Source of the DNA: Hymenobacter negativus
Lineage (GTDB): Bacteria; Bacteroidota; Bacteroidia; Cytophagales; Hymenobacteraceae
NCBI RefSeq assembly: GCF_017571495.1
Contig: NZ_JAGETZ010000003.1
Location: 62,001 to 126,000 of the forward strand
Direction: 5' to 3'
Length of the DNA stretch: 64,000 bases
A model generated the notes under the pieces. It was given only the letters and a program-made list of their open reading frames with translations. It was not told where the DNA came from and did no database searches. The stretch's first letter is position 1; each line of letters starts with the position of its first letter. The translations under genes were made by a program, and so were the position numbers. Below, piece by piece: positions 1-64,000 of the stretch.

Positions 1-1151
1 ACACGCTTTCCATCTCAACTTCCTACAGCAATACGACTTACAATAGCTTTTTCAACCTCACATATCGGACGGAATGCGTGGGCACTACCCGCACCCCCAT
101 TCAGGTAAACGTAACGCCGGGCCTAGTAGCCTCGCTGCCTGCTGCCACTGCCAACAGCTGCGGCCTCACACCCTATCAGCTGGCGGGCGCCATCGCGGGT
201 ACTGCCACCGGTGCCACCTACACCAGCAGCGGCACGGGCACCTTCGCTCCCAATGCCACTACCCTCAACGCCACCTATACGCCTTCGGCCGCCGACCTGG
301 CCGCCGGCACCGTGACCCTGACCCTGACGCCCACCGGCCCGACTACCACCTGCATTGCGCCGGGCCAGGTGATGCTCACGCTCGTTACGCCACCTAACCC
401 GGCGTTTAGCTACCCGGCTGGTACGTATTGCACCGGCTCGGCCGCCCCGGTTGCGCCGGTGCTGGCCACCGGGGCCGTAGCGGGCACCTTCACCACTTCC
501 GGCTCGGGCCTGCGCATCGACCCGGTGACGGGCGTTATCAACCTGGCTGCCACCACTGGCACGGGTACCTACACCATCACCAACACGGTGACTACCTCGA
601 ATGTGTGCAGCGGGGCAACGTCGACGGCTACCATTACTATTGCCCCCGGCGTTGCCACGCCCACGCTCACCGCCCAGCCCCAGCCCGGCGGCGGGGTGCA
701 GCTGAGTACCAACCCGGTAGGAGGTGTGCAGTACCAGTTTTTTGTGAATGGCGTGGCCGTAGGGCCGCCCAGTGCCAGCTTCTCGGTGCTGGTGCCTAAT
801 GTGCCGACGAATGCCAGCTACACGGTGGTGCTGGTGGTGCCCGGCGGCTGCTCGTCGGCGCCCTCGAGCCCGGTACTGGTAACTGCCACTGCCACCGCCA
901 GTCTGAATGGGGTGAGCCTGCGCGTATATCCGAACCCAACCACGGACGGCCTCCTGACCCTGGAGCTGAATGGCCCGCGTGCCAAAGCTTCCCAGCTCAC
1001 GGTCCTGAATGCGCTGGGCCAGTTGGTACACACTGGCCCGGTCCCAGCCGGTACTGTCACCCTGCATCTGAGTCGGCTAGCAGCGGGCGTTTACACCATC
1101 CGGGTGCAAACGGCCGAAGGTGTGCTGACGCAGCGCATTGTGCGGGAGTAG
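1..1151 (+). CDS. T9SS type A sorting domain protein, C-terminal part (5' truncated)
   Basis: The reading frame is open from base 3 to the TAG at 1149-1151, so the gene starts upstream of the window. The visible ~380 residues hold Ser/Thr/Ala/Gly-rich Ig/PKD-like modules with the recurring pattern FSYPAGTYC...GTYTITNTV. The last ~80 residues form a type IX secretion sorting domain: VYPNPTTDGLLTLEL, then LNALGQLV, ending AAGVYTIRVQTAEG...QRIVRE. Known for the family: this tail directs export through the T9SS and surface attachment or release. The modules closely resemble those of the 1648-residue protein at 38974-43920, so the two are probably paralogous surface adhesin or matrix proteins. Any N-terminal functional domain is outside the window. 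Confidence 0.9.
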   Translation, partial: TLSISTSYSNTTYNSFFNLTYRTECVGTTRTPIQVNVTPGLVASLPAATANSCGLTPYQLAGAIAGTATGATYTSSGTGTFAPNATTLNATYTPSAADLAAGTVTLTLTPTGPTTTCIAPGQVMLTLVTPPNPAFSYPAGTYCTGSAAPVAPVLATGAVAGTFTTSGSGLRIDPVTGVINLAATTGTGTYTITNTVTTSNVCSGATSTATITIAPGVATPTLTAQPQPGGGVQLSTNPVGGVQYQFFVNGVAVGPPSASFSVLVPNVPTNASYTVVLVVPGGCSSAPSSPVLVTATATASLNGVSLRVYPNPTTDGLLTLELNGPRAKASQLTVLNALGQLVHTGPVPAGTVTLHLSRLAAGVYTIRVQTAEGVLTQRIVRE

Positions 1152-1171
1152 AACCCTTTAGGGTTAATTTG

Positions 1172-1206
1172 AAAAGTCCCGCTGGCTGGTGCTGGCGGGA
1201 CTTTTT
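1172..1206 (+). terminator. Intrinsic terminator
   Basis: AAAAGTCCCGC (1172-1182) pairs with GCGGGACTTTTT (1195-1206) across a 12-base loop. It lies 21 bases after the T9SS gene and before the convergent hydrolase gene, so it can serve both. A shorter hairpin, AACCC TTTA GGGTT, sits at 1152-1165. Confidence 0.8.
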
Positions 1207-1243
1207 CGCTTCCGGCCAACCCATCCGGACACGCGCCTGGACT

Positions 1244-2038
1244 CTACTTCGTGATGGGTAGTAAGAAAGCTTCCAGCGCAGCCAGGGTTTCTGTTGGAGC
1301 GCTCAGGTGGGGGCAATGTCCCATGGCCTGTAGCTGCACCAGGGTGCCCTGGGGCAGGTGGTGCAGCAGGTACGCGGCCACTTCGGGCGGTACGGCGATG
1401 TCGTGCGTGCATTGGAGCACCAGCGTTGGCAGGTTTAGCCGGGCCACATCGGCGCGGTTGTCGGCCAGGAATGTTACGCGGGCCAGCTGGCAGGCTACGG
1501 TCGGGTTCATCTCGCAGAAGAAGCCCGCCAGCTCCTCCATGGCCGAGGCCGCATTGGTGGGGCCCATTAGCAGGCTGGCAAAGGGATTGGCCCAGCTGTG
1601 GTCGGCGGCATCAAACAGGGTCAGCAGCTGTTCCACGTCGGCTAGGTCGAAGCCACCGCGGTAGCCCGGCTCGTTCAGGTAGCAGGGCGAAGCCGCCACC
1701 AGCACCACTTTGGTAAAGTGCTCGGGGGCCGCATTAGCTGCCAGCATGGCAATGGTGGCACCCACCGAATGCCCGATAATAGTCGCCCCTTGCAAATCCA
1801 GGGCCCGGCAAATATCCACCACATCCTGGGCGTACCCGTCCAGGCTAGCGTATTTCGTGGGGTCATAAGCCGCTAGGTCGGCCCCGCCGGTGCCGATGTA
1901 GTCGAATAGCACCAGCTGGTAGTTGGTAGCCAGGGCCGCCGTGAGGTAGCGCCACACGTGCTGGTTGCAGCCAAAGCCATTGCAGAACAAAAGCGGCGGC
2001 TTATCCCGGCCAATTACGCGCACATTAAATCGCGCCAT
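1244..2038 (-). CDS. rsbQ: RsbQ-like alpha/beta hydrolase
   Basis: A 264-residue alpha/beta hydrolase of the RsbQ/KAI2/D14 type. From memory it matches Bacillus RsbQ closely: GFGCNQHVW, LFDYIGTGGADLAAYD, YASLDGYAQDVVDICRALDL and AASPCYLNEPGYRGGF all have direct counterparts. The triad is visible: Ser91 in GHSVG, Asp213 in CTHD, His241 in MGHCPH. In Bacillus, RsbQ works with the phosphatase RsbP in energy-stress signalling, probably by hydrolysing an unknown small molecule. No RsbP/PAS-phosphatase lies nearby, so the partner is elsewhere or absent. I chose the ATG at 2036-2038 because it matches the RsbQ N-terminus and follows AGGAGGTG; an in-frame ATG at 2125 would add 29 residues that look non-homologous. 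Confidence 0.82.
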   Translation of the reverse strand: MARFNVRVIGRDKPPLLFCNGFGCNQHVWRYLTAALATNYQLVLFDYIGTGGADLAAYDPTKYASLDGYAQDVVDICRALDLQGATIIGHSVGATIAMLAANAAPEHFTKVVLVAASPCYLNEPGYRGGFDLADVEQLLTLFDAADHSWANPFASLLMGPTNAASAMEELAGFFCEMNPTVACQLARVTFLADNRADVARLNLPTLVLQCTHDIAVPPEVAAYLLHHLPQGTLVQLQAMGHCPHLSAPTETLAALEAFLLPITK

Positions 2039-2976
2039 CACCTCCTGGTGCGGCAGCAGTTGAGGGTGCTCCGTTTGCAGTCGTCGTTTGCGAGCACCAG
2101 AAGCTGGGATGTTGCCACGGGTCATGATTATTACAATAGCCGTAAAAATTTATACTATAGCGTAAGCAAAAATGCCTAATGTAATAGGTTGATTTTGAGT
2201 GATTGAAATAACTAAATCCGGGTCACACATGGCCTAAAAATGCTTTTAAACATCGTAAAAACCGTATAATCACTTAGGATTGTTGAATAAATACGGATAG
2301 CTCCGACAGCAGGTAGCCAAGGAATAACTTAAGAATACGCGCTTCCTACTCAGTTGATTTCATAGGTTTCTTTTCTGAAATTATGTAAGGAGGGTTTGGG
2401 TTATACCTGTACTTAATATTGCCCTATAAATAGTTTTTAGGTATTTGCAAGCAAAGCATTGATTTGAAGCAAAAGGGCCTGCTTCAAATCAATTGTCAAT
2501 ACCCTGACCTTATTTCAAACAAGTCTGGAAAGCTGCTGAAACGATACCTATTGGCACCTTGCCATCCGCGCCATGCAGCTAAACTATTCCGCGATGAAGT
2601 GCGATGGGCTGTGGCTGCGTATCGTTCTGGTACGCATCGCTTGGTGTCCTAAGGACTTAATGTACAGTGGGGTTTTGGTGTGCCTTCACTGCCGGAGCAG
2701 GTGGCAGCAGCCCACATTAAAAAGCGCTAATCGATAGCAAACGCATTTGGAAAGCTGTCATAGCTACATAATTTTAATCGGCGAAACCAAGTTGCTTTTG
2801 AAAGGGTATCGCCATTCCACTGACACTCTGAAATGGGAGTTAAATAATGGAGATGGGTAGCATAATCGTATAAATGCCATTCTCAAAAACGTTGTAATTC
2901 ATATCGCAGTAATTTAAATATGCGTAAATAATCCCAGCTAGTACTATATTTGGCCGTATCATTTACATTTTGCTTT
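2039..2976. other. Gene-poor AT-rich gap
   Basis: About 0.9 kb, clearly more AT-rich than its surroundings. It contains a perfect 13-bp hairpin (2458-2470 with 2481-2493, ATTGATTTGAAGC arms, 10-base loop). It also contains a 62-codon open frame (2464-2652) that I do not recognise and that ends without a domain. Nothing else convincing is visible. It may be a decayed insertion. Confidence 0.5.
2945..2952 (+). promoter_or_regulatory. Candidate Bacteroidota -7 box TATATTTG
   Basis: Exact match to TAnnTTTG, 25 bases before the ATG at 2977. No TTG at the usual -33 distance, so support is only partial. Confidence 0.35.
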
Positions 2977-3246
2977 ATGGCTCTAAATTTTGATGAATTC
3001 CAAAAAGTCGTAGAAACGGCGCAGCAAGCCGACGCGGTAAAAGCTGATTTGAAACGTGCCTTGAAAAAGGTGACCAGCGCCGTAAGTGCTTTGCAGGCCG
3101 CTCTGGGCGAGGTAGACGCCGTACTCGCTGATGAGTACGTATCGACTCCGCGCACCCGCAAGCCCCGCCAGCCCCGTGCGGAAAAAGCAGAAGGCGACAG
3201 CACTCCGGCGAAAAAGCCCGGCCGTCCCAAAAAAGCCCAGGCCTAA
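2977..3246 (+). CDS. Small coiled-coil protein with AT-hook-like basic tail
   Basis: An 89-residue protein. Residues 1-50 are predicted helical with an Ala/Leu/Val heptad-like pattern (FQKVVETAQQADAVKADLKR). Residues 55-89 are Pro/Lys/Arg-rich and include KKPGRPKK, a GRP core flanked by lysines as in AT-hooks. This suggests a nucleoid-associated or DNA-binding role, which is inference only. Start taken at MALNFDEF; the open frame extends nine codons upstream (2950) but those residues (MAVSFTFCF) look non-coding. A strong terminator follows immediately. Confidence 0.65.
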   Translation: MALNFDEFQKVVETAQQADAVKADLKRALKKVTSAVSALQAALGEVDAVLADEYVSTPRTRKPRQPRAEKAEGDSTPAKKPGRPKKAQA

Positions 3247-3252
3247 GGCCAT

Positions 3253-3287
3253 AAAAAAGCCTCCTTGTAGCAAGGAGGCTTTTTTTA
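3253..3287. terminator. Bidirectional intrinsic terminator
   Basis: AAAAAAGCCTCCTTG (3253-3267) and CAAGGAGGCTTTTTTT (3271-3286) form a long perfect stem with a 3-base spacer. It sits between the convergent small gene and the XdhC gene, with a T-run on either strand. Confidence 0.9.
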
Positions 3288-3300
3288 TGGGGTGTTTCAC

Positions 3301-4440
3301 TTAACCAGCGACGGGTATGGCCAGTGCGGGCGCATGCACCGTGCCCGACCGTTCGCGCAGCGGGCGCCCATTACGCTGGTGGCGCTGGGCTTGAATTTCA
3401 GCCACAATAGCTAAGGCAATTTCCTCCGGCGTTTCGCTGCCCAAATCGAGGCCGATGGGGCTATGCAGGCGATTACGCAGCATGTCAGCCGCTTCCGCTG
3501 CTGATAAATCCAACTCTTCCAACAGCCGCCCGGCCTTGGCCCGCGGCCCTAGCAGGCCAATGTAGGGCGCAGGGGTGGGAAGCAGCGTTTGCAGCGCGGC
3601 CAAATCATAGGCGTAGTTGTGGCTGAGCAGCACGTGGTACGCGCCCGCATCGGGGACCTGCGTTTCCAACTCCCGCACGGGCACAATGCGCACCGCTGCC
3701 GCTTCTGGAAAGCGGCCGGCCGTGGCCAGATTGGGCCGTCCGTCTACTACCGTAATGTGCCAGCCCAGCGAAGCGGCCAGGTGCACCAGGGGCTGGGCGT
3801 CGTTGCCGGCGCCATACACCACCAGCCGCAGCGGCGGCACCAGCACCTCCAGCAGCGCCCGCACCGGGCCAGCCTCGGTTTCGATGTCCAGTATCTGCGA
3901 AAGTCCCTGCATCAGTGTGGCGCGGGCAGCTTCGGCCAGCGGGGCAGCCAGGAGGGGAGTGCCCCGCAACGCCCCCGCCGTCGAGAGCAGCAGGCGCTGG
4001 CCCACGGCGGCCTTCATCCCACTGGCATCGGTTTCAAACACGGTGGCCAGCACGGCTGGCTCGGGGTGCCGGGCAAAATCGCGCAACAGCTCCATTGGGT
4101 TGTCGGGCGCGGCAAAATCCAGCGGTTCCAGCAGGATACGGACCACGCCCTGGCAGCCGGGGCCCAAGCCGTGGCGAGGGTCGTCCTCGTCGCGGGTGTC
4201 GTAGGTCACCAGTGTGGGCTGGCCCCGAAAAATGGCCTGTCGGGCCCGCTGGCGGGCATCACCCTCCAGGCAGCCCCCGCTGATGGCTCCGGTAAGCTCC
4301 CCGTCTTCCGTGACCAGCATGCGGGCGCCGGGACGGCGGTAAGCCGAGCCAATCACCTCAACGACGGTGGCCAGGGCGCAGGGGCGCTGGGCGGTGCGAT
4401 GGCGGTCGTAAGCGAGAAGCAGGCGTTGGAGTTCGGTCAT
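3301..4440 (-). CDS. xdhC: XdhC/CoxI family molybdoenzyme maturation protein
   Basis: A 379-residue XdhC-family protein. The N-terminal XdhC_CoxI domain shows VVEVIGSAYRRPGARM, GAISGGCLEGDA and HGLGPGCQG. The C-terminal Rossmann domain starts LVVYGAGNDAQPLVHLA and has VVDGRP. Known role: XdhC/PaoD proteins bind Mo cofactor, help its sulfuration and insert it into xanthine dehydrogenase-family enzymes. The obvious client is the PaoABC-like operon at 11651-15737, about 7 kb downstream on the same strand, now separated by the accessory block. I chose the ATG at 4438-4440 (MTELQRLLLAYDRHR); the open frame runs to 4569, but that would overlap the divergent AraC gene. Confidence 0.88.
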   Translation of the reverse strand: MTELQRLLLAYDRHRTAQRPCALATVVEVIGSAYRRPGARMLVTEDGELTGAISGGCLEGDARQRARQAIFRGQPTLVTYDTRDEDDPRHGLGPGCQGVVRILLEPLDFAAPDNPMELLRDFARHPEPAVLATVFETDASGMKAAVGQRLLLSTAGALRGTPLLAAPLAEAARATLMQGLSQILDIETEAGPVRALLEVLVPPLRLVVYGAGNDAQPLVHLAASLGWHITVVDGRPNLATAGRFPEAAAVRIVPVRELETQVPDAGAYHVLLSHNYAYDLAALQTLLPTPAPYIGLLGPRAKAGRLLEELDLSAAEAADMLRNRLHSPIGLDLGSETPEEIALAIVAEIQAQRHQRNGRPLRERSGTVHAPALAIPVAG

Positions 4441-4586
4441 TGTGCGGGCAAGAATTGGTCCTGGCAGTACGCCCGGCAGCGGGGCGGGGTTATAAATCAT
4501 GCTGAGCTTGCGTCTGGCAGTCAAGCGCAAGCTCGTATTAATGCTGAACCGAACTTTTGAATTCCCCAAGAGCTTTATTGCCTGCT

Positions 4587-5456
4587 ATGACCGTCGCCAT
4601 TCCCGTTTATCAAATAAGCAGCCTCGCCGAAACCCGGGAAACACCGGCGGCAGTATTCTTTCTGGGACCCGATTCGGCGTCCTCGCAGCTGCCCATCAAC
4701 CTGCCGTACCGCAGCAACTATTACAAAATTGGCATCTGCCTGCGCGGCCAGGCGCGCCTGAAAGTCAACCTGGAAACCTACGACATTGGCCCGAATTCCC
4801 TGATGCTGCTGTCGCCCTACGTCATCAAGCAATGGCCGTCTTTCTCGCCCGATTTTGAGGGGCTAAGCATCTTTTTTACCCAGGAGTTTATTTCGGCTAA
4901 TAGCAGCCTGAACCTGGCTACTTTTTCGTTTTTTGAGCGTGATGCCCGGCACGTTTTTCAGCTAACGCCCATTCAAGCCGAAAGCCTTGGGGCGCTGCTA
5001 CGCACTATTGGGCAGAAATACGACGCACCCCATGCCTACCGGGAGGAAATTCTGCGCAGCCTCATCCATATTCTGCTGCACGAAACTGCGCCCATTTACA
5101 GCTTGCAGCACGTTTCGGCAACGGCCGTTCAAACGCGCAGCCAGCTGATTACTGCCGAATTCAAGAAGCTGGTCAATACGCACTACGCCACCGAGCGCAA
5201 CCTGGCTTTCTACGCCGATAAGCTCTGCATCACTCCGAAACACCTGGCCGAAACCGTGAAGGAGATGACCGGCAAGCGTGCCGTGGAGTGGCTGGCCGAA
5301 GCCGTGCTGCTCGAAGCCAACGTGCTGCTGCAAAACCCCACCCTGACCATCGCCCAGGTCGCCGACACCCTGCATTTTGCCGACCAGTCCACCTTCGGCC
5401 GCTTTTTCAGGAACAATACTGGCGTCTCGCCCGCCGCCTACCGGCAGCGGCTGTAG
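4587..5456 (+). CDS. AraC family transcriptional regulator
   Basis: A 289-residue regulator. The N-terminal ~170 residues form a cupin-like sensor domain (YYKIGICLRGQARLKVNLETYDIGPN). The C-terminal ~100 residues have the two AraC helix-turn-helix motifs: NLAFYADKLCITPKHLAETV, then IAQVADTLHFADQSTFGRFF followed by GVSPAAYR. It is divergent from xdhC and 140 bases upstream of the NmrA-like gene, which is its likely target. Start set at ATG 4587 (MTVAIPVYQ); an ATG at 4557 in the same frame is possible. The ligand is unknown. Confidence 0.88.
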   Translation: MTVAIPVYQISSLAETRETPAAVFFLGPDSASSQLPINLPYRSNYYKIGICLRGQARLKVNLETYDIGPNSLMLLSPYVIKQWPSFSPDFEGLSIFFTQEFISANSSLNLATFSFFERDARHVFQLTPIQAESLGALLRTIGQKYDAPHAYREEILRSLIHILLHETAPIYSLQHVSATAVQTRSQLITAEFKKLVNTHYATERNLAFYADKLCITPKHLAETVKEMTGKRAVEWLAEAVLLEANVLLQNPTLTIAQVADTLHFADQSTFGRFFRNNTGVSPAAYRQRL

Positions 5457-5596
5457 CCTGTGGCAAACAACCTGCTCCATGAGCTTGGATTGTTTAGCCT
5501 GCCGCACTTTGGCCCAATCTTCCCGCCGTTTTGCCCTTCTGGCTGGCTGGGGCGCCGCCCACCTTTGCTGAACAAATTCTAGCAAACCAGAAGAGT

Positions 5597-6487
5597 ATGA
5601 AAATCATCGTAACGGGTTCCCTCGGGAACATTAGCAAACCACTGGCCGCGGAACTGGTGCAGCAGGGCCATGCAGTCACAGTTATCAGCAGCAAGGCGGA
5701 AAAGCAGCCCGAAATAGAAGCCCTGGGCGCTACCGCCGCCATCGGCTCGGTGGAGGATGTCGATTTCCTGACCGCTGCCTTCACCGGAGCCGATGCCGTG
5801 TACGTGATGGTGCCGCCCAGCTTCACCGCGATGGATTCGCGGGCGTACCACCAGCAAATTGGGCGCAATTACGCGCAAAGTATCCAGCAGTCGGGCGTGC
5901 AGCGGGTGGTGCAGCTCAGCAGCTGGGGCGCCCACCGCTCCGAAGGCACCGGTGGCATTCTCGGCACGCACGATGTGGAAGAAATCCTGGGCAAAGTGCC
6001 GGGTATCGCGCTCACGCACCTGCGGCCTACTTCATTCTATTCCAACATGTTCAGCTTTATCGGGATGATAAAAGCGCGGGGCATCATCGGCGTCAATTAC
6101 GACGGCAATACCCGGGTGGCCTTCGTGCACACACGGGATATTGCCAGTGCCGCCGCCGACGAGTTGACCACCCCCGCCACCCCTGGCCGGCACGTGCGCT
6201 ACGCTGCCAGCGACGAACGGACAGCTAATGAAGTTGCTCAGGTCCTCGGGGCCGCCATCGGCCAGCCCGATTTGCAATGGGTGGGCCTCACCAACGAGCA
6301 AATGCAGGAAAATCTGGTTCGACACGGCTTGCCCGCTGCCCGCGCCACCGAAATCGTGGACATCTACGCCAGCATCGGCAATGGCACGCTGGGCGAAGAC
6401 TACGAGCAGCACAAGCCCCGCCTGGGCCAGGTGAAGCTGGAAGATTTCGCGAAGGAGTTTGCGGCCGCGTTCAAGGCGGCTCTTTAG
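5597..6487 (+). CDS. NmrA-like NAD(P)-binding protein
   Basis: A 296-residue atypical short-chain dehydrogenase of the NmrA/HSCARG group. It has an N-terminal Rossmann fold starting MKIIVTGSLGNISKPLAAEL; the dinucleotide loop is GxxGxxxxP-like and not a canonical GxxGxxG. VVQLSSWGAH and THLRPTSFYSNMF are typical of the group. Such proteins act as quinone reductases or NADPH-redox sensors. The upstream AraC gene suggests an inducible detoxification or redox pair. The ATG at 5597 starts directly at the beta strand of the fold; 22 extra in-frame codons upstream are unlikely to be translated. Confidence 0.85.
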   Translation: MKIIVTGSLGNISKPLAAELVQQGHAVTVISSKAEKQPEIEALGATAAIGSVEDVDFLTAAFTGADAVYVMVPPSFTAMDSRAYHQQIGRNYAQSIQQSGVQRVVQLSSWGAHRSEGTGGILGTHDVEEILGKVPGIALTHLRPTSFYSNMFSFIGMIKARGIIGVNYDGNTRVAFVHTRDIASAAADELTTPATPGRHVRYAASDERTANEVAQVLGAAIGQPDLQWVGLTNEQMQENLVRHGLPAARATEIVDIYASIGNGTLGEDYEQHKPRLGQVKLEDFAKEFAAAFKAAL

Positions 6488-6546
6488 CTTTAGGTCTTAT
6501 GCCGTTGACTTGTCGCTTGGCGGAGCAACGGCATAGGTTATATACT

Positions 6547-6586
6547 AGAAAACGCCCCGTAACGAATTCGTTGCGGGGCGTTTTCT
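6547..6586. terminator. GCCCCG-family palindromic terminator, copy 1
   Basis: AGAAAACGCCCCG (6547-6559) and CGGGGCGTTTTCT (6574-6586) flank the 12-bp palindrome AACGAATTCGTT, giving an almost fully self-complementary 40-bp element. It terminates the NmrA gene. The sequence just after it (6602-6640) is repeated after copy 3 at 8835-8875: GCTCTT, then GTCACAnATCACTTCGCGA, then GAGGACAAGC. Confidence 0.85.
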
Positions 6587-6759
6587 AATTAAAAGCAGCA
6601 GCTCTTCTCGTCACAAATCACTTCGCGACGAGGACAAGCGGTGCAGTGGAGCTTGATACAAGTTGACTTGAACTATTCCTTTCTGTATCGAACCAACTTG
6701 CATCAAGGGTGGTGAAGTTTCTAGGTGGCAGTAGCGGTTATCCAGCCAACGGTGGGTAG

Positions 6760-6807
6760 ATTGCCGCCACTACCCTGCGCTATAGTAAGCAGGGTAGTGG
6801 CGGCAAT
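6760..6807. repeat. Perfect 19-bp inverted repeat
   Basis: ATTGCCGCCACTACCCTGC (6760-6778) is exactly complementary to 6789-6807 across a 10-base loop. It lies 63 bases before the DUF2004-like gene. A diverged relative with the same left flank (TATCCA..CAACGGTGRGTAGATTGC) lies before the SUKH gene at 10470-10535. Confidence 0.85.
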
Positions 6808-6869
6808 TCAGATGTTGTGCTTCATCTAAATAGACCCGGTCAAGACAAATACTTGAAAAAATAAAAATC

Positions 6870-7403
6870 ATGACAAACTACTTATTGCCACCATTTGGAC
6901 AAATCAACCTGGCTTCGTTGAATGAAGAGTATAATGCGGTTGTCGAACTAGATGGGCATAGTATCAGTCTTGATATCAATTTTGAAAAAACAACCATTGA
7001 AGAAAATTTAATAAACATTATAAAGCAATTCATTGAAAATATACCCAAATTTGACAAGCAAAACATTGTGTCAATTTTAAATGAATATAATGACGAAAAT
7101 GGCGAAACGGTAAAAAGATACATTGATTTCCATATTGAAGAATATGCGCAATCTGAACTTGTAAAGTTAATTGATTATGGAAATACTGCGATTGCAGCTG
7201 AAGAACAGTTGCTAAATAAATTAAAATTAGAAAGAGTGGGGTTTTATCCGGATGGAAAGTATGATGCTGAAAGCTTTGCTATTTTTGACTATACTTTTGA
7301 GGGTAATGTGTACCTAGACGGTGTAAGAACAATAACTGACCAAATTATTGCTGTAAAAACTGATAGCAAAGGCGAGTTAGAGTATTTGGCTTGGGAAAGC
7401 TAA
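6870..7403 (+). CDS. DUF2004-like protein, probable orphan immunity protein
   Basis: A 177-residue acidic soluble protein. The layout (N-terminal FGQINLASLNEEYNAVVELDG, central IDFHIEEYAQSELVKLIDYG, C-terminal ESFAIFDYTFEGNVYLDGVRTITDQIIAVKTD) resembles the DUF2004 family; this is from memory and needs a profile search. No signal peptide or membrane segment. Much more AT-rich than neighbours, which suggests recent transfer. Its block holds ankyrin and SUKH genes, both known immunity folds for polymorphic toxins, so an antitoxin-like role is plausible but inferred. No toxin gene is visible. Confidence 0.65.
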   Translation: MTNYLLPPFGQINLASLNEEYNAVVELDGHSISLDINFEKTTIEENLINIIKQFIENIPKFDKQNIVSILNEYNDENGETVKRYIDFHIEEYAQSELVKLIDYGNTAIAAEEQLLNKLKLERVGFYPDGKYDAESFAIFDYTFEGNVYLDGVRTITDQIIAVKTDSKGELEYLAWES

Positions 7404-7549
7404 AAAGACGAACGCATGACATCGGATTTAGCAGTGGTGGGACTGGAGTAGAAAATTCAACATTAGTAATTGTGCTGAATTTCTGTGCTAAGCCCTCTGC
7501 TAATGAATATACAATACCTCATCATCGCTAAGCCCCCTACACATCTTCG

Positions 7550-7592
7550 GAAAACGCTCCGCAACAAATCCGGTATGGGCATTTCTATTAAA
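7550..7592. repeat. GCCCCG-family palindrome, decayed copy 2
   Basis: GAAAACGCTCCGCAACAAAT... aligns with copy 1 over ~43 bases, including the trailing TCTATTAAA, but base pairing is broken by several substitutions. It lies after the DUF2004-like gene and before the ankyrin gene. Confidence 0.55.
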
Positions 7593-7694
7593 TTCCCTGG
7601 CTACTCCAGTGTGTGGGAGCCGTAGTTACAGTTGCTACAGATGCTTGCTAACAGTGACTGGCAGGTTGCGCAACAGACAAATAAGGCTAATGAA

Positions 7695-8501
7695 ATGACA
7701 GGAAGCGAAACGATTCATTCGGCTTGCTATAATCAAAATACAAAGTTGGTGAAACAGCTGTTGATTAACATTAAGCCGACGGTGCTTAATAAAAAAATCA
7801 CAGATTATTCAAGCCTGATTCAAGGAGCCCCTTTGCATATTGCATGTAAGAATGGAAATATTAAAATTGTAAGGCTCTTGATTGAAGCAGGTGCGGATAA
7901 AGAAATTAAAGACGTTGGGCGACAATCACCACTTTCAATTGCTGCTTCAAAAAACTACTATGATATTACTAAATACTTAATAGAAGTTGGTGCAGATGTC
8001 CATTCCAAGGGGCCGAATGGTTTGCAGCCAATTCATTTTGCCTGCGCAGGTGGAGACAGGAAGATTATTGAGTTATTATTGTCGCAAGGGATTGATGTAA
8101 ATATAGTTGACAGCCTGAAAAGCTCGTTGCTTGAATTTACGACAAACTTAGGTATTGGGAACTTAGAAGCTGCCAAAACCCTGGTTGAAAATGGTATTGA
8201 TGATAAACATATTTCAACGGGTTTTAAGTGGGCTTGTTGGCGAAATAATCCACGAATTGCAAAGTATTTATTGAAATGCGGGGCAGATTACCAAAGCCAT
8301 ACAACCCCGAAGTCTGAATTATTATTTTGGATTTGCGAATTAGGCCATAAAGAGATAGTAAAGCTTTTGCTGAAGTTAAATGTGGACTTTACAAAAAAAG
8401 TGAATTTCAAAGGTAGAATGTCGTCTTACAATGGAAGTCCATTAGACAGAGCCATTGCGACAAATCAAATAGAAATTGTCAAACTTATAAGGGGTGCCTG
8501 A
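7695..8501 (+). CDS. Ankyrin repeat protein
   Basis: A 268-residue protein made almost entirely of ankyrin repeats: APLHIACKNGNIKIVRLLIE, SPLSIAASKNYYDITKYLIE, QPIHFACAGGDRKIIELLLS, then diverged repeats to SPLDRAIATNQIEIVKLI. No signal peptide or catalytic domain. Ankyrin repeats mediate protein binding; single-domain bacterial ones are recurrent immunity proteins. AT-rich like the DUF2004-like and SUKH genes. ATG at 7695 (MTGSETIHSACYNQNTKLV) opens the first repeat; the frame extends 21 codons upstream. Confidence 0.85.
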   Translation: MTGSETIHSACYNQNTKLVKQLLINIKPTVLNKKITDYSSLIQGAPLHIACKNGNIKIVRLLIEAGADKEIKDVGRQSPLSIAASKNYYDITKYLIEVGADVHSKGPNGLQPIHFACAGGDRKIIELLLSQGIDVNIVDSLKSSLLEFTTNLGIGNLEAAKTLVENGIDDKHISTGFKWACWRNNPRIAKYLLKCGADYQSHTTPKSELLFWICELGHKEIVKLLLKLNVDFTKKVNFKGRMSSYNGSPLDRAIATNQIEIVKLIRGA

Positions 8502-8773
8502 TGAGTACAAACGCGCAACAGGGATTTGGCATTATGCGGGTCGCTACCCCAAAGCGCCACTAACTGGGACTGAGGCAAGCGAGGATTGAGCAGGAATGTG
8601 AATATGGTGTCCTGCTGCACGTTCACCTAGTAGCAGTTGGGCTGGCATCCGACCAGAAGTCAGTAAAAATGATGACAGCTGTGGGCTGACCGCTCGAATT
8701 TCTATTTTAGTTTCAGCTCTATACTCGGGGCCAGAGTTTCCTGGCTCATTGCCTGCCCTAAAGCCTTACACCG

Positions 8774-8833
8774 TTATCCTCAAAAGAAGCGCCCCGCAAC
8801 GAATTCGTTACGGGGCGCTTCTTTTGAGGATAA
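8774..8833. terminator. GCCCCG-family palindromic terminator, copy 3
   Basis: TTATCCTCAAAAGAAGCGCCCCG (8774-8796) pairs with 8811-8833; the centre is C-AACGAATTCGTT-A. The 60-bp element is self-complementary except for one pair. It lies between the ankyrin gene (+) and the convergent hypothetical gene (-). The 3' flank (8835-8875) duplicates the flank of copy 1. Confidence 0.88.
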
Positions 8834-8885
8834 GGGCTCTTATTGTCACACATCACTTCGCGATGAGGACAAGCACCAGCTCCTG

Positions 8886-9311
8886 CTACGCGGCCAAGTT
8901 GAGGCGGTAGGCCTCGAGCTGGGTGATGTAGCCGGTCACCATTTCCAGGTCGGCGGCGTTGCGGAACTCGGCCAGGTCCTGGAGCGAGCTTTCGTCGCCG
9001 GAGGCACCTTGCAGGGCCAGCTTTTTTTTGCGAGCTACGAGCGTAGCCTGCTCAGCTTCGAGCTCTTCGCGCTCGGTGGAGGCATCCGCCGGCAGGGCAG
9101 CGAGGTCCGCGTTCACGCTTTGCAGGTTACGGTCGGCGCGGTTGAACTGTTGCTGGGCGATGCCGGCGCGAATCTCGCCTTCATCTTCGTTGTAGCCAAG
9201 AACGACCTCGTCTTTTGAGAGGCGACTCTGGATGCGGCGGGCAGGCACCAGGGCCTTGTCGCAGGCCGCGCGGGTAGTCATGGCTGAGAAATCAAAGCTT
9301 GGAACGTTCAT
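8886..9311 (-). CDS. Hypothetical protein, helical
   Basis: A 141-residue protein of unknown function, GC-rich like the core genes. Mostly predicted helix: SVNADLAALPADASTEREEL and EAEQATLVARKKKLALQG look like coiled-coil segments. It contains FNRADRNLQS and ends ITQLEAYRLNLAA. No signal peptide. Its codon use fits the host, unlike the AT-rich genes on either side. I do not recognise a family. Confidence 0.7.
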   Translation of the reverse strand: MNVPSFDFSAMTTRAACDKALVPARRIQSRLSKDEVVLGYNEDEGEIRAGIAQQQFNRADRNLQSVNADLAALPADASTEREELEAEQATLVARKKKLALQGASGDESSLQDLAEFRNAADLEMVTGYITQLEAYRLNLAA

Positions 9312-9466
9312 GGTAAATGATTAAAGGAGAAAAATATCATCGGCACTTGCCGACGATGCCCTGAACGCAAGGATAGATAGGTATATTGTTGAGTACCCGC
9401 CCAACCTTTCGTTAGCGCGGTTTGTGAAGTAAGGGCGGAGGCGTACCCAAAGCCGTAATACCTTCC

Positions 9467-10033
9467 TCAGCTAGCCGCTTCGTCGGTGGGGGCATCCAGG
9501 GCCGCCAGCTCGGCCCGCAGACCGGCAGCGCGGGCCAGCAGCAGGCGGCGGCTAGCCTCGGCGGTGGGACCGGCCCACAGGCGGGCCTGGGCGGCAAAGA
9601 GCTCGTCCTGAGTCAGGGCAGAAGGGCAGGCCGGGTCCGCGAGCAGGGCCAGGCGGGCCGCACTGGCCAGCCGGCGGGCTTCGATGGGGGCCAGGGCGGC
9701 CAGCACCCGGTCCAGCTCTTGGGTGGCCAGGTGCCGGCGGCGGGCCAGCGGGCGCGGCAGGGGCGCAGGTGGGGCCGGTACCAGCGGCGGCAGGGGCGGC
9801 AGAGCATCGCCGGGGGCCACAGCCAGCGCCTGCCGGGTGGCCAGGGGCAAGGTTGCCAGCAAGGCGCTGAACGCGTCGCTGGGCTCGCCGGTCAGGAAGC
9901 GGGTGCCGGTTTCGGCCTGAGCCACGGCTATGCGGGAGGTGCCCAACAGGGTCGCCATTTGAGTCTGGGTTAGGGCGAGGTAACGGCGCAGGGCAGGCAG
10001 GCTGCCGGAAGTGGGCACACGTATAGCAAGCAT
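9467..10033 (-). CDS. Helix-turn-helix (XRE-like) protein
   Basis: A 188-residue protein. Residues ~12-45 look like an XRE helix-turn-helix: LPALRRYLALTQTQMATLLG, then TSRIAVAQAETGTRFL. The rest is Ala/Leu/Pro-rich with a proline spacer (LPPLPPLVPAPPAPLPRPLA) and a helical C-terminus, without a recognisable domain. ATG at 10031-10033 chosen; the frame runs back to 10150 through the large inverted repeat, which is unlikely to be coding. The repeat just upstream could be its operator or only a mobile palindrome. Confidence 0.65.
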   Translation of the reverse strand: MLAIRVPTSGSLPALRRYLALTQTQMATLLGTSRIAVAQAETGTRFLTGEPSDAFSALLATLPLATRQALAVAPGDALPPLPPLVPAPPAPLPRPLARRRHLATQELDRVLAALAPIEARRLASAARLALLADPACPSALTQDELFAAQARLWAGPTAEASRRLLLARAAGLRAELAALDAPTDEAAS

Positions 10034-10068
10034 AGGCAAAGTCGGGATGGGTGGCGCGAAAGGTAAAC

Positions 10069-10146
10069 GCGGCGAGGGGGATGCTACAAAGAGGCTTGTT
10101 ACAAAAATAAATGTAACAAGCCTCTTTGTAGCATCCCCCTCGCCGC
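10069..10146. repeat. Perfect 35-bp inverted repeat
   Basis: 10069-10103 (starting GCGGCGAGGGGGATGCTACA) is exactly complementary to 10112-10146; the 8-base loop is AAAATAAA. It lies 35 bases upstream of the XRE-like gene. A hairpin this long could be a terminator, a regulator site or a MITE-like element. It shares no motif with the other palindrome families here. Confidence 0.9.
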
Positions 10147-10336
10147 CCATTTCGGTAGGATGGCCTGCTCTATAGCACCTTTACTTGGGCGGGCGTTTCT
10201 AGTTGTTATCCAGTAGGCTGCCTCCGTGGTGCGTGATTTAAAGGGTCCTCCCCGTAACGTTAAAATTTAGGGGGAAGAATTCCGGACCTTTCACAACAAA
10301 CAAAGCCCAAGAATCCAGAAACGCATCCTATGGATT

Positions 10337-10440
10337 TTCTGCATCGAAAACAACGCCAGTGACATTCGTCTTTCCACGCTCATTCGCATGGCGAAGGCTT
10401 TGATAAGCAGTTGAAGTTGCTGGGGATTAGTTTTACCTTG
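10337..10440 (+). pseudogene. Possible remnant of an XRE-family regulator
   Basis: Frame 10342-10404 reads IENNASDIRLSTLIRMAKAL, which looks like the C-terminal half of a Bacteroidota XRE helix-turn-helix domain. A one-base shift at ~10402 continues as DKQLKLLGISF. No start or intact N-terminal half is visible. This is a short match judged by eye. Confidence 0.35.
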
Positions 10441-10469
10441 CTGGCGTGCCAGCAGAGGGAGCATTTATC

Positions 10470-10535
10470 TATCCAACGGTGAGTAGATTGCTGCTAACCT
10501 GCGTACTAGAGCAAGCGCAGATTACTGCGACTGAT
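10470..10535. repeat. Diverged copy of the 6738-6807 hairpin element
   Basis: TATCCAACGGTGAGTAGATTGCTGC..ACCTGCGTACTAGAGCAAGC aligns with 6740-6790 (with short gaps). The stem is largely lost here. It lies ~40 bases before the SUKH gene, much as the first copy lies before the DUF2004-like gene. Confidence 0.55.
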
Positions 10536-10575
10536 GATGGTGAAAAGCTAAATGTAAGGTGCAAAAAAACCGACC

Positions 10576-11316
10576 ATGCTAGTACCCGATGATTTTACTG
10601 ATTTTCTGTTTTGGTTTAAAAAAGCCACAGAAGCATCCTGGGCAAAAACAGAACAGCAAATGCATAAAGACATACCTCTCCTGAATGCAAAATGGGTAGG
10701 AATGAAGAAATCGGAAATTGATGAGGTTGAAAAACGGTTTGAAATTAAATTTCCGCCAGATTATCGGGAGTTTTTAAAAATATTGCATACAATAAGACCT
10801 AAGCCAGTCCAAGACAGCTGTTTTTTCTTCGATTGGTTAGGAGAAGAAAAAATGATTATTGATAAATTAAATTGGCCCTATTCTTCAATGTTGCCAAACG
10901 GTATCTGGTTAAAGTCTTGGGGAGTAATTCCTGATTCACAAGATGTGATTTTCAATAGATTCAGTGAATGGTATCATCAAGCACCCAAGTTAATTCCAAT
11001 ATTTGGCCATCGATACATTGTAAGCGAACCGTATAGACGCGGAAACCCCGTTTTATCAGTTTATGGCTGGGATACCATAGTCTATGGTTGGAACTTGAAG
11101 GATTATTTATTAAATGAATTTAGCGAAAATATGCCTGAAGAATTGTTTGAAAAAACCTATGATGAGGATGGCAGCTGGAGTTATAATTTTAAGGATGAAA
11201 TACAAGATGTTTTTGATTCAAATTGGTTAAAATGTAGTTACAATGATATACGCTGCTGGGGCGAATTAATCGAACAAGCTGGTGGTGATTGGAAATATCA
11301 ACCTCGAAGGCAATAA
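10576..11316 (+). CDS. SMI1/KNR4 (SUKH) family protein
   Basis: A 246-residue SUKH-superfamily protein. Diagnostic segments: KKSEIDEVEKRFEIKFPPDY followed by REFLKIL (residues ~51-77), then IPIFGHRYI, NPVLSVYGWDTIVYGWNLKD and YLLNEF (~138-192). SUKH proteins are common immunity proteins against polymorphic or contact-dependent toxins and are often found as orphan arrays without a toxin. AT-rich, no signal peptide, cytoplasmic. No toxin gene is next to it. Flanked by the diverged hairpin upstream and a strong palindromic terminator downstream. Confidence 0.88.
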   Translation: MLVPDDFTDFLFWFKKATEASWAKTEQQMHKDIPLLNAKWVGMKKSEIDEVEKRFEIKFPPDYREFLKILHTIRPKPVQDSCFFFDWLGEEKMIIDKLNWPYSSMLPNGIWLKSWGVIPDSQDVIFNRFSEWYHQAPKLIPIFGHRYIVSEPYRRGNPVLSVYGWDTIVYGWNLKDYLLNEFSENMPEELFEKTYDEDGSWSYNFKDEIQDVFDSNWLKCSYNDIRCWGELIEQAGGDWKYQPRRQ

Positions 11317-11580
11317 GGTTGAATAGTTTACACATTAAATGTATTTATATTACAAAGAACTTTAGCTTTTTGATTTGGTTTTGATTATGAAATGGTTAGA
11401 TGTTTCCTGGCTTACACCAAAATGCTGACCCTTTTACCATTAGTTGCCATATTTCACGGCTGCTTCTATGATAACGCTGGACATTCTTCGACGAGAAAAC
11501 TGTGATTTCACTTGAAGAATAGCAGTTGGAGTACACGGATTTTATAAATAATAAGTTCTGATTTAAAGTATTCTCAACCC

Positions 11581-11616
11581 AAAACGCCCCGCAACCAACC
11601 AGTTGCGGGGCGTTTT
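11581..11616. terminator. GCCCCG-family palindromic terminator, copy 4
   Basis: AAAACGCCCCGCAAC (11581-11595) pairs perfectly with GTTGCGGGGCGTTTT (11602-11616); loop CAACCA. It separates the SUKH gene from the convergent molybdoenzyme operon. The core is shared with copies at 6547, 7550 and 8774, but the loop differs. Confidence 0.88.
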
Positions 11617-11650
11617 TATGTCAATCCAGCGGCACTAGCCGCGGCAGTTG

Positions 11651-13891
11651 CTATAGCAGTTTGTCAATCGTGACGGGCAGGTCGCGCACGCGCTTGCCGG
11701 TGGCGTGGTAGATGGCATTGGCCACGGCGGCGGCTACGCCGAGCAGGCCCACTTCGCCGAGTCCTTTAATGCCGAGCGGGTTTACTTCGGCGTCTTCCTC
11801 GTGCACGAAAATCACATCGATGTTGTGGATGTCGGCGTTGACGGGGATGTGGTATTCGGCGTAGTTGTGGTTCATGAAGCGGCCGAAGCGGTGGTCCATC
11901 ACCGATTCCTCCATCAGGGCCGAGCTGATGCCCCAGACCACGGAGCCGAGGACCTGGCTGCGGGCCGTTTTGGGGTTGATGATGCGGCCAGCGGCCACGG
12001 CATTCACCACGCGGGTGACATGCACTGTCATCAGGTCGGGGTCCACTTTCACTTCCACAAACACCGCGTTGTGGGCGTGCATGGAGTATTTCGGCGGCTT
12101 TATCATATCGACCATGCCGGGCAGCTTGGAGTTTTGTGCTTCGATTTTGGGTTCGCCGCTGGCTTGCACTAGGTCGCGCAGCACCACGGCCTGGGTGAGG
12201 TCGGAGCGCAGGCGCATTTGGCCGTTGGCAAACTGCACGTCGTCGATTTTGGCGTCTTTGAAAGCCGGGTGGTCCATCTTTTGGGCCTGCTTCAGTAGCT
12301 GTTCGCCCAGCTTGGCGCAGGCTTCCTGCACGGCGGTGCCCACGGAGGCGGCGGTCCAGGAGCCGCCCTGCACGGGGGCTTCGGGCAATTCCGTATCACC
12401 CAGCACGAAGGTGACGGCCTCGATGGGCAAGCCCATGCTTTCGGCCGCAATCTGCGTCATGATGGTGTAGGTGCCGGTGCCGATGTCGTTGGAGCCGCTG
12501 CTCACGGTGAGGTGGCCGTCGGCGTCGAGGCTGACTTTGGCCAGGGCTGGCTGCTTTTGCGCGTCCCAGATGCCGCCGCCCATGCCCCAGCCCACCAACA
12601 GGTTGCCGTCGCGCATGGAGCCAGGCTCCGGCGTGCGCTGGTCCCAGCCAAATTTGGCGGCACCTTCGCGGTAGCAAGCACGCAGGTTCTTGCTGCTGTA
12701 GGGCAGGTTTTGGGCTTGGTCGAAATCGGAATAGTTGCGGATGCGGAATTCCAGTGGGTCGAGGCCGGCGGCGTAGGCCATTTCGTCCATCGCAATTTCC
12801 AGCGCGATGGAGCCCGAGGCCGCCCCGGGTGCCCGCATATCCAGCGGCGTGTACACGTCGAGCTTGGACAGACGGTAGCCCAGCTTCACGTTTTTGCAGT
12901 CGTAGAGCGTGCCGCTCCAGCCCACTACGTTTTCGGTGAAGTCTTCAAACTGCGAGGTTTCGGCCACCGCAAAATGGTTGATGCCGGTGAGCGAGCCGTC
13001 TTCGGCCGTGGCCAGGGCTACGTGCTGCAAGGTTTCGGGCCGGTGGCCGAAGCTGAACATCTGCTGGCGGGTGAGCGATACCCGCACCGAGCGCTGCAAT
13101 TCCAGCGAGGCCAGCACCGCCAGAAACAACTGGTGCTGGGGCCGCAGTCCCGAGCCAAAGCCGCCGCCGGTGTACTTCGAAATCACCCGGGCCTCGTCCT
13201 TGCTCAGCCCGAATATCTTCATGATATACTGCTGGCTGTTGAAAGCGCCCTGCGTTTTGTCGTACACGTTCAGCTTCTTATCCCCGAGCCATTCCACCGT
13301 GGTGGCGAACATCTCCATGGGGTTGTGGTGCTGGGCGTGGTGCGAATAATTGGCCTCCACGTGGGCCACGCCCTGCTCCCAGCCGCGCCCAAAGTTACCG
13401 CGCGACTTCGGCGGCTGGTAGCCAGTTTTGCCCCTGCCCGGCTCAAAAGCCTCGTCGATGTGCTGGGTCAGTTCGGTTTCGTGCGCTTCTTCCTCGTACT
13501 CAATTTCGAGGATGGAAGCGGCGTAGCGGGCCAGCTCAAATGTATCGGCTACCACCAGCGCCACCGGCTGCTGGCTAAACCGAATTTCGGGCTTGTGCAG
13601 CGGCCGGAAGGGCGAGCCGCCGGGTGCCACGTCGTCCTTGTAGCTGCGGTCGAGCCAGGCCAGCGAGGGCACGTTTTCGTGCGAGAAAACCTGGTGTACG
13701 CCCGGCAGCGCCAGCACCGGGTCCGCATTGATTTTCGTGATTTTGCCCTTGGCAATCGGGCTGCTCACCACGTGGCCATAGAGCAGGTTGGGTACGTTAA
13801 ATTCGGCAGCGTACTTGGCGGTGCCCAGCACCTTGGCCGGGCCATCAATGCGGCTGGTGGGTTTGCCGATATAGTCGGTTTGGAGAGTCAT
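11651..13891 (-). CDS. Molybdenum hydroxylase large (Moco) subunit, PaoC/YagR-like
   Basis: A 746-residue xanthine dehydrogenase-family molybdopterin-binding subunit, last gene of a three-gene operon. The N-terminal a/b hammerhead starts IDGPAKVLGTAKYAAEFNVP. Cofactor loops follow: KTQGAF, GGGFGSGLRPQ, DMRAPGAASGSIALEIAMDE, GSNDIGTGTYT. The active-site Glu lies in IKGLGEVGLLGVAAAVANAI near the C-terminus. The family hydroxylates aldehydes or N-heterocycles using water. The PaoB-type FAD partner favours aldehyde oxidation, but the substrate cannot be read from sequence. No Tat signal on this subunit. Confidence 0.92.
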   Translation of the reverse strand: MTLQTDYIGKPTSRIDGPAKVLGTAKYAAEFNVPNLLYGHVVSSPIAKGKITKINADPVLALPGVHQVFSHENVPSLAWLDRSYKDDVAPGGSPFRPLHKPEIRFSQQPVALVVADTFELARYAASILEIEYEEEAHETELTQHIDEAFEPGRGKTGYQPPKSRGNFGRGWEQGVAHVEANYSHHAQHHNPMEMFATTVEWLGDKKLNVYDKTQGAFNSQQYIMKIFGLSKDEARVISKYTGGGFGSGLRPQHQLFLAVLASLELQRSVRVSLTRQQMFSFGHRPETLQHVALATAEDGSLTGINHFAVAETSQFEDFTENVVGWSGTLYDCKNVKLGYRLSKLDVYTPLDMRAPGAASGSIALEIAMDEMAYAAGLDPLEFRIRNYSDFDQAQNLPYSSKNLRACYREGAAKFGWDQRTPEPGSMRDGNLLVGWGMGGGIWDAQKQPALAKVSLDADGHLTVSSGSNDIGTGTYTIMTQIAAESMGLPIEAVTFVLGDTELPEAPVQGGSWTAASVGTAVQEACAKLGEQLLKQAQKMDHPAFKDAKIDDVQFANGQMRLRSDLTQAVVLRDLVQASGEPKIEAQNSKLPGMVDMIKPPKYSMHAHNAVFVEVKVDPDLMTVHVTRVVNAVAAGRIINPKTARSQVLGSVVWGISSALMEESVMDHRFGRFMNHNYAEYHIPVNADIHNIDVIFVHEEDAEVNPLGIKGLGEVGLLGVAAAVANAIYHATGKRVRDLPVTIDKLL

Positions 13892-13942
13892 AATAATTTA
13901 TCGGAGGGGTGGGCGATTGGACGAGTTGCTGACCCGAATCAG

Positions 13943-14044
13943 CCGGTCATGCAGCGCGTAGCGAAGCATCTCGCGTGCAATGGTGACTCAATCGGTTGGT
14001 TTACTTAGGCAAGCGAGGTGCTTCGCTGCGCGCTGCATGACGGG
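13943..14044. repeat. MITE/REP-like palindrome, copy A
   Basis: Imperfect 36-base arms (13944-13979 and 14008-14043, CGGTCATGCAGCGCGTAGCG type) flank a ~28-base centre. The left arm end plus centre (GCAATGGTGACTCAATCGGTT) matches, inverted, the centre of the copy at 30363-30471, so the whole element is conserved and not just the stem. It sits between the large and FAD subunit genes of one operon. Confidence 0.85.
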
Positions 14045-14066
14045 TTTTCAAACACCACCGCCACCC

Positions 14067-15092
14067 TTACGGATTGGAATTCTGGAAAGCGTTGTCGTCA
14101 ACCACCTGATTCATCTCAGTGGCCTGCTTCAAGGCTCGCACAATGGCGCGCTTGGCCAGCTCAATCTTGAAGTTATTAGTACCCTGACCTTTCGCGCCGG
14201 CCAGCACCTGGGCCGCGGCGGTGCGGAAAGTGTCGGCCGTGGCGGGCTGGCCAATGAGCAGGGCCTCGGCGGTTTTGTCGCGCCAGGGCTTGTGGGCCAC
14301 ACCGCCCAGAGCCAAGCGGGCATCCGTTATAATGCCCCCGTCCAGCTCCAGAGCGGTGGCCACGCTCACCAGCGCAAAGGCGTAGCTGGTGCGGTCGCGC
14401 AGCTTGAGGTAGCTGTAGTTTTTCTCAAAACCCTTGGCGGGCAGGTCCAGGCCGGTAATCAGCTCGCCGGGCTCCAGAGTATTGTCGCGCTCGGGGCTGT
14501 CGCCGGGCAGGCGGTGGAAATCCTCGAAGGCAATGGTACGCTCACCGTTCGGGCCGCTCACGCGCACGGTGGCTTCCAGCGCGGCCAGGGCCACGCACAT
14601 GTCGGAAGGGTGGGTAGCAATGCAGGCTTCGCTGGCCCCCAGAATGGCGTGGATGCGGTTGTAGCCGCCAATGGCCGAGCAGCCGGAGCCGGGTTCGCGC
14701 TTGTTGCAAGGCGTGGCCAAGTCGTAGAAATAGTAGCAGCGGGTGCGCTGCATGAGGTTGCCGCCGTCGGTGGCCATGTTGCGCAGTTGCGGGCTGGCCC
14801 CGGCCAGGATGGCCTGATTGAGCAGCGGATAGCGCTTTTCTACTTCCGGATGCCAGGCGGTATCGGCATTAGTCGCCAGCGCACCTAGGCGCAGGCCGCC
14901 GTCAGCAGATGCGGTAATGCTGTCGAGGCCAAGTTTTTTGAGGCCTATGAGGTGCGTGGGGCGCTCCACGTTTTCCTTCATCAAATCGACCAGGTTGGTG
15001 CCGCCGCCGATGTAGGCCGAACCAGGCTGCCCTGCTTTTTCGCGCACCGCAGCATCGATGGCCGGCGCTTGTGCAAAAGTGAAACTATTCAT
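14067..15092 (-). CDS. Molybdenum hydroxylase FAD subunit with 4Fe-4S insert, PaoB/YagS-like
   Basis: A 341-residue FAD-binding subunit. FAD loop: [20 protein letters not shown] (residues ~26-45). [13 protein letters not shown] is typical of the family. The insert [20 protein letters not shown] followed by GC, with further Cys downstream, matches the [4Fe-4S] region of E. coli PaoB/YagS and sets it apart from plain XDH FAD subunits. It transfers electrons between the 2Fe-2S and Moco subunits. 33 bases downstream of the 2Fe-2S gene; separated from the large subunit gene by a MITE-like palindrome. Confidence 0.92.
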
Positions 15093-15125
15093 ATTCTTAA
15101 AAGAAGAAGGAGGGGAAAGAAGGAG

Positions 15126-15737
15126 TTATTTCGCTGGCTCCACAGGGGCCATGTCGGGCTTGGTGGCGCCGGCCGCCCATTGGCCCACGTCTTCCTTCGG
15201 TTTCAGATTCTTCGTTCCTGATTCTTCATTGGTAAGAACTTCCATCACCGCGCTCAGGATGTTAGGATAGGCCCCGCAGCGGCAGAGGTTGCCGCTCATC
15301 AGTTCCCGTACTTCGGCTTCGGTCCGGGCCTTGCCTTCGTTGAGGAGGCCCTGGGCCGAGCAAATCTGGCCCGGCGTGCAGTAGCCGCACTGGAAGGCGT
15401 CGTGGTCGATGAAGGCTTGTTGCAGCGGGTGCAGGTTTTCTTCGGTACCCAGGCCTTCGATGGTTTGGATTTCGCTGCCTTCCTGCATCACCGCCAGGCT
15501 CAGGCAGGAGTTGATGCGCTTGCCATCCACCAGCACGGTGCAGGCGCCGCACTGGCCGTGGTCGCAGCCCTTCTTCGTGCCGGTCAGGTCCAGGTATTCG
15601 CGCAGGGCGTCGAGCAGCGTGGTCCAGGGCGCAATTTGTAGGGTATGGTCCTGGCCGTTGATGTGCAGCGTGACAGATTGGGTGGGAGCCAGGGCCACGG
15701 GCAGGCGGTCCAGCGGGGCTTGGGTAATGTGGGACAT
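15126..15737 (-). CDS. Molybdenum hydroxylase 2Fe-2S subunit, PaoA/YagT-like
   Basis: A 203-residue iron-sulfur subunit, first gene of the operon. The plant-type [2Fe-2S] motif is GCDHGQCGACTVLVDGKRIN followed by SC (residues ~60-80). The second cluster has CGYCTPGQI and GNLCRCGAYPNI. Both clusters are complete. No Tat-type N-terminus is visible (MSHITQAPLDRLPVALAPTQ), unlike E. coli PaoA, so the enzyme is probably cytoplasmic. The C-terminal ~35 residues (EESGTKNLKPKEDVG...) are an extension beyond the usual domain. Confidence 0.92.
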   Translation of the reverse strand: MSHITQAPLDRLPVALAPTQSVTLHINGQDHTLQIAPWTTLLDALREYLDLTGTKKGCDHGQCGACTVLVDGKRINSCLSLAVMQEGSEIQTIEGLGTEENLHPLQQAFIDHDAFQCGYCTPGQICSAQGLLNEGKARTEAEVRELMSGNLCRCGAYPNILSAVMEVLTNEESGTKNLKPKEDVGQWAAGATKPDMAPVEPAK

Positions 15738-16104
15738 AGAGCAAGTCGTTATGATTGAACCGCAACTGCACCGAAAGCCCGTAAAACTTCCGCAAGGCCA
15801 CTGTTGAGGTGGAATTCTATACGTGCTCAGTCGGCCTACGTTATGTTCCCCAGGCTTTTGCAGACAATGCCACAGCGGTAGCGTACTTCCGATAGCTCAA
15901 CGGAAGTACTGGTCTTTGAACTGACAGCCTGCTGCTTCAAGCAGTTTGCCTGGATGGCTTCATTCAGCGAGAAAATGGCTGGATTCGTCCTGTATAGCCT
16001 TGGATTAAGCCAGATTCGCTGCCGGCCCTATTGGCAAAAGGTAATTTTGGTAGTGAAAAAAAGGCCAGTAGAATACTTGCTGACCATTGTTTGCACTGAT
16101 TGCC
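15738..16104. other. Divergent intergenic region
   Basis: Lies between the molybdoenzyme operon (-) and the small membrane protein / two-component genes (+). TAATTTTG at 16042-16049 fits the -7 consensus for the + strand. No other clear structure seen. Confidence 0.4.
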
Positions 16105-16293
16105 ATGGTGAAAAATTTTCAACGCTATTTCCGTTTTTACTTAGCGTCCTTCCTGTTCGGCCTGCTGCTGATGGGCATCCGGTGGCAGGGCGCGCCGCTG
16201 GGGGCCGCTGGGCTGGAGAAAGAGCCCACCAAAACCGGCGCATCGGCTCCCCGGCCGGCGCCGGCTGGCCGGGCCACGGTGGCATTTCGCTAG
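16105..16293 (+). CDS. Putative small membrane protein
   Basis: A 62-residue frame: MVKNFQRYFRFYLASFLFGL, then LLMGIRW and a Pro/Ala/Gly-rich polar tail. One hydrophobic segment (residues ~11-26) preceded by basic residues predicts an inner-membrane anchor with an outside tail. It ends 103 bases before the response regulator gene. It could be a small regulator or accessory of that two-component system, or a non-coding frame; support is composition and position only. An upstream ATG at 16087 is possible. Confidence 0.4.
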   Translation: MVKNFQRYFRFYLASFLFGLLLMGIRWQGAPLGAAGLEKEPTKTGASAPRPAPAGRATVAFR

Positions 16294-16395
16294 TCTTTAC
16301 CCCACTGCAAAATGGCCATCGGTCCCTTGTCTGGCAAGCGTGGTGGGGGAGGAGCGGGTAGAAATTTCGGGCCGGCGGCGCTACCTTCCGGCCCC

Positions 16396-17076
16396 ATGAA
16401 AATCCTTTTAGTTGAAGACGAGCCCTCGGTAGCAGCCTTCCTGCACCAGGGCCTTACCGAGCAAGGCTACGCCGTGGACCTGGCCGCCGATGGCCTGCTG
16501 GGCCTGCGCCACGCCCAATCCACGCACTACGACTGCCTGATTCTGGACCAGATGCTGCCCGGCCTCAGCGGCTTGGAAGTGTGCCGGCAGGTGCGCGCCC
16601 ACGACCCCGGCGTGCCCATCCTCATGCTCACCGCGCTGGGCGAAACCGACGACAAAATCCGCGGCCTCGATGCCGGCGCCGACGACTACCTCGTCAAGCC
16701 TTTTGCCTTCGATGAGCTGCTGGCCCGCCTCCGCGCCCTCGTGCGCCGCCGTACCGAAGCCCCGGCACCCAAGGCCCCTCTTCGCCTTGCCGACCTCACC
16801 CTCGACCCCTCCGCCAAGCGGGTGGAGCGGGCCGGGCAGGCCATTCAGCTTACCGCCCGTGAATTCGCGCTGCTGGAATACCTGCTCCGCAACCAGGGCC
16901 GGGTGGTGTCGCGCGCCGATTTGCTGGAGCACGTCTGGGACATGAGCTTCGATACAGGCTCGAATGTGATTGACGTATACATCAACTTCCTGCGCAAGAA
17001 AGTGGACAAGGGGTTTGAGCCCAAGCTGATTCACACGCTGGTGGGCATGGGGTACGTGATGAAGAATGAAGGGTAA
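16396..17076 (+). CDS. OmpR/PhoB-family response regulator
   Basis: A 226-residue two-component regulator. Receiver domain residues 1-120: MKILLVEDEPSVAAF (acidic pocket), phospho-Asp in DCLILDQMLPGLSG, Thr in MLTALG, Lys in YLVKPFAF. Winged helix C-terminal: LTAREFALLEYLLRNQGRVV, then SRADLLEHVWD and NVIDVYINFLRKKVDKG. 48 bases upstream of the kinase gene. Its resemblance to metal-responsive CusR/CopR-type regulators is general only. The tandem 11-bp repeats at 18630-18684 are a likely binding site. Confidence 0.92.
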   Translation: MKILLVEDEPSVAAFLHQGLTEQGYAVDLAADGLLGLRHAQSTHYDCLILDQMLPGLSGLEVCRQVRAHDPGVPILMLTALGETDDKIRGLDAGADDYLVKPFAFDELLARLRALVRRRTEAPAPKAPLRLADLTLDPSAKRVERAGQAIQLTAREFALLEYLLRNQGRVVSRADLLEHVWDMSFDTGSNVIDVYINFLRKKVDKGFEPKLIHTLVGMGYVMKNEG

Positions 17077-17124
17077 TCATCGGTCATTGCTGGCGAAGAG
17101 CCCACGATGAAATAATCTGCGCCA

Positions 17125-18519
17125 ATGTCAATTCGCCTCCGCCTTGCGCTGCAATTCGGGTCCATCCTGGCCGTGACGCTGCTGCTGTTTACGCTGGTCA
17201 TCTATTTTGCCACGCAACAGTCGCGGCGCGAGCTGTTCACCCAAAGCCTGTTTAAGCGCACCCTGGTAGTCGGCCATGCCTACGTAGCCGGCCAGAACGA
17301 CCGTGAAAATGCCGGCGAAGAAGCTTCGTATCGGCAGTACCTGCGCCAGCTCTACCGCACCCTGCCCGCCGAGCAAGGGCGTGTGTACGATGCGCAGGAC
17401 CGGCTGGTGTTTCGGGAAGGGCAGGGGGCCGCTAAGCCCGCGCCCCCTGCCTGGCTGGCCGAGGTACGCCGCACCGGCCGCGCCGTGCTGGAGCCCGAAA
17501 CCAACTACCACGAAACTGTGGGCCTGCTCTACCACGACGCGCAGCTGGGGCCGCTGGTAGTGGTGGCATCGTCCATCGACGAGGACAGTCGCCAGCAGCT
17601 CAGTGGGCTGCGGCAGCTGCTGGCTTTGGGGTTTTTGGTGGCGGTGGTGGCCGCGGGGGCGGGCAGCTGGTTTTTTGCGGGCCGGGCGTTGCGCCCACTA
17701 CGCCGCATGGTGCGCGAAGTGGATGGCATCACGGCTACCGACCTGAGTCAGCGCCTGACCCGCGCCGGCGAAACCACCGACGAAATCGGCCTGCTTACCC
17801 AGCGCTTCAACCGCCTGCTCGACCGCCTGGAAGCGGCTTTTGTGGGCCAGCGCACGTTCGTTCGCGACGCCTCGCACGAACTCCGCACGCCCCTCACAGC
17901 CCTTATCGGTGAATTGGAAGTGTCGCTGCTGCAAGCCGAACGCCCGCCAGCCGAGTACCGCCGCGTGCTGCAAAGCACGCTCGACTCGGCCCGGCAGCTC
18001 AACAGCCTCACCAACGGCTTGCTGCAAATTGCCCGCGCCTCCGACGACCCCTCGCAGGTGCCCATGACGGATGTACGCCTCGATGAGCTGCTGCTGCTGG
18101 CACACGAGCAACTGCTGCGCCGCCACCCCACCTGCCGCGTCGACCTGGATTTCGGCGAGGCCGAATCCTTTACCGTGCATGGCAACGAGGCGCTGCTGCT
18201 TTCGGCCGTGCTCAATGTGCTGGACAACGCCTGCAAGTTTTCGAAAGATGCGGGCGGCACCGTTACAGCTACGCTGGCGCACAGCCGCAAGCAGCTGTCG
18301 CTGCTGGTCGCCGACGAAGGCCCGGGTCTCACGGAGGCCGATTTGCAGCAGGTGTTTGTGCCGTTTTTCCGGGCGGCTTCGGCGCGGGCGGTGCCGGGGC
18401 ACGGCATCGGCCTGCCGCTCACGGCGCGCATCATGGCCCTGCACGGCGGCACAGTTCGCGTAGAAAGCGAGCCCGGCAACGGCACCCAGGTATGGCTGGA
18501 ATGGCCAGTGCCAAGCTAG
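17125..18519 (+). CDS. Sensor histidine kinase (HAMP type)
   Basis: A 464-residue membrane kinase. TM1 at ~6-28 (LALQFGSILAVTLLLFTLVI), a ~140-residue periplasmic domain, TM2 at ~165-190, HAMP with PLRRMVREVDGITATDLSQR. Dimerisation box DASHELRTPLTALIGELEV has the phospho-His at ~residue 251. ATPase boxes: N (LNVLDNACKFS), G1 (DEGPGL), F (FVPFF), G2 (GHGIGLPLT). Paired with the regulator directly upstream. The signal is unknown. Confidence 0.92.
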   Translation: MSIRLRLALQFGSILAVTLLLFTLVIYFATQQSRRELFTQSLFKRTLVVGHAYVAGQNDRENAGEEASYRQYLRQLYRTLPAEQGRVYDAQDRLVFREGQGAAKPAPPAWLAEVRRTGRAVLEPETNYHETVGLLYHDAQLGPLVVVASSIDEDSRQQLSGLRQLLALGFLVAVVAAGAGSWFFAGRALRPLRRMVREVDGITATDLSQRLTRAGETTDEIGLLTQRFNRLLDRLEAAFVGQRTFVRDASHELRTPLTALIGELEVSLLQAERPPAEYRRVLQSTLDSARQLNSLTNGLLQIARASDDPSQVPMTDVRLDELLLLAHEQLLRRHPTCRVDLDFGEAESFTVHGNEALLLSAVLNVLDNACKFSKDAGGTVTATLAHSRKQLSLLVADEGPGLTEADLQQVFVPFFRAASARAVPGHGIGLPLTARIMALHGGTVRVESEPGNGTQVWLEWPVPS

Positions 18520-18629
18520 CGCCGAATAGTCCGCCATGCGTGGCGTGGAGGCTGTTTGGAAAGTCGTTTTTCGTTAGTTCATCCGCCATCCTAAATAGCT
18601 TCTGGGGGTATTATGGGAGAGTATCGCCC

Positions 18630-18684
18630 TTTTAATTCGCTTTTAATTCGCCTTTAATTCGACCTTAATAACGCGCCTTTAACC
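18630..18684. promoter_or_regulatory. Tandem 11-bp direct repeats, probable response-regulator operator
   Basis: Units TTTTAATTCGC (18630), TTTTAATTCGC (18641), CTTTAATTCGA (18652) and CCTTAATAACG (18663) are in exact 11-base phase; a fifth TTTAA follows 3 bases out of phase (18678-18682). Direct repeats at one helical turn are typical sites for OmpR/PhoB winged-helix regulators. The array lies just after such a regulator/kinase pair and 53 bases before the SulP gene. Confidence 0.7.
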
Positions 18685-18736
18685 TTGTATTCCGAATTCC
18701 CTCCCAACCGCTGGGGCCCTTCCCAATACAAGTCAC

Positions 18737-20380
18737 ATGACGCAGGTTATTTCTACCCCATCCCGCACTGGTGCGCCCATCGCGGCGCCGGTCGCGCCCC
18801 CGGAGCCTCAGCATAAGGCGTCGCTGTTCAGCACCATCGGACAGGATGCGCCGGCGGGGCTGGTGGTTTTCCTGGTGGCGCTGCCGCTGTGCCTGGGCAT
18901 TTCGCTGGCCTCGGGGGCACCGCTGCTGGCGGGCGTGATTGCGGGCATTGTGGGCGGCGTGCTGGTGAGCGTGCTCAGCGGCTCGGCGGTGAGCGTGAGC
19001 GGGCCGGCGGCGGGCCTCACGGTGGTGGTACTGTCGGCTATTTCGACGCTGGGCTCTTGGCCGGCGGTGCTGGCGGCCACGGCCGTGGCAGGCGTTATTC
19101 AGATTGGGCTGGGAGTGGCGCGGGCGGGCATTATCGCGCTGTATTTCCCGGCGGCCGTTATCCGCGGCATGCTGGCGGCCATTGGCATTATCCTCATTCT
19201 AAAGCAGCTGCCGCACTTCTTTGGGGCCGACGCCGACTATTTTGAGGACATGAACTTCCTGCAGTTCAACGGGCTGAATACCTTCTCCGCCATTGGCGCG
19301 GCCATGAAGGCGCTGAGCCCCGGCTCGGTGCTGGTGGGGGTGGTGTCGCTGGTTATTCTGCTGCTGTGGAACACGGCACCGGTGCGGCGGCAGTCGTGGT
19401 CGCGGCTGGTACCGGGTGCGCTAGTGGCCGTGCTGGCCGCTGTGGGCATCAACCAATTGCTGAAAACGGTGGCCCCCGACATGCAGGTGCGACCCGAGCA
19501 CCTAGTGAAACTGCCGGTACTGTCCTCGCTCGGCCAGCTGGCCGGTGAGATGACTTTCCCCGATTTCAACGCCCTGCGTAATCCAACTACCTACACGGTG
19601 GCCTTTACCATTGCCATCGTGGCCTCGCTCGAAACGCTGCTTAGCGTGGAGGCCGTGGACAACCTCGACCCCCAGAAGCGCCACACGCCCACCAACCGCG
19701 AGCTGCTGGCCCAGGGCGCCGGCAACCTGGTGAGCGGTCTGCTCGGCGGCCTGCCGCTGACGGCCGTTATCGTGCGGTCCTCGGCCAACATCGCGGCCGG
19801 CGCCCAGAGCAAGCTTTCGGCCTTCATCCACGGCTTGCTGTTGCTCACGAGCCTGTTGTTTTTGGGTGCGGTGCTGAACCTGATTCCCTTGTCGGCGCTG
19901 GCGGCGGTGCTGCTGCTGGTGGGCTACAAGCTCACCATGCCCGCCCTTTACCGCAAGCAGTGGAGGCTGGGCCGCGAGCAGTTTGTGCCCTTCATCATCA
20001 CCATCGTGGCCGTGCTCTTCACCGATTTGTTGAAGGGCGTGAGCATTGGACTGGTGCTGGGCTTCTTCTTCATTCTGCGCGACAATGCCAAGGCTGGCTC
20101 CTACCTGCGCCGCGACGATTCCGAAGACCAGTCCGAAAGCGAGGAGGTGCGCCAGCACCTGCGCCTGCCCGAGCACGTGTCCTTCCTCAACAAAGCCAGC
20201 ATCGTGACTACCCTGGAGCAGCTGCCCAGCGGCAGCCGCGTCATCCTCGATGGGACCCGCTCCGATGTTATTGACCACGACGTGCTCGAAGCCATTGAAG
20301 CCTTCCGCCAAGCCGCCCCGGCCCGGGGCATCGAGCTGGAATTACGCGGCATCCGGCAGGTAGAGCTGGGCGTGCACTAG
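18737..20380 (+). CDS. SulP family inorganic anion transporter
   Basis: A 547-residue SulP/SLC26 transporter. The membrane core has ~12-14 segments from residue ~30 to 450 (QDAPAGLVVFLVALPLCLGI, SVSGPAAGLTVVVLSAIST). A C-terminal STAS-like domain follows (~475-547: EHVSFLNKASIVTTLEQLPS, ILDGTRSDVIDHDVLE). SulP members carry sulfate, bicarbonate or other anions. The next gene is a beta-carbonic anhydrase, which favours bicarbonate (BicA-like use). Probably controlled by the upstream two-component system through the 11-bp repeats. Confidence 0.9.
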   Translation: MTQVISTPSRTGAPIAAPVAPPEPQHKASLFSTIGQDAPAGLVVFLVALPLCLGISLASGAPLLAGVIAGIVGGVLVSVLSGSAVSVSGPAAGLTVVVLSAISTLGSWPAVLAATAVAGVIQIGLGVARAGIIALYFPAAVIRGMLAAIGIILILKQLPHFFGADADYFEDMNFLQFNGLNTFSAIGAAMKALSPGSVLVGVVSLVILLLWNTAPVRRQSWSRLVPGALVAVLAAVGINQLLKTVAPDMQVRPEHLVKLPVLSSLGQLAGEMTFPDFNALRNPTTYTVAFTIAIVASLETLLSVEAVDNLDPQKRHTPTNRELLAQGAGNLVSGLLGGLPLTAVIVRSSANIAAGAQSKLSAFIHGLLLLTSLLFLGAVLNLIPLSALAAVLLLVGYKLTMPALYRKQWRLGREQFVPFIITIVAVLFTDLLKGVSIGLVLGFFFILRDNAKAGSYLRRDDSEDQSESEEVRQHLRLPEHVSFLNKASIVTTLEQLPSGSRVILDGTRSDVIDHDVLEAIEAFRQAAPARGIELELRGIRQVELGVH

Positions 20381-20554
20381 CAAGCACCTTTCGGCACCGG
20401 AGCCCTTGGGCAACCCACTCTTTTCAACTACAATTTAGGCGCTACCTTAGACGCCGTCGTACCGTGACCGACAGCCGAATTTGGCATCGGCGCGTATAGC
20501 CAAACCACTGCTCTGGCCAGATGAAATGGCTACCAACTTACCTTTTTTCACGTT

Positions 20555-21283
20555 ATGGCTGGTCTCAGCAAAATTCTCGAAAACAATAAAAGATGGGTGT
20601 CGGACCGCAATGCGAAGGACCCCAATTTCTTTAAAAACCTGGCCAATGGCCAGAAGCCCAAATACCTGTTCATTGGCTGCTCCGATTCTCGGGTGCCGGC
20701 CTCGGGCATTACCGGCACCGGGCCGGGCGAAATGTTCGTACACCGCAACATTGCCAACCTAGTGGTGCATTCCGACATGAACCTGCTGAGCGTGCTGCAG
20801 TACGCCGTGGAAGTGCTGGGTGTGCAGGACATCATGGTGGTGGGCCACTATGGCTGCGGGGGCGTAGCTGCCGCTGCCGCCAACAAGCAGTACGGCTTGA
20901 TTGACAACTGGCTGGTGAATATCCGCGACGTGATTCGGCTGCACGAAACCGAGTACCTGCGCGAGAAGGACGAAACCCAGCGCCTGCGCCGGCTGGTGGA
21001 ATTGAACGTGATTGAGCAGGTACGTAACCTGGCCAAAACCAACATCATTCAGAATGCCATGCGCGGCGACAAACCGCCCCGCCTGCACGGCCTTGTCTAC
21101 GACATTGCCGACGGTGTGCTCAAAGACCTGAACGTGGACGGAATAGATGTGATGACCCAGATGGAACACATTTATGCCACCGAAGCCGTGGACAGCGAAC
21201 CCGCCCACGACGACGAGGTCAGCTCCTACGAAGGCCCCAAACAAGACCCGGCTAAAGAAATCAAAGAAGCGAAGAGCAAATAG
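20555..21283 (+). CDS. Beta-class carbonic anhydrase
   Basis: A 242-residue beta-carbonic anhydrase interconverting CO2 and bicarbonate. Zinc ligands are visible: Cys42 and the Asp44/Arg46 dyad in IGCSDSRVPA; His98 and Cys101 in VVGHYGCGGV. The C-terminal ~25 residues are an acidic/Lys-rich tail. It lies 174 bases downstream of the SulP gene on the same strand; the two may form a bicarbonate uptake/hydration pair. A strong terminator follows at 21318. Confidence 0.93.
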   Translation: MAGLSKILENNKRWVSDRNAKDPNFFKNLANGQKPKYLFIGCSDSRVPASGITGTGPGEMFVHRNIANLVVHSDMNLLSVLQYAVEVLGVQDIMVVGHYGCGGVAAAAANKQYGLIDNWLVNIRDVIRLHETEYLREKDETQRLRRLVELNVIEQVRNLAKTNIIQNAMRGDKPPRLHGLVYDIADGVLKDLNVDGIDVMTQMEHIYATEAVDSEPAHDDEVSSYEGPKQDPAKEIKEAKSK

Positions 21284-21317
21284 AGTTTCTCTCCTTTTCT
21301 GCCAGCTTACCACCCAC

Positions 21318-21354
21318 AAAAAAGGCCTGCCGCAACTTGCGGCAGGCCTTTTTT
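21318..21354. terminator. Bidirectional intrinsic terminator
   Basis: AAAAAAGGCCTGCCGCAA (21318-21335) pairs with TTGCGGCAGGCCTTTTTT (21337-21354). Placed between convergent carbonic anhydrase and M1 peptidase genes. Confidence 0.9.
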
Positions 21355-21369
21355 ATTCTAATCTACAGG

Positions 21370-21402
21370 CCGTCGTACTGAGCGCAGTCGAAGCATGACG
21401 TG
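21370..21402. repeat. Partial arm of the MITE/REP-like palindrome family
   Basis: CCGTCGTACTGAGCGCAGTC then GAAGCATGACG resembles one arm of the 57075-57175 element (CGTCATGCTGAGC..GAAGC). No partner arm follows, so it is a solo or degraded copy. Confidence 0.45.
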
Positions 21403-21414
21403 TTAACCTGTTTC

Positions 21415-23901
21415 TTACTTCCCGGCCATCATTTCCTGCGTGGCCTTATCAACAGCCGTTTGCGCTTCGGTAGCGTGGGCGCGACCAGTCTGGGCTTTGG
21501 CAGCGCCTTGCAGCAGGCCGGCGGCCATGCGGTCGGCTCCGTAGGCTTTGTATTTCACGCCAAGGTCGCGCAGGCGGGTCACGCCTTCGGCGAAGGCGGC
21601 CGGGTCATCAAGGCGGCCCATCATATCAGCCAATGAGGGCGCGAGGTTGAACTTGCCCTGCACCCGGGCGGCGTCGAATTTGTCGCGCACGAAAGCCCAC
21701 TCGGCGGGGCCGCCGGCCTGGGCATAAGTAGCTACCACGGCTTGGCTGATGGTGCTGTGGTCGTCGCTGGCCAGGGTTTTGGCCTTGGCCAGGGCCTGGG
21801 CAGGCTGCACGTTGGCCAAAGCACGCAGGGCGGCACCCTGCACGCCGTACGACTGGCTGTTGAGCTGCTGGGTGAAGAGCTTCTCGTCTTTCTTATCCTT
21901 GAGCTGACCCAGGGCTTTGAGCACCTGCGCCATTACCACCGGCTCCTTTTCGGTGGCAGCCAGCTTGCGCAGGGCGGGGGCGGCGGCTTTGGCCACAGCT
22001 TTGTCGTCCAGCTTCAGGGCCTCAATGCCGGCCTGGCGCATCATGTAGAACTTGTCGTTGAGAGCAGCCAGTAGCACGCCCCGCGCGGCAGCGTTGGTGG
22101 TTTGCTCCTTGGCGGCGGCCACTACGGCTTCCAGCTTGTCAACAAACAGCGGCGCGTGGCTGAACTGGTACACGTACTCGCTCACCGGCTTGTTGTCGGT
22201 TTTCAGCCACAGGGTTTTCTTGCGGGCATCCACGTTCACCAGCTCGGGCTTGGCCGACAGCGGCATGGTGAAGGTTTGGCTGGCTTCGGTCATCGTCACG
22301 CGCTGGTGCTGCACTTTGCCGCCCACGTAGTAGTCGATGGTGAAGGGTAGCTGGAAGGTCTGGCCCGGCTGGGTCTGCTTCACGGTCACGGACTGCATTT
22401 TTTTAGCGGCGTCCCAGGCGTAGTCGATGGTGACGATGGGGTGGCCCGCGCCGTAGTACCACTGGTTGTAGAACCAGTTCAAGTCCTGGCCCGACACGGC
22501 CTCAAACGCGAGGCGCATCTGGTGCGCCTCGCCGTTGCTGAGGGCGTTATCCTTCAGATATTTTTGCAGGCCGGCGAAGAACACTTCATCGCCCAGGTAG
22601 GCGCGTAGCATGTCCATGATGGCCCCGCCTTTCTGGTAGCTCACCAGGTCGAATACCTCTTCCTGCTGGTCGTAGTGGAAGCGGACGAGGTTTTTGGTGG
22701 CGTCGCGTGGCGAGCTCAGGTAGCGCCGCATGTAGCGGTAGTAGTGGGCATCGGCCGCTTCCGGGCCGAACTTGTGCTCGGCGTAGAGGCCCTCACCGAA
22801 GTCGGCCATGGTTTCGTTCACGGTGATGTTCGACCACGATTCGGCCGTCACATAGTCGCCAAACCACTGGTGAAACAGCTCGTGCGCAATCACCGACTCG
22901 CCCGAATATTCGCGGTCCAGCAGCTCGCGGTCGGTGAGCTGCACCTGTTCGCCGTGCAGGGTTGCGGTGGTGTTTTCCATGGCCCCGCTCACGTAGTCGC
23001 GGGCCACAATCTGGGCGTATTTATTCCACGGATACTCCACGCCGAGGCGGTTGGAGTAGAACTCCAGCATGTCGGGCGTGTTGCCAAAAATCTGCTTGGC
23101 GAAGGGCGCATACTTGGGCTCCAGGTAGTAGCTCACCTCTTTGCCGCGCCAGGTGTCCTTGTAGATTTTGAAGTCGCCCACCGCCATCATAAACAGGTAG
23201 GGCGAGTGGGGTAAGTCCATTTTCCAGACGTCGGTGCGCAGGCCGGGGCCGGCGGGCGTGCTGCTCACCATTTTGCCGTTGCTGAGCGTGACGTACTTGG
23301 CGGGCACGGTCATCGAGATTTCCTCAGTGGTTTTCTGGTTGGGCCGGTCGATGGTGGGGAACCAGGCCGACGAGCCTTCGGTCTCGCCCTGCGTCCAGAT
23401 TTGGACCGGCTTGCCGGCTACGGCGCTGTCGGGGTTGATGAAATATAGGCCTTTGGCGTCGGTGATGGCCGCTGAGCCCTGCACTTTCAACTCATCGGGC
23501 TTCGAGGTGTAGTCGATATAAATGGTGTATTCCTCGCCGGGTTTGAACATCTTGCCCAGGTTGATGCGCAAGTTCATGCCATCGGCGTAGTCGTATTTCA
23601 GCGGGGTTTGCTGGCCGCCATTCATCATGGCCACAGCTTTGATGTCCATGCCCTTGGCGTCGAGGCGGAGGGAGTCGGTGGGGTAGGCGTGGGGCTTGAG
23701 CGTGACCCATTCCTTGCCGTAGAGGTAGCGCTTGGCGTAGTCGAAGCGCACGTCGAGCTTGGTGTGCACCAGGTCGTTAATCTTGGTGGCGGAAGCGCGG
23801 TAAGGAGACTCCGGCTGGACCGGCGGTGGGGTGGGCGCCTGGGCGAAAGCTGCCGGTGCGGCGGCCAGGCCCAGCAGGCCCATGGCAAACAGATGCTTCA
23901 T
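21415..23901 (-). CDS. M1 family metallopeptidase (aminopeptidase) with HEAT-like C-terminus
   Basis: An 828-residue secreted zinc aminopeptidase. Signal peptide MKHLFAMGLLGLAAAPAAFA. The N-terminal beta domain has DYTSKPDELK and WFPTIDRP. The substrate motif GAMEN is in YVSGAMENTTATLH. The zinc site is HELFHQWFGDY (residue ~341) and the third ligand lies in NETMADFGEGLYAE. The C-terminal ~200 residues are Ala/Leu helical repeats (VMAQVLKALGQLKDKKDEKL). Likely periplasmic or surface peptide trimming. A second Met one codon upstream gives the alternative start 23904. Confidence 0.92.
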   Translation of the reverse strand: MKHLFAMGLLGLAAAPAAFAQAPTPPPVQPESPYRASATKINDLVHTKLDVRFDYAKRYLYGKEWVTLKPHAYPTDSLRLDAKGMDIKAVAMMNGGQQTPLKYDYADGMNLRINLGKMFKPGEEYTIYIDYTSKPDELKVQGSAAITDAKGLYFINPDSAVAGKPVQIWTQGETEGSSAWFPTIDRPNQKTTEEISMTVPAKYVTLSNGKMVSSTPAGPGLRTDVWKMDLPHSPYLFMMAVGDFKIYKDTWRGKEVSYYLEPKYAPFAKQIFGNTPDMLEFYSNRLGVEYPWNKYAQIVARDYVSGAMENTTATLHGEQVQLTDRELLDREYSGESVIAHELFHQWFGDYVTAESWSNITVNETMADFGEGLYAEHKFGPEAADAHYYRYMRRYLSSPRDATKNLVRFHYDQQEEVFDLVSYQKGGAIMDMLRAYLGDEVFFAGLQKYLKDNALSNGEAHQMRLAFEAVSGQDLNWFYNQWYYGAGHPIVTIDYAWDAAKKMQSVTVKQTQPGQTFQLPFTIDYYVGGKVQHQRVTMTEASQTFTMPLSAKPELVNVDARKKTLWLKTDNKPVSEYVYQFSHAPLFVDKLEAVVAAAKEQTTNAAARGVLLAALNDKFYMMRQAGIEALKLDDKAVAKAAAPALRKLAATEKEPVVMAQVLKALGQLKDKKDEKLFTQQLNSQSYGVQGAALRALANVQPAQALAKAKTLASDDHSTISQAVVATYAQAGGPAEWAFVRDKFDAARVQGKFNLAPSLADMMGRLDDPAAFAEGVTRLRDLGVKYKAYGADRMAAGLLQGAAKAQTGRAHATEAQTAVDKATQEMMAGK

Positions 23902-24030
23902 CAAGAACAGGGATGAGTGAAAATGGTGAGTTCGCGCGAAGGACGCGGAGATGGCGCCGACGTTGCGGCCAGCCGCACGAAAGTAGCAACCGAGTAGCGC
24001 GGACTTTAAATTTTCGCATGGCTCAACTCC

Positions 24031-25182
24031 CTAAACCCGCAAGGCACCTACTGGTTGCGCGAGAGCACGGGCCAGCACCCAGCGGCGCAATGGCTCTTCC
24101 AGGAAGCGGTAGCCAAGCTCCGCGACAGCCACCGTAGCCAGAAACTGCCAGCCGGTGCCAACCGATGCCCGAAACTGGCCTTGCCACCAGATACTGAACA
24201 CCCCCACATGCACGAGGTAGAAAAAATACGAACTGCGGCCCAGCGCCTGCATCAAACGGGAAGCCAGAGCTACACGCAGCCAGCTGCGCTCGGCTAGCAG
24301 CCCAGCTAGCAGCAACGTCACGCCCAGCGGAAAAAACACGTTGTTGAGTACGATGGCGCCGGGATGTAGTAGGCCGTCGGCGAAGGTGCGCGGTGAGCGC
24401 AGTTCGGCCAGCAGGCCCACGGCCGTGCACATGAGCAGCCCGCCTAGCAGGGTGCGCCAGGGCCATTGGGTCGGGCGCACACCCGTGCGGGCGGCCCACC
24501 AACGCGCCAGCCCTACGCCCAGCAAAAACTCCAGCACTCGCCCAAAAAAGGTGTAATTAAACAGGTGGTAGTAGGAGCCAAAAAAACCGTGCAGCGCTGG
24601 GTGGCCAGCGCACAGCAACGTCAGCAGTAAGCCCGTACCGACGATGGCTCCCGCAAATCCCGCCGCCCCGGCACGCCCCCATCGCTGCCACATCCATAGC
24701 AGCAATGGGGCCGAGAAATAGAAGCATTCTTCCGCCGTGAGCGACCAGGATTGCGGAATGCCCACAAATTTGAGCGTACTGGAAAAACCGCGCAATAAGC
24801 TCTGGCTTAGGAACACGAGGCCCAGGCTACGAGTAGCCTCGCCTGGTGCTGGGGGCCAGTAAAGGTGCGCCAGCAATAACCCGTTCAGCAGCAGATAAAC
24901 CGGGTAGATGCGAGCCACGCGCCGCCAAAGGTAGTGCCGCCACCAAGTGCCAGTGAATGCGACGCTTCCTTGATAACGAGTGGCAATAACGAAGCCGCTG
25001 AGCACAAAAAACATACTGACACCTAGGTACATCTGCCCCAGAATGCGCTGAACCCAGATGGGAGCCCCCACGGGCCAGAAATGCATGAAGAAAATCAGGT
25101 AGGCTGCCACGGCGCGCAGGCCCGTCAGGGCCGGATAGTAGGGTCTTGCGGGCAGAGAAGCGGCAGTAGGGGAAGGAGCCAT
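24031..25182 (-). CDS. Acyltransferase 3 (OafA/YrhL-like) membrane protein
   Basis: A 383-residue multi-pass acyltransferase-3 protein. Diagnostic N-terminal block: YYPALTGLRAVAAYLIFFMH, including the conserved R and the catalytic-type His. Then YLGVSMFFVLSGFVIATRYQ and WRRVARIYPVYLLL (R/x/P motif), with ~10 hydrophobic segments. The family O-acetylates polysaccharides, lipids or antibiotics in the membrane. A second acyltransferase-3 gene lies at 36224-37387. ATG at 25180-25182 preferred; the frame opens six codons earlier. Confidence 0.88.
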   Translation of the reverse strand: MAPSPTAASLPARPYYPALTGLRAVAAYLIFFMHFWPVGAPIWVQRILGQMYLGVSMFFVLSGFVIATRYQGSVAFTGTWWRHYLWRRVARIYPVYLLLNGLLLAHLYWPPAPGEATRSLGLVFLSQSLLRGFSSTLKFVGIPQSWSLTAEECFYFSAPLLLWMWQRWGRAGAAGFAGAIVGTGLLLTLLCAGHPALHGFFGSYYHLFNYTFFGRVLEFLLGVGLARWWAARTGVRPTQWPWRTLLGGLLMCTAVGLLAELRSPRTFADGLLHPGAIVLNNVFFPLGVTLLLAGLLAERSWLRVALASRLMQALGRSSYFFYLVHVGVFSIWWQGQFRASVGTGWQFLATVAVAELGYRFLEEPLRRWVLARALAQPVGALRV

Positions 25183-25318
25183 GCAGCCGCAAGCTACCAC
25201 CGTGCTTTCGATAGCTGTTGCGGTTTTGGGCTAGTTGGAGCGGCGGCTCATTGGGCAAACGGCGTGTTCTCATGCCACCGCTACGAGCACGACATTCCGC
25301 GGGCGATTGCCTCAAGCG

Positions 25319-25326
25319 TAAGTTTG
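25319..25326 (+). promoter_or_regulatory. Candidate -7 box TAAGTTTG
   Basis: Matches TAnnTTTG 23 bases before the TonB receptor ATG. No clear -33 TTG at standard spacing. Confidence 0.35.
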
Positions 25327-25349
25327 TACCCCCATCAACTCCCCGCTAA

Positions 25350-27329
25350 ATGCGACTCACGCGCTACGCTACGCCTCTTTTTTGCTCCCTTTTCACCCTC
25401 AACGCACTGGCCCAGACCACCCCGGCCGACAGCGCCCGCAGCCTGCGCGAGGTCACCGTGTACGGCTCGCGGTTGAACCAGGTCTCGGGCCAGACCGGTC
25501 GCTACGTGTCGGTGATACCCGGCCGCACGCTCAGCCAGTACCCCGTGGCCTCCCTCGACGACCTGCTACGCCTGCTGCCGGCCCTGGAGGTGCAAAGCCG
25601 GGGCAACTTTGGCACCCAGGCCGACATTACGCTGCGCGGCTCTACCTTCAACCAGGTGCTCATTCTGCTCGATGGCATGCGGCTCAACGACCCGCTTACG
25701 GGCCATTTCGGGGGCTACTTTCCCATCACGCCCGCCGAGATTGAGCAGATTGAAGTGGTGCGTGGCCCCGGCGCGGCCCTCTACGGCCCCGATGCCGTGG
25801 GCGGCTTCGTCAACATCGTAACCAAAACCTTCGCCGCCACCCACCGCCCCGATGGCATCGAGCTGGGCGGCACCTTCCTGGCCGGCGAGTACGACCTGAA
25901 AAGCACCAACGCCGGCTTCTACGGCCAGGACAAGGGCCTGCGCCTGGCCGGCGGCATCCTCAACAACACCGCCAGCGGCCAGCAGCTGAACCTGCCCGGC
26001 GGGGGGCGCAACGACTTCAAGCTGAATACCTACTCGCTCTCGGGTGCGTACCAACTCACGAGCAAGCTCAGCGCCGCCGCCCGCGCCAGCTTCGACCGGC
26101 GCGACTACAACGCCCAGAATTTCTACACCACCGCCACCGGCGACCGGGCCCGCGAAACCACCTCCCGCGACTGGTACCAGGGCCAGTTGCGCTACGACTG
26201 GAACGCCCGCGCCCGCACCGAAATCCAGCTGGTAAACACCGCCAGCACCGACTATTACCTCTACACGCCCACCTCGGTAGCCAGCAGCCACCTCATGCAC
26301 TACCTCAACGTGCAGGCCCAGCACCAGCTCACGCTCAACGACAAGGTGCGCCTGACCCTGGGCGGCCAGGCCGACCGCCGTGCCGTGCGCAGCAACGACC
26401 AGGGCGTGCACGCCGTGTGGCACCAGGGGGCTTTCGCCGTGGCCGGCCTCACGCCCACCAGCGGCCTGAGCGTCACCGCCGCCCTGCGCCTCGACCACGA
26501 CCAGGCCTACGGGACCGAAGTGGTGCCCCAGCTCACCGCCAGCCAGCAGGTAGGGGAGAAGCTGACCGTGCGCGGCGCCGTGGGCCGGGCCATTCGGGCA
26601 GCCAATTTCACCGAGCAGTATTATTCGTCCATCCGGCCCGGCACGGTGCCGTCGGGTTTCAACGTGGGCAACCCCAACCTGAGCGCCGAGCGCACCTGGA
26701 GCTACGAGGGCGGCCTCGACTTCCAGCCCCTGCCGGCCCTCACCCTGCGCGCCACCTACTTCAACCGCTACGGCCGCAACCTGATTGACTACGTGGGCCA
26801 GTCCGGCACGTCCGTTATCGAGGCCACCGGCCTGCCCAACCTGAACCCCGCCGCCACCTACCGCCTGGCCGAAAACCTGTTCGCCGTCACCACCCAGGGA
26901 CTGGAATTTGAAGCCACCACCCGCGCCCAGCTGGCGCCCCACCTGCGCCTCGACGGCAGCATCGGCTACACCTACACCCACCTCGACGTGGCCGGCGACG
27001 TGGTGTCGCAGTACCTCAGCAACGTGGCCAAACAGCTGGTAACCGGCAACGTAAGCCTCACCCACCGTCGCTTCACCGTGGGCGTGGGCGGCGTATTTAA
27101 GCAGCGCGCCAGCCAGCGCACCACCCCCAGCGCCACCGTCAACGACGCCGAGCTGACCCCCAGCTACGTGGTGATAAATGGCCGTCTCGACGTGGCCCTG
27201 CTGCCCGAGCGCGTGTGGATAGTCGGCCAGGCTCAAAACCTGTTCGACGCCAAATACTCCGACCTGCTGGGTGCCCAGATGCCCGGCCGCTGGCTCATGG
27301 CCGGCGTGCGCGTGGCCCTGCGCAAGTAG
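25350..27329 (+). CDS. TonB-dependent outer membrane receptor
   Basis: A 659-residue TonB-dependent receptor. Signal peptide ends LFTLNALA. Plug domain residues ~30-150: SLREVTVYGSRLNQVSG (TonB-box-like region), VASLDDLLRLLPALEVQSRG, IEQIEVVRGPGAALYGPDAV then GGFVNIVTK. The remainder is a 22-strand-type beta barrel ending in KYSDLLGAQMPGRWLMAGVR, terminal aromatic replaced by ALRK. The BtuB-like plug suggests cobalamin, siderophore or similar ligand, undetermined. It is not a SusC (no carboxypeptidase-like N-domain, no SusD neighbour). Confidence 0.9.
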   Translation: MRLTRYATPLFCSLFTLNALAQTTPADSARSLREVTVYGSRLNQVSGQTGRYVSVIPGRTLSQYPVASLDDLLRLLPALEVQSRGNFGTQADITLRGSTFNQVLILLDGMRLNDPLTGHFGGYFPITPAEIEQIEVVRGPGAALYGPDAVGGFVNIVTKTFAATHRPDGIELGGTFLAGEYDLKSTNAGFYGQDKGLRLAGGILNNTASGQQLNLPGGGRNDFKLNTYSLSGAYQLTSKLSAAARASFDRRDYNAQNFYTTATGDRARETTSRDWYQGQLRYDWNARARTEIQLVNTASTDYYLYTPTSVASSHLMHYLNVQAQHQLTLNDKVRLTLGGQADRRAVRSNDQGVHAVWHQGAFAVAGLTPTSGLSVTAALRLDHDQAYGTEVVPQLTASQQVGEKLTVRGAVGRAIRAANFTEQYYSSIRPGTVPSGFNVGNPNLSAERTWSYEGGLDFQPLPALTLRATYFNRYGRNLIDYVGQSGTSVIEATGLPNLNPAATYRLAENLFAVTTQGLEFEATTRAQLAPHLRLDGSIGYTYTHLDVAGDVVSQYLSNVAKQLVTGNVSLTHRRFTVGVGGVFKQRASQRTTPSATVNDAELTPSYVVINGRLDVALLPERVWIVGQAQNLFDAKYSDLLGAQMPGRWLMAGVRVALRK

Positions 27330-27349
27330 CTCCTCATCTCCCGCCCGAA

Positions 27350-27383
27350 GCCGGCCTGCACGCGTAGTGTAGCCGGCTTCTTT
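27350..27383 (+). terminator. Intrinsic terminator
   Basis: GAAGCCGGC (27350-27358) pairs with GCCGGCTTC (27372-27380), followed by TTT; located 21 bases after the TonB receptor stop. Confidence 0.7.
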
Positions 27384-27405
27384 GCGTTTGATAAAGTCCG
27401 GGCTC

Positions 27406-27615
27406 GCCCCGCAAAGCTGTTTGCACGGCATGCGAACCCGTTAAAGCGGTATGTAAACCCATACATGTAGCCCGCAAACCACTTCATACGGCCCGCGAAC
27501 CGCCACAAGTGCCCTGCAAACCACTTCATACGGCCCGCGAACCCCCACAAGTGGACCGCAAACCGCTTCACACGGCCCGCGAATCCCCACAAGTGCCCTG
27601 CGAATCAATATAAGT
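27406..27615. repeat. Ten 21-bp tandem repeats
   Basis: Ten consecutive 21-base units. Six of them (from 27469) alternate two forms, GCCCTGCAAACCACTTCATAC-like and GGCCCGCGAACCCCCACAAGT-like, giving a 42-bp higher-order period. The outer units are more diverged. On the minus strand this would read as seven-residue W/F/G/R repeats, but I see no credible gene there. Likely a minisatellite in the intergenic space ahead of the SAM riboswitch. Confidence 0.9.
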
Positions 27616-27728
27616 GCCCTGTTTTTCGTGTTTGCCATGTTGCGCGTGTTTGCCATGTTTTAGTAGTTCGGCATGTTTTGGGAATGGCGGGAGTACGCCC
27701 CACCGCTCCGGCAATCCAAGGCACGGCG

Positions 27729-27736
27729 TATCTTTG
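27729..27736 (+). promoter_or_regulatory. Candidate -7 box TATCTTTG for the riboswitch operon
   Basis: Exact TAnnTTTG match, 28 bases before riboswitch helix P1, at a spacing that would put the transcript start just ahead of the aptamer. The -33 element is not obvious. Confidence 0.5.
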
Positions 27737-27763
27737 CCCCATCAATTCTTTCTCCCCAAAGGA

Positions 27764-27862
27764 TTGTTTTTATACAGAGGCGCTGAGAGACAGGCTCACT
27801 GACGCGCCGGCAACCCCCCGCAACCGCGGGCACGGTGCCAATTCCTGACCATATAAAAACAA
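27764..27862 (+). promoter_or_regulatory. SAM-I (S-box) riboswitch
   Basis: All core elements are visible. P1 is 11 bp, 27764-27774 with 27852-27862 (TTGTTTTTATA/TATAAAAACAA). P2 has GGCGC 27779-27783 with GCGCC 27804-27808, and the inner GAGAGACAGGC resembles the kink-turn/pseudoknot side. GCCGGCAACC follows. P3 is CCCGC/GCGGG with an AACC loop (27817-27830). The conserved P4 side is CACGGTGCCAATTCCTG. SAM binding normally stabilises P1 and turns expression off. No intrinsic terminator follows directly; P1's 3' strand lies immediately before the GTG leader ORF, suggesting translational or attenuator coupling. Confidence 0.93.
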
Positions 27863-27868
27863 GTTGCC

Positions 27869-27967
27869 GTGGACGCTGCCAACAAAATTTTCGTTTCTCC
27901 CGCCACCATTTCTGCCCGCGCTGCTGTGCGCTCGGCTTGCATGGGGTGTTGTTGTTGTCCGGCCTAA
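27869..27967 (+). CDS. Cysteine-rich leader peptide (putative attenuator uORF)
   Basis: A 32-codon frame starting GTG, six bases after riboswitch P1; an in-frame TAA 15 bases upstream rules out a longer form. It reads MDAANKIFVSPATISARAAV then RSACMGCCCCPA and stops. One Cys, a Met and four consecutive Cys codons (all TGT) stand within the last nine codons. Its place between a SAM riboswitch and sulfur-type genes suggests ribosome stalling on Cys codons when cysteine is low, as reported for poly-Cys leader ORFs in mycobacteria. Alternative: a tiny peptide substrate of the downstream ATP-grasp ligase. Translation is unproven. Confidence 0.6.
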   Translation: MDAANKIFVSPATISARAAVRSACMGCCCCPA

Positions 27968-28251
27968 GTTCAGTTAGTCATTGCGGGTTTGCGCGGGCAA
28001 CGGCGGCTGCTATTAGCAGCGTTGTGGCCGTTTGCTAACATTTCCACTGGGGGCTGAACGCCTTTGGTCTTACTCCCACTGTGCCGCGCCACAAGAGCTT
28101 TCGGGAGTAACAGCGGCACGCTTGCCGACCAGATGCTGTTACCCATACCCAATTCTGGCGCTAACGCATTCACAATTTTTTGCTTCTACAGTCACCGATT
28201 TGTCGGCTGACTTGTTGTTCTACTCCAATTCTTTTAATTCTCCCTACACAC
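27968..28251 (+). promoter_or_regulatory. Structured 5' leader downstream of the uORF
   Basis: 284 bases with no gene. A small hairpin, GCTGC TATTA GCAGC, lies at 28006-28020. Two interlocking pairings follow: TTACTCCC (28070-28077) with GGGAGTAA (28103-28110), and GTGCCGC (28081-28087) with GCGGCAC (28113-28119). These cannot form together as simple stems, which is the pattern expected of an attenuator switch. A T-rich stretch (CACAATTTTTTGCTTC) follows at 28170-28185. Confidence 0.5.
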
Positions 28252-29283
28252 ATGGCCTCCCCCCAAAAGCCCATTGGCATCTACTTCGAGCACCCCGAAT
28301 GGTTCAAGCCCCTCTTCGCCGAGCTGGACCGCCGCGGCCTGCCCTACGAAAAAATCGACGCCGCCCACCACCTCTTCAACCCCTCCGAAAAGGAAAGCCG
28401 CTACAGCCTCGTCGTAAACCGCATGAGCTCCTCGGCCTACCTGCGCGGGCACGGCCAGGGCATCTTCCACACCGCCGGCTACGCCACGCACCTCGAGCGT
28501 ATCGGCACGCGCATCATCAACGGCTCAGCCGCCACGGCCATTGAGACGAACAAGGCCCGGCAGCTCTCGCTGTTCGAGTCGCTAGGCCTGAAATACCCGG
28601 CCTCGCGCGTCATCAACCACGCCTCCCGGGCGGTAGACGCGGCCCGCGAACTGCGCTTCCCCATCGTGGTGAAGGTGAACATCGGCGGCAGCGGCGCGGG
28701 CATCATCCGCTTCGATACCATTGAGGGCCTGCAGGCTGCGGTTGACAATAACCAGATTGACCTCGGCATCGACCAAACTGCCCTCGCGCAGGAGTACGTG
28801 ACGCCCCGCGGCGGCAACATCCACCGCGTCGAAACGCTGGACGGCAAATTCCTCTACGCCATGAAAGTGTACACCACCGGCGAAAGCTTCAACCTGTGCC
28901 CCGCCGAAATCTGCCAGATTCCCGAAGAGCAGTCGGCCGAGTTCTGCCTCACGGAGGCCCCGAAAAAAGGCATCCAGGTGGAAGCCTTCACGCCCCCGGC
29001 CGAAGTCATTGCCGCCGTCGAGCGCATCGTAGCCGCCGCTAAAATCGACGTGGGTGGCATCGAATACCTCATCGACGACCGCACCGGCGACGTGCTCTTC
29101 TACGACATCAACGCCCTCTCCAACTTCGTGGCCGATGCCGTGAACGTGGTTGGCTTCGACCCCTACGCCCGCTTCGTGGACTACCTCGAAACCCAGCTGT
29201 CCGGTGCCCGTCCGGCCGAGGTTTCTTTGGCCCAAGCTACCGCGCAGCTCGAAGGCTCCTACCAGCCCGCGTCCATCCACTAA
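28252..29283 (+). CDS. ATP-grasp (RimK-like) ligase
   Basis: A 343-residue ATP-grasp enzyme, which would couple a carboxylate to an amine or thiol through an acyl-phosphate. Seen: central loop FPIVVKVNIGGSGAGIIRFD (residues ~140-160), nucleotide-hinge AQEYVTPRGGNIHRVET, Mg-binding D and N in VLFYDINALSNFVADAVN near residue 285. The N-terminal domain (IGIYFEHPEWFKPLFAELDR) is the pre-ATP-grasp fold. Substrate unknown. It is the first main gene after the SAM-I riboswitch and Cys leader, 32 bases before the flavin monooxygenase gene, so a sulfur-related substrate is inferred. Start ATG 28252; an in-frame TTG at 28180 is unlikely. Confidence 0.85.
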   Translation: MASPQKPIGIYFEHPEWFKPLFAELDRRGLPYEKIDAAHHLFNPSEKESRYSLVVNRMSSSAYLRGHGQGIFHTAGYATHLERIGTRIINGSAATAIETNKARQLSLFESLGLKYPASRVINHASRAVDAARELRFPIVVKVNIGGSGAGIIRFDTIEGLQAAVDNNQIDLGIDQTALAQEYVTPRGGNIHRVETLDGKFLYAMKVYTTGESFNLCPAEICQIPEEQSAEFCLTEAPKKGIQVEAFTPPAEVIAAVERIVAAAKIDVGGIEYLIDDRTGDVLFYDINALSNFVADAVNVVGFDPYARFVDYLETQLSGARPAEVSLAQATAQLEGSYQPASIH

Positions 29284-29315
29284 GCCGGATTGTCGCTGGC
29301 ATAACGCATTAAAAT

Positions 29316-30335
29316 ATGAAATTCGGATATTGGATGCCCATTTTCGGGGGCTGGCTGCGCAACGTAGAAGACGAGCAGATGCCCACCGACTGGAGCTACG
29401 TGAAGCAGCTGGCGCAACGCAGCGAGGCCTGGGGCTACGACCTCACGCTCATCGCCGAGCTGTATTTGAACGACATCAAGGGCACCGAAGCACCTTCGCT
29501 CGAAGCCTGGAGCACGGCTGCCGCGCTAGCCGCCGTCACGGAGCAGTTGGAAATAATGGTGGCCGTGCGCCCCACCTTCCACAACCCCGCGCTGCTGGCC
29601 AAGCAAGCCGCCAACATCGACCTGATTGCGCCCGGCCGCCTGTCGCTGAACGTGGTATCGAGCTGGTGGCGCGACGAGGCCACCAAGTACGGCCTGCACT
29701 TCGAGCAGCACGACGACCGGTACGCCCGCACCCGCGAGTGGCTCGACGTGGTGACCAACGTGTGGAAACAGGACCATTTCAGCTACCAGGGCAAGTACTA
29801 TCAGGTGGCCGACAACGTCCTCCAGCCCAAGCCCGCCAAGGCTCCATTCCTTTACGCCGGCGGCGAGTCGGAAGCCGCCAAAGACCTCATCTCAACGCAG
29901 TGCGACGGCTACGTGATGCACGGCGACTCGCCCGAGCAAATCGGGGCCCGCATTGCCGACATGCGCCGCCGCCGCGAGCAGAAAGGCCTGCCGCCGATGA
30001 AGTTTGGCGTGGCCGGCTACTCCATCGTGCGCAACACCGAGCAGGAGGTGCAACAGGAACTGGACCGCATCACCAACGTGAAATCCTCGGCCGCGGGCTA
30101 TGACAACTACCAGCAGTGGCTGGCCGGCACGCAGCTGGAACAGCAAGTGTCGCTGCACGACTACTCAGTTTCGAACCGCGGCCTGCGCACCGGTCTCACC
30201 GGCACGCCCGCGCAGCTGCAGGACCGCATCGGCGAGTTTGAGCGGGTAGGAGTGGACTTCTTTCTACTGCAAGCCAGCCCCCAGCTGGAGGAAATGGAGC
30301 GGTTTTCAGAGTCGGTTATTCAGGTACTGGCGTAG
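29316..30335 (+). CDS. LLM-class flavin-dependent monooxygenase, SsuD/SfnG-like
   Basis: A 339-residue bacterial luciferase-like (TIM barrel) monooxygenase. Features of the SsuD/SfnG group: MKFGYWMPIFGGWLRNVEDE, AAVTEQLEIMVAVRPTFHNP, ALLAKQAANIDLIAPGRLSL then NVVSSWWRDE, YQGKYYQVADNVLQPKPAKA, FLYAGGESEAAKDL. These enzymes use reduced FMN and O2 to cleave C-S bonds of alkanesulfonates or dimethylsulfone, releasing sulfite. The SAM riboswitch upstream supports sulfur scavenging. No flavin reductase (SsuE) or ssuABC transporter is adjacent. Confidence 0.9.
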   Translation: MKFGYWMPIFGGWLRNVEDEQMPTDWSYVKQLAQRSEAWGYDLTLIAELYLNDIKGTEAPSLEAWSTAAALAAVTEQLEIMVAVRPTFHNPALLAKQAANIDLIAPGRLSLNVVSSWWRDEATKYGLHFEQHDDRYARTREWLDVVTNVWKQDHFSYQGKYYQVADNVLQPKPAKAPFLYAGGESEAAKDLISTQCDGYVMHGDSPEQIGARIADMRRRREQKGLPPMKFGVAGYSIVRNTEQEVQQELDRITNVKSSAAGYDNYQQWLAGTQLEQQVSLHDYSVSNRGLRTGLTGTPAQLQDRIGEFERVGVDFFLLQASPQLEEMERFSESVIQVLA

Positions 30336-30362
30336 CGCTTTTCGCTTCAATCCCAAACAAAA

Positions 30363-30471
30363 GACCGTCATGCAGAGCGTAGCGAAGCATCTCGCGTGGC
30401 ATTACTAATCCTTTTTAACGATTGAGTCACTATTGCACGCGAGATGCTTCGCTACGCTCTGCATGACGGTC
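30363..30471. repeat. MITE/REP-like palindrome, copy B
   Basis: Perfect 36-bp arms (30363-30398 and 30436-30471, GACCGTCATGCAGAGCGTAG...) around a 37-base centre. The right part of the centre (AACGATTGAGTCACTATTGC) is the reverse complement of the copy A centre, so B is the same element in the opposite orientation. It lies between the monooxygenase and the permease gene and may end transcription. Confidence 0.92.
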
Positions 30472-30526
30472 TAATAAATTTTCTGATACTCAACGTGCCC
30501 AGTAGTCGGCGCGTTTTAACAACTAC

Positions 30527-31978
30527 ATGCTTAAAAAATCACTAGAGCTACTTCGCGCTGAAGCGGCCGAAACGGGGGCCAACACCCTCAAGCGAAGCCT
30601 CAACGGCGTGAGCCTGATTGCTATTGGCATCGGGGTTATTATTGGGGCGGGTTTGTTTTCATTGACCGGCATTGCGGCGGCTAATAATGCCGGGCCGGCC
30701 GTTACCCTGTCCTTTGTGGTGGCAGCTGTGGGTTGCGCCTTCTCGGCGCTGTGCTACGCAGAATTTGCGGCGCTGGTGCCCGTTTCGGGCTCAGCTTACA
30801 CCTATTCGTATGCCACGATGGGCGAATTATTTGCCTGGATTATTGGCTGGGATTTAGTGCTGGAATATTCGGTGGGCGCGGCCACGGTGGCCATCAGCTG
30901 GTCGCAGTACCTCATCAAGTTCTTGGGGAAATACGGGCTGCACATCCCGGCGCAGCTAGTCATGTCGCCCTTTGAAAGCGCGAAGCTGGCCGATGGAAGC
31001 ACCGTGCACGGCTTCGTGAACGTGCCGGCTATGCTCATCGTGCTGGCCATTACGGCCATCGTGACGCGCGGTACCAAGGGCTCGGCCTGGTTCAACGCGC
31101 TGGTGGTGGCCTTGAAGGTGGCCGTGGTGCTGGTGTTCATCGCGCTGGGCTGGAAGTACATCGACCCCGCCAATTACCAGCCCTACATCCCGGCCAACAC
31201 CGGCAAGTTCGGCGAGTTCGGGCTCAGCGGTATTCTGCGCGGGGCGGGCGTCATCTTCTTCGTGTTCATCGGCTTCGATATTGTGGCCACCATGGCCCAG
31301 GAAACCAAGAACCCGCAGCGCAACATGCCCGTGGGCATCCTCGGCTCGCTGGCGGTGTGCACGGTGCTGTTTGTGCTGTTTGGGCACGTCCTGACCGGCT
31401 TGGCAAACTACACCGAGTTCAAAAACAATGCAGCGCCGGTAGCTATTGCCATCGAGAAAACGCCTTATGCCTGGCTCTCCTCGGCCGTGATTCTGGCCAT
31501 TCTGGTGGGCTACACATCCGTTATTCTGGTTGATTTACTGGGGCAGTCGCGGGTGTTTTTCTCGATGTCACGCGATGGGCTACTGCCGCCGGTGTTCTCC
31601 AAGCTGCACCCCACGTTCAATACGCCGTTTCAGTCCAGCTTGCTGCTGGGGTGCTTTATTGCGCTGTTTGCGGGCTTCGTGCCCATCTCGGTGGTGGGCG
31701 AGATGACGAGCATCGGCACGCTGCTGGCCTTTGTGATGGTGTGCCTGGGCGTGATGATTATGCGCCGCACTAACCCCGATGCGCCCCGCTCGTTCCGCAC
31801 GCCGTGGGTGCCGGTGGTGCCCATCCTCGGCATTGTGGTGTGCCTCGTGATGATGGCCTCGCTGCCTTGGGAAACGTGGCTGCGCCTGATTGTGTGGCTG
31901 GCGCTGGGCATGCTCATTTACTTCGGATACGGCCGGAAGCACAGCAAGCTGCGGCTGGCGCAGGAAAATCAGCGCTAG
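30527..31978 (+). CDS. APC-family amino acid permease (cationic amino acid transporter type)
   Basis: A 483-residue permease with ~12 membrane segments. TM1 signature SLIAIGIGVIIGAGLFSLTG followed by IAAANNAGPA; TM2 CAFSALCYAEFAALVPVSGS; TM6 FFVFIGFDIVATMAQETKNP (typical of the CAT group). C-terminus SFRTPWVPVVPILGIVVCLV. Transports amino acids by proton symport or exchange. It could belong functionally to the sulfur operon upstream (cysteine/methionine uptake), but the palindrome and 190-base gap between them argue for its own promoter. Confidence 0.9.
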   Translation: MLKKSLELLRAEAAETGANTLKRSLNGVSLIAIGIGVIIGAGLFSLTGIAAANNAGPAVTLSFVVAAVGCAFSALCYAEFAALVPVSGSAYTYSYATMGELFAWIIGWDLVLEYSVGAATVAISWSQYLIKFLGKYGLHIPAQLVMSPFESAKLADGSTVHGFVNVPAMLIVLAITAIVTRGTKGSAWFNALVVALKVAVVLVFIALGWKYIDPANYQPYIPANTGKFGEFGLSGILRGAGVIFFVFIGFDIVATMAQETKNPQRNMPVGILGSLAVCTVLFVLFGHVLTGLANYTEFKNNAAPVAIAIEKTPYAWLSSAVILAILVGYTSVILVDLLGQSRVFFSMSRDGLLPPVFSKLHPTFNTPFQSSLLLGCFIALFAGFVPISVVGEMTSIGTLLAFVMVCLGVMIMRRTNPDAPRSFRTPWVPVVPILGIVVCLVMMASLPWETWLRLIVWLALGMLIYFGYGRKHSKLRLAQENQR

Positions 31979-31987
31979 TCCGACGTT

Positions 31988-32530
31988 ATGGCGGAGCTAT
32001 CCTTTGTGGAGTATGTTCGAAGTACCGGGCTGACAGGAGGCGAAGCTTTCTGCCTGCTGACCATGGCTGGGTTTGCGGTGTTGGCCGTGGCCGCGGCGGT
32101 TGGCCTGTATCGGGGCCGGCACCTGCCCACCTCCACAAAGAAAGCTGCAAAGGAAAGAAGCAGCGACTGGAAGGGAATGCTCTCGTTTCTGGCTGGCGCG
32201 GGAATCACAGGCTTTTTCGGCTACAGCATAGCGCACGTGCGCTACCAGCTGGACTACCAGCTGCGCCCCGATGCGTCGCGCTATACCATTGGCGAAGTGT
32301 ACCGGCATTCGGCACGCAAAAAGGGACCGGTGTATGAGTATCGCTACCGTGTCCGGAGCCAGTCTTACGAGGGCACGACCACTTGCCAGTCCCGGGCCTG
32401 CCCACCCATTGGCATCCGCTTCTACATCACTTTTGCACTGGCCGACCACAGCTTGAGCCAGTGCACTGGTGAAGTAGTACCCGATACCGTGCAGACGGCG
32501 CCCGCCTTGGGCTGGCCCACGCTGCCTTGA
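31988..32530 (+). CDS. Hypothetical two-TM membrane protein
   Basis: A 180-residue protein. TM1 at ~20-40 (AFCLLTMAGFAVLAVAAAVG), basic loop, TM2 at ~64-80 (MLSFLAGAGITGFFGYSIAH). The C-terminal soluble domain contains GEVYRHSARKKGPVYEYRYR and four Cys (TTTCQSRACPPIG, LSQCTG), perhaps disulfide-bonded outside. Starts nine bases after the permease stop, so probably cotranscribed. Not recognised. Confidence 0.65.
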   Translation: MAELSFVEYVRSTGLTGGEAFCLLTMAGFAVLAVAAAVGLYRGRHLPTSTKKAAKERSSDWKGMLSFLAGAGITGFFGYSIAHVRYQLDYQLRPDASRYTIGEVYRHSARKKGPVYEYRYRVRSQSYEGTTTCQSRACPPIGIRFYITFALADHSLSQCTGEVVPDTVQTAPALGWPTLP

Positions 32531-32553
32531 GCAGCGGTGACGCAAACTTGCCG

Positions 32554-33024
32554 TCAGTGCGTGGTTAGGCCGTTTGAGTCCAGCCCGTCATCATCCCGCA
32601 CGCGGCTGAGGCTGCCTTCCAGGTCTACGATGTCATCGCCAGGACTGATGGCGGCGGGGGCGGCTTGCTTGTACACATCTACGGCGCCGTGCTGGTCCAG
32701 CAGCTGACGGGCGCGGTCGGCGTCTTCTTCAGTAGCAGCGGTTACGGTGATGACGGCGCTATCGGCGTGGGTGGCGGCAATGTGAGCTTGAGCCGCGTCG
32801 GCGTTTTCATTGCCCGCAAACAGGTCGGTGAAAAAGCGGATGAAGCCGGTGCCCAAGTGCTCGGTAGGTGGCTCTGCTTGGGTGGTGGGCAGGTGCTCGG
32901 CGCGGAGCGTATCAGGGGTGGCCAGGTTGAGGCTGCTGCGCTGGAAGCCGGCAGCGAGCAGCTGCTCGATGACCTGTTGGGCTTCGGAAACGTGGTTGAA
33001 TAAGCCTACGACGGTTCGGGACAT
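32554..33024 (-). CDS. YflT/GSP17M-like general stress domain protein
   Basis: A 156-residue protein. The N-terminal half MSRTVVGLFNHVSEAQQVIE, LLAAGFQRSSLNLATPD and later SAVITVTAATEEDADRARQL followed by LDQHGAVDV match the heat-induced YflT/GSP17M domain (a ferredoxin-like alpha/beta fold with signature Gly/Phe). The C-terminal ~30 residues are acidic and polar. Cytoplasmic; function unknown, usually stress-induced. Convergent with the upstream membrane protein gene; no terminator visible between. Confidence 0.78.
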   Translation of the reverse strand: MSRTVVGLFNHVSEAQQVIEQLLAAGFQRSSLNLATPDTLRAEHLPTTQAEPPTEHLGTGFIRFFTDLFAGNENADAAQAHIAATHADSAVITVTAATEEDADRARQLLDQHGAVDVYKQAAPAAISPGDDIVDLEGSLSRVRDDDGLDSNGLTTH

Positions 33025-33223
33025 GGTAATTCAGGAGAGGTACCCGCAGGTCTACGGCTGAGTAAAGGGCTGGTTGTAATGCGGCCCGTGGCTTTGGAGG
33101 CGGGGTGAAAAGAGGCAGGCTAGTGCTGGCACAGCACAAACAAGAAATCGCCTGAATTTTGCCATTATGTCAAAGGACTTGATTCATAGCTAAGGATGAA
33201 AGCAAAAATCGCGCTATTTGTAT

Positions 33224-33259
33224 GCAATCGATGCCGGTAACGATGCCGGCATCGATTGC
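33224..33259. promoter_or_regulatory. Palindromic operator-like site
   Basis: GCAATCGATGCCGG (33224-33237) is complementary to CCGGCATCGATTGC (33246-33259); within it CGATGCCGGCATCG (33241-33254) is itself a perfect palindrome. CGATGCCGG occurs twice, 12 bases apart. A second perfect palindrome, CCAATTGGCCAATTGG, follows at 33319-33334. Both precede the PL9-like lyase gene and suit a LacI-type or similar dimeric regulator. Confidence 0.55.
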
Positions 33260-33367
33260 GCAGTTTAATCCTGATAAATAGCTTGTTGGGGCGGCGGAAA
33301 AGTCTAGGTTTAGTTATCCAATTGGCCAATTGGTCGACGCTTTCCACCACCAACCAAACCACGCTCC

Positions 33368-34240
33368 ATGAACAAAATTCCCGCCTTGCTATTGCTGGCC
33401 GCCGCCCTGGCTGCCTGCTCCAAAGCCAACGACCCCACCTCGGCCGGGGCCCCCATTGCCGCTGCCCCGGCTACCGCCAACGTGAGCACAACGGTGACCA
33501 CCGAAACGGCCCTCAAAAACGCCATTGCCGCGGCCAATCCCGGCGACGTCATCACCATCAGCGGCACCATCAACCTGACCAGCACGCTGCAATTGCTGCG
33601 CAGTGGCACCGCCAGCGCTAAAATCAACTTCACCGGGGGCACGCTCAACTGCTCGGGCATTGCTTCGGGCTGGGGCGTGAAGGTGAACGGCAGCTACTGG
33701 AACATCACCAACATGACCATCAAGAACGCGCCCGACTGCGGCCTGGTCTTCCAGATAGGCGGCTATAACTACACCAACAACGTGACCACCACGGCCAACA
33801 AAGACTCGGGCCTGCAGGTGTACAATGGTGCCCACGACTGCAACATCACCTACTGCACCTCCACCGAGAATTTTGACACGGCCAACAACGGCGAAAATGC
33901 CGACGGCTTTGCCTGCAAGCTCTCGGCCGGGGCCAACAACAAGTTTGACCACTGCACGGCCAACCACAACTCCGACGATGGCTGGGACCTCTACGGCCAG
34001 CCCGCCACCGTGAAAATCACCAACTGCACGGCCACCAACAACGGCTACGGGGGCAACGGCGACGGCAACGGCTTCAAGCTGGGCAGCGCCGGTCAAAACA
34101 TCCCCCATACCGTGACGGGCTGCACCTCCAGCAACAACAAAGCCAGCGGCTACGACGGCAACGGCAACACCGGCCACATCACCACCACCGGCAGCGGTGG
34201 CTCGGGCAACGGCAAAACGTTGTTTTACCGCATCTACTAG
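33368..34240 (+). CDS. Right-handed beta-helix lipoprotein, PL9 pectate lyase-like
   Basis: A 290-residue lipoprotein. Signal LLLLAAALAACSKAN gives a lipobox with the lipidated Cys at ~18. Beta-helix repeats run from ~45 (ISGTINLTSTLQLL, GSYWNITNMTIKNA). NADGFACKLSAGANNKFDHC and HNSDDGWDLYGQ match the calcium and catalytic region of polysaccharide lyase family 9 (Pel9A type). PL9 enzymes cleave pectate by beta-elimination. It is shorter than many PL9 proteins and activity should not be assumed. Probably surface exposed or facing the periplasm. Confidence 0.82.
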   Translation: MNKIPALLLLAAALAACSKANDPTSAGAPIAAAPATANVSTTVTTETALKNAIAAANPGDVITISGTINLTSTLQLLRSGTASAKINFTGGTLNCSGIASGWGVKVNGSYWNITNMTIKNAPDCGLVFQIGGYNYTNNVTTTANKDSGLQVYNGAHDCNITYCTSTENFDTANNGENADGFACKLSAGANNKFDHCTANHNSDDGWDLYGQPATVKITNCTATNNGYGGNGDGNGFKLGSAGQNIPHTVTGCTSSNNKASGYDGNGNTGHITTTGSGGSGNGKTLFYRIY

Positions 34241-34795
34241 CTGATTTCGAAATTGGCCAATGGGCAGGCGGGGCGCTTCGGCAGATGCGTCCCGCCTTGT
34301 TTGTTAGTGGCCGGACTATAGGCGAAAAGTCAGGACTTTCTGCTACTATCCCGGAAGGCTAGCTTATCCTGCGTTGGAAAGAGACGCCCGTTCCAGAAGC
34401 AGTAGTGCGGACCGCAATTGGCCCTCCAGAGCGGCAAGACGGACTTGCGGGCTGTGGCGATATCATTTTTATGAAGCACACTGCCCGTGGTTGGGAAGTT
34501 GAGTACACGGTCAATTTATGGGTTAATTAGACAAGCGCCGCTCCGGCCGCCGGGCAACGACAACCGTCGGACAACTGCACCGTCGGACCAGTAAATGGCC
34601 ACTAACCGGGAACCGGTGCCAAGCAAAATAATTAGGCAGACAGCGGACGCGGGCCTAACCGAGAATGGTGCTAAACAGCGTTTATAATCAGAAAGATAAA
34701 GGTAGCATAAAGGACATTTGGCCGTTGAGCAGTCATTTGTTGGTTGGCTGGCGGAGGTAGTCCTTTGCTGCACAATCCTTCGCTCCTGATTCCTC
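34241..34795. other. Intergenic region without a clear gene
   Basis: 555 bases. It holds AATTGGCCAATGGG at 34251-34264 (an echo of the palindrome upstream of the lyase gene) and ACCGTCGGAC twice within 34560-34595. No convincing coding frame or terminator. Confidence 0.45.
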
Positions 34796-35266
34796 ATGCG
34801 TTCACAAATTATTTTGCTCGTTTTGGTGCTGTGTAGCCTAGCTGCCAAGGCACAGGATACGTTGGCCGTGGTCCCGATGGCCTCCTTGCCTGCGGGTGCA
34901 GCCCCCGATTCCGTGGCGGCGGTTCGGCAGCTATTTGCCGCGAAGCGGAAGACTCGCCAGTACGTGGTGGGCGGCACCGCGCTGGCGGGCGTCACCGGCA
35001 TGGTCGTTGCGCTCAACCAGCCGGCCCCGCCCCATAGCGTGGGCTTTGGCGCCGGTATCGATGGCCGGCCCATTATGGCTACCCTCATCGGGGTGGCAAC
35101 CGGGGCAATAGTGGGGATTGAGTTATTCGTCCCCAGCATTTGGAGTTCTAAGCGGGAAGAACAGGCTGTGGCTGCGTTGGCGGCCCACCAGCTGCCGCGC
35201 TACGTCAAGCGCCGGCTGCAGCCAACATATTTCCACACCGCCGGGGACGCGCTGACCCGACAGTAA
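34796..35266 (+). CDS. Hypothetical secreted/membrane protein
   Basis: A 156-residue protein. Signal peptide MRSQIILLVLVLCSLAAKAQ. Two hydrophobic segments follow (YVVGGTALAGVTGMVVALNQ and PIMATLIGVATGAIVGIELF), then a basic C-terminus (QLPRYVKRRLQPTYFHTAGD). Probably envelope-located. Not recognised. Confidence 0.65.
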   Translation: MRSQIILLVLVLCSLAAKAQDTLAVVPMASLPAGAAPDSVAAVRQLFAAKRKTRQYVVGGTALAGVTGMVVALNQPAPPHSVGFGAGIDGRPIMATLIGVATGAIVGIELFVPSIWSSKREEQAVAALAAHQLPRYVKRRLQPTYFHTAGDALTRQ

Positions 35267-35333
35267 ACAAGGCCTCGCCACTGCACACTACCGGCCTCAC
35301 TGAGCTAGCTGTTGTGGTCAGTATATTTCCCGC

Positions 35334-36122
35334 ATGAATCTTCCTTTCCTTGCTTCCCTGGCTGGGGTTGCCACCATCTTGGCTGCCTGCAGCACCACGC
35401 CCGAAACGCCTGCCGCTCCTACTAAGCCGCTCACGGCCGCGCAGCAAAAAGCGCAAATTGCGCAGCTGAAGCTGGCTTACGGTGCACCCGAACAAATCGA
35501 TAGCTCTGCCTACGTGCTCTATCCGTTGGTGCTGGGCAAAGATGTGGTGGAAGAGGAATCGGAATACAGCAGTAGCAGCCGCTATGAAGTGGACAAGTAC
35601 TGGAACCTGGCCTTTTATAATCCTACCAACGGTACCTCTCACCTGCTGGATTCTACCCGGCGCATGGTGATTTACAGTTACGAACCCAAGTCGTCGGACG
35701 ATAAAGTCACCAGCATGTCGGCGGCGGCATTTGCCGAGTATGTGCGTGGCAGCTTCACGCAGGTAGATAAGCTGCTGTACTATTCTGTTCGCACCCTCGA
35801 TTTCAACCACGACGGCGAACTCACCCGCGACGACCCTAACTACCTGTTCATTTCCGACAAAGCTGGGAACGGCTTCCGGCAGGTATCGCCCGATACCTAC
35901 AACGTGCATAGCTGGCAGCTGCTTCTGGCCACCAATAAGATTCTGCTGCAAGCCACCGCCGATACCAACCATAACCAGAAGTTCGATGAAAACGATACCG
36001 ACGTCCTTCTGGTATACGACTTAGCTACCGGTGGCCCGGCCAAAGAAGTGTTCAACGAAGCCTTCAAAACGAAGGTGAAAAACATCTACCACGCGCAGTG
36101 GGCAAAAAAGCCTGTGCAGTAG
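35334..36122 (+). CDS. EF-hand-like lipoprotein
   Basis: A 262-residue lipoprotein. Signal with lipobox: LAGVATILAACSTTPETPAA. Mature part has two EF-hand-like calcium loops: DFNHDGELTRDDPNYLF (~residue 164) and DTNHNQKFDENDTDVLLVYD (~209). The central region (SRYEVDKYWNLAFYNPTNGT) resembles a small beta domain. Envelope-anchored, probable Ca binding; function unknown. Confidence 0.75.
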   Translation: MNLPFLASLAGVATILAACSTTPETPAAPTKPLTAAQQKAQIAQLKLAYGAPEQIDSSAYVLYPLVLGKDVVEEESEYSSSSRYEVDKYWNLAFYNPTNGTSHLLDSTRRMVIYSYEPKSSDDKVTSMSAAAFAEYVRGSFTQVDKLLYYSVRTLDFNHDGELTRDDPNYLFISDKAGNGFRQVSPDTYNVHSWQLLLATNKILLQATADTNHNQKFDENDTDVLLVYDLATGGPAKEVFNEAFKTKVKNIYHAQWAKKPVQ

Positions 36123-36223
36123 CGCGGGAGGTGGGCGCAGGCCTAGTGGCCCGTTAGTTTATGGCCAACCCGAGCGCCGCCTCGCGCACGTCCCAGCCGT
36201 AAATACCCCGTTTATTTGCGACC

Positions 36224-37387
36224 ATGAATGCCCTTCCCGCCCACGGGCACCGCTTCGTCGCGCCGGCCGTGCCGGCTTCCGCCCATCGCGAGGATGCTAT
36301 CCAGCAGGTAGATGCCCATCAGGCTCCCCCGCGCCAGCACGCCATCGACCTGCTGCGGCTAGTGGCGGCCCTGGCGGTGGTGCTCTACCACGTAGCCTAC
36401 CGGGGCTACCACGCCGAGCACGCCAGCCCGGTGGACTACCCGGCGCTGGGGCGTGTATTCAAGTACGGCTACCTGGGGGTCGAGGTATTCTTCGTCATCA
36501 GCGGCTACGTGGTGCTGCTGTCGGCCCAGGGCAAGACGGTGAGGCAGTTTTTTGTGTCGCGGGTGGCCCGGCTATACCCGGCCTACTGGGTGGCGTGCAC
36601 GCTCACCTTCGGGGTAGTGCGGCTGTGGGCCCCACCGGTGGAGCCGGGCGTGTGGTCGGCGCTGAAATATGCCACCGTGTCCGACTACGCCTACAACCTG
36701 ACCATGCTGCAAAGCTTCTTCGGCCGGCCCAACCTCGACGGCGTGTACTGGACGCTGGGCTGCGAAATCAGCTTCTACTTGCTCATCGCGCTGCTCATCG
36801 GCTTCGGCTGGATGCAGCGCCACCTCGTGCCCTTTCTCTGGGGCTGGCTGGGCTACTGCGCGCTGGTGGGGCCATCGGAGGTGCCGCAGCCGCTGGTGCA
36901 GCTGCTGATTCCGCGCTACGCGCCCTTCTTCATGGCCGGCATGGTGTTTTTCCTGATTCAAACCCGACAGGCGGCTTCCTGGAAGGGCTACCTGCTGCTG
37001 CTGGCCACCTACGCCGAGAGCCTGCGGGCCGGCCGCGCCATTTCGGCCGACATGGAGCCGTTTTTTCACGAAGCCTTCTCGCTGCCCGTGACGTGGACGG
37101 TGCTCACGGGCGGCTTCGTGTTCTTCCTGCTCCTTAGCCACGGCTGGCTCCGGCTGCGCCCGGCCCGGTGGCTGGCCTGGGCCGGCGCCCTCAGTTACCC
37201 CATCTACCTGCTGCACCACAACTTGGGGTTTGTGGTCTTGCAGCGCCTGGGCAGCCAAGTGAATAAATACGTGCTGCTCGCCGGCCTGCTCGGGGCGCTG
37301 CTGGTGGCGGCGTATGGGCTGCACGTGCTGGTGGAGCGGCGCTATTCCAGCAAGCTGCGGCAGCAGTTGCTGGCATGGCTGGAGTAG
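36224..37387 (+). CDS. Acyltransferase 3 family membrane protein
   Basis: A 387-residue acyltransferase-3 protein with ~10 membrane segments. HAIDLLRLVAALAVVLYHVA (catalytic-type His at ~64), then YGYLGVEVFFVISGYVVLLS and SRVARLYPAYWVACTLTF. C-terminal ALSYPIYLLHHNLGFVVLQR. The ~45-residue cytoplasmic N-terminus (MNALPAHGHRFVAPAVPASA) is longer than usual. Likely O-acylation of an envelope glycan. Paralogue of the gene at 24031-25182. Confidence 0.9.
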   Translation: MNALPAHGHRFVAPAVPASAHREDAIQQVDAHQAPPRQHAIDLLRLVAALAVVLYHVAYRGYHAEHASPVDYPALGRVFKYGYLGVEVFFVISGYVVLLSAQGKTVRQFFVSRVARLYPAYWVACTLTFGVVRLWAPPVEPGVWSALKYATVSDYAYNLTMLQSFFGRPNLDGVYWTLGCEISFYLLIALLIGFGWMQRHLVPFLWGWLGYCALVGPSEVPQPLVQLLIPRYAPFFMAGMVFFLIQTRQAASWKGYLLLLATYAESLRAGRAISADMEPFFHEAFSLPVTWTVLTGGFVFFLLLSHGWLRLRPARWLAWAGALSYPIYLLHHNLGFVVLQRLGSQVNKYVLLAGLLGALLVAAYGLHVLVERRYSSKLRQQLLAWLE

Positions 37388-37473
37388 CAGGGCCCCGGCC
37401 GACGCGCGTCGTAGGCGTACGCCAGCTGGGCTGCTTTCCGTACTACAACCGCTGCCAGCGACTGCTGTGGGCA

Positions 37474-38091
37474 TCAATGACAAAAGGATATCAGCGCCAG
37501 CTTATGGCGATGACAGTAGTCAATCCGGTCTTTAAGCGCCTTGATGCCTTCGTAGGCGATGCCCCGTTCTTCCTGCTCTGCGTCTCCCGCCAGCAAGGCT
37601 TCCACTTCCTCATCGGTGATGGCAATATTGGCTAATTCCTGGTGCAGTCGCTCAATTTCAGCAGCAAGCAAAACGCCCGAATCCGGGAAGTCCGCCACCG
37701 GCGGCAAGCCCAGGTTCAGGTCCTCTGCCAGCAGGTCTTCCGCGCAGGCGATGCCCGTGATGTCAAAGTCATCAGCCAGGTAATCATCAATCAAATCGGT
37801 TACGTAGCCAAGTTTTAAGTCCGTATGGCCATTTAAGTCGATACCTAAATAGCTGCACAAGCAAATGAGCGCGTAGCCATAAGAATGGCCCGACTGCACG
37901 TTGTACGGCTCGCCAAAAATGATTTGCCGAAGGGCTTCCCCCGTGGGCACCGCCCCGGGAAAGTCTTGCGATGCGTAGGACTCAAAGGTGTCCGAAGCGC
38001 AAACTGCCTCAAGTAGGGCGGCATCCTGGGAGGCAAACGCCTGCTTTAGCTTGGCTAGCTCAACGCCATAAGAAAGAATGTAGAGGCCCAT
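37474..38091 (-). CDS. Hypothetical protein, possible immunity-type
   Basis: A 205-residue acidic protein: MGLYILSYGVELAKLKQAFA, GHSYGYALICLCSYLGIDLN, ITDEEVEALLAGDAEQEERG then IAYEGIKALKDRIDYC. No signal or membrane segment. The opening and the conserved GxSYGYAL core resemble a family of uncharacterised Bacteroidota/Proteobacteria proteins (possibly DUF7691), which I cannot confirm. Orphan immunity proteins often look like this, but there is no toxin nearby. Confidence 0.65.
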   Translation of the reverse strand: MGLYILSYGVELAKLKQAFASQDAALLEAVCASDTFESYASQDFPGAVPTGEALRQIIFGEPYNVQSGHSYGYALICLCSYLGIDLNGHTDLKLGYVTDLIDDYLADDFDITGIACAEDLLAEDLNLGLPPVADFPDSGVLLAAEIERLHQELANIAITDEEVEALLAGDAEQEERGIAYEGIKALKDRIDYCHRHKLALISFCH

Positions 38092-38243
38092 CAGTAAAAG
38101 AGAATTGTTGTCGTTTAATAGAATCTTTACAGCCGAAAGTAACGGGATAACCGCCCCAGATTCCTTGTTTGCTACCTAGTCGGCGCGCGTTATGCCCATT
38201 AGTGATGCGCTTCTGGTTTTACTTGTGTCCTTATTCCACGCCA

Positions 38244-38900
38244 ATGCTTATGCCCGATACCCTCGCCGCCCGCTGGCACCGCCTCACCACCCCGCTCGTG
38301 CCCGATGCCGCCCGGCGCGAGGCTGAATTCCAACGCCTGACCGCTGCCTACCAGGCCCCCACGCGCCACTACCACAACTTGCAGCACATCGAAAACCTGC
38401 TGAATAGGGTAGAGGCCGCCAACTTGCAGGACCCCGAAGTGGTGCAGCTAGCTGTCTGGTTTCACGACGTGGTGTACAACGCCCTGAAGTCCGACAACGA
38501 AGCCCGTAGCGCCGCCGAGGCCCTGGCGTTTCTTAAAGACTCGGCCCTGGAGCCGGCCCGGCAGCAGCGCGTGGCCTTCCTCATCGAGCGCACCGCCGAC
38601 CACACCCAGCCCCAGCCGCCCGACGATGCCGACCTGCTCTACTTCCTCGATGCCGACCTGAGCATTCTCGGCGCCCCCGAGGCCGAATACTGGGCCTACG
38701 CCCGCCACGTCCGCGAGGAATACCGCCTCGTGCCCGACCTGCTATACTGCCCCGGCCGTCGCAAGGTGCTGGCCAAAATGCTGGCCGCGCCCGTCTTGTT
38801 CCGCACCCCGCAGCTGCGCGCCGAGCTGGATGCCGCCGCCCGCCGCAACCTGGCAGCCGAGATTGATGCCTGGGACCAGGGCGGGCTCGCAGCTTCCTGA
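38244..38900 (+). CDS. HD domain metal-dependent phosphohydrolase-like protein
   Basis: A 218-residue protein. HD motifs: TRHYHNLQHIENLL (first His cluster, ~residues 42-55), AVWFHDVVYN (the HD doublet at ~75) and LIERTADHTQ, DLLYFLDADLSILG (later His and Asp). This variant family (DNNEARSAA, FRTPQLRAELDAAARRNLAA) is common in bacteria as predicted phosphohydrolases of unknown substrate. ATG 38244 or 38250 (MPDTLAARW) fits; the frame opens earlier at 38169. Confidence 0.83.
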   Translation: MLMPDTLAARWHRLTTPLVPDAARREAEFQRLTAAYQAPTRHYHNLQHIENLLNRVEAANLQDPEVVQLAVWFHDVVYNALKSDNEARSAAEALAFLKDSALEPARQQRVAFLIERTADHTQPQPPDDADLLYFLDADLSILGAPEAEYWAYARHVREEYRLVPDLLYCPGRRKVLAKMLAAPVLFRTPQLRAELDAAARRNLAAEIDAWDQGGLAAS

Positions 38901-38916
38901 ACAGCCCCATAACAAA

Positions 38917-38947
38917 GAAAGCCTGCCGCGCAATGCGGCAGGCTTTC
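38917..38947. terminator. Bidirectional intrinsic terminator
   Basis: GAAAGCCTGCCGC pairs with GCGGCAGGCTTTC around GCAAT-type loop, between the convergent HD and T9SS genes. Confidence 0.82.
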
Positions 38948-38973
38948 CTATTAAACAAACTCTGAACCCGGCG

Positions 38974-41900
38974 CTAGTTGCGCACGATGCGGCGGACTTC
39001 CATACTGCCGCTGGCGGTGCGGGCTTGCAGGATGTATACGCCGCTGGGCAGGGTGCTCAGGTTGAGGGCCTGCTTCTGGCTCAGGGCACTGCCGGCAATG
39101 GTGCCTTCGTACACCCGCTGCCCCACGGCATTGAGCACGCGCACCGAAACCGATTCGCGGTAGCCGGTGAACTCCAGCAGCAGGTGGCCATCGGGGGTGG
39201 GGTTGGGGTACACGGTGAGGGCCGTGCCCGCCTGCGCCGCCGAGGTAGCTGTCACCACCACCGACACAGGGGCCGAAGTGGCTGTGCAGCCGCTCGCATT
39301 CGTCACCTGCACGGTGTACGAGCCATTGCGCGTACCCGAGTTAATGACGTAAGTCGAGCCCGTAGCACCGGGAATGATGGCGTTGTTCAGGTAAAACTGG
39401 TTGCCCGAAGTGGCCGACGAGGTGAGCGTGATGCCCGTGGCCGGAGTACCCGAGAGCGTGAGTGTGGGCGTCGCCGGCAGCGGGTTCACCGTGAAGGTAG
39501 CCGTGCTGGTAACGGCCGCGCAGCCCCCGCTGGCCGCCACCGTGTTGGTGATGGTGTAGGTGCCGGCCGTCGCGCCCGTCAGGCTGATAGCGCCCGTCGT
39601 AGCGTTCACCGTCAGGCCCGTTGGGGCCACTGAGAACGTGCCCGTTGTGCCCGTGATGGTGGGCGTGAACCTGCCCGTGCCGCCTGCACAAGCCGCACCA
39701 ATACCTGGCGTAGCGTAGCTGAAGGCGGCCGTGGGAGCCGTCGTAATGGTCACACTCTGGGTGCTGCTGCTGCCACAGGTCCCGCTCACGGTGTAGGTCA
39801 CGGTGTAGGTGCCGGCCGTGCTGCTGCCCAGGCTGATAACGCCGGTGTTGGGGTTAATAACCAGGCCTGTGGTCGAGGAGAACGTACCGCCCGCCGTGCC
39901 CGTGATGGTAGGCGTGGGCGGAACAATGCCGCTTAGGCAGAAAGTAGCGGATGGGTAAGTGAAGGTGGCCGTAGTCGGCGCCGAGAGCGTGAACGTAGCG
40001 GTGCTTGTGGCAGCCGCGCAGCCGTTGGCGGCTGCTACGGTGTTGGTCACGGTGTAAGTACCAGCCGTGGCGGTTGCGCCCACCGTCACGACACCGGTAG
40101 CAGCATCGACCGAGAGGCCGGTAGCAGCCGGTAGCGAGTAGGTGCCAGCGGTGGCACCCGTGCCCAGGGCGGGCGTGAGCGAGGTGGTGCTGCCCGCGCA
40201 GGTCGTCGCCGTCGGGTAAGTGAAGGCGGCCGTTGGGGCGGCCGTGATGGTCACGCTGGCTGTGCTCGTCACGGCGGCGCAGCCGTTGGCGGCGGCCACT
40301 GTATTGGTCACGGTGTAGGTGCCAGGCGTCGACGAGGCCAGCGTGATGGCGCCGGTAGTGGCGTCAATGGTCAGGCCCGTAGTCGAAGAGAATGCACCGG
40401 CCGTAGCGCCCGTGCTGAGGGTGGCAGCAGGATTGGTGGCACCGCTCACGCAGTACGAAGTGGCCGCGTAGGAGAAGTCGGCCGTGGGGGCCGCCGTGAT
40501 GGTAACGGTCGTGGTGGCCGTCGAGCCGCACAGGGTGCTACTGGTCGGTACGGTGTTGGTCACGGTGTAGGTGCCAGGCGTCGACGAAGCCAGCGTGATG
40601 GCGCCGGTAGTGGCGTCAATGGTCAGGCCTGCGGTGGAGGAGAACGTACCAGCCGTGGCTCCGGTGCCCAGCACAATAGCTGGGCTGGTCGCGCCGCTTA
40701 CGCAGTAGGTGGCCGCCGTGCCGTAGCTGAAGCTGGCCGTGGTGGCCGTGCAACCCGCGATGGTAACGGTGTAGTCTTCGGTTTCGCCGTACCAGGTGGT
40801 GCTGCCCGACACGCAGGCGTCGGTGGCGGCGAAGATGCTGTTGCGCCAGCGCACCCGCATCCGGGTCTGACCCGGCAGGGCCGTGGCGGGCACGGTCAGC
40901 GTCACCGGGAACGTAACATCGGTAGCCGTGAGGCTGGACGTGCCGATGAGGGTGTATTCCGAGGCGTCGAAGGTGCCGCTGTGGTCGTAGTCAATCCACA
41001 GGCCGCCCTGCGAGTTGGCGTTGTTCGAGCGCACGATTACGCTGATGCCGTTTGTATAGGTAACGCCCTGCACGAGGGTTGTGGTGTTGGTGGCGCTGGC
41101 CGTAAAGTCGCCATAGCCGTTGGTCGAGTTGACATTAGTGGCGTTGGTGAAGCCGGGGGTGCCCGGCAGGCTCACGCTCTTGATGTACTCATTGGTGCCG
41201 GTGCTCACCACCGTGCAGTAACAGGTCAGGAACGAATTCTGCGCCACGGCCACCACGCTGGACGTCGCCGACTGGCCGCTGGCCGTGCAGGTCACAATCA
41301 CCCGGTAGTCGGTAGCAGCCGTCTGGCTGGCCACGGAATAGCCGGCCGTGGCCTGCGCCGCGCCCAGGTTGGCGAAGGTGTTAGCACCGGCCGGGCTGCT
41401 CTGCCACTGGTAAGAAAGACCTGTAGTGCCGGCTGCGATGCCGGTTGCATTCAGCGTGAAGGCCGTGCCGCCGCACACCGTAGCGGCCGTAGTAGTGGCC
41501 ATGGCCGTGGGCGGCGTGCCCGTGCATGCTACCGGGGCCACGATGGTCACGAGGTAGTCCTCTACTTCGCCATAGTTGGAAGAACTGGAAGCTGCAGTAC
41601 ACGACTGCGAATTGAGCAGCACGACATCGTTGCCGCCGCGCACGCGCATCTTGGTCTGGCCCGTCAGGGCTCCGGCCGGAATGGTGACCGGGATGATGGA
41701 CGTGCCGCTGGCCCCCGCATTGGTGCCCAGCGTGAAAAACTCGCTGGTGTCGAAAGTGCCGCTGTGGTCGAAGTCAATCCACACGCCGCTGTATTGGGTG
41801 CCATCGGAGCCCATCGTCACCGAAACCGAAGTCGTGCCGCCCTGGAACAAGGCCGGAATCTGGAGTGTGCCCGCGGTTTGCGCGGCCGAATAATCGGTAT

Positions 41901-43920
41901 AATATGGCGACGCGTTGGTGGCCGAAGAGGCGCTGACCAAGGTGCCCAGCGTCACGTTGGTGATGCCGTCGCTGCCAGTGCCTGACGTCACCGGCGTGCA
42001 ATAGCAGTTCAGGAAGGGGCTTTGAGCCACGGCCACTACGTTGGACGTCGCCGACTGGCCGCTGGCCGTGCAGGTCACAATCACGCGGTAATCGGTAGCG
42101 GCCGTCTGGCTGGCCACGGAGTAAGTATTGGTGGCTTGCGCCGCGCCCAGGTTGGCGAAGGTATTGGTGCCGGCCGTGCTGCTCTGAAACTGGTACGAGA
42201 GGCCGGTGATGCCCGCCGCTACGCCGGTTGCCGTAAGCGTGAACGCCGTGCCGCCGCAGGCCGTACTGGCCGAAGCCGCCACTGTGATGGCCGGGGGCGT
42301 GCCCGCGCAGGCCGTTGCCGGTGCAATGCTGACGAAGTAGTCCAGCACCTCGCCGTACTGCGTGGTCGAGCAGGCTCCGGCCGAGGTGTTAATGACGGCG
42401 TTCAGGTAATAATCGGTGCGGATGCGCATCCGGGTCGAGCCGCTAAGGGCCGTGATGGGCGGCGTGATAGTGGCGGTTAGGTTGTTGGTCGTGGCTGTGC
42501 CGTAGAGGGCCGTGCCGGTGCGCAGTAGGGTAAATTCACTGGCATCGAAGGTGCCATTGCGGTCATAGTCTATCCAGACCGAGGCGCGGGTGTTCGACGG
42601 CACCTGCACCGTCAGGGTGTAGTTGGCGTTGGCCGTCAGCGTAGCCGTAGTGGTGCTGGCCGGGTACACGGCGTAATTGGCCGATACATAACCGGCTGAA
42701 GTGCTGGTGATAATACCCGGCGCATTGGTCAGCGTAACGCCGCCATCGCCGGGGAGCGACACGTTGGTCACGTTTGAATAGCTGGTGCTCGTGCTGGTAT
42801 GGGCGGCTGGCACGCAGTAGCAGTCCGTCACTGCGCTTTGCCCAATCTGCACCGCGGCCGAAGGCGTGGCCGTGCCACCCGCCCCGTCAAACAGGCAGGT
42901 CACGAGGGCACGGTAATACGTGGCAGCCGTTTGGCCGGTGGCCGTATACGTGGAGCTCGTGGCCCCACTAATGTTCGTCCAGGTCGTGCCGTTCGGCGAC
43001 GACTGCCACTGGTAAGTATAGCCCGCCAGGTTGGTCAGGCTGCCCAGCGACAGGTAAATATTGGTTGAGGAGCAGGCCGTAGTCAGGGCCGTGGTGCCAC
43101 CGCTGGTAGTCGTGGCCGCAGTGGTCAGACCCGTCGGAGCGGCTGCGCATATTGGGAGCACGCCGGCCGTCACGGCCAGCAGCACGGTGTTGCCAGCTGC
43201 CAGCGGCTTCGTGAACGTGAGGCCCGTAATATTCTTTGCCACATTGGCCGGATTCAGCACCAGTTTCAATTGGTAGAAGCGCGGACCCACTATGGGCGAG
43301 CCAGTGTATTGCACGCTGTTGTCGCCGCGGCTTACGCGGCCCAGCTTTTCGCGCACTACGTTGGTCTGGCCGCTGGCAAACCAGTCGGCAATGGTCTGGC
43401 CGGTAAATACCTGCGTGGTGCCATCAGCAAAGTTGACGGTGATGTCCAGCACGCTGTTCGCATTGCCCGAGGTACCAATCACATACAGCTCCGACGCCGC
43501 GCTGGGCGTCGCAAACGAGAGCGTACCCGAAGCCGCCGCCCCGTACAGCCGCAAAGCATTATTGGCCGAATACGAAGCCAGCTGGTACGTAATAGCGCTA
43601 TTGAGTGCGCTGGTAATCAGCCCACTGTTTTCCAGGGCTGGGTGGGTGGTGGCCGGGTATGTAGTGGTGTTGGGCACCTGGCCGGCGGGCCCTACGTAGT
43701 CCTGTGCCATCAGGGTGTAGCCGGTGCCGCCGGTGGCCGCCGCGCCGTCGATATCGGCTGTGGTGGTGGTGCTCACGGCTCCGGCGCCGTTGGCAATAAT
43801 GTCATGCGTGAAGCCGGTCAGGGCCACCGGGGTGTACGTTTGCCCCCAGGCCGGCAGGCTAAACGCCCCAGCCACCGCCAGCAGCAGCAGCTTGGATAAA
43901 GCAGTAAAAGGTTTTTTCAT
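38974..43920 (-). CDS. Large T9SS type A sorting protein with GEVxDY and Ig-like repeats
   Basis: 1648 residues, secreted. Signal peptide MKKPFTALSKLLLLAVAGAF then SLPAWG. The N-terminal ~200 residues lack a known domain. Then ~90-150-residue modules alternate Ig/PKD-like segments (CGGTAFTLTATGVAAG) with GEVED domains: GEVLDYFVSI, GEVEDYLVTI, GETEDYTVTI, each preceded by WIDYDRNGTFDASEFTLL-type text that looks like a Ca-binding loop. The C-terminal third has seven GTYTVTNTV-type repeats. Ends with VYPNPTPDGHLLLEF...SGVYILQARTASG..RRIVRN, the T9SS sorting domain. Probably a surface adhesin or matrix protein. Internal near-identical repeats make it prone to length change. Confidence 0.92.
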   Translation of the reverse strand: MKKPFTALSKLLLLAVAGAFSLPAWGQTYTPVALTGFTHDIIANGAGAVSTTTTADIDGAAATGGTGYTLMAQDYVGPAGQVPNTTTYPATTHPALENSGLITSALNSAITYQLASYSANNALRLYGAAASGTLSFATPSAASELYVIGTSGNANSVLDITVNFADGTTQVFTGQTIADWFASGQTNVVREKLGRVSRGDNSVQYTGSPIVGPRFYQLKLVLNPANVAKNITGLTFTKPLAAGNTVLLAVTAGVLPICAAAPTGLTTAATTTSGGTTALTTACSSTNIYLSLGSLTNLAGYTYQWQSSPNGTTWTNISGATSSTYTATGQTAATYYRALVTCLFDGAGGTATPSAAVQIGQSAVTDCYCVPAAHTSTSTSYSNVTNVSLPGDGGVTLTNAPGIITSTSAGYVSANYAVYPASTTTATLTANANYTLTVQVPSNTRASVWIDYDRNGTFDASEFTLLRTGTALYGTATTNNLTATITPPITALSGSTRMRIRTDYYLNAVINTSAGACSTTQYGEVLDYFVSIAPATACAGTPPAITVAASASTACGGTAFTLTATGVAAGITGLSYQFQSSTAGTNTFANLGAAQATNTYSVASQTAATDYRVIVTCTASGQSATSNVVAVAQSPFLNCYCTPVTSGTGSDGITNVTLGTLVSASSATNASPYYTDYSAAQTAGTLQIPALFQGGTTSVSVTMGSDGTQYSGVWIDFDHSGTFDTSEFFTLGTNAGASGTSIIPVTIPAGALTGQTKMRVRGGNDVVLLNSQSCTAASSSSNYGEVEDYLVTIVAPVACTGTPPTAMATTTAATVCGGTAFTLNATGIAAGTTGLSYQWQSSPAGANTFANLGAAQATAGYSVASQTAATDYRVIVTCTASGQSATSSVVAVAQNSFLTCYCTVVSTGTNEYIKSVSLPGTPGFTNATNVNSTNGYGDFTASATNTTTLVQGVTYTNGISVIVRSNNANSQGGLWIDYDHSGTFDASEYTLIGTSSLTATDVTFPVTLTVPATALPGQTRMRVRWRNSIFAATDACVSGSTTWYGETEDYTVTIAGCTATTASFSYGTAATYCVSGATSPAIVLGTGATAGTFSSTAGLTIDATTGAITLASSTPGTYTVTNTVPTSSTLCGSTATTTVTITAAPTADFSYAATSYCVSGATNPAATLSTGATAGAFSSTTGLTIDATTGAITLASSTPGTYTVTNTVAAANGCAAVTSTASVTITAAPTAAFTYPTATTCAGSTTSLTPALGTGATAGTYSLPAATGLSVDAATGVVTVGATATAGTYTVTNTVAAANGCAAATSTATFTLSAPTTATFTYPSATFCLSGIVPPTPTITGTAGGTFSSTTGLVINPNTGVISLGSSTAGTYTVTYTVSGTCGSSSTQSVTITTAPTAAFSYATPGIGAACAGGTGRFTPTITGTTGTFSVAPTGLTVNATTGAISLTGATAGTYTITNTVAASGGCAAVTSTATFTVNPLPATPTLTLSGTPATGITLTSSATSGNQFYLNNAIIPGATGSTYVINSGTRNGSYTVQVTNASGCTATSAPVSVVVTATSAAQAGTALTVYPNPTPDGHLLLEFTGYRESVSVRVLNAVGQRVYEGTIAGSALSQKQALNLSTLPSGVYILQARTASGSMEVRRIVRN

Positions 43921-44082
43921 ACAGTAAAGGGTGGGGAGGAGAAAGGGGAAATAAGTGAAGGATTATTAAGTACCGGAAGCGTATCGGTATTGAGCTCGGA
44001 AAGCTATGAATGAAACCTGCTTAATCGATACATAGCATTGGAAAAGATAGCGCTTGCGTCCGGGACCATGAGTAGCCCTAGT

Positions 44083-44179
44083 GCCATAAGCGTCAGCTGG
44101 TGACGAGCGCAGCGAGCAGGCCCGTTGAACGGTGCAACTGCCGGACCCCGCGCTGCGCGTCACCAGCTGAGGCTTATGG
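44083..44179. repeat. Imperfect ~30-bp inverted repeat
   Basis: CCATAAGCGTCAGCTGGTGA..GCGCAGCG (44084-44114) and its near-complement CGCTGCGCGTCACCAGCTGA...(44151-44178) flank 36 bases. Lies upstream of topB; could be a MITE-like element. It does not match the CGTCATGC family. Confidence 0.7.
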
Positions 44180-44238
44180 TGCAAGTAGTCGAGGGCAAAT
44201 GGGACAAGGCAGACGACGCGAACGACCTTTTCTCCGCG

Positions 44239-44246
44239 TATTTTTG
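44239..44246 (+). promoter_or_regulatory. Candidate -7 box TATTTTTG for topB
   Basis: Matches TAnnTTTG, 59 bases before the topB start. No -33 TTG at expected spacing. Confidence 0.35.
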
Positions 44247-44305
44247 TTGATTCCACGCGCCCAACGCCTCTTATTCAATCCCAAAATCTGCCTAATCTGC
44301 GGTCC

Positions 44306-46885
44306 ATGATAGTTTGCATTGCCGAAAAACCCAGTGTCGCCCGTGAAATTGCCAACGTGCTGGGTGCCACCCGCCGCATGGACGGCTACATGGAGGGCAA
44401 CGGCTACCAGGTGACCTGGACTTTCGGCCACTTCTGCCAGCTCAAGGAGCCCGACGACTACCAGCCCGAGTGGAAGCGCTGGAGCCTGCACAACCTGCCC
44501 ATGATTCCGGACAAGTTCGGCATCAAGCTCATGCGCCGCGACGAGGGCGTAGTGAAGCAATTCCACACCATCAAAAAGCTGGTGGACGAGGCCACCGAAG
44601 TGATAAACTGCGGTGACGCCGGCCAAGAAGGCGAGGTGATTCAGCGCTGGGTGCTGCAGGAGGCCAAGTGCCGCAAGCCCGTGAAGCGCCTCTGGATTTC
44701 GTCGCTGACGGAAGAAGCCATTCGCCAGGGCTTTGCCAACCTGCGCGAGGCCAAGGAGTTCGACTCGCTCTACCAGGCGGGCAAGAGCCGTGCCGTGGGC
44801 GACTGGCTGCTGGGCCTGAACGCCACCCGCCTCTTCACCCTGAAATACACCACTTACCAGGACAAGCAGTTGCTGAGCATCGGCCGCGTGCAAACGCCCA
44901 CGTTGGCCCTGCTGGTGGAGCGCTGGCACGAAATCCAGAACTTTCGGCCCGAGCCGTATTGGGTGCTGAAAACCGAATACCGGGGCACGCTCTTCAGCCA
45001 CATGGCCGCGCCCGACAAAGCCAAGGACGCCGACGCGGCGCCCGATACCAAGTCGCGCCTGCGCGCCCTGGGCTATTTCGTGACTGAGGAAGAAGCCCGC
45101 GAAGCCCTGGAAGCCGTACGCCCCGCTCCGTTGCGCGTGACCGATGTGGAGATTAAAAAAGGCCGCGAATCCCCACCGCGCCTGTTCGATTTGACCTCGC
45201 TGCAGGTGCAGTGCAACAACCAGCTGGGCCTCTCGGCCGAGGACACGCTGAAAATCGTGCAGGCCCTGTACGAGAAGAAAGCGGTGAGCTACCCGCGCGT
45301 CGATACTACCTTTCTGCCCGATGACCAGTACGCCAAAATTCCCGGCATCCTGCGCGGCATCGGCTACGATGCCCTGACCAAGCCGCTGCTGGCCACCAAG
45401 ATTCCAAAGACGCCCAAGGTCTTCAATAACAACAAAGTCACCGACCACCACGCCATTATTCCGACGGGCGCGGCTGGCCCTGGCGGCGGCATGGAAACCA
45501 GCGTGTACGACATCATTGCGCGCCGCTTCATTGCCGCTTTCTATCCCGATTGCGAGGTGAGCAACACCACGGTGCTGGCTGAAGCTGCTGAGCGTCCCTT
45601 CCGCGTGCGCGGCCGCCAGATTCTGAACCCCGGCTGGCGCGTCGTCTACGGCGACCCGACTCAGCAGGCGGCTCCTAAACCGACGCCCGCGCCGGGGGCC
45701 GCCGGTGCTGCAGCTGAGGACGACGACGCGGCCGTATCCACGGTACTGCCCAACTTTGTGAAGGGTGAAAGCGGCCCCCACGAGCCGCGCCTGGAAAGCA
45801 AGATGACCCAGCCGCCCAAGGACTATACCGAAGCCACGCTGCTGCGCGGCATGGAAACGGCCGGCCGCAACATCGACGACGAGGAGCTGCGCCAGGCCAT
45901 GAAGGAAAACGGCATCGGCCGCCCCAGCACCCGCGCCGCCATCATCGAAACGCTGTTTAAGCGCAACTACATCAAGCGCGAGAAGAAGCGTATTGTACCT
46001 ACCCCAACGGGTGTGGAGTTGATTGGCCTGATTCGAAACCCTACGCTGAAGTCGGCAGAGCTGACGGGCCAGTGGGAGCACAAGCTGCGCCAGATTGAGC
46101 GCGGTGAGTTGTCGTCGGAAGGCTTCCTGGGCGAGCTTTCGGGCTTGGTGAAGGAGATGGTGGCCGAGGTGAAGAACGATGGCCGTGGGCGCATGGTGAC
46201 GTCGGGCAGCGCCGAGCTGGCCGTGCAGCAGGCCCAGGCCAACGGTGCGGCCGGCAAAATGCCCGCCGGCATGACCGGCGGTCGGCCCACCCAGCCCCAC
46301 GGGCCAGCTACGCTGCCCGGCGCCAACGGCCTGGGTTACTGCCCGGCCTGCAAAACCGGCCACGTGGTACGGGGCAAAACGGCTTTCGGGTGTGTGCGCT
46401 TCCGCGAGGGCTGCACCTTCCGGCTGCCTGCCGAAATGCACGGCAAAAAGCTGAGCGACCCGCAAGCGAAAGCCCTGCTCGCCAAGGGCCGCACGCCGGT
46501 GATGAAAGGCTTCATCGGGGCCGACGGGCAGAAATTTGATGCTGCCATTGGCCTCGATTCCAGCTTCCAGCCTATGCTGCTGCAAGTGGCCGAGAGCAAG
46601 CCCGGTGCCGCCCCCGACTCGGGCCTGATTCCGTGCCCGGTGTGCAAGCTGGGCACCATGCTCAAAGGCAAGGCGGCCTACGGCTGCTCCCGCTTCCGCG
46701 AAGACTGCCAGTTCCGGGTGGCCTTCGAATGGGGTGGCAAGCAGCTCACCGAAACACAGCTCAAGCTGTTGCTGCGGCGCGGCGAAACCAGCGTCATCAA
46801 AGGCTTCATCTCCAGCAAAACCGGCAAGAAATACGACGCTGCCCTGAAGGTGGAAGAAGGACGCGTAGTGCCGGTGTTTGGGTAG
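44306..46885 (+). CDS. topB: DNA topoisomerase III with two C-terminal Zn-like modules
   Basis: An 859-residue type IA topoisomerase. TOPRIM: MIVCIAEKPSVAREIANVLG, and the acidic triad in VINCGDAGQEGEVI. Domain II/IV: SLYQAGKSRAVGDWLLGLNA, LLSIGRVQTPTLALLVER. Active-site Tyr329 in KKAVSYPRVDTTFLP. C-terminal part: ETAGRNIDDEELRQAMKENG, GIGRPSTRA. Then two TopA/TopB-like zinc ribbon modules: YCPACKTGHVVRGKTAFGCV and PCPVCKLGTMLKGKAAYGCS, each with a second Cys pair. TopB decatenates DNA and resolves recombination intermediates. A ~40-residue Pro/Ala insert (QQAAPKPTPAPGAAGAAAED) lies before the C-terminal half. Confidence 0.95.
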   Translation: MIVCIAEKPSVAREIANVLGATRRMDGYMEGNGYQVTWTFGHFCQLKEPDDYQPEWKRWSLHNLPMIPDKFGIKLMRRDEGVVKQFHTIKKLVDEATEVINCGDAGQEGEVIQRWVLQEAKCRKPVKRLWISSLTEEAIRQGFANLREAKEFDSLYQAGKSRAVGDWLLGLNATRLFTLKYTTYQDKQLLSIGRVQTPTLALLVERWHEIQNFRPEPYWVLKTEYRGTLFSHMAAPDKAKDADAAPDTKSRLRALGYFVTEEEAREALEAVRPAPLRVTDVEIKKGRESPPRLFDLTSLQVQCNNQLGLSAEDTLKIVQALYEKKAVSYPRVDTTFLPDDQYAKIPGILRGIGYDALTKPLLATKIPKTPKVFNNNKVTDHHAIIPTGAAGPGGGMETSVYDIIARRFIAAFYPDCEVSNTTVLAEAAERPFRVRGRQILNPGWRVVYGDPTQQAAPKPTPAPGAAGAAAEDDDAAVSTVLPNFVKGESGPHEPRLESKMTQPPKDYTEATLLRGMETAGRNIDDEELRQAMKENGIGRPSTRAAIIETLFKRNYIKREKKRIVPTPTGVELIGLIRNPTLKSAELTGQWEHKLRQIERGELSSEGFLGELSGLVKEMVAEVKNDGRGRMVTSGSAELAVQQAQANGAAGKMPAGMTGGRPTQPHGPATLPGANGLGYCPACKTGHVVRGKTAFGCVRFREGCTFRLPAEMHGKKLSDPQAKALLAKGRTPVMKGFIGADGQKFDAAIGLDSSFQPMLLQVAESKPGAAPDSGLIPCPVCKLGTMLKGKAAYGCSRFREDCQFRVAFEWGGKQLTETQLKLLLRRGETSVIKGFISSKTGKKYDAALKVEEGRVVPVFG

Positions 46886-46931
46886 ACTGATTTAGTGTAC
46901 AGGCTATTATAATGCGCCTCGACAACACGAT

Positions 46932-47498
46932 TTAACAGGCTAGTTCGGCCCGTAGCGACGCCTGCACGCGTTGGGCCTGCTGCATGTGCCGCTGCTGGTG
47001 CACTACCACAAATTCCAGAGCTTCACCTAGTCGCAGCTTCAGCAGCCGAAAAAACTCGACGGGCACGGCCTTGCGGTTGAGGTCGGTGGTTGCGGCCTGG
47101 GCCAGCACCTCCAGCAGGCGAGTTTGATGCAGGTCGAATTCGGTGAGTACTTCCTGGCCCAGGTCGCTGCCCAGTGGGTTTAGGCGTTTCAGCGTGCTGC
47201 TTTTTTTGGTGTTAGTGGGCCGCATCATTTCCACCGATTTGCGACCCAACCAAGTGTAGGCCACTTCGACTTCAGCGGCTGGCGCGGCAACGCGGCGGGC
47301 CAGGGCTTCGGCAAAAGCCGCATTGTAGTAGCGGCTGTAGCGGTTCAGGTGCTCCAGGCATTCGAGGATGCTCCAGCTGGTAGGTGCCAGTCGTTGGTTG
47401 AGTAGGGCCAGCGGTAAGGTGGCAAATTCAGTATTGACGGTGGTGCGCAGGGCAGCTACAGCAGCCTCAAGGCCAGCGAGGAATTCAGGGTTTTTCAT
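46932..47498 (-). CDS. DinB-superfamily protein
   Basis: A 188-residue four-helix DinB-like protein. The family His ligands appear as LECLEHLNRYSRYYN (helix 2) and EFVVVHQQRHMQQAQRV (C-terminal His pair). DinB-like enzymes are metal-dependent thiol transferases or hydrolases. Adjacent to, and codirectional with, the Crp/Fnr regulator at 47638, possibly regulated by it. ATG 47496-47498 (MKNPEFLAGLEAA) chosen over the longer frame to 47582. Confidence 0.85.
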   Translation of the reverse strand: MKNPEFLAGLEAAVAALRTTVNTEFATLPLALLNQRLAPTSWSILECLEHLNRYSRYYNAAFAEALARRVAAPAAEVEVAYTWLGRKSVEMMRPTNTKKSSTLKRLNPLGSDLGQEVLTEFDLHQTRLLEVLAQAATTDLNRKAVPVEFFRLLKLRLGEALEFVVVHQQRHMQQAQRVQASLRAELAC

Positions 47499-47637
47499 GA
47501 GCTTAACAAGGCGGTGCAATGTGGTATATTGGTGAGGCAAAGTTCTGACCAGCAACCATCGCAAAACCTTGATTACAATCAAGAATTACAAGCGGCCCCA
47601 GCAAGGTGCTCCATGGCCTGATTACTATCCAGGTACT

Positions 47638-48216
47638 CTACTTGAGGCGGCTCAGGGTCTCGGGCGTCATGCGCAGGTAGGAGGCCAGGTATTTGCGCGG
47701 CACCAGTTGGAAAATGTGCGGACTGCGCTGCCTGAGCCGGGCCAGCCGTTGGGCCGGCTCAGGCAGCAGCAGGTCGATTTCGTGTTCCATACGGCCCACC
47801 AGCGCTTTCTCCAGTTCCATGCGCCAGAACCGGGAAAAGGCCGGGCTTTGCTCCATAAATTCCATAAAGTCAGCCCGCCCAATGGCTAGCAATTCGCTCT
47901 GCTGCAGGGCCTGAATGGCGTATTCCGAGGGCTGGCCCGTGGCAAATGACGGAAACGAGCACAGCAGCGAGTTGGCGTACCCAAAACCCACACAGGTTTC
48001 TTCGCCCGGCGTGATGGGGAAGTAGATGCGTAGCAGCCCACTGCGCACGAAGCACAGCCGCTGTTCTACCTGGCCCGGCTGTACCAGAAAATCGCCGCGC
48101 CGTAGTAGCACGGATTGGTCCCAGCGTGCGGCAAAATCAGCTATTTCCTCAGGTTCGAGGCCAGGAACTCGGCTGAGCAAGGCCGTGAGCAGGGTGCAGG
48201 CGTCGGGAGAGAGCAT
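47638..48216 (-). CDS. Crp/Fnr family transcriptional regulator
   Basis: A 192-residue regulator. N-terminal cNMP-binding jelly roll: LLRRGDFLVQPGQVEQRLCF, VRSGLLRIYFPITPGEETCV. C-terminal DNA-binding part is short: RLRQRSPHIFQLVPRKYLAS, YLRMTPETLSRLK. Canonical cAMP contacts (GExxxxRS/A) are missing, as in many Bacteroidota homologues, so the ligand is uncertain. Divergent from a cyclase gene at 48602 with a ~385-base shared region: a possible cyclic-nucleotide circuit. Confidence 0.9.
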   Translation of the reverse strand: MLSPDACTLLTALLSRVPGLEPEEIADFAARWDQSVLLRRGDFLVQPGQVEQRLCFVRSGLLRIYFPITPGEETCVGFGYANSLLCSFPSFATGQPSEYAIQALQQSELLAIGRADFMEFMEQSPAFSRFWRMELEKALVGRMEHEIDLLLPEPAQRLARLRQRSPHIFQLVPRKYLASYLRMTPETLSRLK

Positions 48217-48601
48217 GTTAGTGACGTTTTTGGCTCACTGCTCAGCGTGCACAAGGTTGTGGCTTCGCCGCGGGAGCAATGCAGCAATGTAGTACTTGGC
48301 GCAACAGCTACGTGGATACTTACCGCACTTTCTGCTACAGTTTCCGCAAGCCCAGCCTCGCCACCTATGCCTACCTCGATGGGGGCTTAGTTTGCAATAA
48401 TATAGCGTAGCTTGCCCTCCGCCAGCGCCATATCAACAGCGGTAGTAAGGTCAGGTTAAGCAGCTTCATCGGCGCGCGCACTCACCGAAAAGGCTGCTAT
48501 AGTGCACTCTAAAAAAAGCCGGTAATAAGGTCGATAACCGGCTGGCTTGCTGCCGGGTTATTGGCCTCGCAACCCATTGCTTGTACCTTGCTGCTCCGTT
48601 T
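48217..48601. other. Divergent intergenic region (Crp/Fnr - cyclase)
   Basis: Contains a hairpin AGCCGGT/ACCGGCT (48517-48543) preceded by seven A, about 60 bases before the cyclase start, and TACCTTGC at 48584, near the ATG. No Crp-like TGTGA-N6-TCACA site seen. Confidence 0.45.
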
Positions 48602-49528
48602 ATGCCTTCACTCAGCGTACTGCCCGACCACCAAACCGTGCCAATTATTGACGGGCAAACCATCTTGCAGGCTACGCTGGCTCACTGCATTCCGCACGTT
48701 CACGCCTGTGGCGGACAGGCTAAATGCTCGACTTGTCGCGTGGTAGTGACTGAAGGCCTCGCACACTGCGACCCGCGCACCGCCGCCGAGCAAACCCTGG
48801 CCGATAAGTTGCACCTCACGCCCTATATGCGCCTGGCCTGCCAAACCACCGTGCACGGCGACGTTGCATTGCGCCGCCCCGTGGTCGATGCCCTCGACTT
48901 GGAGCTGACGCGCCAAGCCGTGGAAGCCCCCGGCCAGCGCCTGGGCGAGGAAAAGCAGTTGGCCATCCTCTTCACCGACATCGAAAACTACACGCCCTTC
49001 GCCGAGGCACTGCCGCCCTACGACATCATCCATGTGCTGAACCGCTACTTCCGACTCATGAGCGACGTTGTCAGCCAGCGCCACGGCTACATTGTTGACT
49101 ACGTGGGCGATGGCTTGCTGGTGCTCTTTGGCCTGGAGCGCCCCGAGCAGGCGGTGGCCGATGCCCTGGCGGCTGTGCAAGGCATGTTTCAGGCCATGGC
49201 CCGGCTCAATCCCTACCTGGAGCAGATGTATGGCCGCGGTTTTCGGGTACGGGCAGGCCTGCACTACGGGCCGGTGGTGGTGGGCCACATCGGGCAGGGC
49301 GACTCGCGCAAATTGGCTGCCATTGGCGACAGCGTGAACATGGCCAGCCGCATCGAAAGCACCAACAAGGACCTGGGAACTCAATTTCTGGTGTCCGAAG
49401 CTGTGGTAAAAGCCGCCGGCCCTAGCTTGCTCACACACCGCAACTGCGAGCGCACCCTCAAGGGAAAAACCGGCCAATACCAGCTCTATGAAGTGCTGCC
49501 GGAAGCCTTACCGCCCGTAACGCCATAG
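48602..49528 (+). CDS. Ferredoxin - class III nucleotide cyclase fusion
   Basis: A 308-residue fusion. Residues 1-90: adrenodoxin-type [2Fe-2S] domain with Cys36, Cys42, Cys45 (ACGGQAKCSTCRVVV, CX5CX2C) and Cys80 (RLACQT). Residues ~115-300: class III cyclase domain. Metal ligands are Asp126 (LFTDIENYT) and Asp170 (YVGDGLLVLF); transition-state Asn246 and Arg250 are in GDSVNMASRIE. The substrate-specifying positions are odd: the usual Lys before xxGD is Asp166 (IVDYVGD), and the usual Asp before xxxIGD is Lys237 (RKLAAIGD). So the nucleotide made is uncertain. Redox control through the Fe-S cluster is a plausible inference. Alternative start 48581. Confidence 0.9.
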   Translation: MPSLSVLPDHQTVPIIDGQTILQATLAHCIPHVHACGGQAKCSTCRVVVTEGLAHCDPRTAAEQTLADKLHLTPYMRLACQTTVHGDVALRRPVVDALDLELTRQAVEAPGQRLGEEKQLAILFTDIENYTPFAEALPPYDIIHVLNRYFRLMSDVVSQRHGYIVDYVGDGLLVLFGLERPEQAVADALAAVQGMFQAMARLNPYLEQMYGRGFRVRAGLHYGPVVVGHIGQGDSRKLAAIGDSVNMASRIESTNKDLGTQFLVSEAVVKAAGPSLLTHRNCERTLKGKTGQYQLYEVLPEALPPVTP

Positions 49529-49532
49529 CTGC

Positions 49533-51023
49533 TTACGCGTGCACGGCCGGCGCACTCACTTGCGCCTTGTACTCTACAATGTTCTTCGCCATTCCTTTGA
49601 AAATGATGCCGTGAAAAGGCAATACGGAGTACCAGTACAGGCGCCCGGCCAGTCCACGCGGGCGGTAAGCGGCCAGCTGCTCCAGTGTATGGGTACCATC
49701 TTCCTGTTCCTGAATGCGGAACTGCAGCCAGGCTTCGCCGGGTAGCTTCATTTCGGCGTAGAGCAGCAGGCGCCGACCCGGTTTATCGGCCACCAGCACC
49801 CGCCAGAAATCGAGTGGGTCGCCGGCCCGGAGGCGTGAAGGAGAGCGGCGGCCCCGCCGCAGGCCCGGCCCGCCCACGGCCTTGTCCATGATGCCGCGCA
49901 GCTGCCAGAGCCAGTCGGTTTTGTACCAGCCCCGGTCGCCGCCGATGCGCCAGATGTTGTCCAGCACCTCCGCCACAGGCCGCGTAAAAGGCACGCACTG
50001 GCGGTCGAAAAACATGCCGTTTTTGGGGATTTGAATGGCGTCCATGTAGTTCTGGCGCATAGTGCCGCTGCTCACGGCATCGCTCCAGCTACTCACCACT
50101 TCGTTCTGCTCGATGCGCTGGAACGCCAGGGCCAACGCGGCCCGGTAGCTCATGGGCTCGTGCGGAATAACCTGGCTGATGCTGCGGGCGGGGTCGCACA
50201 CGGTATCGTTTTTCAGGCTTTCCACCAAGCTTTGGGCCAATGAAAAAGTGGTACTCGTAACTAAGTACAGCCACCACGACGACAGCCGGGGCGTGAGCAC
50301 GGGCACCGTCACAATCCAGCGCTTGTAGCCGCGCTCGGCCGCTAGCCCCAGCAGCATCTGGCGGTAGGTGAGCACATCGGGCCCGCCCACATCGAAGGCC
50401 TTGCCGAAGCAGGCGTCGTTGTCCAGCACTTCGGTTAGGTAAAACATGATGTCGCGGATGCCAATGGGCTGGCAGCGCGAGTTCAGCCAGCGGGGCGTTA
50501 CCATCACGGGCAGCTTCTCCACCAAATCCCGGATAATCTCGAACGATGCCGAGCCCGAGCCGATGATGATGCTGGCCCGTAGCACCGTCAGCTTGGCTTT
50601 GGTGGCTTCGGCCAGCACGTTTTCCACGGCGCGGCGCGAACGCAGGTGCACGCTCAGGTCGTGGTCATTGGCAATGCCGGAGAGGTAGATGACCTGCCGG
50701 GCCGTGGTCGTGTTCAGGTATTGCGTGAAGTTGTACGCCGACTGCTGTTCCTGCTGAAAAAAGTCGTTGTTGCCGCCGCTCATGGAATGCACCAAGTAGT
50801 AGGCCGCGTCGATATCGGTTGGGACTTCGGCCAGTGATTCCGGCTTGAGCAAGTCGCCCTGCGCCACGCTCACGCGGGCGGCCAAGGCTTCAGGCAGCGT
50901 TTCGGGGAATGAAAAGCGGCGGGCATCGCGCACTAGGCAAACGATGTCGTGGCCCGCAGCGGCCAGCAGCGGCAGCAGGCGCTGCCCAATGTAACCAGTA
51001 GCCCCAGTGAGAAGGATTTTCAT
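49533..51023 (-). CDS. SDR-type NAD(P)-binding protein with C-terminal DUF2867
   Basis: A 496-residue two-domain protein. Residues 1-300: atypical SDR/NmrA-like Rossmann domain starting MKILLTGATGYIGQRLLPLL (GATGYIG dinucleotide loop), with QVIYLSGIAN and LRASIIIGSGSASFEIIRDL. Residues ~330-496: DUF2867 (FDRQCVPFTRPVAEVLDNIW, DWLWQLRGIMDKAVGGPGLR, LYWYSVLPFHGIIFKGMAKN). The Rossmann half commonly acts as an oxidoreductase or epimerase; DUF2867 resembles a lipocalin/START-like fold of unknown role. Start ATG 51021-51023; stop 4 bases from the cyclase stop (convergent). Confidence 0.9.
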   Translation of the reverse strand: MKILLTGATGYIGQRLLPLLAAAGHDIVCLVRDARRFSFPETLPEALAARVSVAQGDLLKPESLAEVPTDIDAAYYLVHSMSGGNNDFFQQEQQSAYNFTQYLNTTTARQVIYLSGIANDHDLSVHLRSRRAVENVLAEATKAKLTVLRASIIIGSGSASFEIIRDLVEKLPVMVTPRWLNSRCQPIGIRDIMFYLTEVLDNDACFGKAFDVGGPDVLTYRQMLLGLAAERGYKRWIVTVPVLTPRLSSWWLYLVTSTTFSLAQSLVESLKNDTVCDPARSISQVIPHEPMSYRAALALAFQRIEQNEVVSSWSDAVSSGTMRQNYMDAIQIPKNGMFFDRQCVPFTRPVAEVLDNIWRIGGDRGWYKTDWLWQLRGIMDKAVGGPGLRRGRRSPSRLRAGDPLDFWRVLVADKPGRRLLLYAEMKLPGEAWLQFRIQEQEDGTHTLEQLAAYRPRGLAGRLYWYSVLPFHGIIFKGMAKNIVEYKAQVSAPAVHA

Positions 51024-51107
51024 GCGGTAGCCGGTGTGGTTATAGAGCGGAAGCGCACGGCTTCCCGTACTCAAACGGCTGGGGCGCCTGCATGTTCGCG
51101 CGGCTTG

Positions 51108-52007
51108 CTACCTGTGTGGTGTAACAGCAGCCTCCTTTTTGGGCAAGGGCAGGCGATAGGATGCCTGCAAGGCCACGCGGTTGTATGACCCCGTGCCAAA
51201 CGTGAGAAAGCCGTTGGCACGCCACGGACTGGTAGCCGGGGTGACTTCCAGCCGCAGATAGCCGAAGCCGTTTTCCTGCTGGTCAAAAGCTACCGACTCG
51301 GGCATGCTAGCGCCCACGATGACGGCCACCGGGCTACGAGGGCCAAAGCCGGTGCCGAAACCTACCTGCCACAGAGGGTTGGCCAAACCCAGCAGGCCGC
51401 TGGCGCCGTAGCCGTTTTCGGCTAGCACCCAGTTGCGCCACCCCACGCGGGTTTGAAAAGTAGGCACTACAGTAGCAGTATCAACGGTGGTCGAACTGGA
51501 TAGAAAGCCACTGGAAGTGGAGCCGTAGTAGCCCACGCGACCCAGCAACAGCCCCACCCCGCCCCGAAACTGCCAGTTTTTGGTATTGAAACCTGCTTCG
51601 AAATGCGGATGAAGCGCTCCGAGCGTGAGCCGGATGGTGCGGTCGGTGCCGATACGAACCCGGTCGGAAGCCGCCAGTAGGTCGAGCCCGATGGTAATGG
51701 TGGTGGTTCGGTTGCGGTATGGCCGGTAAAATTCCTGCCCGAAATCGGCGCCCAGCAGTAAACCATCAAATCGGTGTTCGACTGGTAGGCCAGTACGCGT
51801 GCTGGCACTGCCAAATAGATTAAATCTAGAACGAAAATCGTCGGTGCTATGACCAAACCGGCCACCAGTGTAGCCGCCTCGAAATACCAGAAACGGTCGT
51901 ACTTCGGCCGTTGGCGCGGCTTCAGAGGTCTGCGCCCGACAATTGAGAACAGGCAGTGCACCAAGGGCTATTGCCAACAGCAGAAGAATTGATTTGCAGC
52001 GGTTCAT
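51108..52007 (-). CDS. Putative outer membrane beta-barrel protein
   Basis: A 299-residue exported protein. Signal peptide MNRCKSILLLLAIALGALPV then LNCRAQ. Mature part has alternating hydrophobic/Gly-rich beta strands: VFRGGYTGGRFGHSTDDFRS, TTTITIGLDLLAASDRVRIG, FGYLRLEVTPATSPWRANG, ending NRVALQASYRLPLPKKEA. Consistent with an outer membrane barrel of unknown function. Its upstream ATG at 52028 is an alternative. Confidence 0.68.
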   Translation of the reverse strand: MNRCKSILLLLAIALGALPVLNCRAQTSEAAPTAEVRPFLVFRGGYTGGRFGHSTDDFRSRFNLFGSASTRTGLPVEHRFDGLLLGADFGQEFYRPYRNRTTTITIGLDLLAASDRVRIGTDRTIRLTLGALHPHFEAGFNTKNWQFRGGVGLLLGRVGYYGSTSSGFLSSSTTVDTATVVPTFQTRVGWRNWVLAENGYGASGLLGLANPLWQVGFGTGFGPRSPVAVIVGASMPESVAFDQQENGFGYLRLEVTPATSPWRANGFLTFGTGSYNRVALQASYRLPLPKKEAAVTPHR

Positions 52008-52227
52008 CGGGTGGAGCTTCAGTTCCATTAGTGGCGCCCGAAGACTGCCCGAAGTAAGGCTATGATGTCATACGCCAGCAAATCAATAAAGTGGTTTTCG
52101 GGATTTTGCGAGTAGTTAATGCGGGTAGGTAACTGCTTAAATTAGAATAACTAAGTAGGCTGAATGTCGGATTTTACAACCAGTGGGCCTTCGCTTGATT
52201 AGTTTGAAGCATTGCTTGATTGTTTGA

Positions 52228-52272
52228 AAAAATGGCGGCCCTGCCGAGCGGGTTTCGCTGGACAGGGCCGCC
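52228..52272 (-). terminator. Intrinsic terminator (minus strand)
   Basis: Minus-strand GGCGGCCCTG...CAGGGCCGCC stem followed by ATTTTTT. Follows the T9SS gene at 52317 and separates it from the outer-membrane gene. Confidence 0.8.
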
Positions 52273-52316
52273 TTAGTGCGCCGTATTCCGGTTAAGTTAG
52301 AGTTCCACTTTTATCG

Positions 52317-54029
52317 CTACGGCTTCACCCAACGCCCGCGCCAAGGCTGGCCGGCCACGGTAGTTTCCACTAGGTACACGCCGGCGGTCAGCTCCGAGGC
52401 ATCCAGCGGCACCGTAGTTTCGCCAGCGGCGGGCATGGCTTGCTGATGCACTAAGCGCCCGGTTAGGTCGCGCACCTGCACCGTCAGCCGCTGCGGGTAG
52501 GGTAGGGTGAGGCGCAGGGCCGGGGCCACGCCGGGGTTGGGGCTGATTTCCAGGGGCTGCGCGGCTACTGCGCCACGGCTGGCCAGCAACGTGCCCAGCG
52601 CTCCGTTGTCGCCAATGGTTTGGGCGTAAATGCCGCTGTCCACGCGCTGGTCGGCCCACACGGTTACTAAGTGCCCGTTGGTGTAGGGGAGGGTGGCGTA
52701 GTCCTGCTTTTCGCTGGCTACGCTGCTGAGCATGATGTTGCCGCTACCCGTGGGAAAGGCCGATTGAGCCTGGTAGTCAACCTTAGTAGCCGATAGCGTT
52801 TGGGTGACCGCACTGGTGTTTTCGGTATAGGTGATGATGAGGCCGGTGCCGGTATCGCGCATCGTCTGGGCCGAATAATAGGCGGCGCTAATGGCCTGCA
52901 CGGGTACGCCGCCAGTGGTGAGCTGCACGGCTCCGGTAGCAGGACTCAGGCGCTGCACGGTGAAGCCAGAGGTACTTTGGTTGCTGTTCAGCTCATTCAC
53001 CACTACCCACACTTCGCCGCGTGCCGCCACATATTGCAGCACCCCGCCAATGCGGGCCGTAGCCGTACCGGCCAGTACCTCAGTGCCCGTAGTGCCCCAG
53101 GGCTGGCTGCCATCGGCCAGAATACGCTGGGCATACATGTCGCCCAGGTTGGCGTTAGCCGGGTTGCCGGAGCCCAGCAGTACGTAAAAGCCGCCGCTGC
53201 CATCGGCCACCGGCTCAGGAAGGGCCGCAAAGCCAATGGTTTTGTCGCTCACCCGCACCGGAGCCGCCCACACGGCCACTCCGCTGGCATTGTAGCGTTG
53301 CGCGTACACGGTTGAAATGCCGAGGCCGGAGCCGGTTTCCTCCACGTACTGCACCACTACATCTTCCGAGCCTGGCACGGCCACGAAGCTGGGCCGGCTG
53401 AAGCGCCGGGCGGGTGCTTCAATGGCCAAGGGCGTGGTCCAGAGCGGGATTCCGGCGGCCGAGAGCTTCACCAGCGGCACGGCCCTGGTGCCGCGCGTAG
53501 CGCTGGCCGTGCCGCTGGCATTCCAGCCAATCACCACGTTGTTGCCGGTGGTGATGCCGATGGCGGGCGAAAGCCCCGAGGTAGCTGCCGCATCCAGCAG
53601 TTGGATGCCCGTAGCGCCCCACAGCTGCTGCCCGGTAGGCGAAATCTTGTACACCACGCACTGGGTGCCACCCGTGCGGGTATCCTGAAATGCCAAGATG
53701 GTATTGCCAAGGTTGTCGGTTTTGAGGTCGTAGCGGAAGGTGGCGGTGCCCTGCGGCTGGTTGCTCACCAACAGGCCCGCCGCGCCCAACTGGGGCCGGC
53801 CATTCACGTCGAGCAATTGCAGCCGCATCTGGTAGTTGGTGGTGGCCACGGTTTCAAACCAAGATACCCAAGTGCCGCCATTCGGAGCCGGCGAAATGCG
53901 GGGCACTTCCTCCCGCGTGCCAGCCACATCACGAATAGTCAAATTCTGAGCGGAGTTGGCGCTCCACTGGGCGCTGGCTGAAAAGGTGCTGAGCGTGGCT
54001 GCCAGCAGCAGGAGTACAGGTTGTTTCAT
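52317..54029 (-). CDS. T9SS type A sorting domain protein, secreted
   Basis: A 570-residue secreted protein. Signal peptide MKQPVLLLLAATLSTFSASA. The mature part is a beta-rich, repeat-containing region: APNGGTWVSWFETVATTNYQ, DNLGNTILAFQDTRTGGTQC, KISPTGQQLWGATGIQLLDA recur with variation, resembling beta-propeller blades. The C-terminal ~80 residues have EISPNPGVAPALRLTLPYPQ, VQVRDLTGRLVHQQAMPAAG and AGVYLVETTVAGQ: a T9SS sorting domain. Similar in build to T9SS-exported proteins with no assigned function. Confidence 0.85.
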   Translation of the reverse strand: MKQPVLLLLAATLSTFSASAQWSANSAQNLTIRDVAGTREEVPRISPAPNGGTWVSWFETVATTNYQMRLQLLDVNGRPQLGAAGLLVSNQPQGTATFRYDLKTDNLGNTILAFQDTRTGGTQCVVYKISPTGQQLWGATGIQLLDAAATSGLSPAIGITTGNNVVIGWNASGTASATRGTRAVPLVKLSAAGIPLWTTPLAIEAPARRFSRPSFVAVPGSEDVVVQYVEETGSGLGISTVYAQRYNASGVAVWAAPVRVSDKTIGFAALPEPVADGSGGFYVLLGSGNPANANLGDMYAQRILADGSQPWGTTGTEVLAGTATARIGGVLQYVAARGEVWVVVNELNSNQSTSGFTVQRLSPATGAVQLTTGGVPVQAISAAYYSAQTMRDTGTGLIITYTENTSAVTQTLSATKVDYQAQSAFPTGSGNIMLSSVASEKQDYATLPYTNGHLVTVWADQRVDSGIYAQTIGDNGALGTLLASRGAVAAQPLEISPNPGVAPALRLTLPYPQRLTVQVRDLTGRLVHQQAMPAAGETTVPLDASELTAGVYLVETTVAGQPWRGRWVKP

Positions 54030-54146
54030 TGGAAAGGTGGTTGGACAGAATCGAATGCATAGCCAAAGCGTGAATGTCGCTGAAAATGATGGCTTGTCCA
54101 ATGTGCCTCACCAATGCTACCCAACCCAATTCTGGTGCAGTGCAAC

Positions 54147-54182
54147 AAAACAGCCGCCCCGCGACTAAGCGCGAGGCGGCTG
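54147..54182 (-). terminator. Intrinsic terminator (minus strand)
   Basis: CAGCCGCC (54151-54158) pairs with GGCGGCTG (54175-54182), extended by CCGCG/CGCG pairing; a T-run follows on the minus strand (TTTTGTTGC). Ends the slipin gene. Confidence 0.72.
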
Positions 54183-54202
54183 GTCAGCAGTTCGAACTTT
54201 GG

Positions 54203-54964
54203 CTACTTATCCTGCTGATTAATCATTTGGGTGAAGCTTTTCGCCGCGTTGGTGAATTCTGATGGGATGAGCACCACCGTCGTGGTGTTGTTGTCGATAC
54301 CGATTTCCGACAGCATCTGCATGCGGCGCAGCTCCAGGGCAATTGGGCTTTCCTCCATCTGCTTAGCGCCCTGCGTGAGCTTGATTGACGCCTCCAGTTC
54401 GGCCTCGGCCTTGATAATGCGGGCGCGCTTCTCGCGAATGGCCTCCGCCTCGCGTGCCATGGCCCGCTGCATGGATTCCGGAATTTCTACGTCTTTGATT
54501 TCGACCAGCTCAATTTTCACGCCCCAAGCCTCGGTAGCTGCGTCCACAATCTGCATCAGCGCGGAGTTGATGGCGGCCCGCTCACGCAGCACTTCATCCA
54601 GTTGGTGTTGGCCGATGATGTTGCGCAAGGCTGTGACCGATAACTGGTAAACCGCTTGGTTGAAGTTGGCCACCTTGATGATGGCGTCGGCCGGGTTCAC
54701 CACCCGGAACCACAGCACGGCGTTCACCTTAATGGTTACGCTGTCCTTGGTGATGGTTTCCTGCTGCTCCAAATCCACCGTTTTAGTGCGGATATCAATG
54801 GTCTGTTGGCGCTCCAGAAACGGAATTATCCAGTACAGCCCCGGCCCCCGCCCGCCCACAAACCGGCCCAGCCGAAACACAATGGCCCGCTCGTATTCCT
54901 GCGCAATGCGGATGCCGGATAGCAGGATGAGAACAACAATGAGAAGAATGATGGACAGCGACAT
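54203..54964 (-). CDS. Slipin/stomatin-like SPFH protein
   Basis: A 253-residue membrane-associated SPFH/band 7 protein. N-terminal anchor MSLSIILLIVVLILLSGIRI. SPFH domain ~20-190: EYERAIVFRLGRFVGGRGPG, DLEQQETITKDSVTIKVNAV, QHQLDEVLRERAAINSALMQ. Helical C-terminus: IPESMQRAMAREAEAIREKR. Known relatives form membrane rings that organise proteases or transporters; a NfeD partner is often adjacent but none is visible here. Confidence 0.93.
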   Translation of the reverse strand: MSLSIILLIVVLILLSGIRIAQEYERAIVFRLGRFVGGRGPGLYWIIPFLERQQTIDIRTKTVDLEQQETITKDSVTIKVNAVLWFRVVNPADAIIKVANFNQAVYQLSVTALRNIIGQHQLDEVLRERAAINSALMQIVDAATEAWGVKIELVEIKDVEIPESMQRAMAREAEAIREKRARIIKAEAELEASIKLTQGAKQMEESPIALELRRMQMLSEIGIDNNTTTVVLIPSEFTNAAKSFTQMINQQDK

Positions 54965-55031
54965 GGCGGGTTGGGGTTAGGAGAGGTTTTGGGGGATGTA
55001 TCGCTGTTGGGGCATTGGCATTACAGCCAGA

Positions 55032-55652
55032 TTAATCGATAAATACAGGTCGAATATTCTCGATGACCCATTTGCCTTGTGGGCGAATAAGCAAGAATTC
55101 CAAGTCAACTCCTTCCCGTAAATCTGCGGGTTCTGGAAGCTGGGAGAAATATACCCGTGCCGTATCACCCCGAACAGTTGTAGTGGGTGTCGTGCGAAGC
55201 AGCTTTTCCAAATCGGAAGCCGGGTCTTGCGAAAAAACAACTTGGTCGTAATTAAGCCCTTGGGGTGGGCCGCTCGATTGTCGGTCTGCCTGCATTGTGC
55301 TATCGGCCTTTTGAATTGCCCTTCGTTCGTTTACCAAGTAGCCCTCGGACACAAACCCGCTAGCCCTGAAGACATTCAAGTATAGTTCCGCAACCCTAAA
55401 ATCTACTTTATAAATATCAGATGTGTCGCCATCATCGGTTAACCAAGCTGGCACAATTGGCAGGCTGCCTAACGAATCCTGTGTTGGACGATACCAGGCC
55501 AAAAACTGCTGCACTGTTGCAAGGGGGCTTGCAGCCGTTGTAGTTCTTCTTGGTTGTGAGGAAGGTTGCTGCACATCTTTCTTTGCCACATCGGAGGAAC
55601 AAGAGGAAACACCAACAACAATTAAAATACTTACTAGCGTTACGATTCTCAT
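55032..55652 (-). CDS. DUF3828-like lipoprotein
   Basis: A 206-residue lipoprotein. Signal with lipobox: VSILIVVGVSSCSSDV. The mature part has SPLATVQQFLAWYRPTQDSL (the DUF3828-like opening), VDFRVAELYLNVFRASGFVS, GLNYDQVVFSQDPASDLEKL, ending LLIRPQGKWVIENIRPVFID. Resembles secreted NTF2-like/DUF3828 proteins; role unknown. More AT-rich than neighbours. Alternative start 55673. Confidence 0.72.
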   Translation of the reverse strand: MRIVTLVSILIVVGVSSCSSDVAKKDVQQPSSQPRRTTTAASPLATVQQFLAWYRPTQDSLGSLPIVPAWLTDDGDTSDIYKVDFRVAELYLNVFRASGFVSEGYLVNERRAIQKADSTMQADRQSSGPPQGLNYDQVVFSQDPASDLEKLLRTTPTTTVRGDTARVYFSQLPEPADLREGVDLEFLLIRPQGKWVIENIRPVFID

Positions 55653-55677
55653 AAAGCGGTTATTATAATACATAATC

Positions 55678-57036
55678 CTACCGCCCTACCACCGGCAGCA
55701 CGGCTACGCTCTCGTGCCCGGCGGCATCCATGGAGGCCACACCGAAAATGAAATTGTCCTTACTGATGGACAAATCGGCCGTAGTGCCCGAGACTGGGAT
55801 GCGTTGCTGCCACTGCGGGGCGCTGGTTTCGCGCACCAGCACCACGTAGCTGCTGGGTTTGGGGCCGGTGGCCGGCGCTTGCCAGCGCAGCTCGGTGCGG
55901 TTGGTAAGATTAGCGGTGAGGACTTCGACCTTGACGGGGGCGGCGGGGGCGAGAGCCAGGGCGGCCATGGTGGCGAGGTTGATGCCAGCGTTGCGACGTA
56001 GGTATGCGAAATCCATGCCTTCGACGACGTCGCCGTAGGCACGGCCTTTTTCGGTGCGCAGGTCCTGGTGCTGGTGCGTGAAATCCTCGTTCATCTCGGT
56101 GAAGCGGACGGCGGCAAAGCCCTGCTGGTTGAACGGCGTGTGGTCGCCGCCGCGCAGGAAGCGGTCGGGGCGATACTCCAGCACGGCTTGATGGCCGTGG
56201 CCGTAGAGTTGGGCAGCCCGGTTGATGAAGCGGGCCAGCTGGCGGCTGGGCGCGTCGTTCTCGGAGCTAAGCTGGCGGCGGACTTTGGCCTGTTCGGGCG
56301 TCTCGTTGGCCGGTACGCCTTCGCTGAACACGCGCAGGCGCTTGTCGTCGCTGATTTCGGGGTCGAAGCCGTGGGAGTTGCCCACGATGTCGTTGTTGAG
56401 CATGGCAATCAGGTTCCAGCCTTCTTTCTTGGCGCGCTCGGCCAGGTGGCCGGAGCCGTAGAGGCCCTGCTCTTCGCCCTGCACAGCCACGAACTTGAGG
56501 GTACAGGGAAATTTCTGCCCGGCCAGCACGCGGGCCAGCTCCATCACCAGCACGGTGCCGGAGCCGTCGTCGTTGGCGCCGGGGGCGTCGGCAATGGCGT
56601 TCATTACGTCGCTCACGCGCGAGTCGATGTGGCCGCTCACCAGAATGACGCGGGTATCGGCGGGGTCGGTGCCGGGCAGGGTAGCCAGCACGTTGGCCAT
56701 GAGCACGGGCCGGTTGATGCGGCGGCCATCAGGCTTGATGGTGAAGGTATCCATCTCCACGGTCATGCGTCCGCCACCGGCCTTGCTGTATTTCAGGAAC
56801 TCGTCGCGCACCCAGTTGCGGGCCGCACCGATGCCGCGCGTAGGACTCTGCGTGTCACTCAGCGTATGGCGCGTGCCAAATGAAACCAGCTTTCGAACGT
56901 CAGCCTCCAGGTTTTTGGCCGAAATCTCATCCACCAGCTTTTGAATGGCCGGGTCGGCTAGCGGCAGGAGCGGGGCCGGCTTTTGGGCGAGAGCCGCGAA
57001 GGGGGCTAGGAGAAGCAGGAGGACCGGAAATTTCAT
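55678..57036 (-). CDS. M28 family metallopeptidase
   Basis: A 452-residue secreted zinc peptidase. Signal peptide MKFPVLLLLLAPFAALA. The M28 domain has VILVSGHIDSRV (first metal ligands), PGANDDGSGTVLVMELARVL (bridging Asp), VQGEEQGLYGSGHLAERAKK (catalytic Glu pair), NNDIVGNSHGFDPEISDDKR (Asp) and HQHQDLRTE (final His). A C-terminal ~80-residue beta domain (VKVEVLTANLTNRTELRWQA) is fibronectin-like. Probably a periplasmic or outer-membrane aminopeptidase. Confidence 0.92.
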   Translation of the reverse strand: MKFPVLLLLLAPFAALAQKPAPLLPLADPAIQKLVDEISAKNLEADVRKLVSFGTRHTLSDTQSPTRGIGAARNWVRDEFLKYSKAGGGRMTVEMDTFTIKPDGRRINRPVLMANVLATLPGTDPADTRVILVSGHIDSRVSDVMNAIADAPGANDDGSGTVLVMELARVLAGQKFPCTLKFVAVQGEEQGLYGSGHLAERAKKEGWNLIAMLNNDIVGNSHGFDPEISDDKRLRVFSEGVPANETPEQAKVRRQLSSENDAPSRQLARFINRAAQLYGHGHQAVLEYRPDRFLRGGDHTPFNQQGFAAVRFTEMNEDFTHQHQDLRTEKGRAYGDVVEGMDFAYLRRNAGINLATMAALALAPAAPVKVEVLTANLTNRTELRWQAPATGPKPSSYVVLVRETSAPQWQQRIPVSGTTADLSISKDNFIFGVASMDAAGHESVAVLPVVGR

Positions 57037-57074
57037 GGAAGTAAGGTAGGATGGAATGAGATAAATGAGAAAAA

Positions 57075-57175
57075 AGAACGTCATGCTGAGCAAAGCCGAA
57101 GCACCTCTACCGTCACCTAGTAAATCAATTACTTGCGCGGTAGAGATGCTTCGGCTTTGCTCAGCATGACGTTCT
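57075..57175. repeat. MITE/REP-like palindrome, copy C
   Basis: 38-base arms 57075-57112 and 57138-57175 (GAACGTCATGCTGAGC..), one mismatch, 25-base centre. Stem core CGTCATGCnGAGC..GAAGCa is shared with copies A and B, but the centre differs. Lies between the SseB and M28 genes. Confidence 0.9.
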
Positions 57176-57199
57176 GAGCATTAGCTAAATAACTGGTGC

Positions 57200-58147
57200 T
57201 TATCCTTTCGTGTAAAACGGTTCAACCTGCTTGAAATAGGGGTTTACGCCCTCTTCTGAATCCAGGTCCAGCAGCATCAAATCCACGAACTGGTAGGCGT
57301 TGGTTTTGCCCTCGAGTACGGGGCCGAGCTCCTGCATGAAGCTGGGGTCTGGGTTGGTGCTAAGGAAGGCCATGAGCAGGCGGGGCACGTCGGGGTTGTT
57401 GGCCAGTTGCATCTGGGCGAGGTAAGCAGCTTCGATGTGGGGCTGGGTAGCGGCCCAGGCGGCAATAGCGTCGGCCACGGCGGCGGGGTGCTCGGCGGGC
57501 TGGCTAAGTAGCACCTGCGCATCGCCGCCGGCCGGCGAGAGCGGGCCGGTGAGCTGGCCGTTGAGGAGGGCCGCCAACTCGTCCTTCGGCAGGAGCTTAC
57601 CAGCGGGTGAGAAGGGGTTCAGTACACAGTCCTGGCCCTGTACCATGCTGAAAAAAGCGTGGCCGGGGATGCGGACGTAGCTCACGGGGCCATTGTCGAC
57701 ACCGCCGTCGCTTAGGCGCGGCGGCGAGGAGAAGACGGGCAGCTTGCCGTCGTTGAGCACTTGCAACTGGATTTCCTGACCTTCCGCGAGCTTCACTTCG
57801 CCGGGCTCGATGCCTTCCATCGGGGCCAGAATCATGAGAATTTCTTCCTGCAGCAGCGCTTGGTAGAAAGCCGGACGAGCGTTTTCATCGGTGGCGGCCA
57901 GCAGCAGAAGCTGCTCCAGCACGTTCTCGGGCTCGAAGGGCATGGGGGGCGGCTCGGGCAGCTGGAAGGCCGGCGGCATGGCGGGCATGGGCGGGATGCC
58001 GGGCTCGGGGGGGGCCGTGTATTTAGAGCCCTGGTAGCGGGGGCCCGTGGCGGGTTTGTCGGCGGCAGGAGTGGGAGCGCCGGGGGTGGCGGGAGTGGCC
58101 GGCTTGGGGTCGGCGGGTTTATTTTTCAGGAAGTCTAGCAGGCCCAT
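57200..58147 (-). CDS. sseB: SseB family protein
   Basis: A 315-residue SseB (enhanced serine sensitivity)-type protein. Residues 1-70 form a Pro-rich, disordered linker (PKPATPATPGAPTPAADKPA). Two SseB domains: N-terminal ENVLEQLLLLAATDENARPA, FYQALLQEEILMILAP, VSYVRIPGHAFFSMVQGQDC; C-terminal HIEAAYLAQMQLANNPDVPR, DPSFMQELGPVLEGKTNAYQ, FVDLMLLDLDSEEG. Role unknown; in E. coli overexpression suppresses serine sensitivity, and SseB-like domains also occur in secretion and immunity contexts. Confidence 0.85.
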   Translation of the reverse strand: MGLLDFLKNKPADPKPATPATPGAPTPAADKPATGPRYQGSKYTAPPEPGIPPMPAMPPAFQLPEPPPMPFEPENVLEQLLLLAATDENARPAFYQALLQEEILMILAPMEGIEPGEVKLAEGQEIQLQVLNDGKLPVFSSPPRLSDGGVDNGPVSYVRIPGHAFFSMVQGQDCVLNPFSPAGKLLPKDELAALLNGQLTGPLSPAGGDAQVLLSQPAEHPAAVADAIAAWAATQPHIEAAYLAQMQLANNPDVPRLLMAFLSTNPDPSFMQELGPVLEGKTNAYQFVDLMLLDLDSEEGVNPYFKQVEPFYTKG

Positions 58148-58339
58148 AGTGAATTCAGAATGCTGAGTGGATTGGAGCGCAATCTACGGCGAAAAATGGG
58201 TTGAAGAAGGGAGAATTAGCGAAGAATTAGGAAGGAAGAATGAGGAATTAGCATCGTGGTGGCCGGTTATGCTTAGTTTGGTGGGCACTTGCACAGGCCC
58301 TTGTCAACTTAAGAAAGACCGGCCATTCCTGCCTGGTTC

Positions 58340-58735
58340 TTACCGACAGCCTTCCAGCTGCTTCTCCACATCGTGAATGGTGCGGGGGGCGGCTTCGTTG
58401 CCCCAGTGGCTTTCGATGTAGTTGAGCAAATTGGTAAGCTGGGCGGGACTGAGGCCTTTGTTGCTGGGCATCACGTTGTGGTAGCCAATGCCGTTTACCA
58501 CGATAACGGCATTCTGGCCGTTGCGGAGCAGACAGGGCAGCTCGCCGCGGTGGTCGGTGAGGTAGTCGGAGCCGGCCAGTGGGGGGATGAGGCGCTCCAG
58601 GCCCTGGCCCTGGTCGCCGTGGCAGCTGGCGCAATGCTGCACGTAGAGTCGCTCGCCCTGGTGGCGGTTGTTGCTGAAGCAGCCGGGAAGAGCGAGCAAT
58701 GCCAGAACGGCGAAAGGGAGGGAGCGACGGGGCAT
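58340..58735 (-). CDS. Cytochrome c lipoprotein
   Basis: A 131-residue class I cytochrome c with lipobox (VLALLALPGCFSNN). Heme motif CASCHGDQGQG; axial Met in NVMPSNKGLS followed by PAQLTNLLNYIESHWGN. Likely an electron carrier anchored to the membrane. Follows the SCO gene in the same direction (148-base gap), as in cytochrome oxidase assembly/respiratory clusters. ATG 58733-58735 chosen; earlier ATGs are possible (to 58780). Confidence 0.85.
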   Translation of the reverse strand: MPRRSLPFAVLALLALPGCFSNNRHQGERLYVQHCASCHGDQGQGLERLIPPLAGSDYLTDHRGELPCLLRNGQNAVIVVNGIGYHNVMPSNKGLSPAQLTNLLNYIESHWGNEAAPRTIHDVEKQLEGCR

Positions 58736-58882
58736 TGTTGGATGATTTAACGGCGGCATCGTTCGGGCGTTGGGCCTCACCCTCTGCCCCCTTCTCCGTC
58801 ATTCCGCGCATCAAGCGGCGTAGGGGCCGGGGGAAAGGCCCTCCACCCGCGTCATCTGAGCAGTGAGCTACACAAGATGCTT

Positions 58883-59560
58883 CTATTGCTTGGCTACGCC
58901 CTTTTTTCGCCCGTCAATCTCGGCCAGCAGAATGGGAATGTCGCGTTGCAAATTGGCAACCTGCTCGGCGTTCAACCCATCGTAAGCACCACGGATGCGG
59001 CCTTGGTCATCAACGAGAGCCAGGACACCGTTGTGGGCGAGGCCGCCGGGGGCCAGGCTATCGGGTACCACGCCGGTAAGCAGGTGGTTGGCCAACTCAA
59101 ACGATTTGGCGCGGTCGCCGAGACTGGCGAAATGCCAGCGGGCAGCATCGCTGATGCCCAAGCGCTCGGCGTAGTCCTTCAGCACGGCGGTGCTGTCGTG
59201 CTCGGGGTCGATGGTGATGGAGAGGAAGCTGATGCGCGGGTCGGTGGGGAATTTCTTATACACCGTCAGCAGGGCGCTCTGCAGCTTGGGGCAAATGCCG
59301 GGGCAGGTAGCAAAGAAGAAATCGGTGACGTAGGCGCGGCCCGCAAAGGTTTGATTGGTGACGGGCTGGCCGGCCTGGTCTACCAGCTGGTAGGTGGGCA
59401 CGGCCTGGTATATGGTATCGGCGGGGCCGCCGTCGGCGCGGGGGCGTACGTCGCGCTCGCCCAAAATGGGCAATGTGGCGGCCGTTTTGGGCGGTTCGGT
59501 GCAGGCAGTGGTGAGCAGGGTGGCCGCCAGCGCGGGCAGCAAAAACAGGCGTTTGAACAT
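58883..59560 (-). CDS. SCO1/SenC family copper chaperone-like protein
   Basis: A 225-residue lipoprotein (signal LFLLPALAATLLTTAC). Thioredoxin fold with the CxxxC copper motif in FFFATCPGICPKLQSALLTV, DPRISFLSITIDPEHDSTAV, and the distal His in PGGLAHNGVLALVDDQGRIR. SCO proteins metallate or reduce the CuA site of cytochrome oxidase. Middle of the operon 59568 - 58883 - 58340. Confidence 0.9.
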   Translation of the reverse strand: MFKRLFLLPALAATLLTTACTEPPKTAATLPILGERDVRPRADGGPADTIYQAVPTYQLVDQAGQPVTNQTFAGRAYVTDFFFATCPGICPKLQSALLTVYKKFPTDPRISFLSITIDPEHDSTAVLKDYAERLGISDAARWHFASLGDRAKSFELANHLLTGVVPDSLAPGGLAHNGVLALVDDQGRIRGAYDGLNAEQVANLQRDIPILLAEIDGRKKGVAKQ

Positions 59561-59567
59561 GCGAGGG

Positions 59568-60017
59568 TTATTTGGTGGGGGGCGGCACGTCGCCGGCGGC
59601 GGGGTGCTCGGTGGTGAAGCGGGTGGCCGAGTCGAGGGTGGATTTATACTGCCGGCTCACGGCATCGAGCACCTGCTGCTGCTGCCGGAAATAAGTGAGG
59701 CGGGTGGCGGGCGCGGCCGTGGTGTCGGGGGCTTTGTATTGGTGCATCCAGCCCATCATGGCAGCATCGGCGGCCAGCAGGCCATGGATGTAGGGCGCAG
59801 CAGCCTCGGTGTGGTAGCCCGAGAGCTTGCTCTTAAACTTATAGAGCTGTGCGGTTTGGGCCATCAGAGAATCGTGCTGGTTGAGCAGGGTCATCTCGGC
59901 GGCACTGGCTTCGGAAGGGGCACCATTCTCACCAATGGGCTTGTTGGGCGAAGAGCAGGCAGCAAGCACTGAGGCGGCCAGGGTGATGTGGAGGGCGTTT
60001 TTGAGAGAGATTTTCAC
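59568..60017 (-). CDS. Hypothetical lipoprotein in SCO operon
   Basis: A 149-residue lipoprotein (ALHITLAASVLAACSSPNKP). The mature part is mostly helical: SAAEMTLLNQHDSLMAQTAQ, LYKFKSKLSGY, and a His-containing segment GLLAADAAMMGWMHQYK. First gene of the SCO/cytochrome cluster, 7 bases before the SCO gene. Met/His content would allow copper binding, but that is speculation. Confidence 0.72.
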   Translation of the reverse strand: MKISLKNALHITLAASVLAACSSPNKPIGENGAPSEASAAEMTLLNQHDSLMAQTAQLYKFKSKLSGYHTEAAAPYIHGLLAADAAMMGWMHQYKAPDTTAAPATRLTYFRQQQQVLDAVSRQYKSTLDSATRFTTEHPAAGDVPPPTK

Positions 60018-60132
60018 GGTGCAAAGGTACGGCGGGCAAGCGTTTGGATGGGGGAGACGGGCATTTGGAGAAGCCAGGGCGAGGGTTTAGAGAATGCTAA
60101 CAAATCAAAACAAGACTTAGCTGGTTTTCGTC

Positions 60133-60245
60133 AGATGATGCGGAGATGCGGCACTTCGCGTCTGTTTGTTGAACGGCCGGTGCTGCATCGTTAAAGCCTC
60201 ATCATTCAACAGAAATACGCGGCACTTTGCGTCTCCGCATCATTT
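60133..60245. repeat. Imperfect inverted repeat
   Basis: AGATGATGCGGAGATGCGGC..(60133-60173) and its near complement (60202-60245, ..GCGTCTCCGCATCATTTAAG) flank 28 bases. Lies between the divergent lipoprotein and aldo/keto reductase genes. Likely a MITE-like element distinct from the CGTCATGC family. Confidence 0.6.
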
Positions 60246-60279
60246 AAGAACCTGTACGTAACCATCCTCTTTTTTACGA

Positions 60280-61269
<990 letters not shown>

Positions 61270-61304
61270 GTGAGAAGGGGTGGGGGCAGTTGGGCTAGCG
61301 AGCC

Positions 61305-62000
61305 TCACAGGCTGTAGCGCACGCCGATGCCCCCACCCCCGCCTACCGGCGACCCAGATGTGCCAAAAACTCTGGCGATGCACAATACCCATGATATATG
61401 CGCGCTGGCGTCAGCAGTTAGTGCCAAGCGCGGGCTAATATGGTAGCTGGCTGCCAATCCTATGGTTACAGGCAGGTCGCCTAGCTTACGCTGCCTTCCC
61501 GAATAAGGAATGGTTGTAGTTGGATTCAGTGCCAGTACGTTGTAATATTTCTCCGTGAAGCGGGTCATTACATAAGTAAGGCCCGCCCGCCCGTCAAGCT
61601 GCCAGCGACTTGCCGTCACAGGCAAAAGAGACTTGCGCAACAGCATGGAAACGGCGAAAGCCTGCACCGCTTCGGTGGAGTAGTAATAATAGTCGCCGCT
61701 ATCTGTATACACTGGGTCGCTATTGGCGGATGCTGCCCGCTGTGCCTGCATAAACCCAGCTTCCAGGCCATAACCATTGGCGAACTGGCGCCCCACCAAT
61801 ATTTGCACCGGCTGCAGTTCGTAAGGCGAGGCGGTGCCTTTGGTATGCACGGTTTCGGGTTGAGCGTAGCGATGGTAGGCTGCTCCGGCTGCAACGTACC
61901 AGCCAGGCACAGCACTAGAAGAAGTCTGGGCGATGGCCCCCGTGAAGCTGCCAACAACCAAGGAGCCGGTGAGCACAAATAAACCGTAGAGAGGACGCAT
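61305..62000 (-). CDS. Putative outer membrane protein
   Basis: A 231-residue exported protein. Signal peptide MRPLYGLFVLTGSLVVGSFT then GAIAQ. Beta-strand pattern GWYVAAGAAYHRYAQPETVH, QFANGYGLEAGFMQAQRAAS, RLALTADASAHISWVLCIAR and final GGGGGIGVRYSL (C-terminal aromatic-Ser-Leu) suggests an outer-membrane beta-barrel. Function unknown. Start at 61998-62000. Confidence 0.68.
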   Translation of the reverse strand: MRPLYGLFVLTGSLVVGSFTGAIAQTSSSAVPGWYVAAGAAYHRYAQPETVHTKGTASPYELQPVQILVGRQFANGYGLEAGFMQAQRAASANSDPVYTDSGDYYYYSTEAVQAFAVSMLLRKSLLPVTASRWQLDGRAGLTYVMTRFTEKYYNVLALNPTTTIPYSGRQRKLGDLPVTIGLAASYHISPRLALTADASAHISWVLCIARVFGTSGSPVGGGGGIGVRYSL

Positions 62001-62150
62001 ACAATTGCCGAAAGTGAGTTGGCAAATAAGCACGCCCTATCTATAGGGACAGTATCAATTTACTGAAGAAAAGGACTTCATAGAATGCCCAATTCAGTCA
62101 ATCAAACCCAGCCGAATGAAATGTAATAGGCGTTTTTAAACTAATGAAAG

Positions 62151-62195
62151 CCTTTTTTTTGTAGCCAGTTAGACAAAGCAGGCTACAAAAAAAGG
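62151..62195. terminator. Bidirectional terminator-like hairpin
   Basis: CCTTTTTTTTGTAGCC (62151-62166) pairs with GGCTACAAAAAAAGG (62181-62195). Lies downstream of the DAC-like gene (-). A second hairpin, CGGCT/AGCCG, is at 62264-62280, touching its stop. Confidence 0.7.
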
Positions 62196-62279
62196 ACTTT
62201 TCAGTTTTTATTATTCGATTAAAAGTCGAGGTAGTTACCCGCTGATTATCAACTCGTAGTCGGCTAGACAAAAGCCGAG

Positions 62280-63728
62280 TTACGATGGCAGCAAGTCAAT
62301 CCAGCCGTCTTCACTCACCACCACAGCTAGCACGGGGTACTTGCTGCTATTCACGTAGCGGAGGGCGCCATTGAAGCGGGCGCCGCGGGAGGAGTCGCCT
62401 TTGTCGGTGGCCAGGCCGTCGAGGATGACGCCAATGGCGTGGCACATGGCGTTGGGCTCGATAAGGACAGCCCCGTCGATGTTGGTGACGAGGCGCAGGA
62501 CAGAGGGCGTCATGATGCGCGGCACCACCCGGAAGCTTTGGCGGGTGAGGCGCTTGGCCTCCTGGGCCGCGCCGGTGGTGATGACCAGAATGGTGCCGTT
62601 GGGCTGACTGGTGGCCTGCTGGGCCAGGTCCCAGAGGTATTCGATGCTGTCGGGGTCGAGCGACGGAAACACGATGCGCAGGATGCGGGCAAAGTTGTCG
62701 GCGGCCACGCGGCCCTGGGGCAGGCGGGGGGTGTTGCTCACCACGCGCATCAGCACGTTGCCGGCATGGCTCATTTCCCAGCTGTAGTGATTGGTGAAAT
62801 GCACCGTCACCAAGGGCTCGTATTGCGAATCACTTTCGGGCACAAGCTGGCCCAGGCCGAAGACGTGCGAGGCGTCCGAAATGAGCGCAGTGTGACCCTC
62901 GCTCAGCTCCAGCAGCTTGCGGATGGAGCGGTGGTCGCGCATGGGCACGGGCGTTTCCAGCGTGAGCACGGGCACCACGGCGGGGTGCATGCGCCGGCTG
63001 ATGAGCATGGTCCCAATGCCCTCGTCGCCCTCGTGGCGCAGGGCAGCCACGCCATTGCAGGCGTCGTACAGGCCGTGGGTGCCGGCGGGGGCCACGCGCA
63101 GCATCAGGCGGCGGCCAGCCGAGCGCAGCAACTCGTTGTAGTCGCGGTCAAGCACGGGCTGGTCGTTGTCGGCGGTGTCGGCTTCGCGCAGGGCGCGGGT
63201 GCAGTCGTGCAGAAACTCCAGCACGGCCGCGTGGGGCAGGTTGGCGGGGCGGCCCGAGCCGGGCTTGGGCAGCGCGTAGTAATTGTCGTAGCAGTCGGAA
63301 GCCAGCTGCAGCACCACCGTCACGAGGTAGCCCTGCAAGCTGACGGGGGTGGAGCAGAACGAGCGCCGGTTTTCGTGGCGGCTGGCCGTAAGGATATTCA
63401 GCTTGCTCTCGGTGGCCTGGCACACCAGTTCGTACCAGTGCTGCTTCTCAAATCGGTCGTGGTCGTTGGGGTGCAGGTGGTACACCGAATCCTGCGGGCC
63501 TTTGTCCAACTCCAAAGCGGCAGCGTCGGCCTTGATGTCCTGAAAATCGTTGGGCGAGTAGCGCAGCATGGCGGGCTCCAGCACCACGGCATCGGGCTCG
63601 TCGGTTTCTTTGGCCGAAGCCAGACCCAGCAGGAAAACTTCGGGCCGCAGGCTGCGGTCGAGCAGGTTAAAAACGCCCTCGGCAAAGAGCTGGGCAGAAA
63701 CGCGAAACAGGCTTTGGTGCTCCCACAT
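62280..63728 (-). CDS. Two-domain protein with C-terminal DisA_N/DAC-like domain
   Basis: A 482-residue cytoplasmic protein. The C-terminal ~75 residues fit the diadenylate cyclase fold: Asp418-Gly-Ala (TNIDGAVLIEPNAMCHAIGV), then RGARFNGALRYV (448-459), and PVLAVVVSEDGWIDLLP. The canonical RHR motif reads Arg451-Phe-Asn, so c-di-AMP synthesis is doubtful; from memory related proteins share this RGARxNxA variant. The N-terminal ~380 residues (MWEHQSLFRVSAQLFAEGVF; HYSWEMSHAGNVLMRVVSNT; VPRIMTPSVLRLVTNIDG) would be a sensor region, which I cannot assign. ATG 63726-63728 preferred over the longer frame (63815). Confidence 0.75.
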   Translation of the reverse strand: MWEHQSLFRVSAQLFAEGVFNLLDRSLRPEVFLLGLASAKETDEPDAVVLEPAMLRYSPNDFQDIKADAAALELDKGPQDSVYHLHPNDHDRFEKQHWYELVCQATESKLNILTASRHENRRSFCSTPVSLQGYLVTVVLQLASDCYDNYYALPKPGSGRPANLPHAAVLEFLHDCTRALREADTADNDQPVLDRDYNELLRSAGRRLMLRVAPAGTHGLYDACNGVAALRHEGDEGIGTMLISRRMHPAVVPVLTLETPVPMRDHRSIRKLLELSEGHTALISDASHVFGLGQLVPESDSQYEPLVTVHFTNHYSWEMSHAGNVLMRVVSNTPRLPQGRVAADNFARILRIVFPSLDPDSIEYLWDLAQQATSQPNGTILVITTGAAQEAKRLTRQSFRVVPRIMTPSVLRLVTNIDGAVLIEPNAMCHAIGVILDGLATDKGDSSRGARFNGALRYVNSSKYPVLAVVVSEDGWIDLLPS

Positions 63729-63860
63729 GGGCAGATAATCAGAACAGCCAGACCCCGCTGCGGGCCCGACTTCAGGCCGAACTACGCAAAAAAGCGCCGA
63801 ATAGTGGTATAGCAAAACAAAATTCCTGGTTTCTCGCTTCCAGCATTTCCTTCGAAGACG

Positions 63861-63868
63861 TATCTTCG
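63861..63868 (+). promoter_or_regulatory. Candidate -7 box TATCTTCG
   Basis: One base from TAnnTTTG, ~58 bases before the start of the last gene. Confidence 0.25.
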
Positions 63869-63925
63869 GGCTACCACTGGTGGCTCTAGCCGCCTCTCCT
63901 TCACCCCGCCAACCCTCGCAAGCCT

Positions 63926-64000
63926 ATGCTCTTCGTTGACATGCTTTTTGTGGTCGCGGTGGCCATTTCTTTTATTCCAATTCTTACCGGCTACTGCGCT
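63926..64000 (+). CDS. Membrane protein, N-terminus (3' truncated)
   Basis: An ATG at 63926 opens a frame to the window edge: MLFVDMLFVVAVAISFIPIL then TGYCA. The hydrophobic stretch is a TM segment or signal anchor. Too short to identify. Confidence 0.5.
   Translation, partial: MLFVDMLFVVAVAISFIPILTGYCA

Follow-up and report, generated by a model that had tools for sequence, protein, structure and literature searches.

The SAM-I leader and the genes behind it

The window analysed here is a stretch of 64,000 nucleotides from Hymenobacter negativus, and the locus under study lies on its forward strand as follows.

27729-27736, + strand: TAnnTTTG -7 promoter box, TATCTTTG (motif and census position)
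27743-27766, + strand: 5' hairpin CAATTCTTT/AAAGGATTG, overlapping P1 by three bases (-5.5 kcal/mol; census motif)
27764-27862, + strand: SAM-I (S-box) riboswitch aptamer with an 11-bp P1 (RF00162, 71.1 bits; P1 letters)
27869-27967, + strand: leader-peptide uORF, GTG start, 32 codons, VDAANKIFVSPATISARAAVRSACMGCCCCPA (ORF reading, relatives, census)
27938-27940, + strand: additional Cys codon, TGC (sequence letters)
27947-27958, + strand: putative regulatory codons, four consecutive TGT (Cys) (sequence letters)
27968-28251, + strand: untranslated pyrimidine-rich stretch from the uORF stop to the ATP-grasp start (C/G window count)
27993-28031, + strand: hairpin whose 5' arm can alternatively pair with the Cys run (-20.7 kcal/mol)
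28252-29283, + strand: ATP-grasp ligase of the LysX/ArgX/RimK fold, ATG start (profile and fold matches; model mean pLDDT 76.7)
29316-30335, + strand: LLM flavin monooxygenase, SfnG/SsuD-like (Bac_luciferase 195 bits; PDB 3rao, E 8.2e-124)
30527-31978, + strand: amino-acid permease (APC, BcaP-like), the next gene (profile matches, census)

The initial annotation had described a complete SAM-I aptamer with an 11-bp P1, a GTG-started frame of 32 codons six bases behind it that ends in a Cys run, and an ATP-grasp ligase and SsuD/SfnG-like monooxygenase pair downstream, and all of these are present. The Rfam scan matched RF00162 at full length over 27767-27859 (E 1.2e-14), and its score is above the curated threshold of 44.4 bits, which supports SAM-I membership by both sequence and fold. 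It is the only Rfam match at the gathering threshold in the whole window, and no second match was found in 27700-28400 in a search up to E 5. The P1 strands, 27764-27774 and 27852-27862, are complementary at 11/11 positions (TTGTTTTTATA/TATAAAAACAA), and the core sequence is GGTGCCAATTCC. Only 6 nt separate the 3' end of P1 from the GTG of the uORF, which places the 3' strand at -17 to -7 relative to the leader-peptide start, so that SAM binding should block translation of the leader. An alternative platform noticed by eye, GUUGCC before the GTG pairing with GGCAAC of the aptamer, is not conserved (loci L169, L173 and L190 have GTTACC) and was dropped.

The peptide of the window ends in CMGCCCCPA. 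A uORF with CCCC arose in 4 of 5000 dinucleotide shuffles of the post-aptamer leader, and the looser pattern of at least three Cys in the last 14 codons in 319 of 5000; conservation of the leader across relatives is stronger evidence than these odds. Genome-wide, TGYTGYTGYTGY occurs 215 times on both strands (74 for the reversed pattern), so poly-Cys codon runs are too numerous to pick out leaders by themselves.

Transcription is predicted to start at about 27741. Taken by itself, the TAnnTTTG motif is no more frequent in the window than chance would give (17 occurrences against 21 expected). In the genus census described below, it lies at most 90 nt upstream of P1 in 73/76 sulfur-acquisition leaders, compared with 1/76 in a control region, the initial 100 nt of each locus. 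Its distance to P1 is mostly 37-44 nt, and 52-59 nt in the metY leaders. The position of the box relative to the transcript start, -12 to -5, is that given for F. psychrophilum (PMC9723704). A scan for Sigma-70 type promoters gave 0 matches. The 5' hairpin motif is present in 31 of 51 non-metY census leaders and in none of the 25 metY leaders.

With regard to the enzymes, the LLM protein scores 242.4 bits against the SfnG model TIGR04021, under the cut-off of 382.95; it is a relative and not a member, and its assignment as an SfnG dimethylsulfone monooxygenase proper was rejected.

Distribution among SAM-I elements

The census covers 25 genomes of the genus to which the window belongs, and all of their 114 SAM-I matches were read. 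Under the strict rule, a Cys-rich leader ORF follows 75 of the 76 aptamers that precede sulfur-acquisition genes (ATP-grasp 8/8, cysH 17/17, metY 25/25, permease 18/19, SusC 7/7) and none of the 37 that precede metH (0/25), metB-like (0/7), hom (0/3) or cysK-like (0/2) genes; the one unassigned SAM-I also lacks it (0/1), and the antisense control gave 1/113. The strict rule was fixed after a looser first rule had been seen to return metH 4/25 and metB-like 1/7, all with TTG starts. Outside the genus but within the family, the same rule found the uORF in 41/41 elements ahead of sulfur-acquisition or related genes and in 0/23 ahead of metH or metB-like genes. This second set was fetched after the rule had been tuned on the genus, covers 64 of 76 SAM-I rows (12 left out) and was searched with a core limit of 380 instead of 350. 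Beyond the family the metY uORF is patchy (6/10 in the order, 4/57 in the phylum set), the order and phylum sets being loci returned by score plus chosen rows and not all rows. The initial annotation, which had described the arrangement only ahead of the ATP-grasp pair, understated its scope: within the genus, five classes of genes have this kind of leader.

The gene classes also bear on the idea that the Cys-rich ORF is a graspetide-like RiPP precursor, with the ATP-grasp enzyme as its ligase and the LLM protein as a tailoring enzyme. A short Cys-rich ORF close to an ATP-grasp gene is what such a cluster would contain, and the graspetide ligases PsnB and AMdnB do appear lower in the Foldseek list. 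However, the same type of ORF is found ahead of cysH, metY, permease and SusC genes, the peptides span 26-66 codons with neither body nor length conserved, the top fold matches of the ATP-grasp protein are ArgX, RimK and LysX, and some of its relatives lack the ORF. A precursor should be conserved and specific to the ATP-grasp gene; this is not met, the census rules against it, and we give the idea next to no credence.

Conservation of the Cys codons

The loss of Cys codons in orthologous leaders had been named beforehand as a result that would refute the proposal; this did not occur, the codons being conserved while the remaining peptide drifts. The leader is present at 36 of 46 loci fetched via the ATP-grasp protein. 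The leader-less loci are L010, whose contig stops 236 nt upstream, two in which the ATP-grasp gene comes after SusD (L025 and L027), and seven outside Hymenobacter: L039, L041 and L043 (Spirosoma), L042 (Fibrisoma), L044 (Chryseolinea), and L047 and L051 (Acidobacteria MAGs). L051 fell outside the scripted range of the count and had no match in a separate scan. The uORF of L037 starts with ATG, and the Cys cluster is in the middle of the peptide and not terminal in L020, L026, L028 and L032.

In the 75 genus leaders, the second half of the peptide holds 399 Cys and the first half 32, and 71 of them have a Cys within the last four codons. These codons are mostly TGT, which is rare genome-wide: 111 uORFs use TGT and TGC 433 and 184 times, and the bias is reversed in 31 long ORFs of the window (TGC 118, TGT 13). 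The ATP-grasp part of this codon set comprises 43 sequences (L016 was missed), seven census loci having been joined to the fetched loci and the window with some places duplicated; for its metY part the first ATG was taken, and 5 of the 25 frames so obtained lack CC. Differences between uORFs fall nearly evenly on the three codon positions (269/285/343), so that apart from Cys the peptide hardly appears to be under selection. VQHGCC, considered as a general peptide motif, is shared only by some of the leaders of cysH, SusC and ATP-grasp genes.

The reading frame is kept as well. Runs of at least three TGY are in frame with the first start after P1 and open in 37/37 ATP-grasp, cysH and permease leaders (7 of the 44 have no such run) and in 2/2 SusC leaders (the other five of seven have none). 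For metY, frames counted from the first start were unusable (12 in frame 0; 10 in frame 2, where a GTG precedes the ATG by 5 nt; one lacking a run and two lacking an anchor), and the count was therefore based on ATG: the run is in frame with the first ATG 40-80 nt past the core in 19/23 leaders, an out-of-frame ATG occurs earlier in the remaining four, and two more metY leaders have no run. The leaders thus fulfil one criterion for a ribosome-mediated leader-peptide attenuator, namely a short ORF, kept across relatives, in which codons for the pathway product follow one another.

The runs reach ten consecutive Cys (L394), and such a peptide could in principle be a functional thiol- or metal-binding small protein. 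This we regard as very improbable, since nothing but the Cys codons is kept, each genome has several dissimilar copies, and the ORF is tied to SAM-I ahead of sulfur-acquisition genes only.

The region between the uORF and the gene

The initial annotation had also called the leader structured. This holds only in part: a hairpin is predicted at 27993-28031, and the consensus fold behind the uORF has z <= -2 against column shuffles in 5 of 8 leader groups, but in ATP-grasp clade A, which is nearest the window (z 0.11), and in the permease group (0.31) it does not outdo the shuffles. The picture for the covariation that had been anticipated is therefore mixed; one counterpart of the 27993-28031 hairpin covaries in six relatives, hand-picked for showing the hairpin. 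The Cys run and the 5' arm of this hairpin form a duplex of -26.1 kcal/mol in the window, compared with -19.1 +- 3.1 for shuffled arms, and in 7/7 leaders tried the pairing with the next hairpin 5' arm is below the shuffled mean, by 0.7 to 3.1 SD. The Cys run does not pair with the start of the gene in the ATP-grasp (z +0.30), cysH (0.01) and permease (0.03; 13 of 17 leaders used) groups, and it does so only weakly in metY (z -0.79; 32% below -1.5).

Intrinsic terminators are not enriched past the uORF (14/96 against 44/288 shuffled), also when the Cys region is included; these counts use 24 of 25 metY leaders (L247 excluded) and 18 of 19 permease leaders (L175 excluded). In the window the terminator scan gave one weak + strand site within the uORF (27924-27944) and a total of 2, compared with 3.9 in shuffles. 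An intrinsic terminator after the uORF was accordingly rejected. A 78-nt segment with C/G of at least 1.5 is found in 97% of 34 ATP-grasp leaders (of 37; three were too short), in 31% of 35 CDS pieces and in 55% of 20 other upstream regions.

A putative two-input leader

We propose that these elements form an RNA leader (attenuator) with two inputs, SAM and cysteine, for sulfur acquisition, and estimate the probability of this at roughly three in four; no expression, probing or ribosome data are available. The leader-less ATP-grasp loci outside Hymenobacter and the patchy occurrence beyond the family also count against it, as do the absent terminator enrichment, the lack of pairing with the gene start and the near-even codon-position differences. 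The proposal starts from what these leaders were observed to contain (aptamer, frame, conserved Cys codons, gene specificity, P1-to-start geometry and promoter position), and from these we infer SAM binding and the response to it, the response to cysteine, the AND logic and the last step. The SAM-I aptamer would set, through P1, whether ribosomes may start on the leader peptide, and the terminal Cys run would act as sensor of charged tRNA-Cys. With SAM bound, P1 would sequester the A-rich strand right before the leader start, the peptide would stay untranslated and the operon off. When SAM is low and cysteine ample, the ribosome would complete the peptide and depart, and most transcripts would be lost in the untranslated stretch downstream. 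It would take a shortage of both SAM and cysteine for the ribosome to stall at the Cys codons and for expression to go on. The route from the stalled ribosome to the expressed gene is unproven, given that terminators are not enriched, the RNA is C-rich, raising the question of Rho, and structure signals occur in some leader groups only. It is possible that the last step is Rho-dependent termination within the C-rich stretch, or a structural fork in which Cys-run pairing competes with the 27993-28031 hairpin, and it may vary from gene to gene.

SAM-I elements usually work alone as OFF switches, and it could be that here, too, the riboswitch acts separately, for instance on transcript elongation or stability, while the peptide senses cysteine and initiation on the uORF is not gated, giving two OFF devices in series. 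The same genomes do contain SAM-I elements that lack a uORF, and a GC-rich inverted repeat with a T run comes after some of them (L001, L152, L154-L156 and L165; by eye). The spacing argues otherwise: the gap from the P1 anchor to the start is 10 nt in 8/8 ATP-grasp leaders and in the majority of those of cysH and the permease, and 9-11 nt for SusC, which would have no obvious reason if initiation were independent of P1, and in the window the 6 nt between P1 and the start leave no space for another platform. The earlier inference that the 3' strand of P1 covers the uORF start region is borne out by this almost invariant geometry, and we consider independent action unlikely. For the two-input leader, we lean slightly towards a still broader reading, in which the ribosome-binding site of an attenuator peptide would be the expression platform of a whole lineage of SAM-I riboswitches. 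The riboswitch would then determine whether the cysteine sensor operates at all, and a hard-wired NOT-SAM AND NOT-Cys gate would recur at the genes of one regulon, namely those for cysH, sulfite reductase, metY, SusC, the permease, ATP-grasp/LLM and M14 peptidase, throughout the window's family; in the case of metY it would extend to further families of the order.

Relation to known systems and significance

No description of SAM-I combined with a Cys leader peptide was found in the open-licence literature searched, in agreement with the earlier statement that none was known in Bacteroidota. The Salmonella mgtA leader with MgtL has consecutive sensing codons, for proline, and is also discussed as a riboswitch; it differs in responding to Mg2+ and to proline/EF-P and has no SAM-I or Cys run. 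Mycobacteria have polycysteine leaderless sORFs (Canestrari 2020, as cited by PMC13236596 and PMC9094748), which are described as a cysteine-responsive attenuator and similarly place a poly-Cys short ORF ahead of sulfur/cysteine operons. They are leaderless, with no riboswitch mentioned in the accessible parts of those sources, whereas the ORF of the window lies behind SAM-I, about 128 nt into the predicted leader (start 27869), and by this prediction is not leaderless. The uORFC-8-2 motif upstream of cysS in Rhodobacterales also has a leader ORF whose Cys codons are conserved and in tandem; as far as the available portion of PMC8632094 goes, it differs in serving a single gene, in having an intrinsic terminator in all cases and in naming no riboswitch. 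In the M. tuberculosis B12 riboswitch-uPPE2 relay a riboswitch likewise masks the start of a translated, signal-relaying uORF, but the ligand is B12, uORF and gene overlap there (AUGA, reinitiation) and no amino-acid sensing is reported in the portion available (PMC11260477); uORF and gene are 284 nt apart in the window. In C. acetobutylicum, too, control by SAM is combined on one sulfur operon, ubiG, with what the title cited names as T-box control (Andre 2008, cited in PMC9943018); according to the part of PMC9943018 that was accessible, the SAM riboswitch there lies in antisense orientation at the 3' end, and there is no leader peptide.

The SAM-I elements are split by function, those of methionine genes standing alone and those of sulfur-acquisition genes having an apparent cysteine sensor. 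If the proposal is correct, this part of Bacteroidota would have a cis-acting cysteine regulon, and the connection of its SAM branch with its cysteine branch would become directly testable. The leader could also serve as a finder of sulfur-scavenging genes of unknown role, any gene downstream being a candidate, and it places the ATP-grasp/LLM pair, the BcaP-like permease and the SusCD/M14 set in sulfur metabolism. The suggestion that the ATP-grasp enzyme is a partner in organosulfur scavenging finds support in its place within the regulon and in the genes next to it (LLM, SusCD, permease), but has no biochemical backing. The Rfam scan found no SAM-I ahead of the permease gene at 30527-31978 in the window; at other places in the genus, homologues of this permease come with a SAM-I and Cys uORF leader of their own.

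The leader and its operon

We show here that the arrangement first described in the initial annotation is real and that its reading stands: a SAM-I riboswitch with an 11-bp P1 is followed by a cysteine-rich upstream ORF (uORF) and by genes for an ATP-grasp protein and an SfnG/SsuD-like flavin monooxygenase (LLM), with the geometry described there. The parts of the locus are:

27729-27736, + strand, promoter box (TAnnTTTG)
27764-27774 with 27852-27862, + strand, P1, extendable to 11 perfect pairs by complementarity
27767-27859, + strand, full SAM-I aptamer (71.1 bits)
27869-27967, + strand, uORF, GTG start, 32 codons, ending Cys-Met-Gly-Cys-Cys-Cys-Cys-Pro-Ala-stop
28252-29283, + strand, ATP-grasp gene
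29316-30335, + strand, LLM monooxygenase gene
30527-31978, + strand, amino-acid permease gene

The GTG at 27869 lies 6 bases 3' of P1, and 284 untranslated bases separate the uORF stop from the ATP-grasp start. From the box position in Flavobacterium psychrophilum, as given in PMC9723704, the transcript would be predicted to start near 27741. A promoter box of this kind stands upstream of 73 of 76 census leaders, mostly at a distance of 37-44 nt and, in metY, of 52-59 nt; a control stretch contains one in 1/76. Between the TonB receptor gene and the leader lie a tandem array of 21/42-nt units (27470-27601; 3.2 copies of 42) and, 3' of it, three 18-nt repeats (27615-27668); a perfect 37-nt inverted repeat (30362-30398 and 30436-30472) separates the LLM and permease genes.

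The ATP-grasp protein is modelled as having the ArgX/RimK/LysX fold. For the LLM protein the best PDB match is 3rao (E 8.2e-124), followed by 8vw6 and SfnG 8t0u, and its scores fall below the cut-offs for both SfnG and SsuD. When the ORFs of 47 loci (46 plus the window) were coarsely clustered, the ATP-grasp family was recovered in 40 loci, LLM in 38 and permease in 22, with some members hidden by antisense ORFs. The Spirosoma locus L039 reads SusC-SusD-ATP-grasp-LLM-M14 peptidase-permease, with an M14 zinc carboxypeptidase as part of the set, and in another genome (G197, locus L310) an M14 gene has its own SAM-I and Cys uORF. This association hints that the substrate may be peptide-like or an amide.

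Conservation of the cysteine codons

A CCCC uORF arose in 4 of 5000 shuffles of the window leader, and it is conservation that provides the decisive evidence against a chance origin. With the ATP-grasp protein as query, 46 loci were retrieved, and the leader is present in 36, mostly as a GTG 35 nt 3' of the aptamer core with a C-terminal Cys run; the cluster lies mid-peptide in L020, L026, L028 and L032, and L037 starts with ATG. Among the ten loci without it, L010 is at a contig end, the gene lies 3' of SusC-SusD in L025 and L027, and seven are outside Hymenobacter (three Spirosoma, Fibrisoma, Chryseolinea and two Acidobacteria MAGs). Solirubrum (L035; Cytophagales incertae sedis according to NCBI) does have the leader. 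In H. rigui it precedes SusC of the ATP-grasp operon: L229 and L027, on 192391-base contigs, have adjoining positions and a common SusC start and are therefore the same operon.

The longest TGY run (at least 3), where there is one, shares the reading frame of the first start codon 3' of P1 in 37/37 ATP-grasp, cysH and permease leaders; the other 7 of the 44 have no such run. For metY the frame agrees in 19/23 when counting begins at the first ATG located 40-80 nt past the core, the other four having an earlier out-of-frame ATG. Cysteine makes up 11-17% of the uORF peptides, depending on class, versus 0.92% in 31 long window ORFs, whose 14237 residues contain no CC. The codons also differ, TGT outnumbering TGC in the uORFs (433 vs 184; 139 vs 79 in other genera of the family), whereas the long ORFs have 13 TGT vs 118 TGC. 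Comparison of related uORFs in 49 pairs gave 246 identical Cys codons, 9 synonymous replacements and 38 changes, so the codons are kept in orthologous leaders; the annotation had named a lack of such conservation as one result that would refute its proposal. Changes at all positions of the same pairs were spread nearly evenly over the codon positions (269/285/343), and the peptide body therefore appears free. Cysteines fall in the second half of the peptide in 399/431 cases in the genus and 210/218 in the other genera.

Gene specificity

The H. negativus genome has five SAM-I elements, with a Cys uORF at three (ATP-grasp operon, cysH and metY) and none at metB-like and metH. A census of every SAM-I match in 25 genomes of the genus (n = 114) was scored by a strict rule (ATG or GTG start 15-80 nt 3' of the core; length 15-70 codons; three or more Cys, with a CC beyond residue 8), and one example per class was checked with NCBIfam (cysH, metY, metH, metB-like, cysK-like, hom, permease, SusC and ATP-grasp). 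Since the rule had been tuned on the census, it was tested on new loci outside the genus, 64 of 76 SAM-I rows from other Hymenobacteraceae.

Presence of the Cys uORF by the strict rule
Census, with uORF: ATP-grasp 8/8, cysH 17/17, metY 25/25, permease 18/19, SusC 7/7
Census, without: metH 0/25, metB-like 0/7, homoserine dehydrogenase 0/3, cysteine-synthase-like 0/2, L260 (no gene class) 0/1
Census, antisense control: 1/113
Other Hymenobacteraceae, sulfur-acquisition or related genes: 41/41 (metY 18, cysH 8, ATP-grasp 3, permease 6, SusC 1, nitrite/sulfite reductase 3, Na+/H+ antiporter family 1, M14 peptidase 1; the last three named from Pfam)
Other Hymenobacteraceae, metH (21) or metB-like (2): 0/23
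Elsewhere in the order, 27 loci: metY 6/10, cysH 1/1, metH 1/10, metB-like 0/2, other 0/4

The leader is a regulon-wide device. The 41 loci come from four genera, a fifth (g83) yielding only two elements, at metH and metB-like, and all leader counts are of related loci, not independent events. The single metH locus with a Cys uORF (L352) is probably chance. Among a set of 109 SAM-I elements outside the genus, taken from a phylum search, 4 had one (L084, L111, L117 and L121), all before metY; L082, from the same genus, was set aside.

One leader ORF (L394, genome G183) has ten consecutive Cys codons, with a nitrite/sulfite reductase gene behind it. Facing SAM-I pairs about 15-17 kb apart, each of one cysH and one permease leader, occur in five cases (G170:C7, G165:C8, G162:C6, G160:C1 and G153:C3). 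By eye, L001, L152, L154-L156 and L165 (metB-like, hom and cysK-like) share another SAM-I aptamer type, with a GC-rich inverted repeat and a T run inside, and the genus seems to have two expression platforms side by side.

Relation to known regulators and proposed mechanism

Each half of the device is already known. Related cases are mycobacterial poly-Cys sORFs, described as attenuators that respond to cysteine (Canestrari 2020, as cited in PMC13236596 and PMC9094748), a leader with Cys codons upstream of cysS in Rhodobacterales (PMC8632094), candidate leader peptides at amino-acid operons of F. psychrophilum (PMC9723704), a B12 riboswitch acting through a uORF in M. tuberculosis (PMC11260477), a looser parallel of preQ1 and a uORF in Listeria (PMC12519234), and SAM riboswitch control via antisense of the C. 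acetobutylicum ubiG sulfur operon (PMC9943018). In the open-licence literature we found no description of SAM-I combined with a Cys leader, in agreement with the annotation, which knew of none in Bacteroidota, and no paper containing both 'Hymenobacter' and 'riboswitch'. We rate the leader as a combination of known kinds, riboswitch and leader-peptide attenuator, whose gating and final step have yet to be shown.

With regard to gating, the P1 3' strand was proposed to cover the uORF start region, and in the window it occupies -17 to -7 relative to the GTG. Measured from the TATAAAA anchor of this strand, the gap to the start codon is 10 nt in 8/8 ATP-grasp leaders, likewise 10 nt for the majority of cysH (range 5-14) and permease (4-10) leaders, and 9-11 nt for SusC. 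Bacteroidota initiate translation without a strong Shine-Dalgarno sequence and prefer A-rich upstream sequence; closed P1 should therefore hide the initiation region of the uORF.

Downstream of the uORF, intrinsic terminators were not above shuffles (14/96 vs 44/288). Between the Cys run and the gene start there was no pairing for ATP-grasp (z +0.30), cysH (0.01) or permease (0.03) leaders and weak pairing for metY (z -0.79). The stretch is pyrimidine-rich, C exceeding G; 78 nt in a row with a C/G ratio of 1.5 or more were found in 97% of ATP-grasp (n = 34), 94% of cysH (n = 17), 78% of metY (n = 23) and 62% of permease leaders (n = 13), versus 55% of other upstream regions (n = 20), 57% of metH leaders (n = 21) and 31% of coding pieces (n = 35). 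The permease group is not clearly over background (62% vs 55%). Judged by base composition, such RNA fits Rho loading, which is not proof.

Structure signals after the uORF are mixed. The annotation had proposed a check for covariation in the following hairpins; consensus folds against column shuffles gave z of -2.10 and -2.75 in ATP-grasp clades B and C, -1.26 and -5.64 in metY groups and -5.31 and -2.64 in cysH groups, but 0.11 in ATP-grasp clade A and 0.31 in permease. The strongest groups are of 5 and 8 close relatives, and the folded stretch can extend into the gene. Single-sequence folding in 60-nt steps placed the ATP-grasp minimum just past the stop (mean z -1.36 at +20) and that of other classes elsewhere. 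Six relatives, picked because they visibly have it, share a hairpin some 27-67 nt past the uORF in which 94.4% of the pairs are kept and four pairs have changed on both strands; a hairpin also occurs at this place in the window. Pairing energy of the Cys run with the hairpin 5' arm was below the shuffled mean in 7/7 leaders tried, by 0.7-3.1 SD, and the minimum-energy fold of the window leader includes this pairing. A fork is possible, in which either the Cys run pairs with the arm or the hairpin forms, and a stalled ribosome would tip it. By eye, a hairpin also lies shortly 5' of the permease ATG in L170, L172, L177, L182 and L203, its stem kept through two-sided changes (CGCGAAGC/GCTTCGCG in several, CGCAAAGC/GCTTTGCG in L182).
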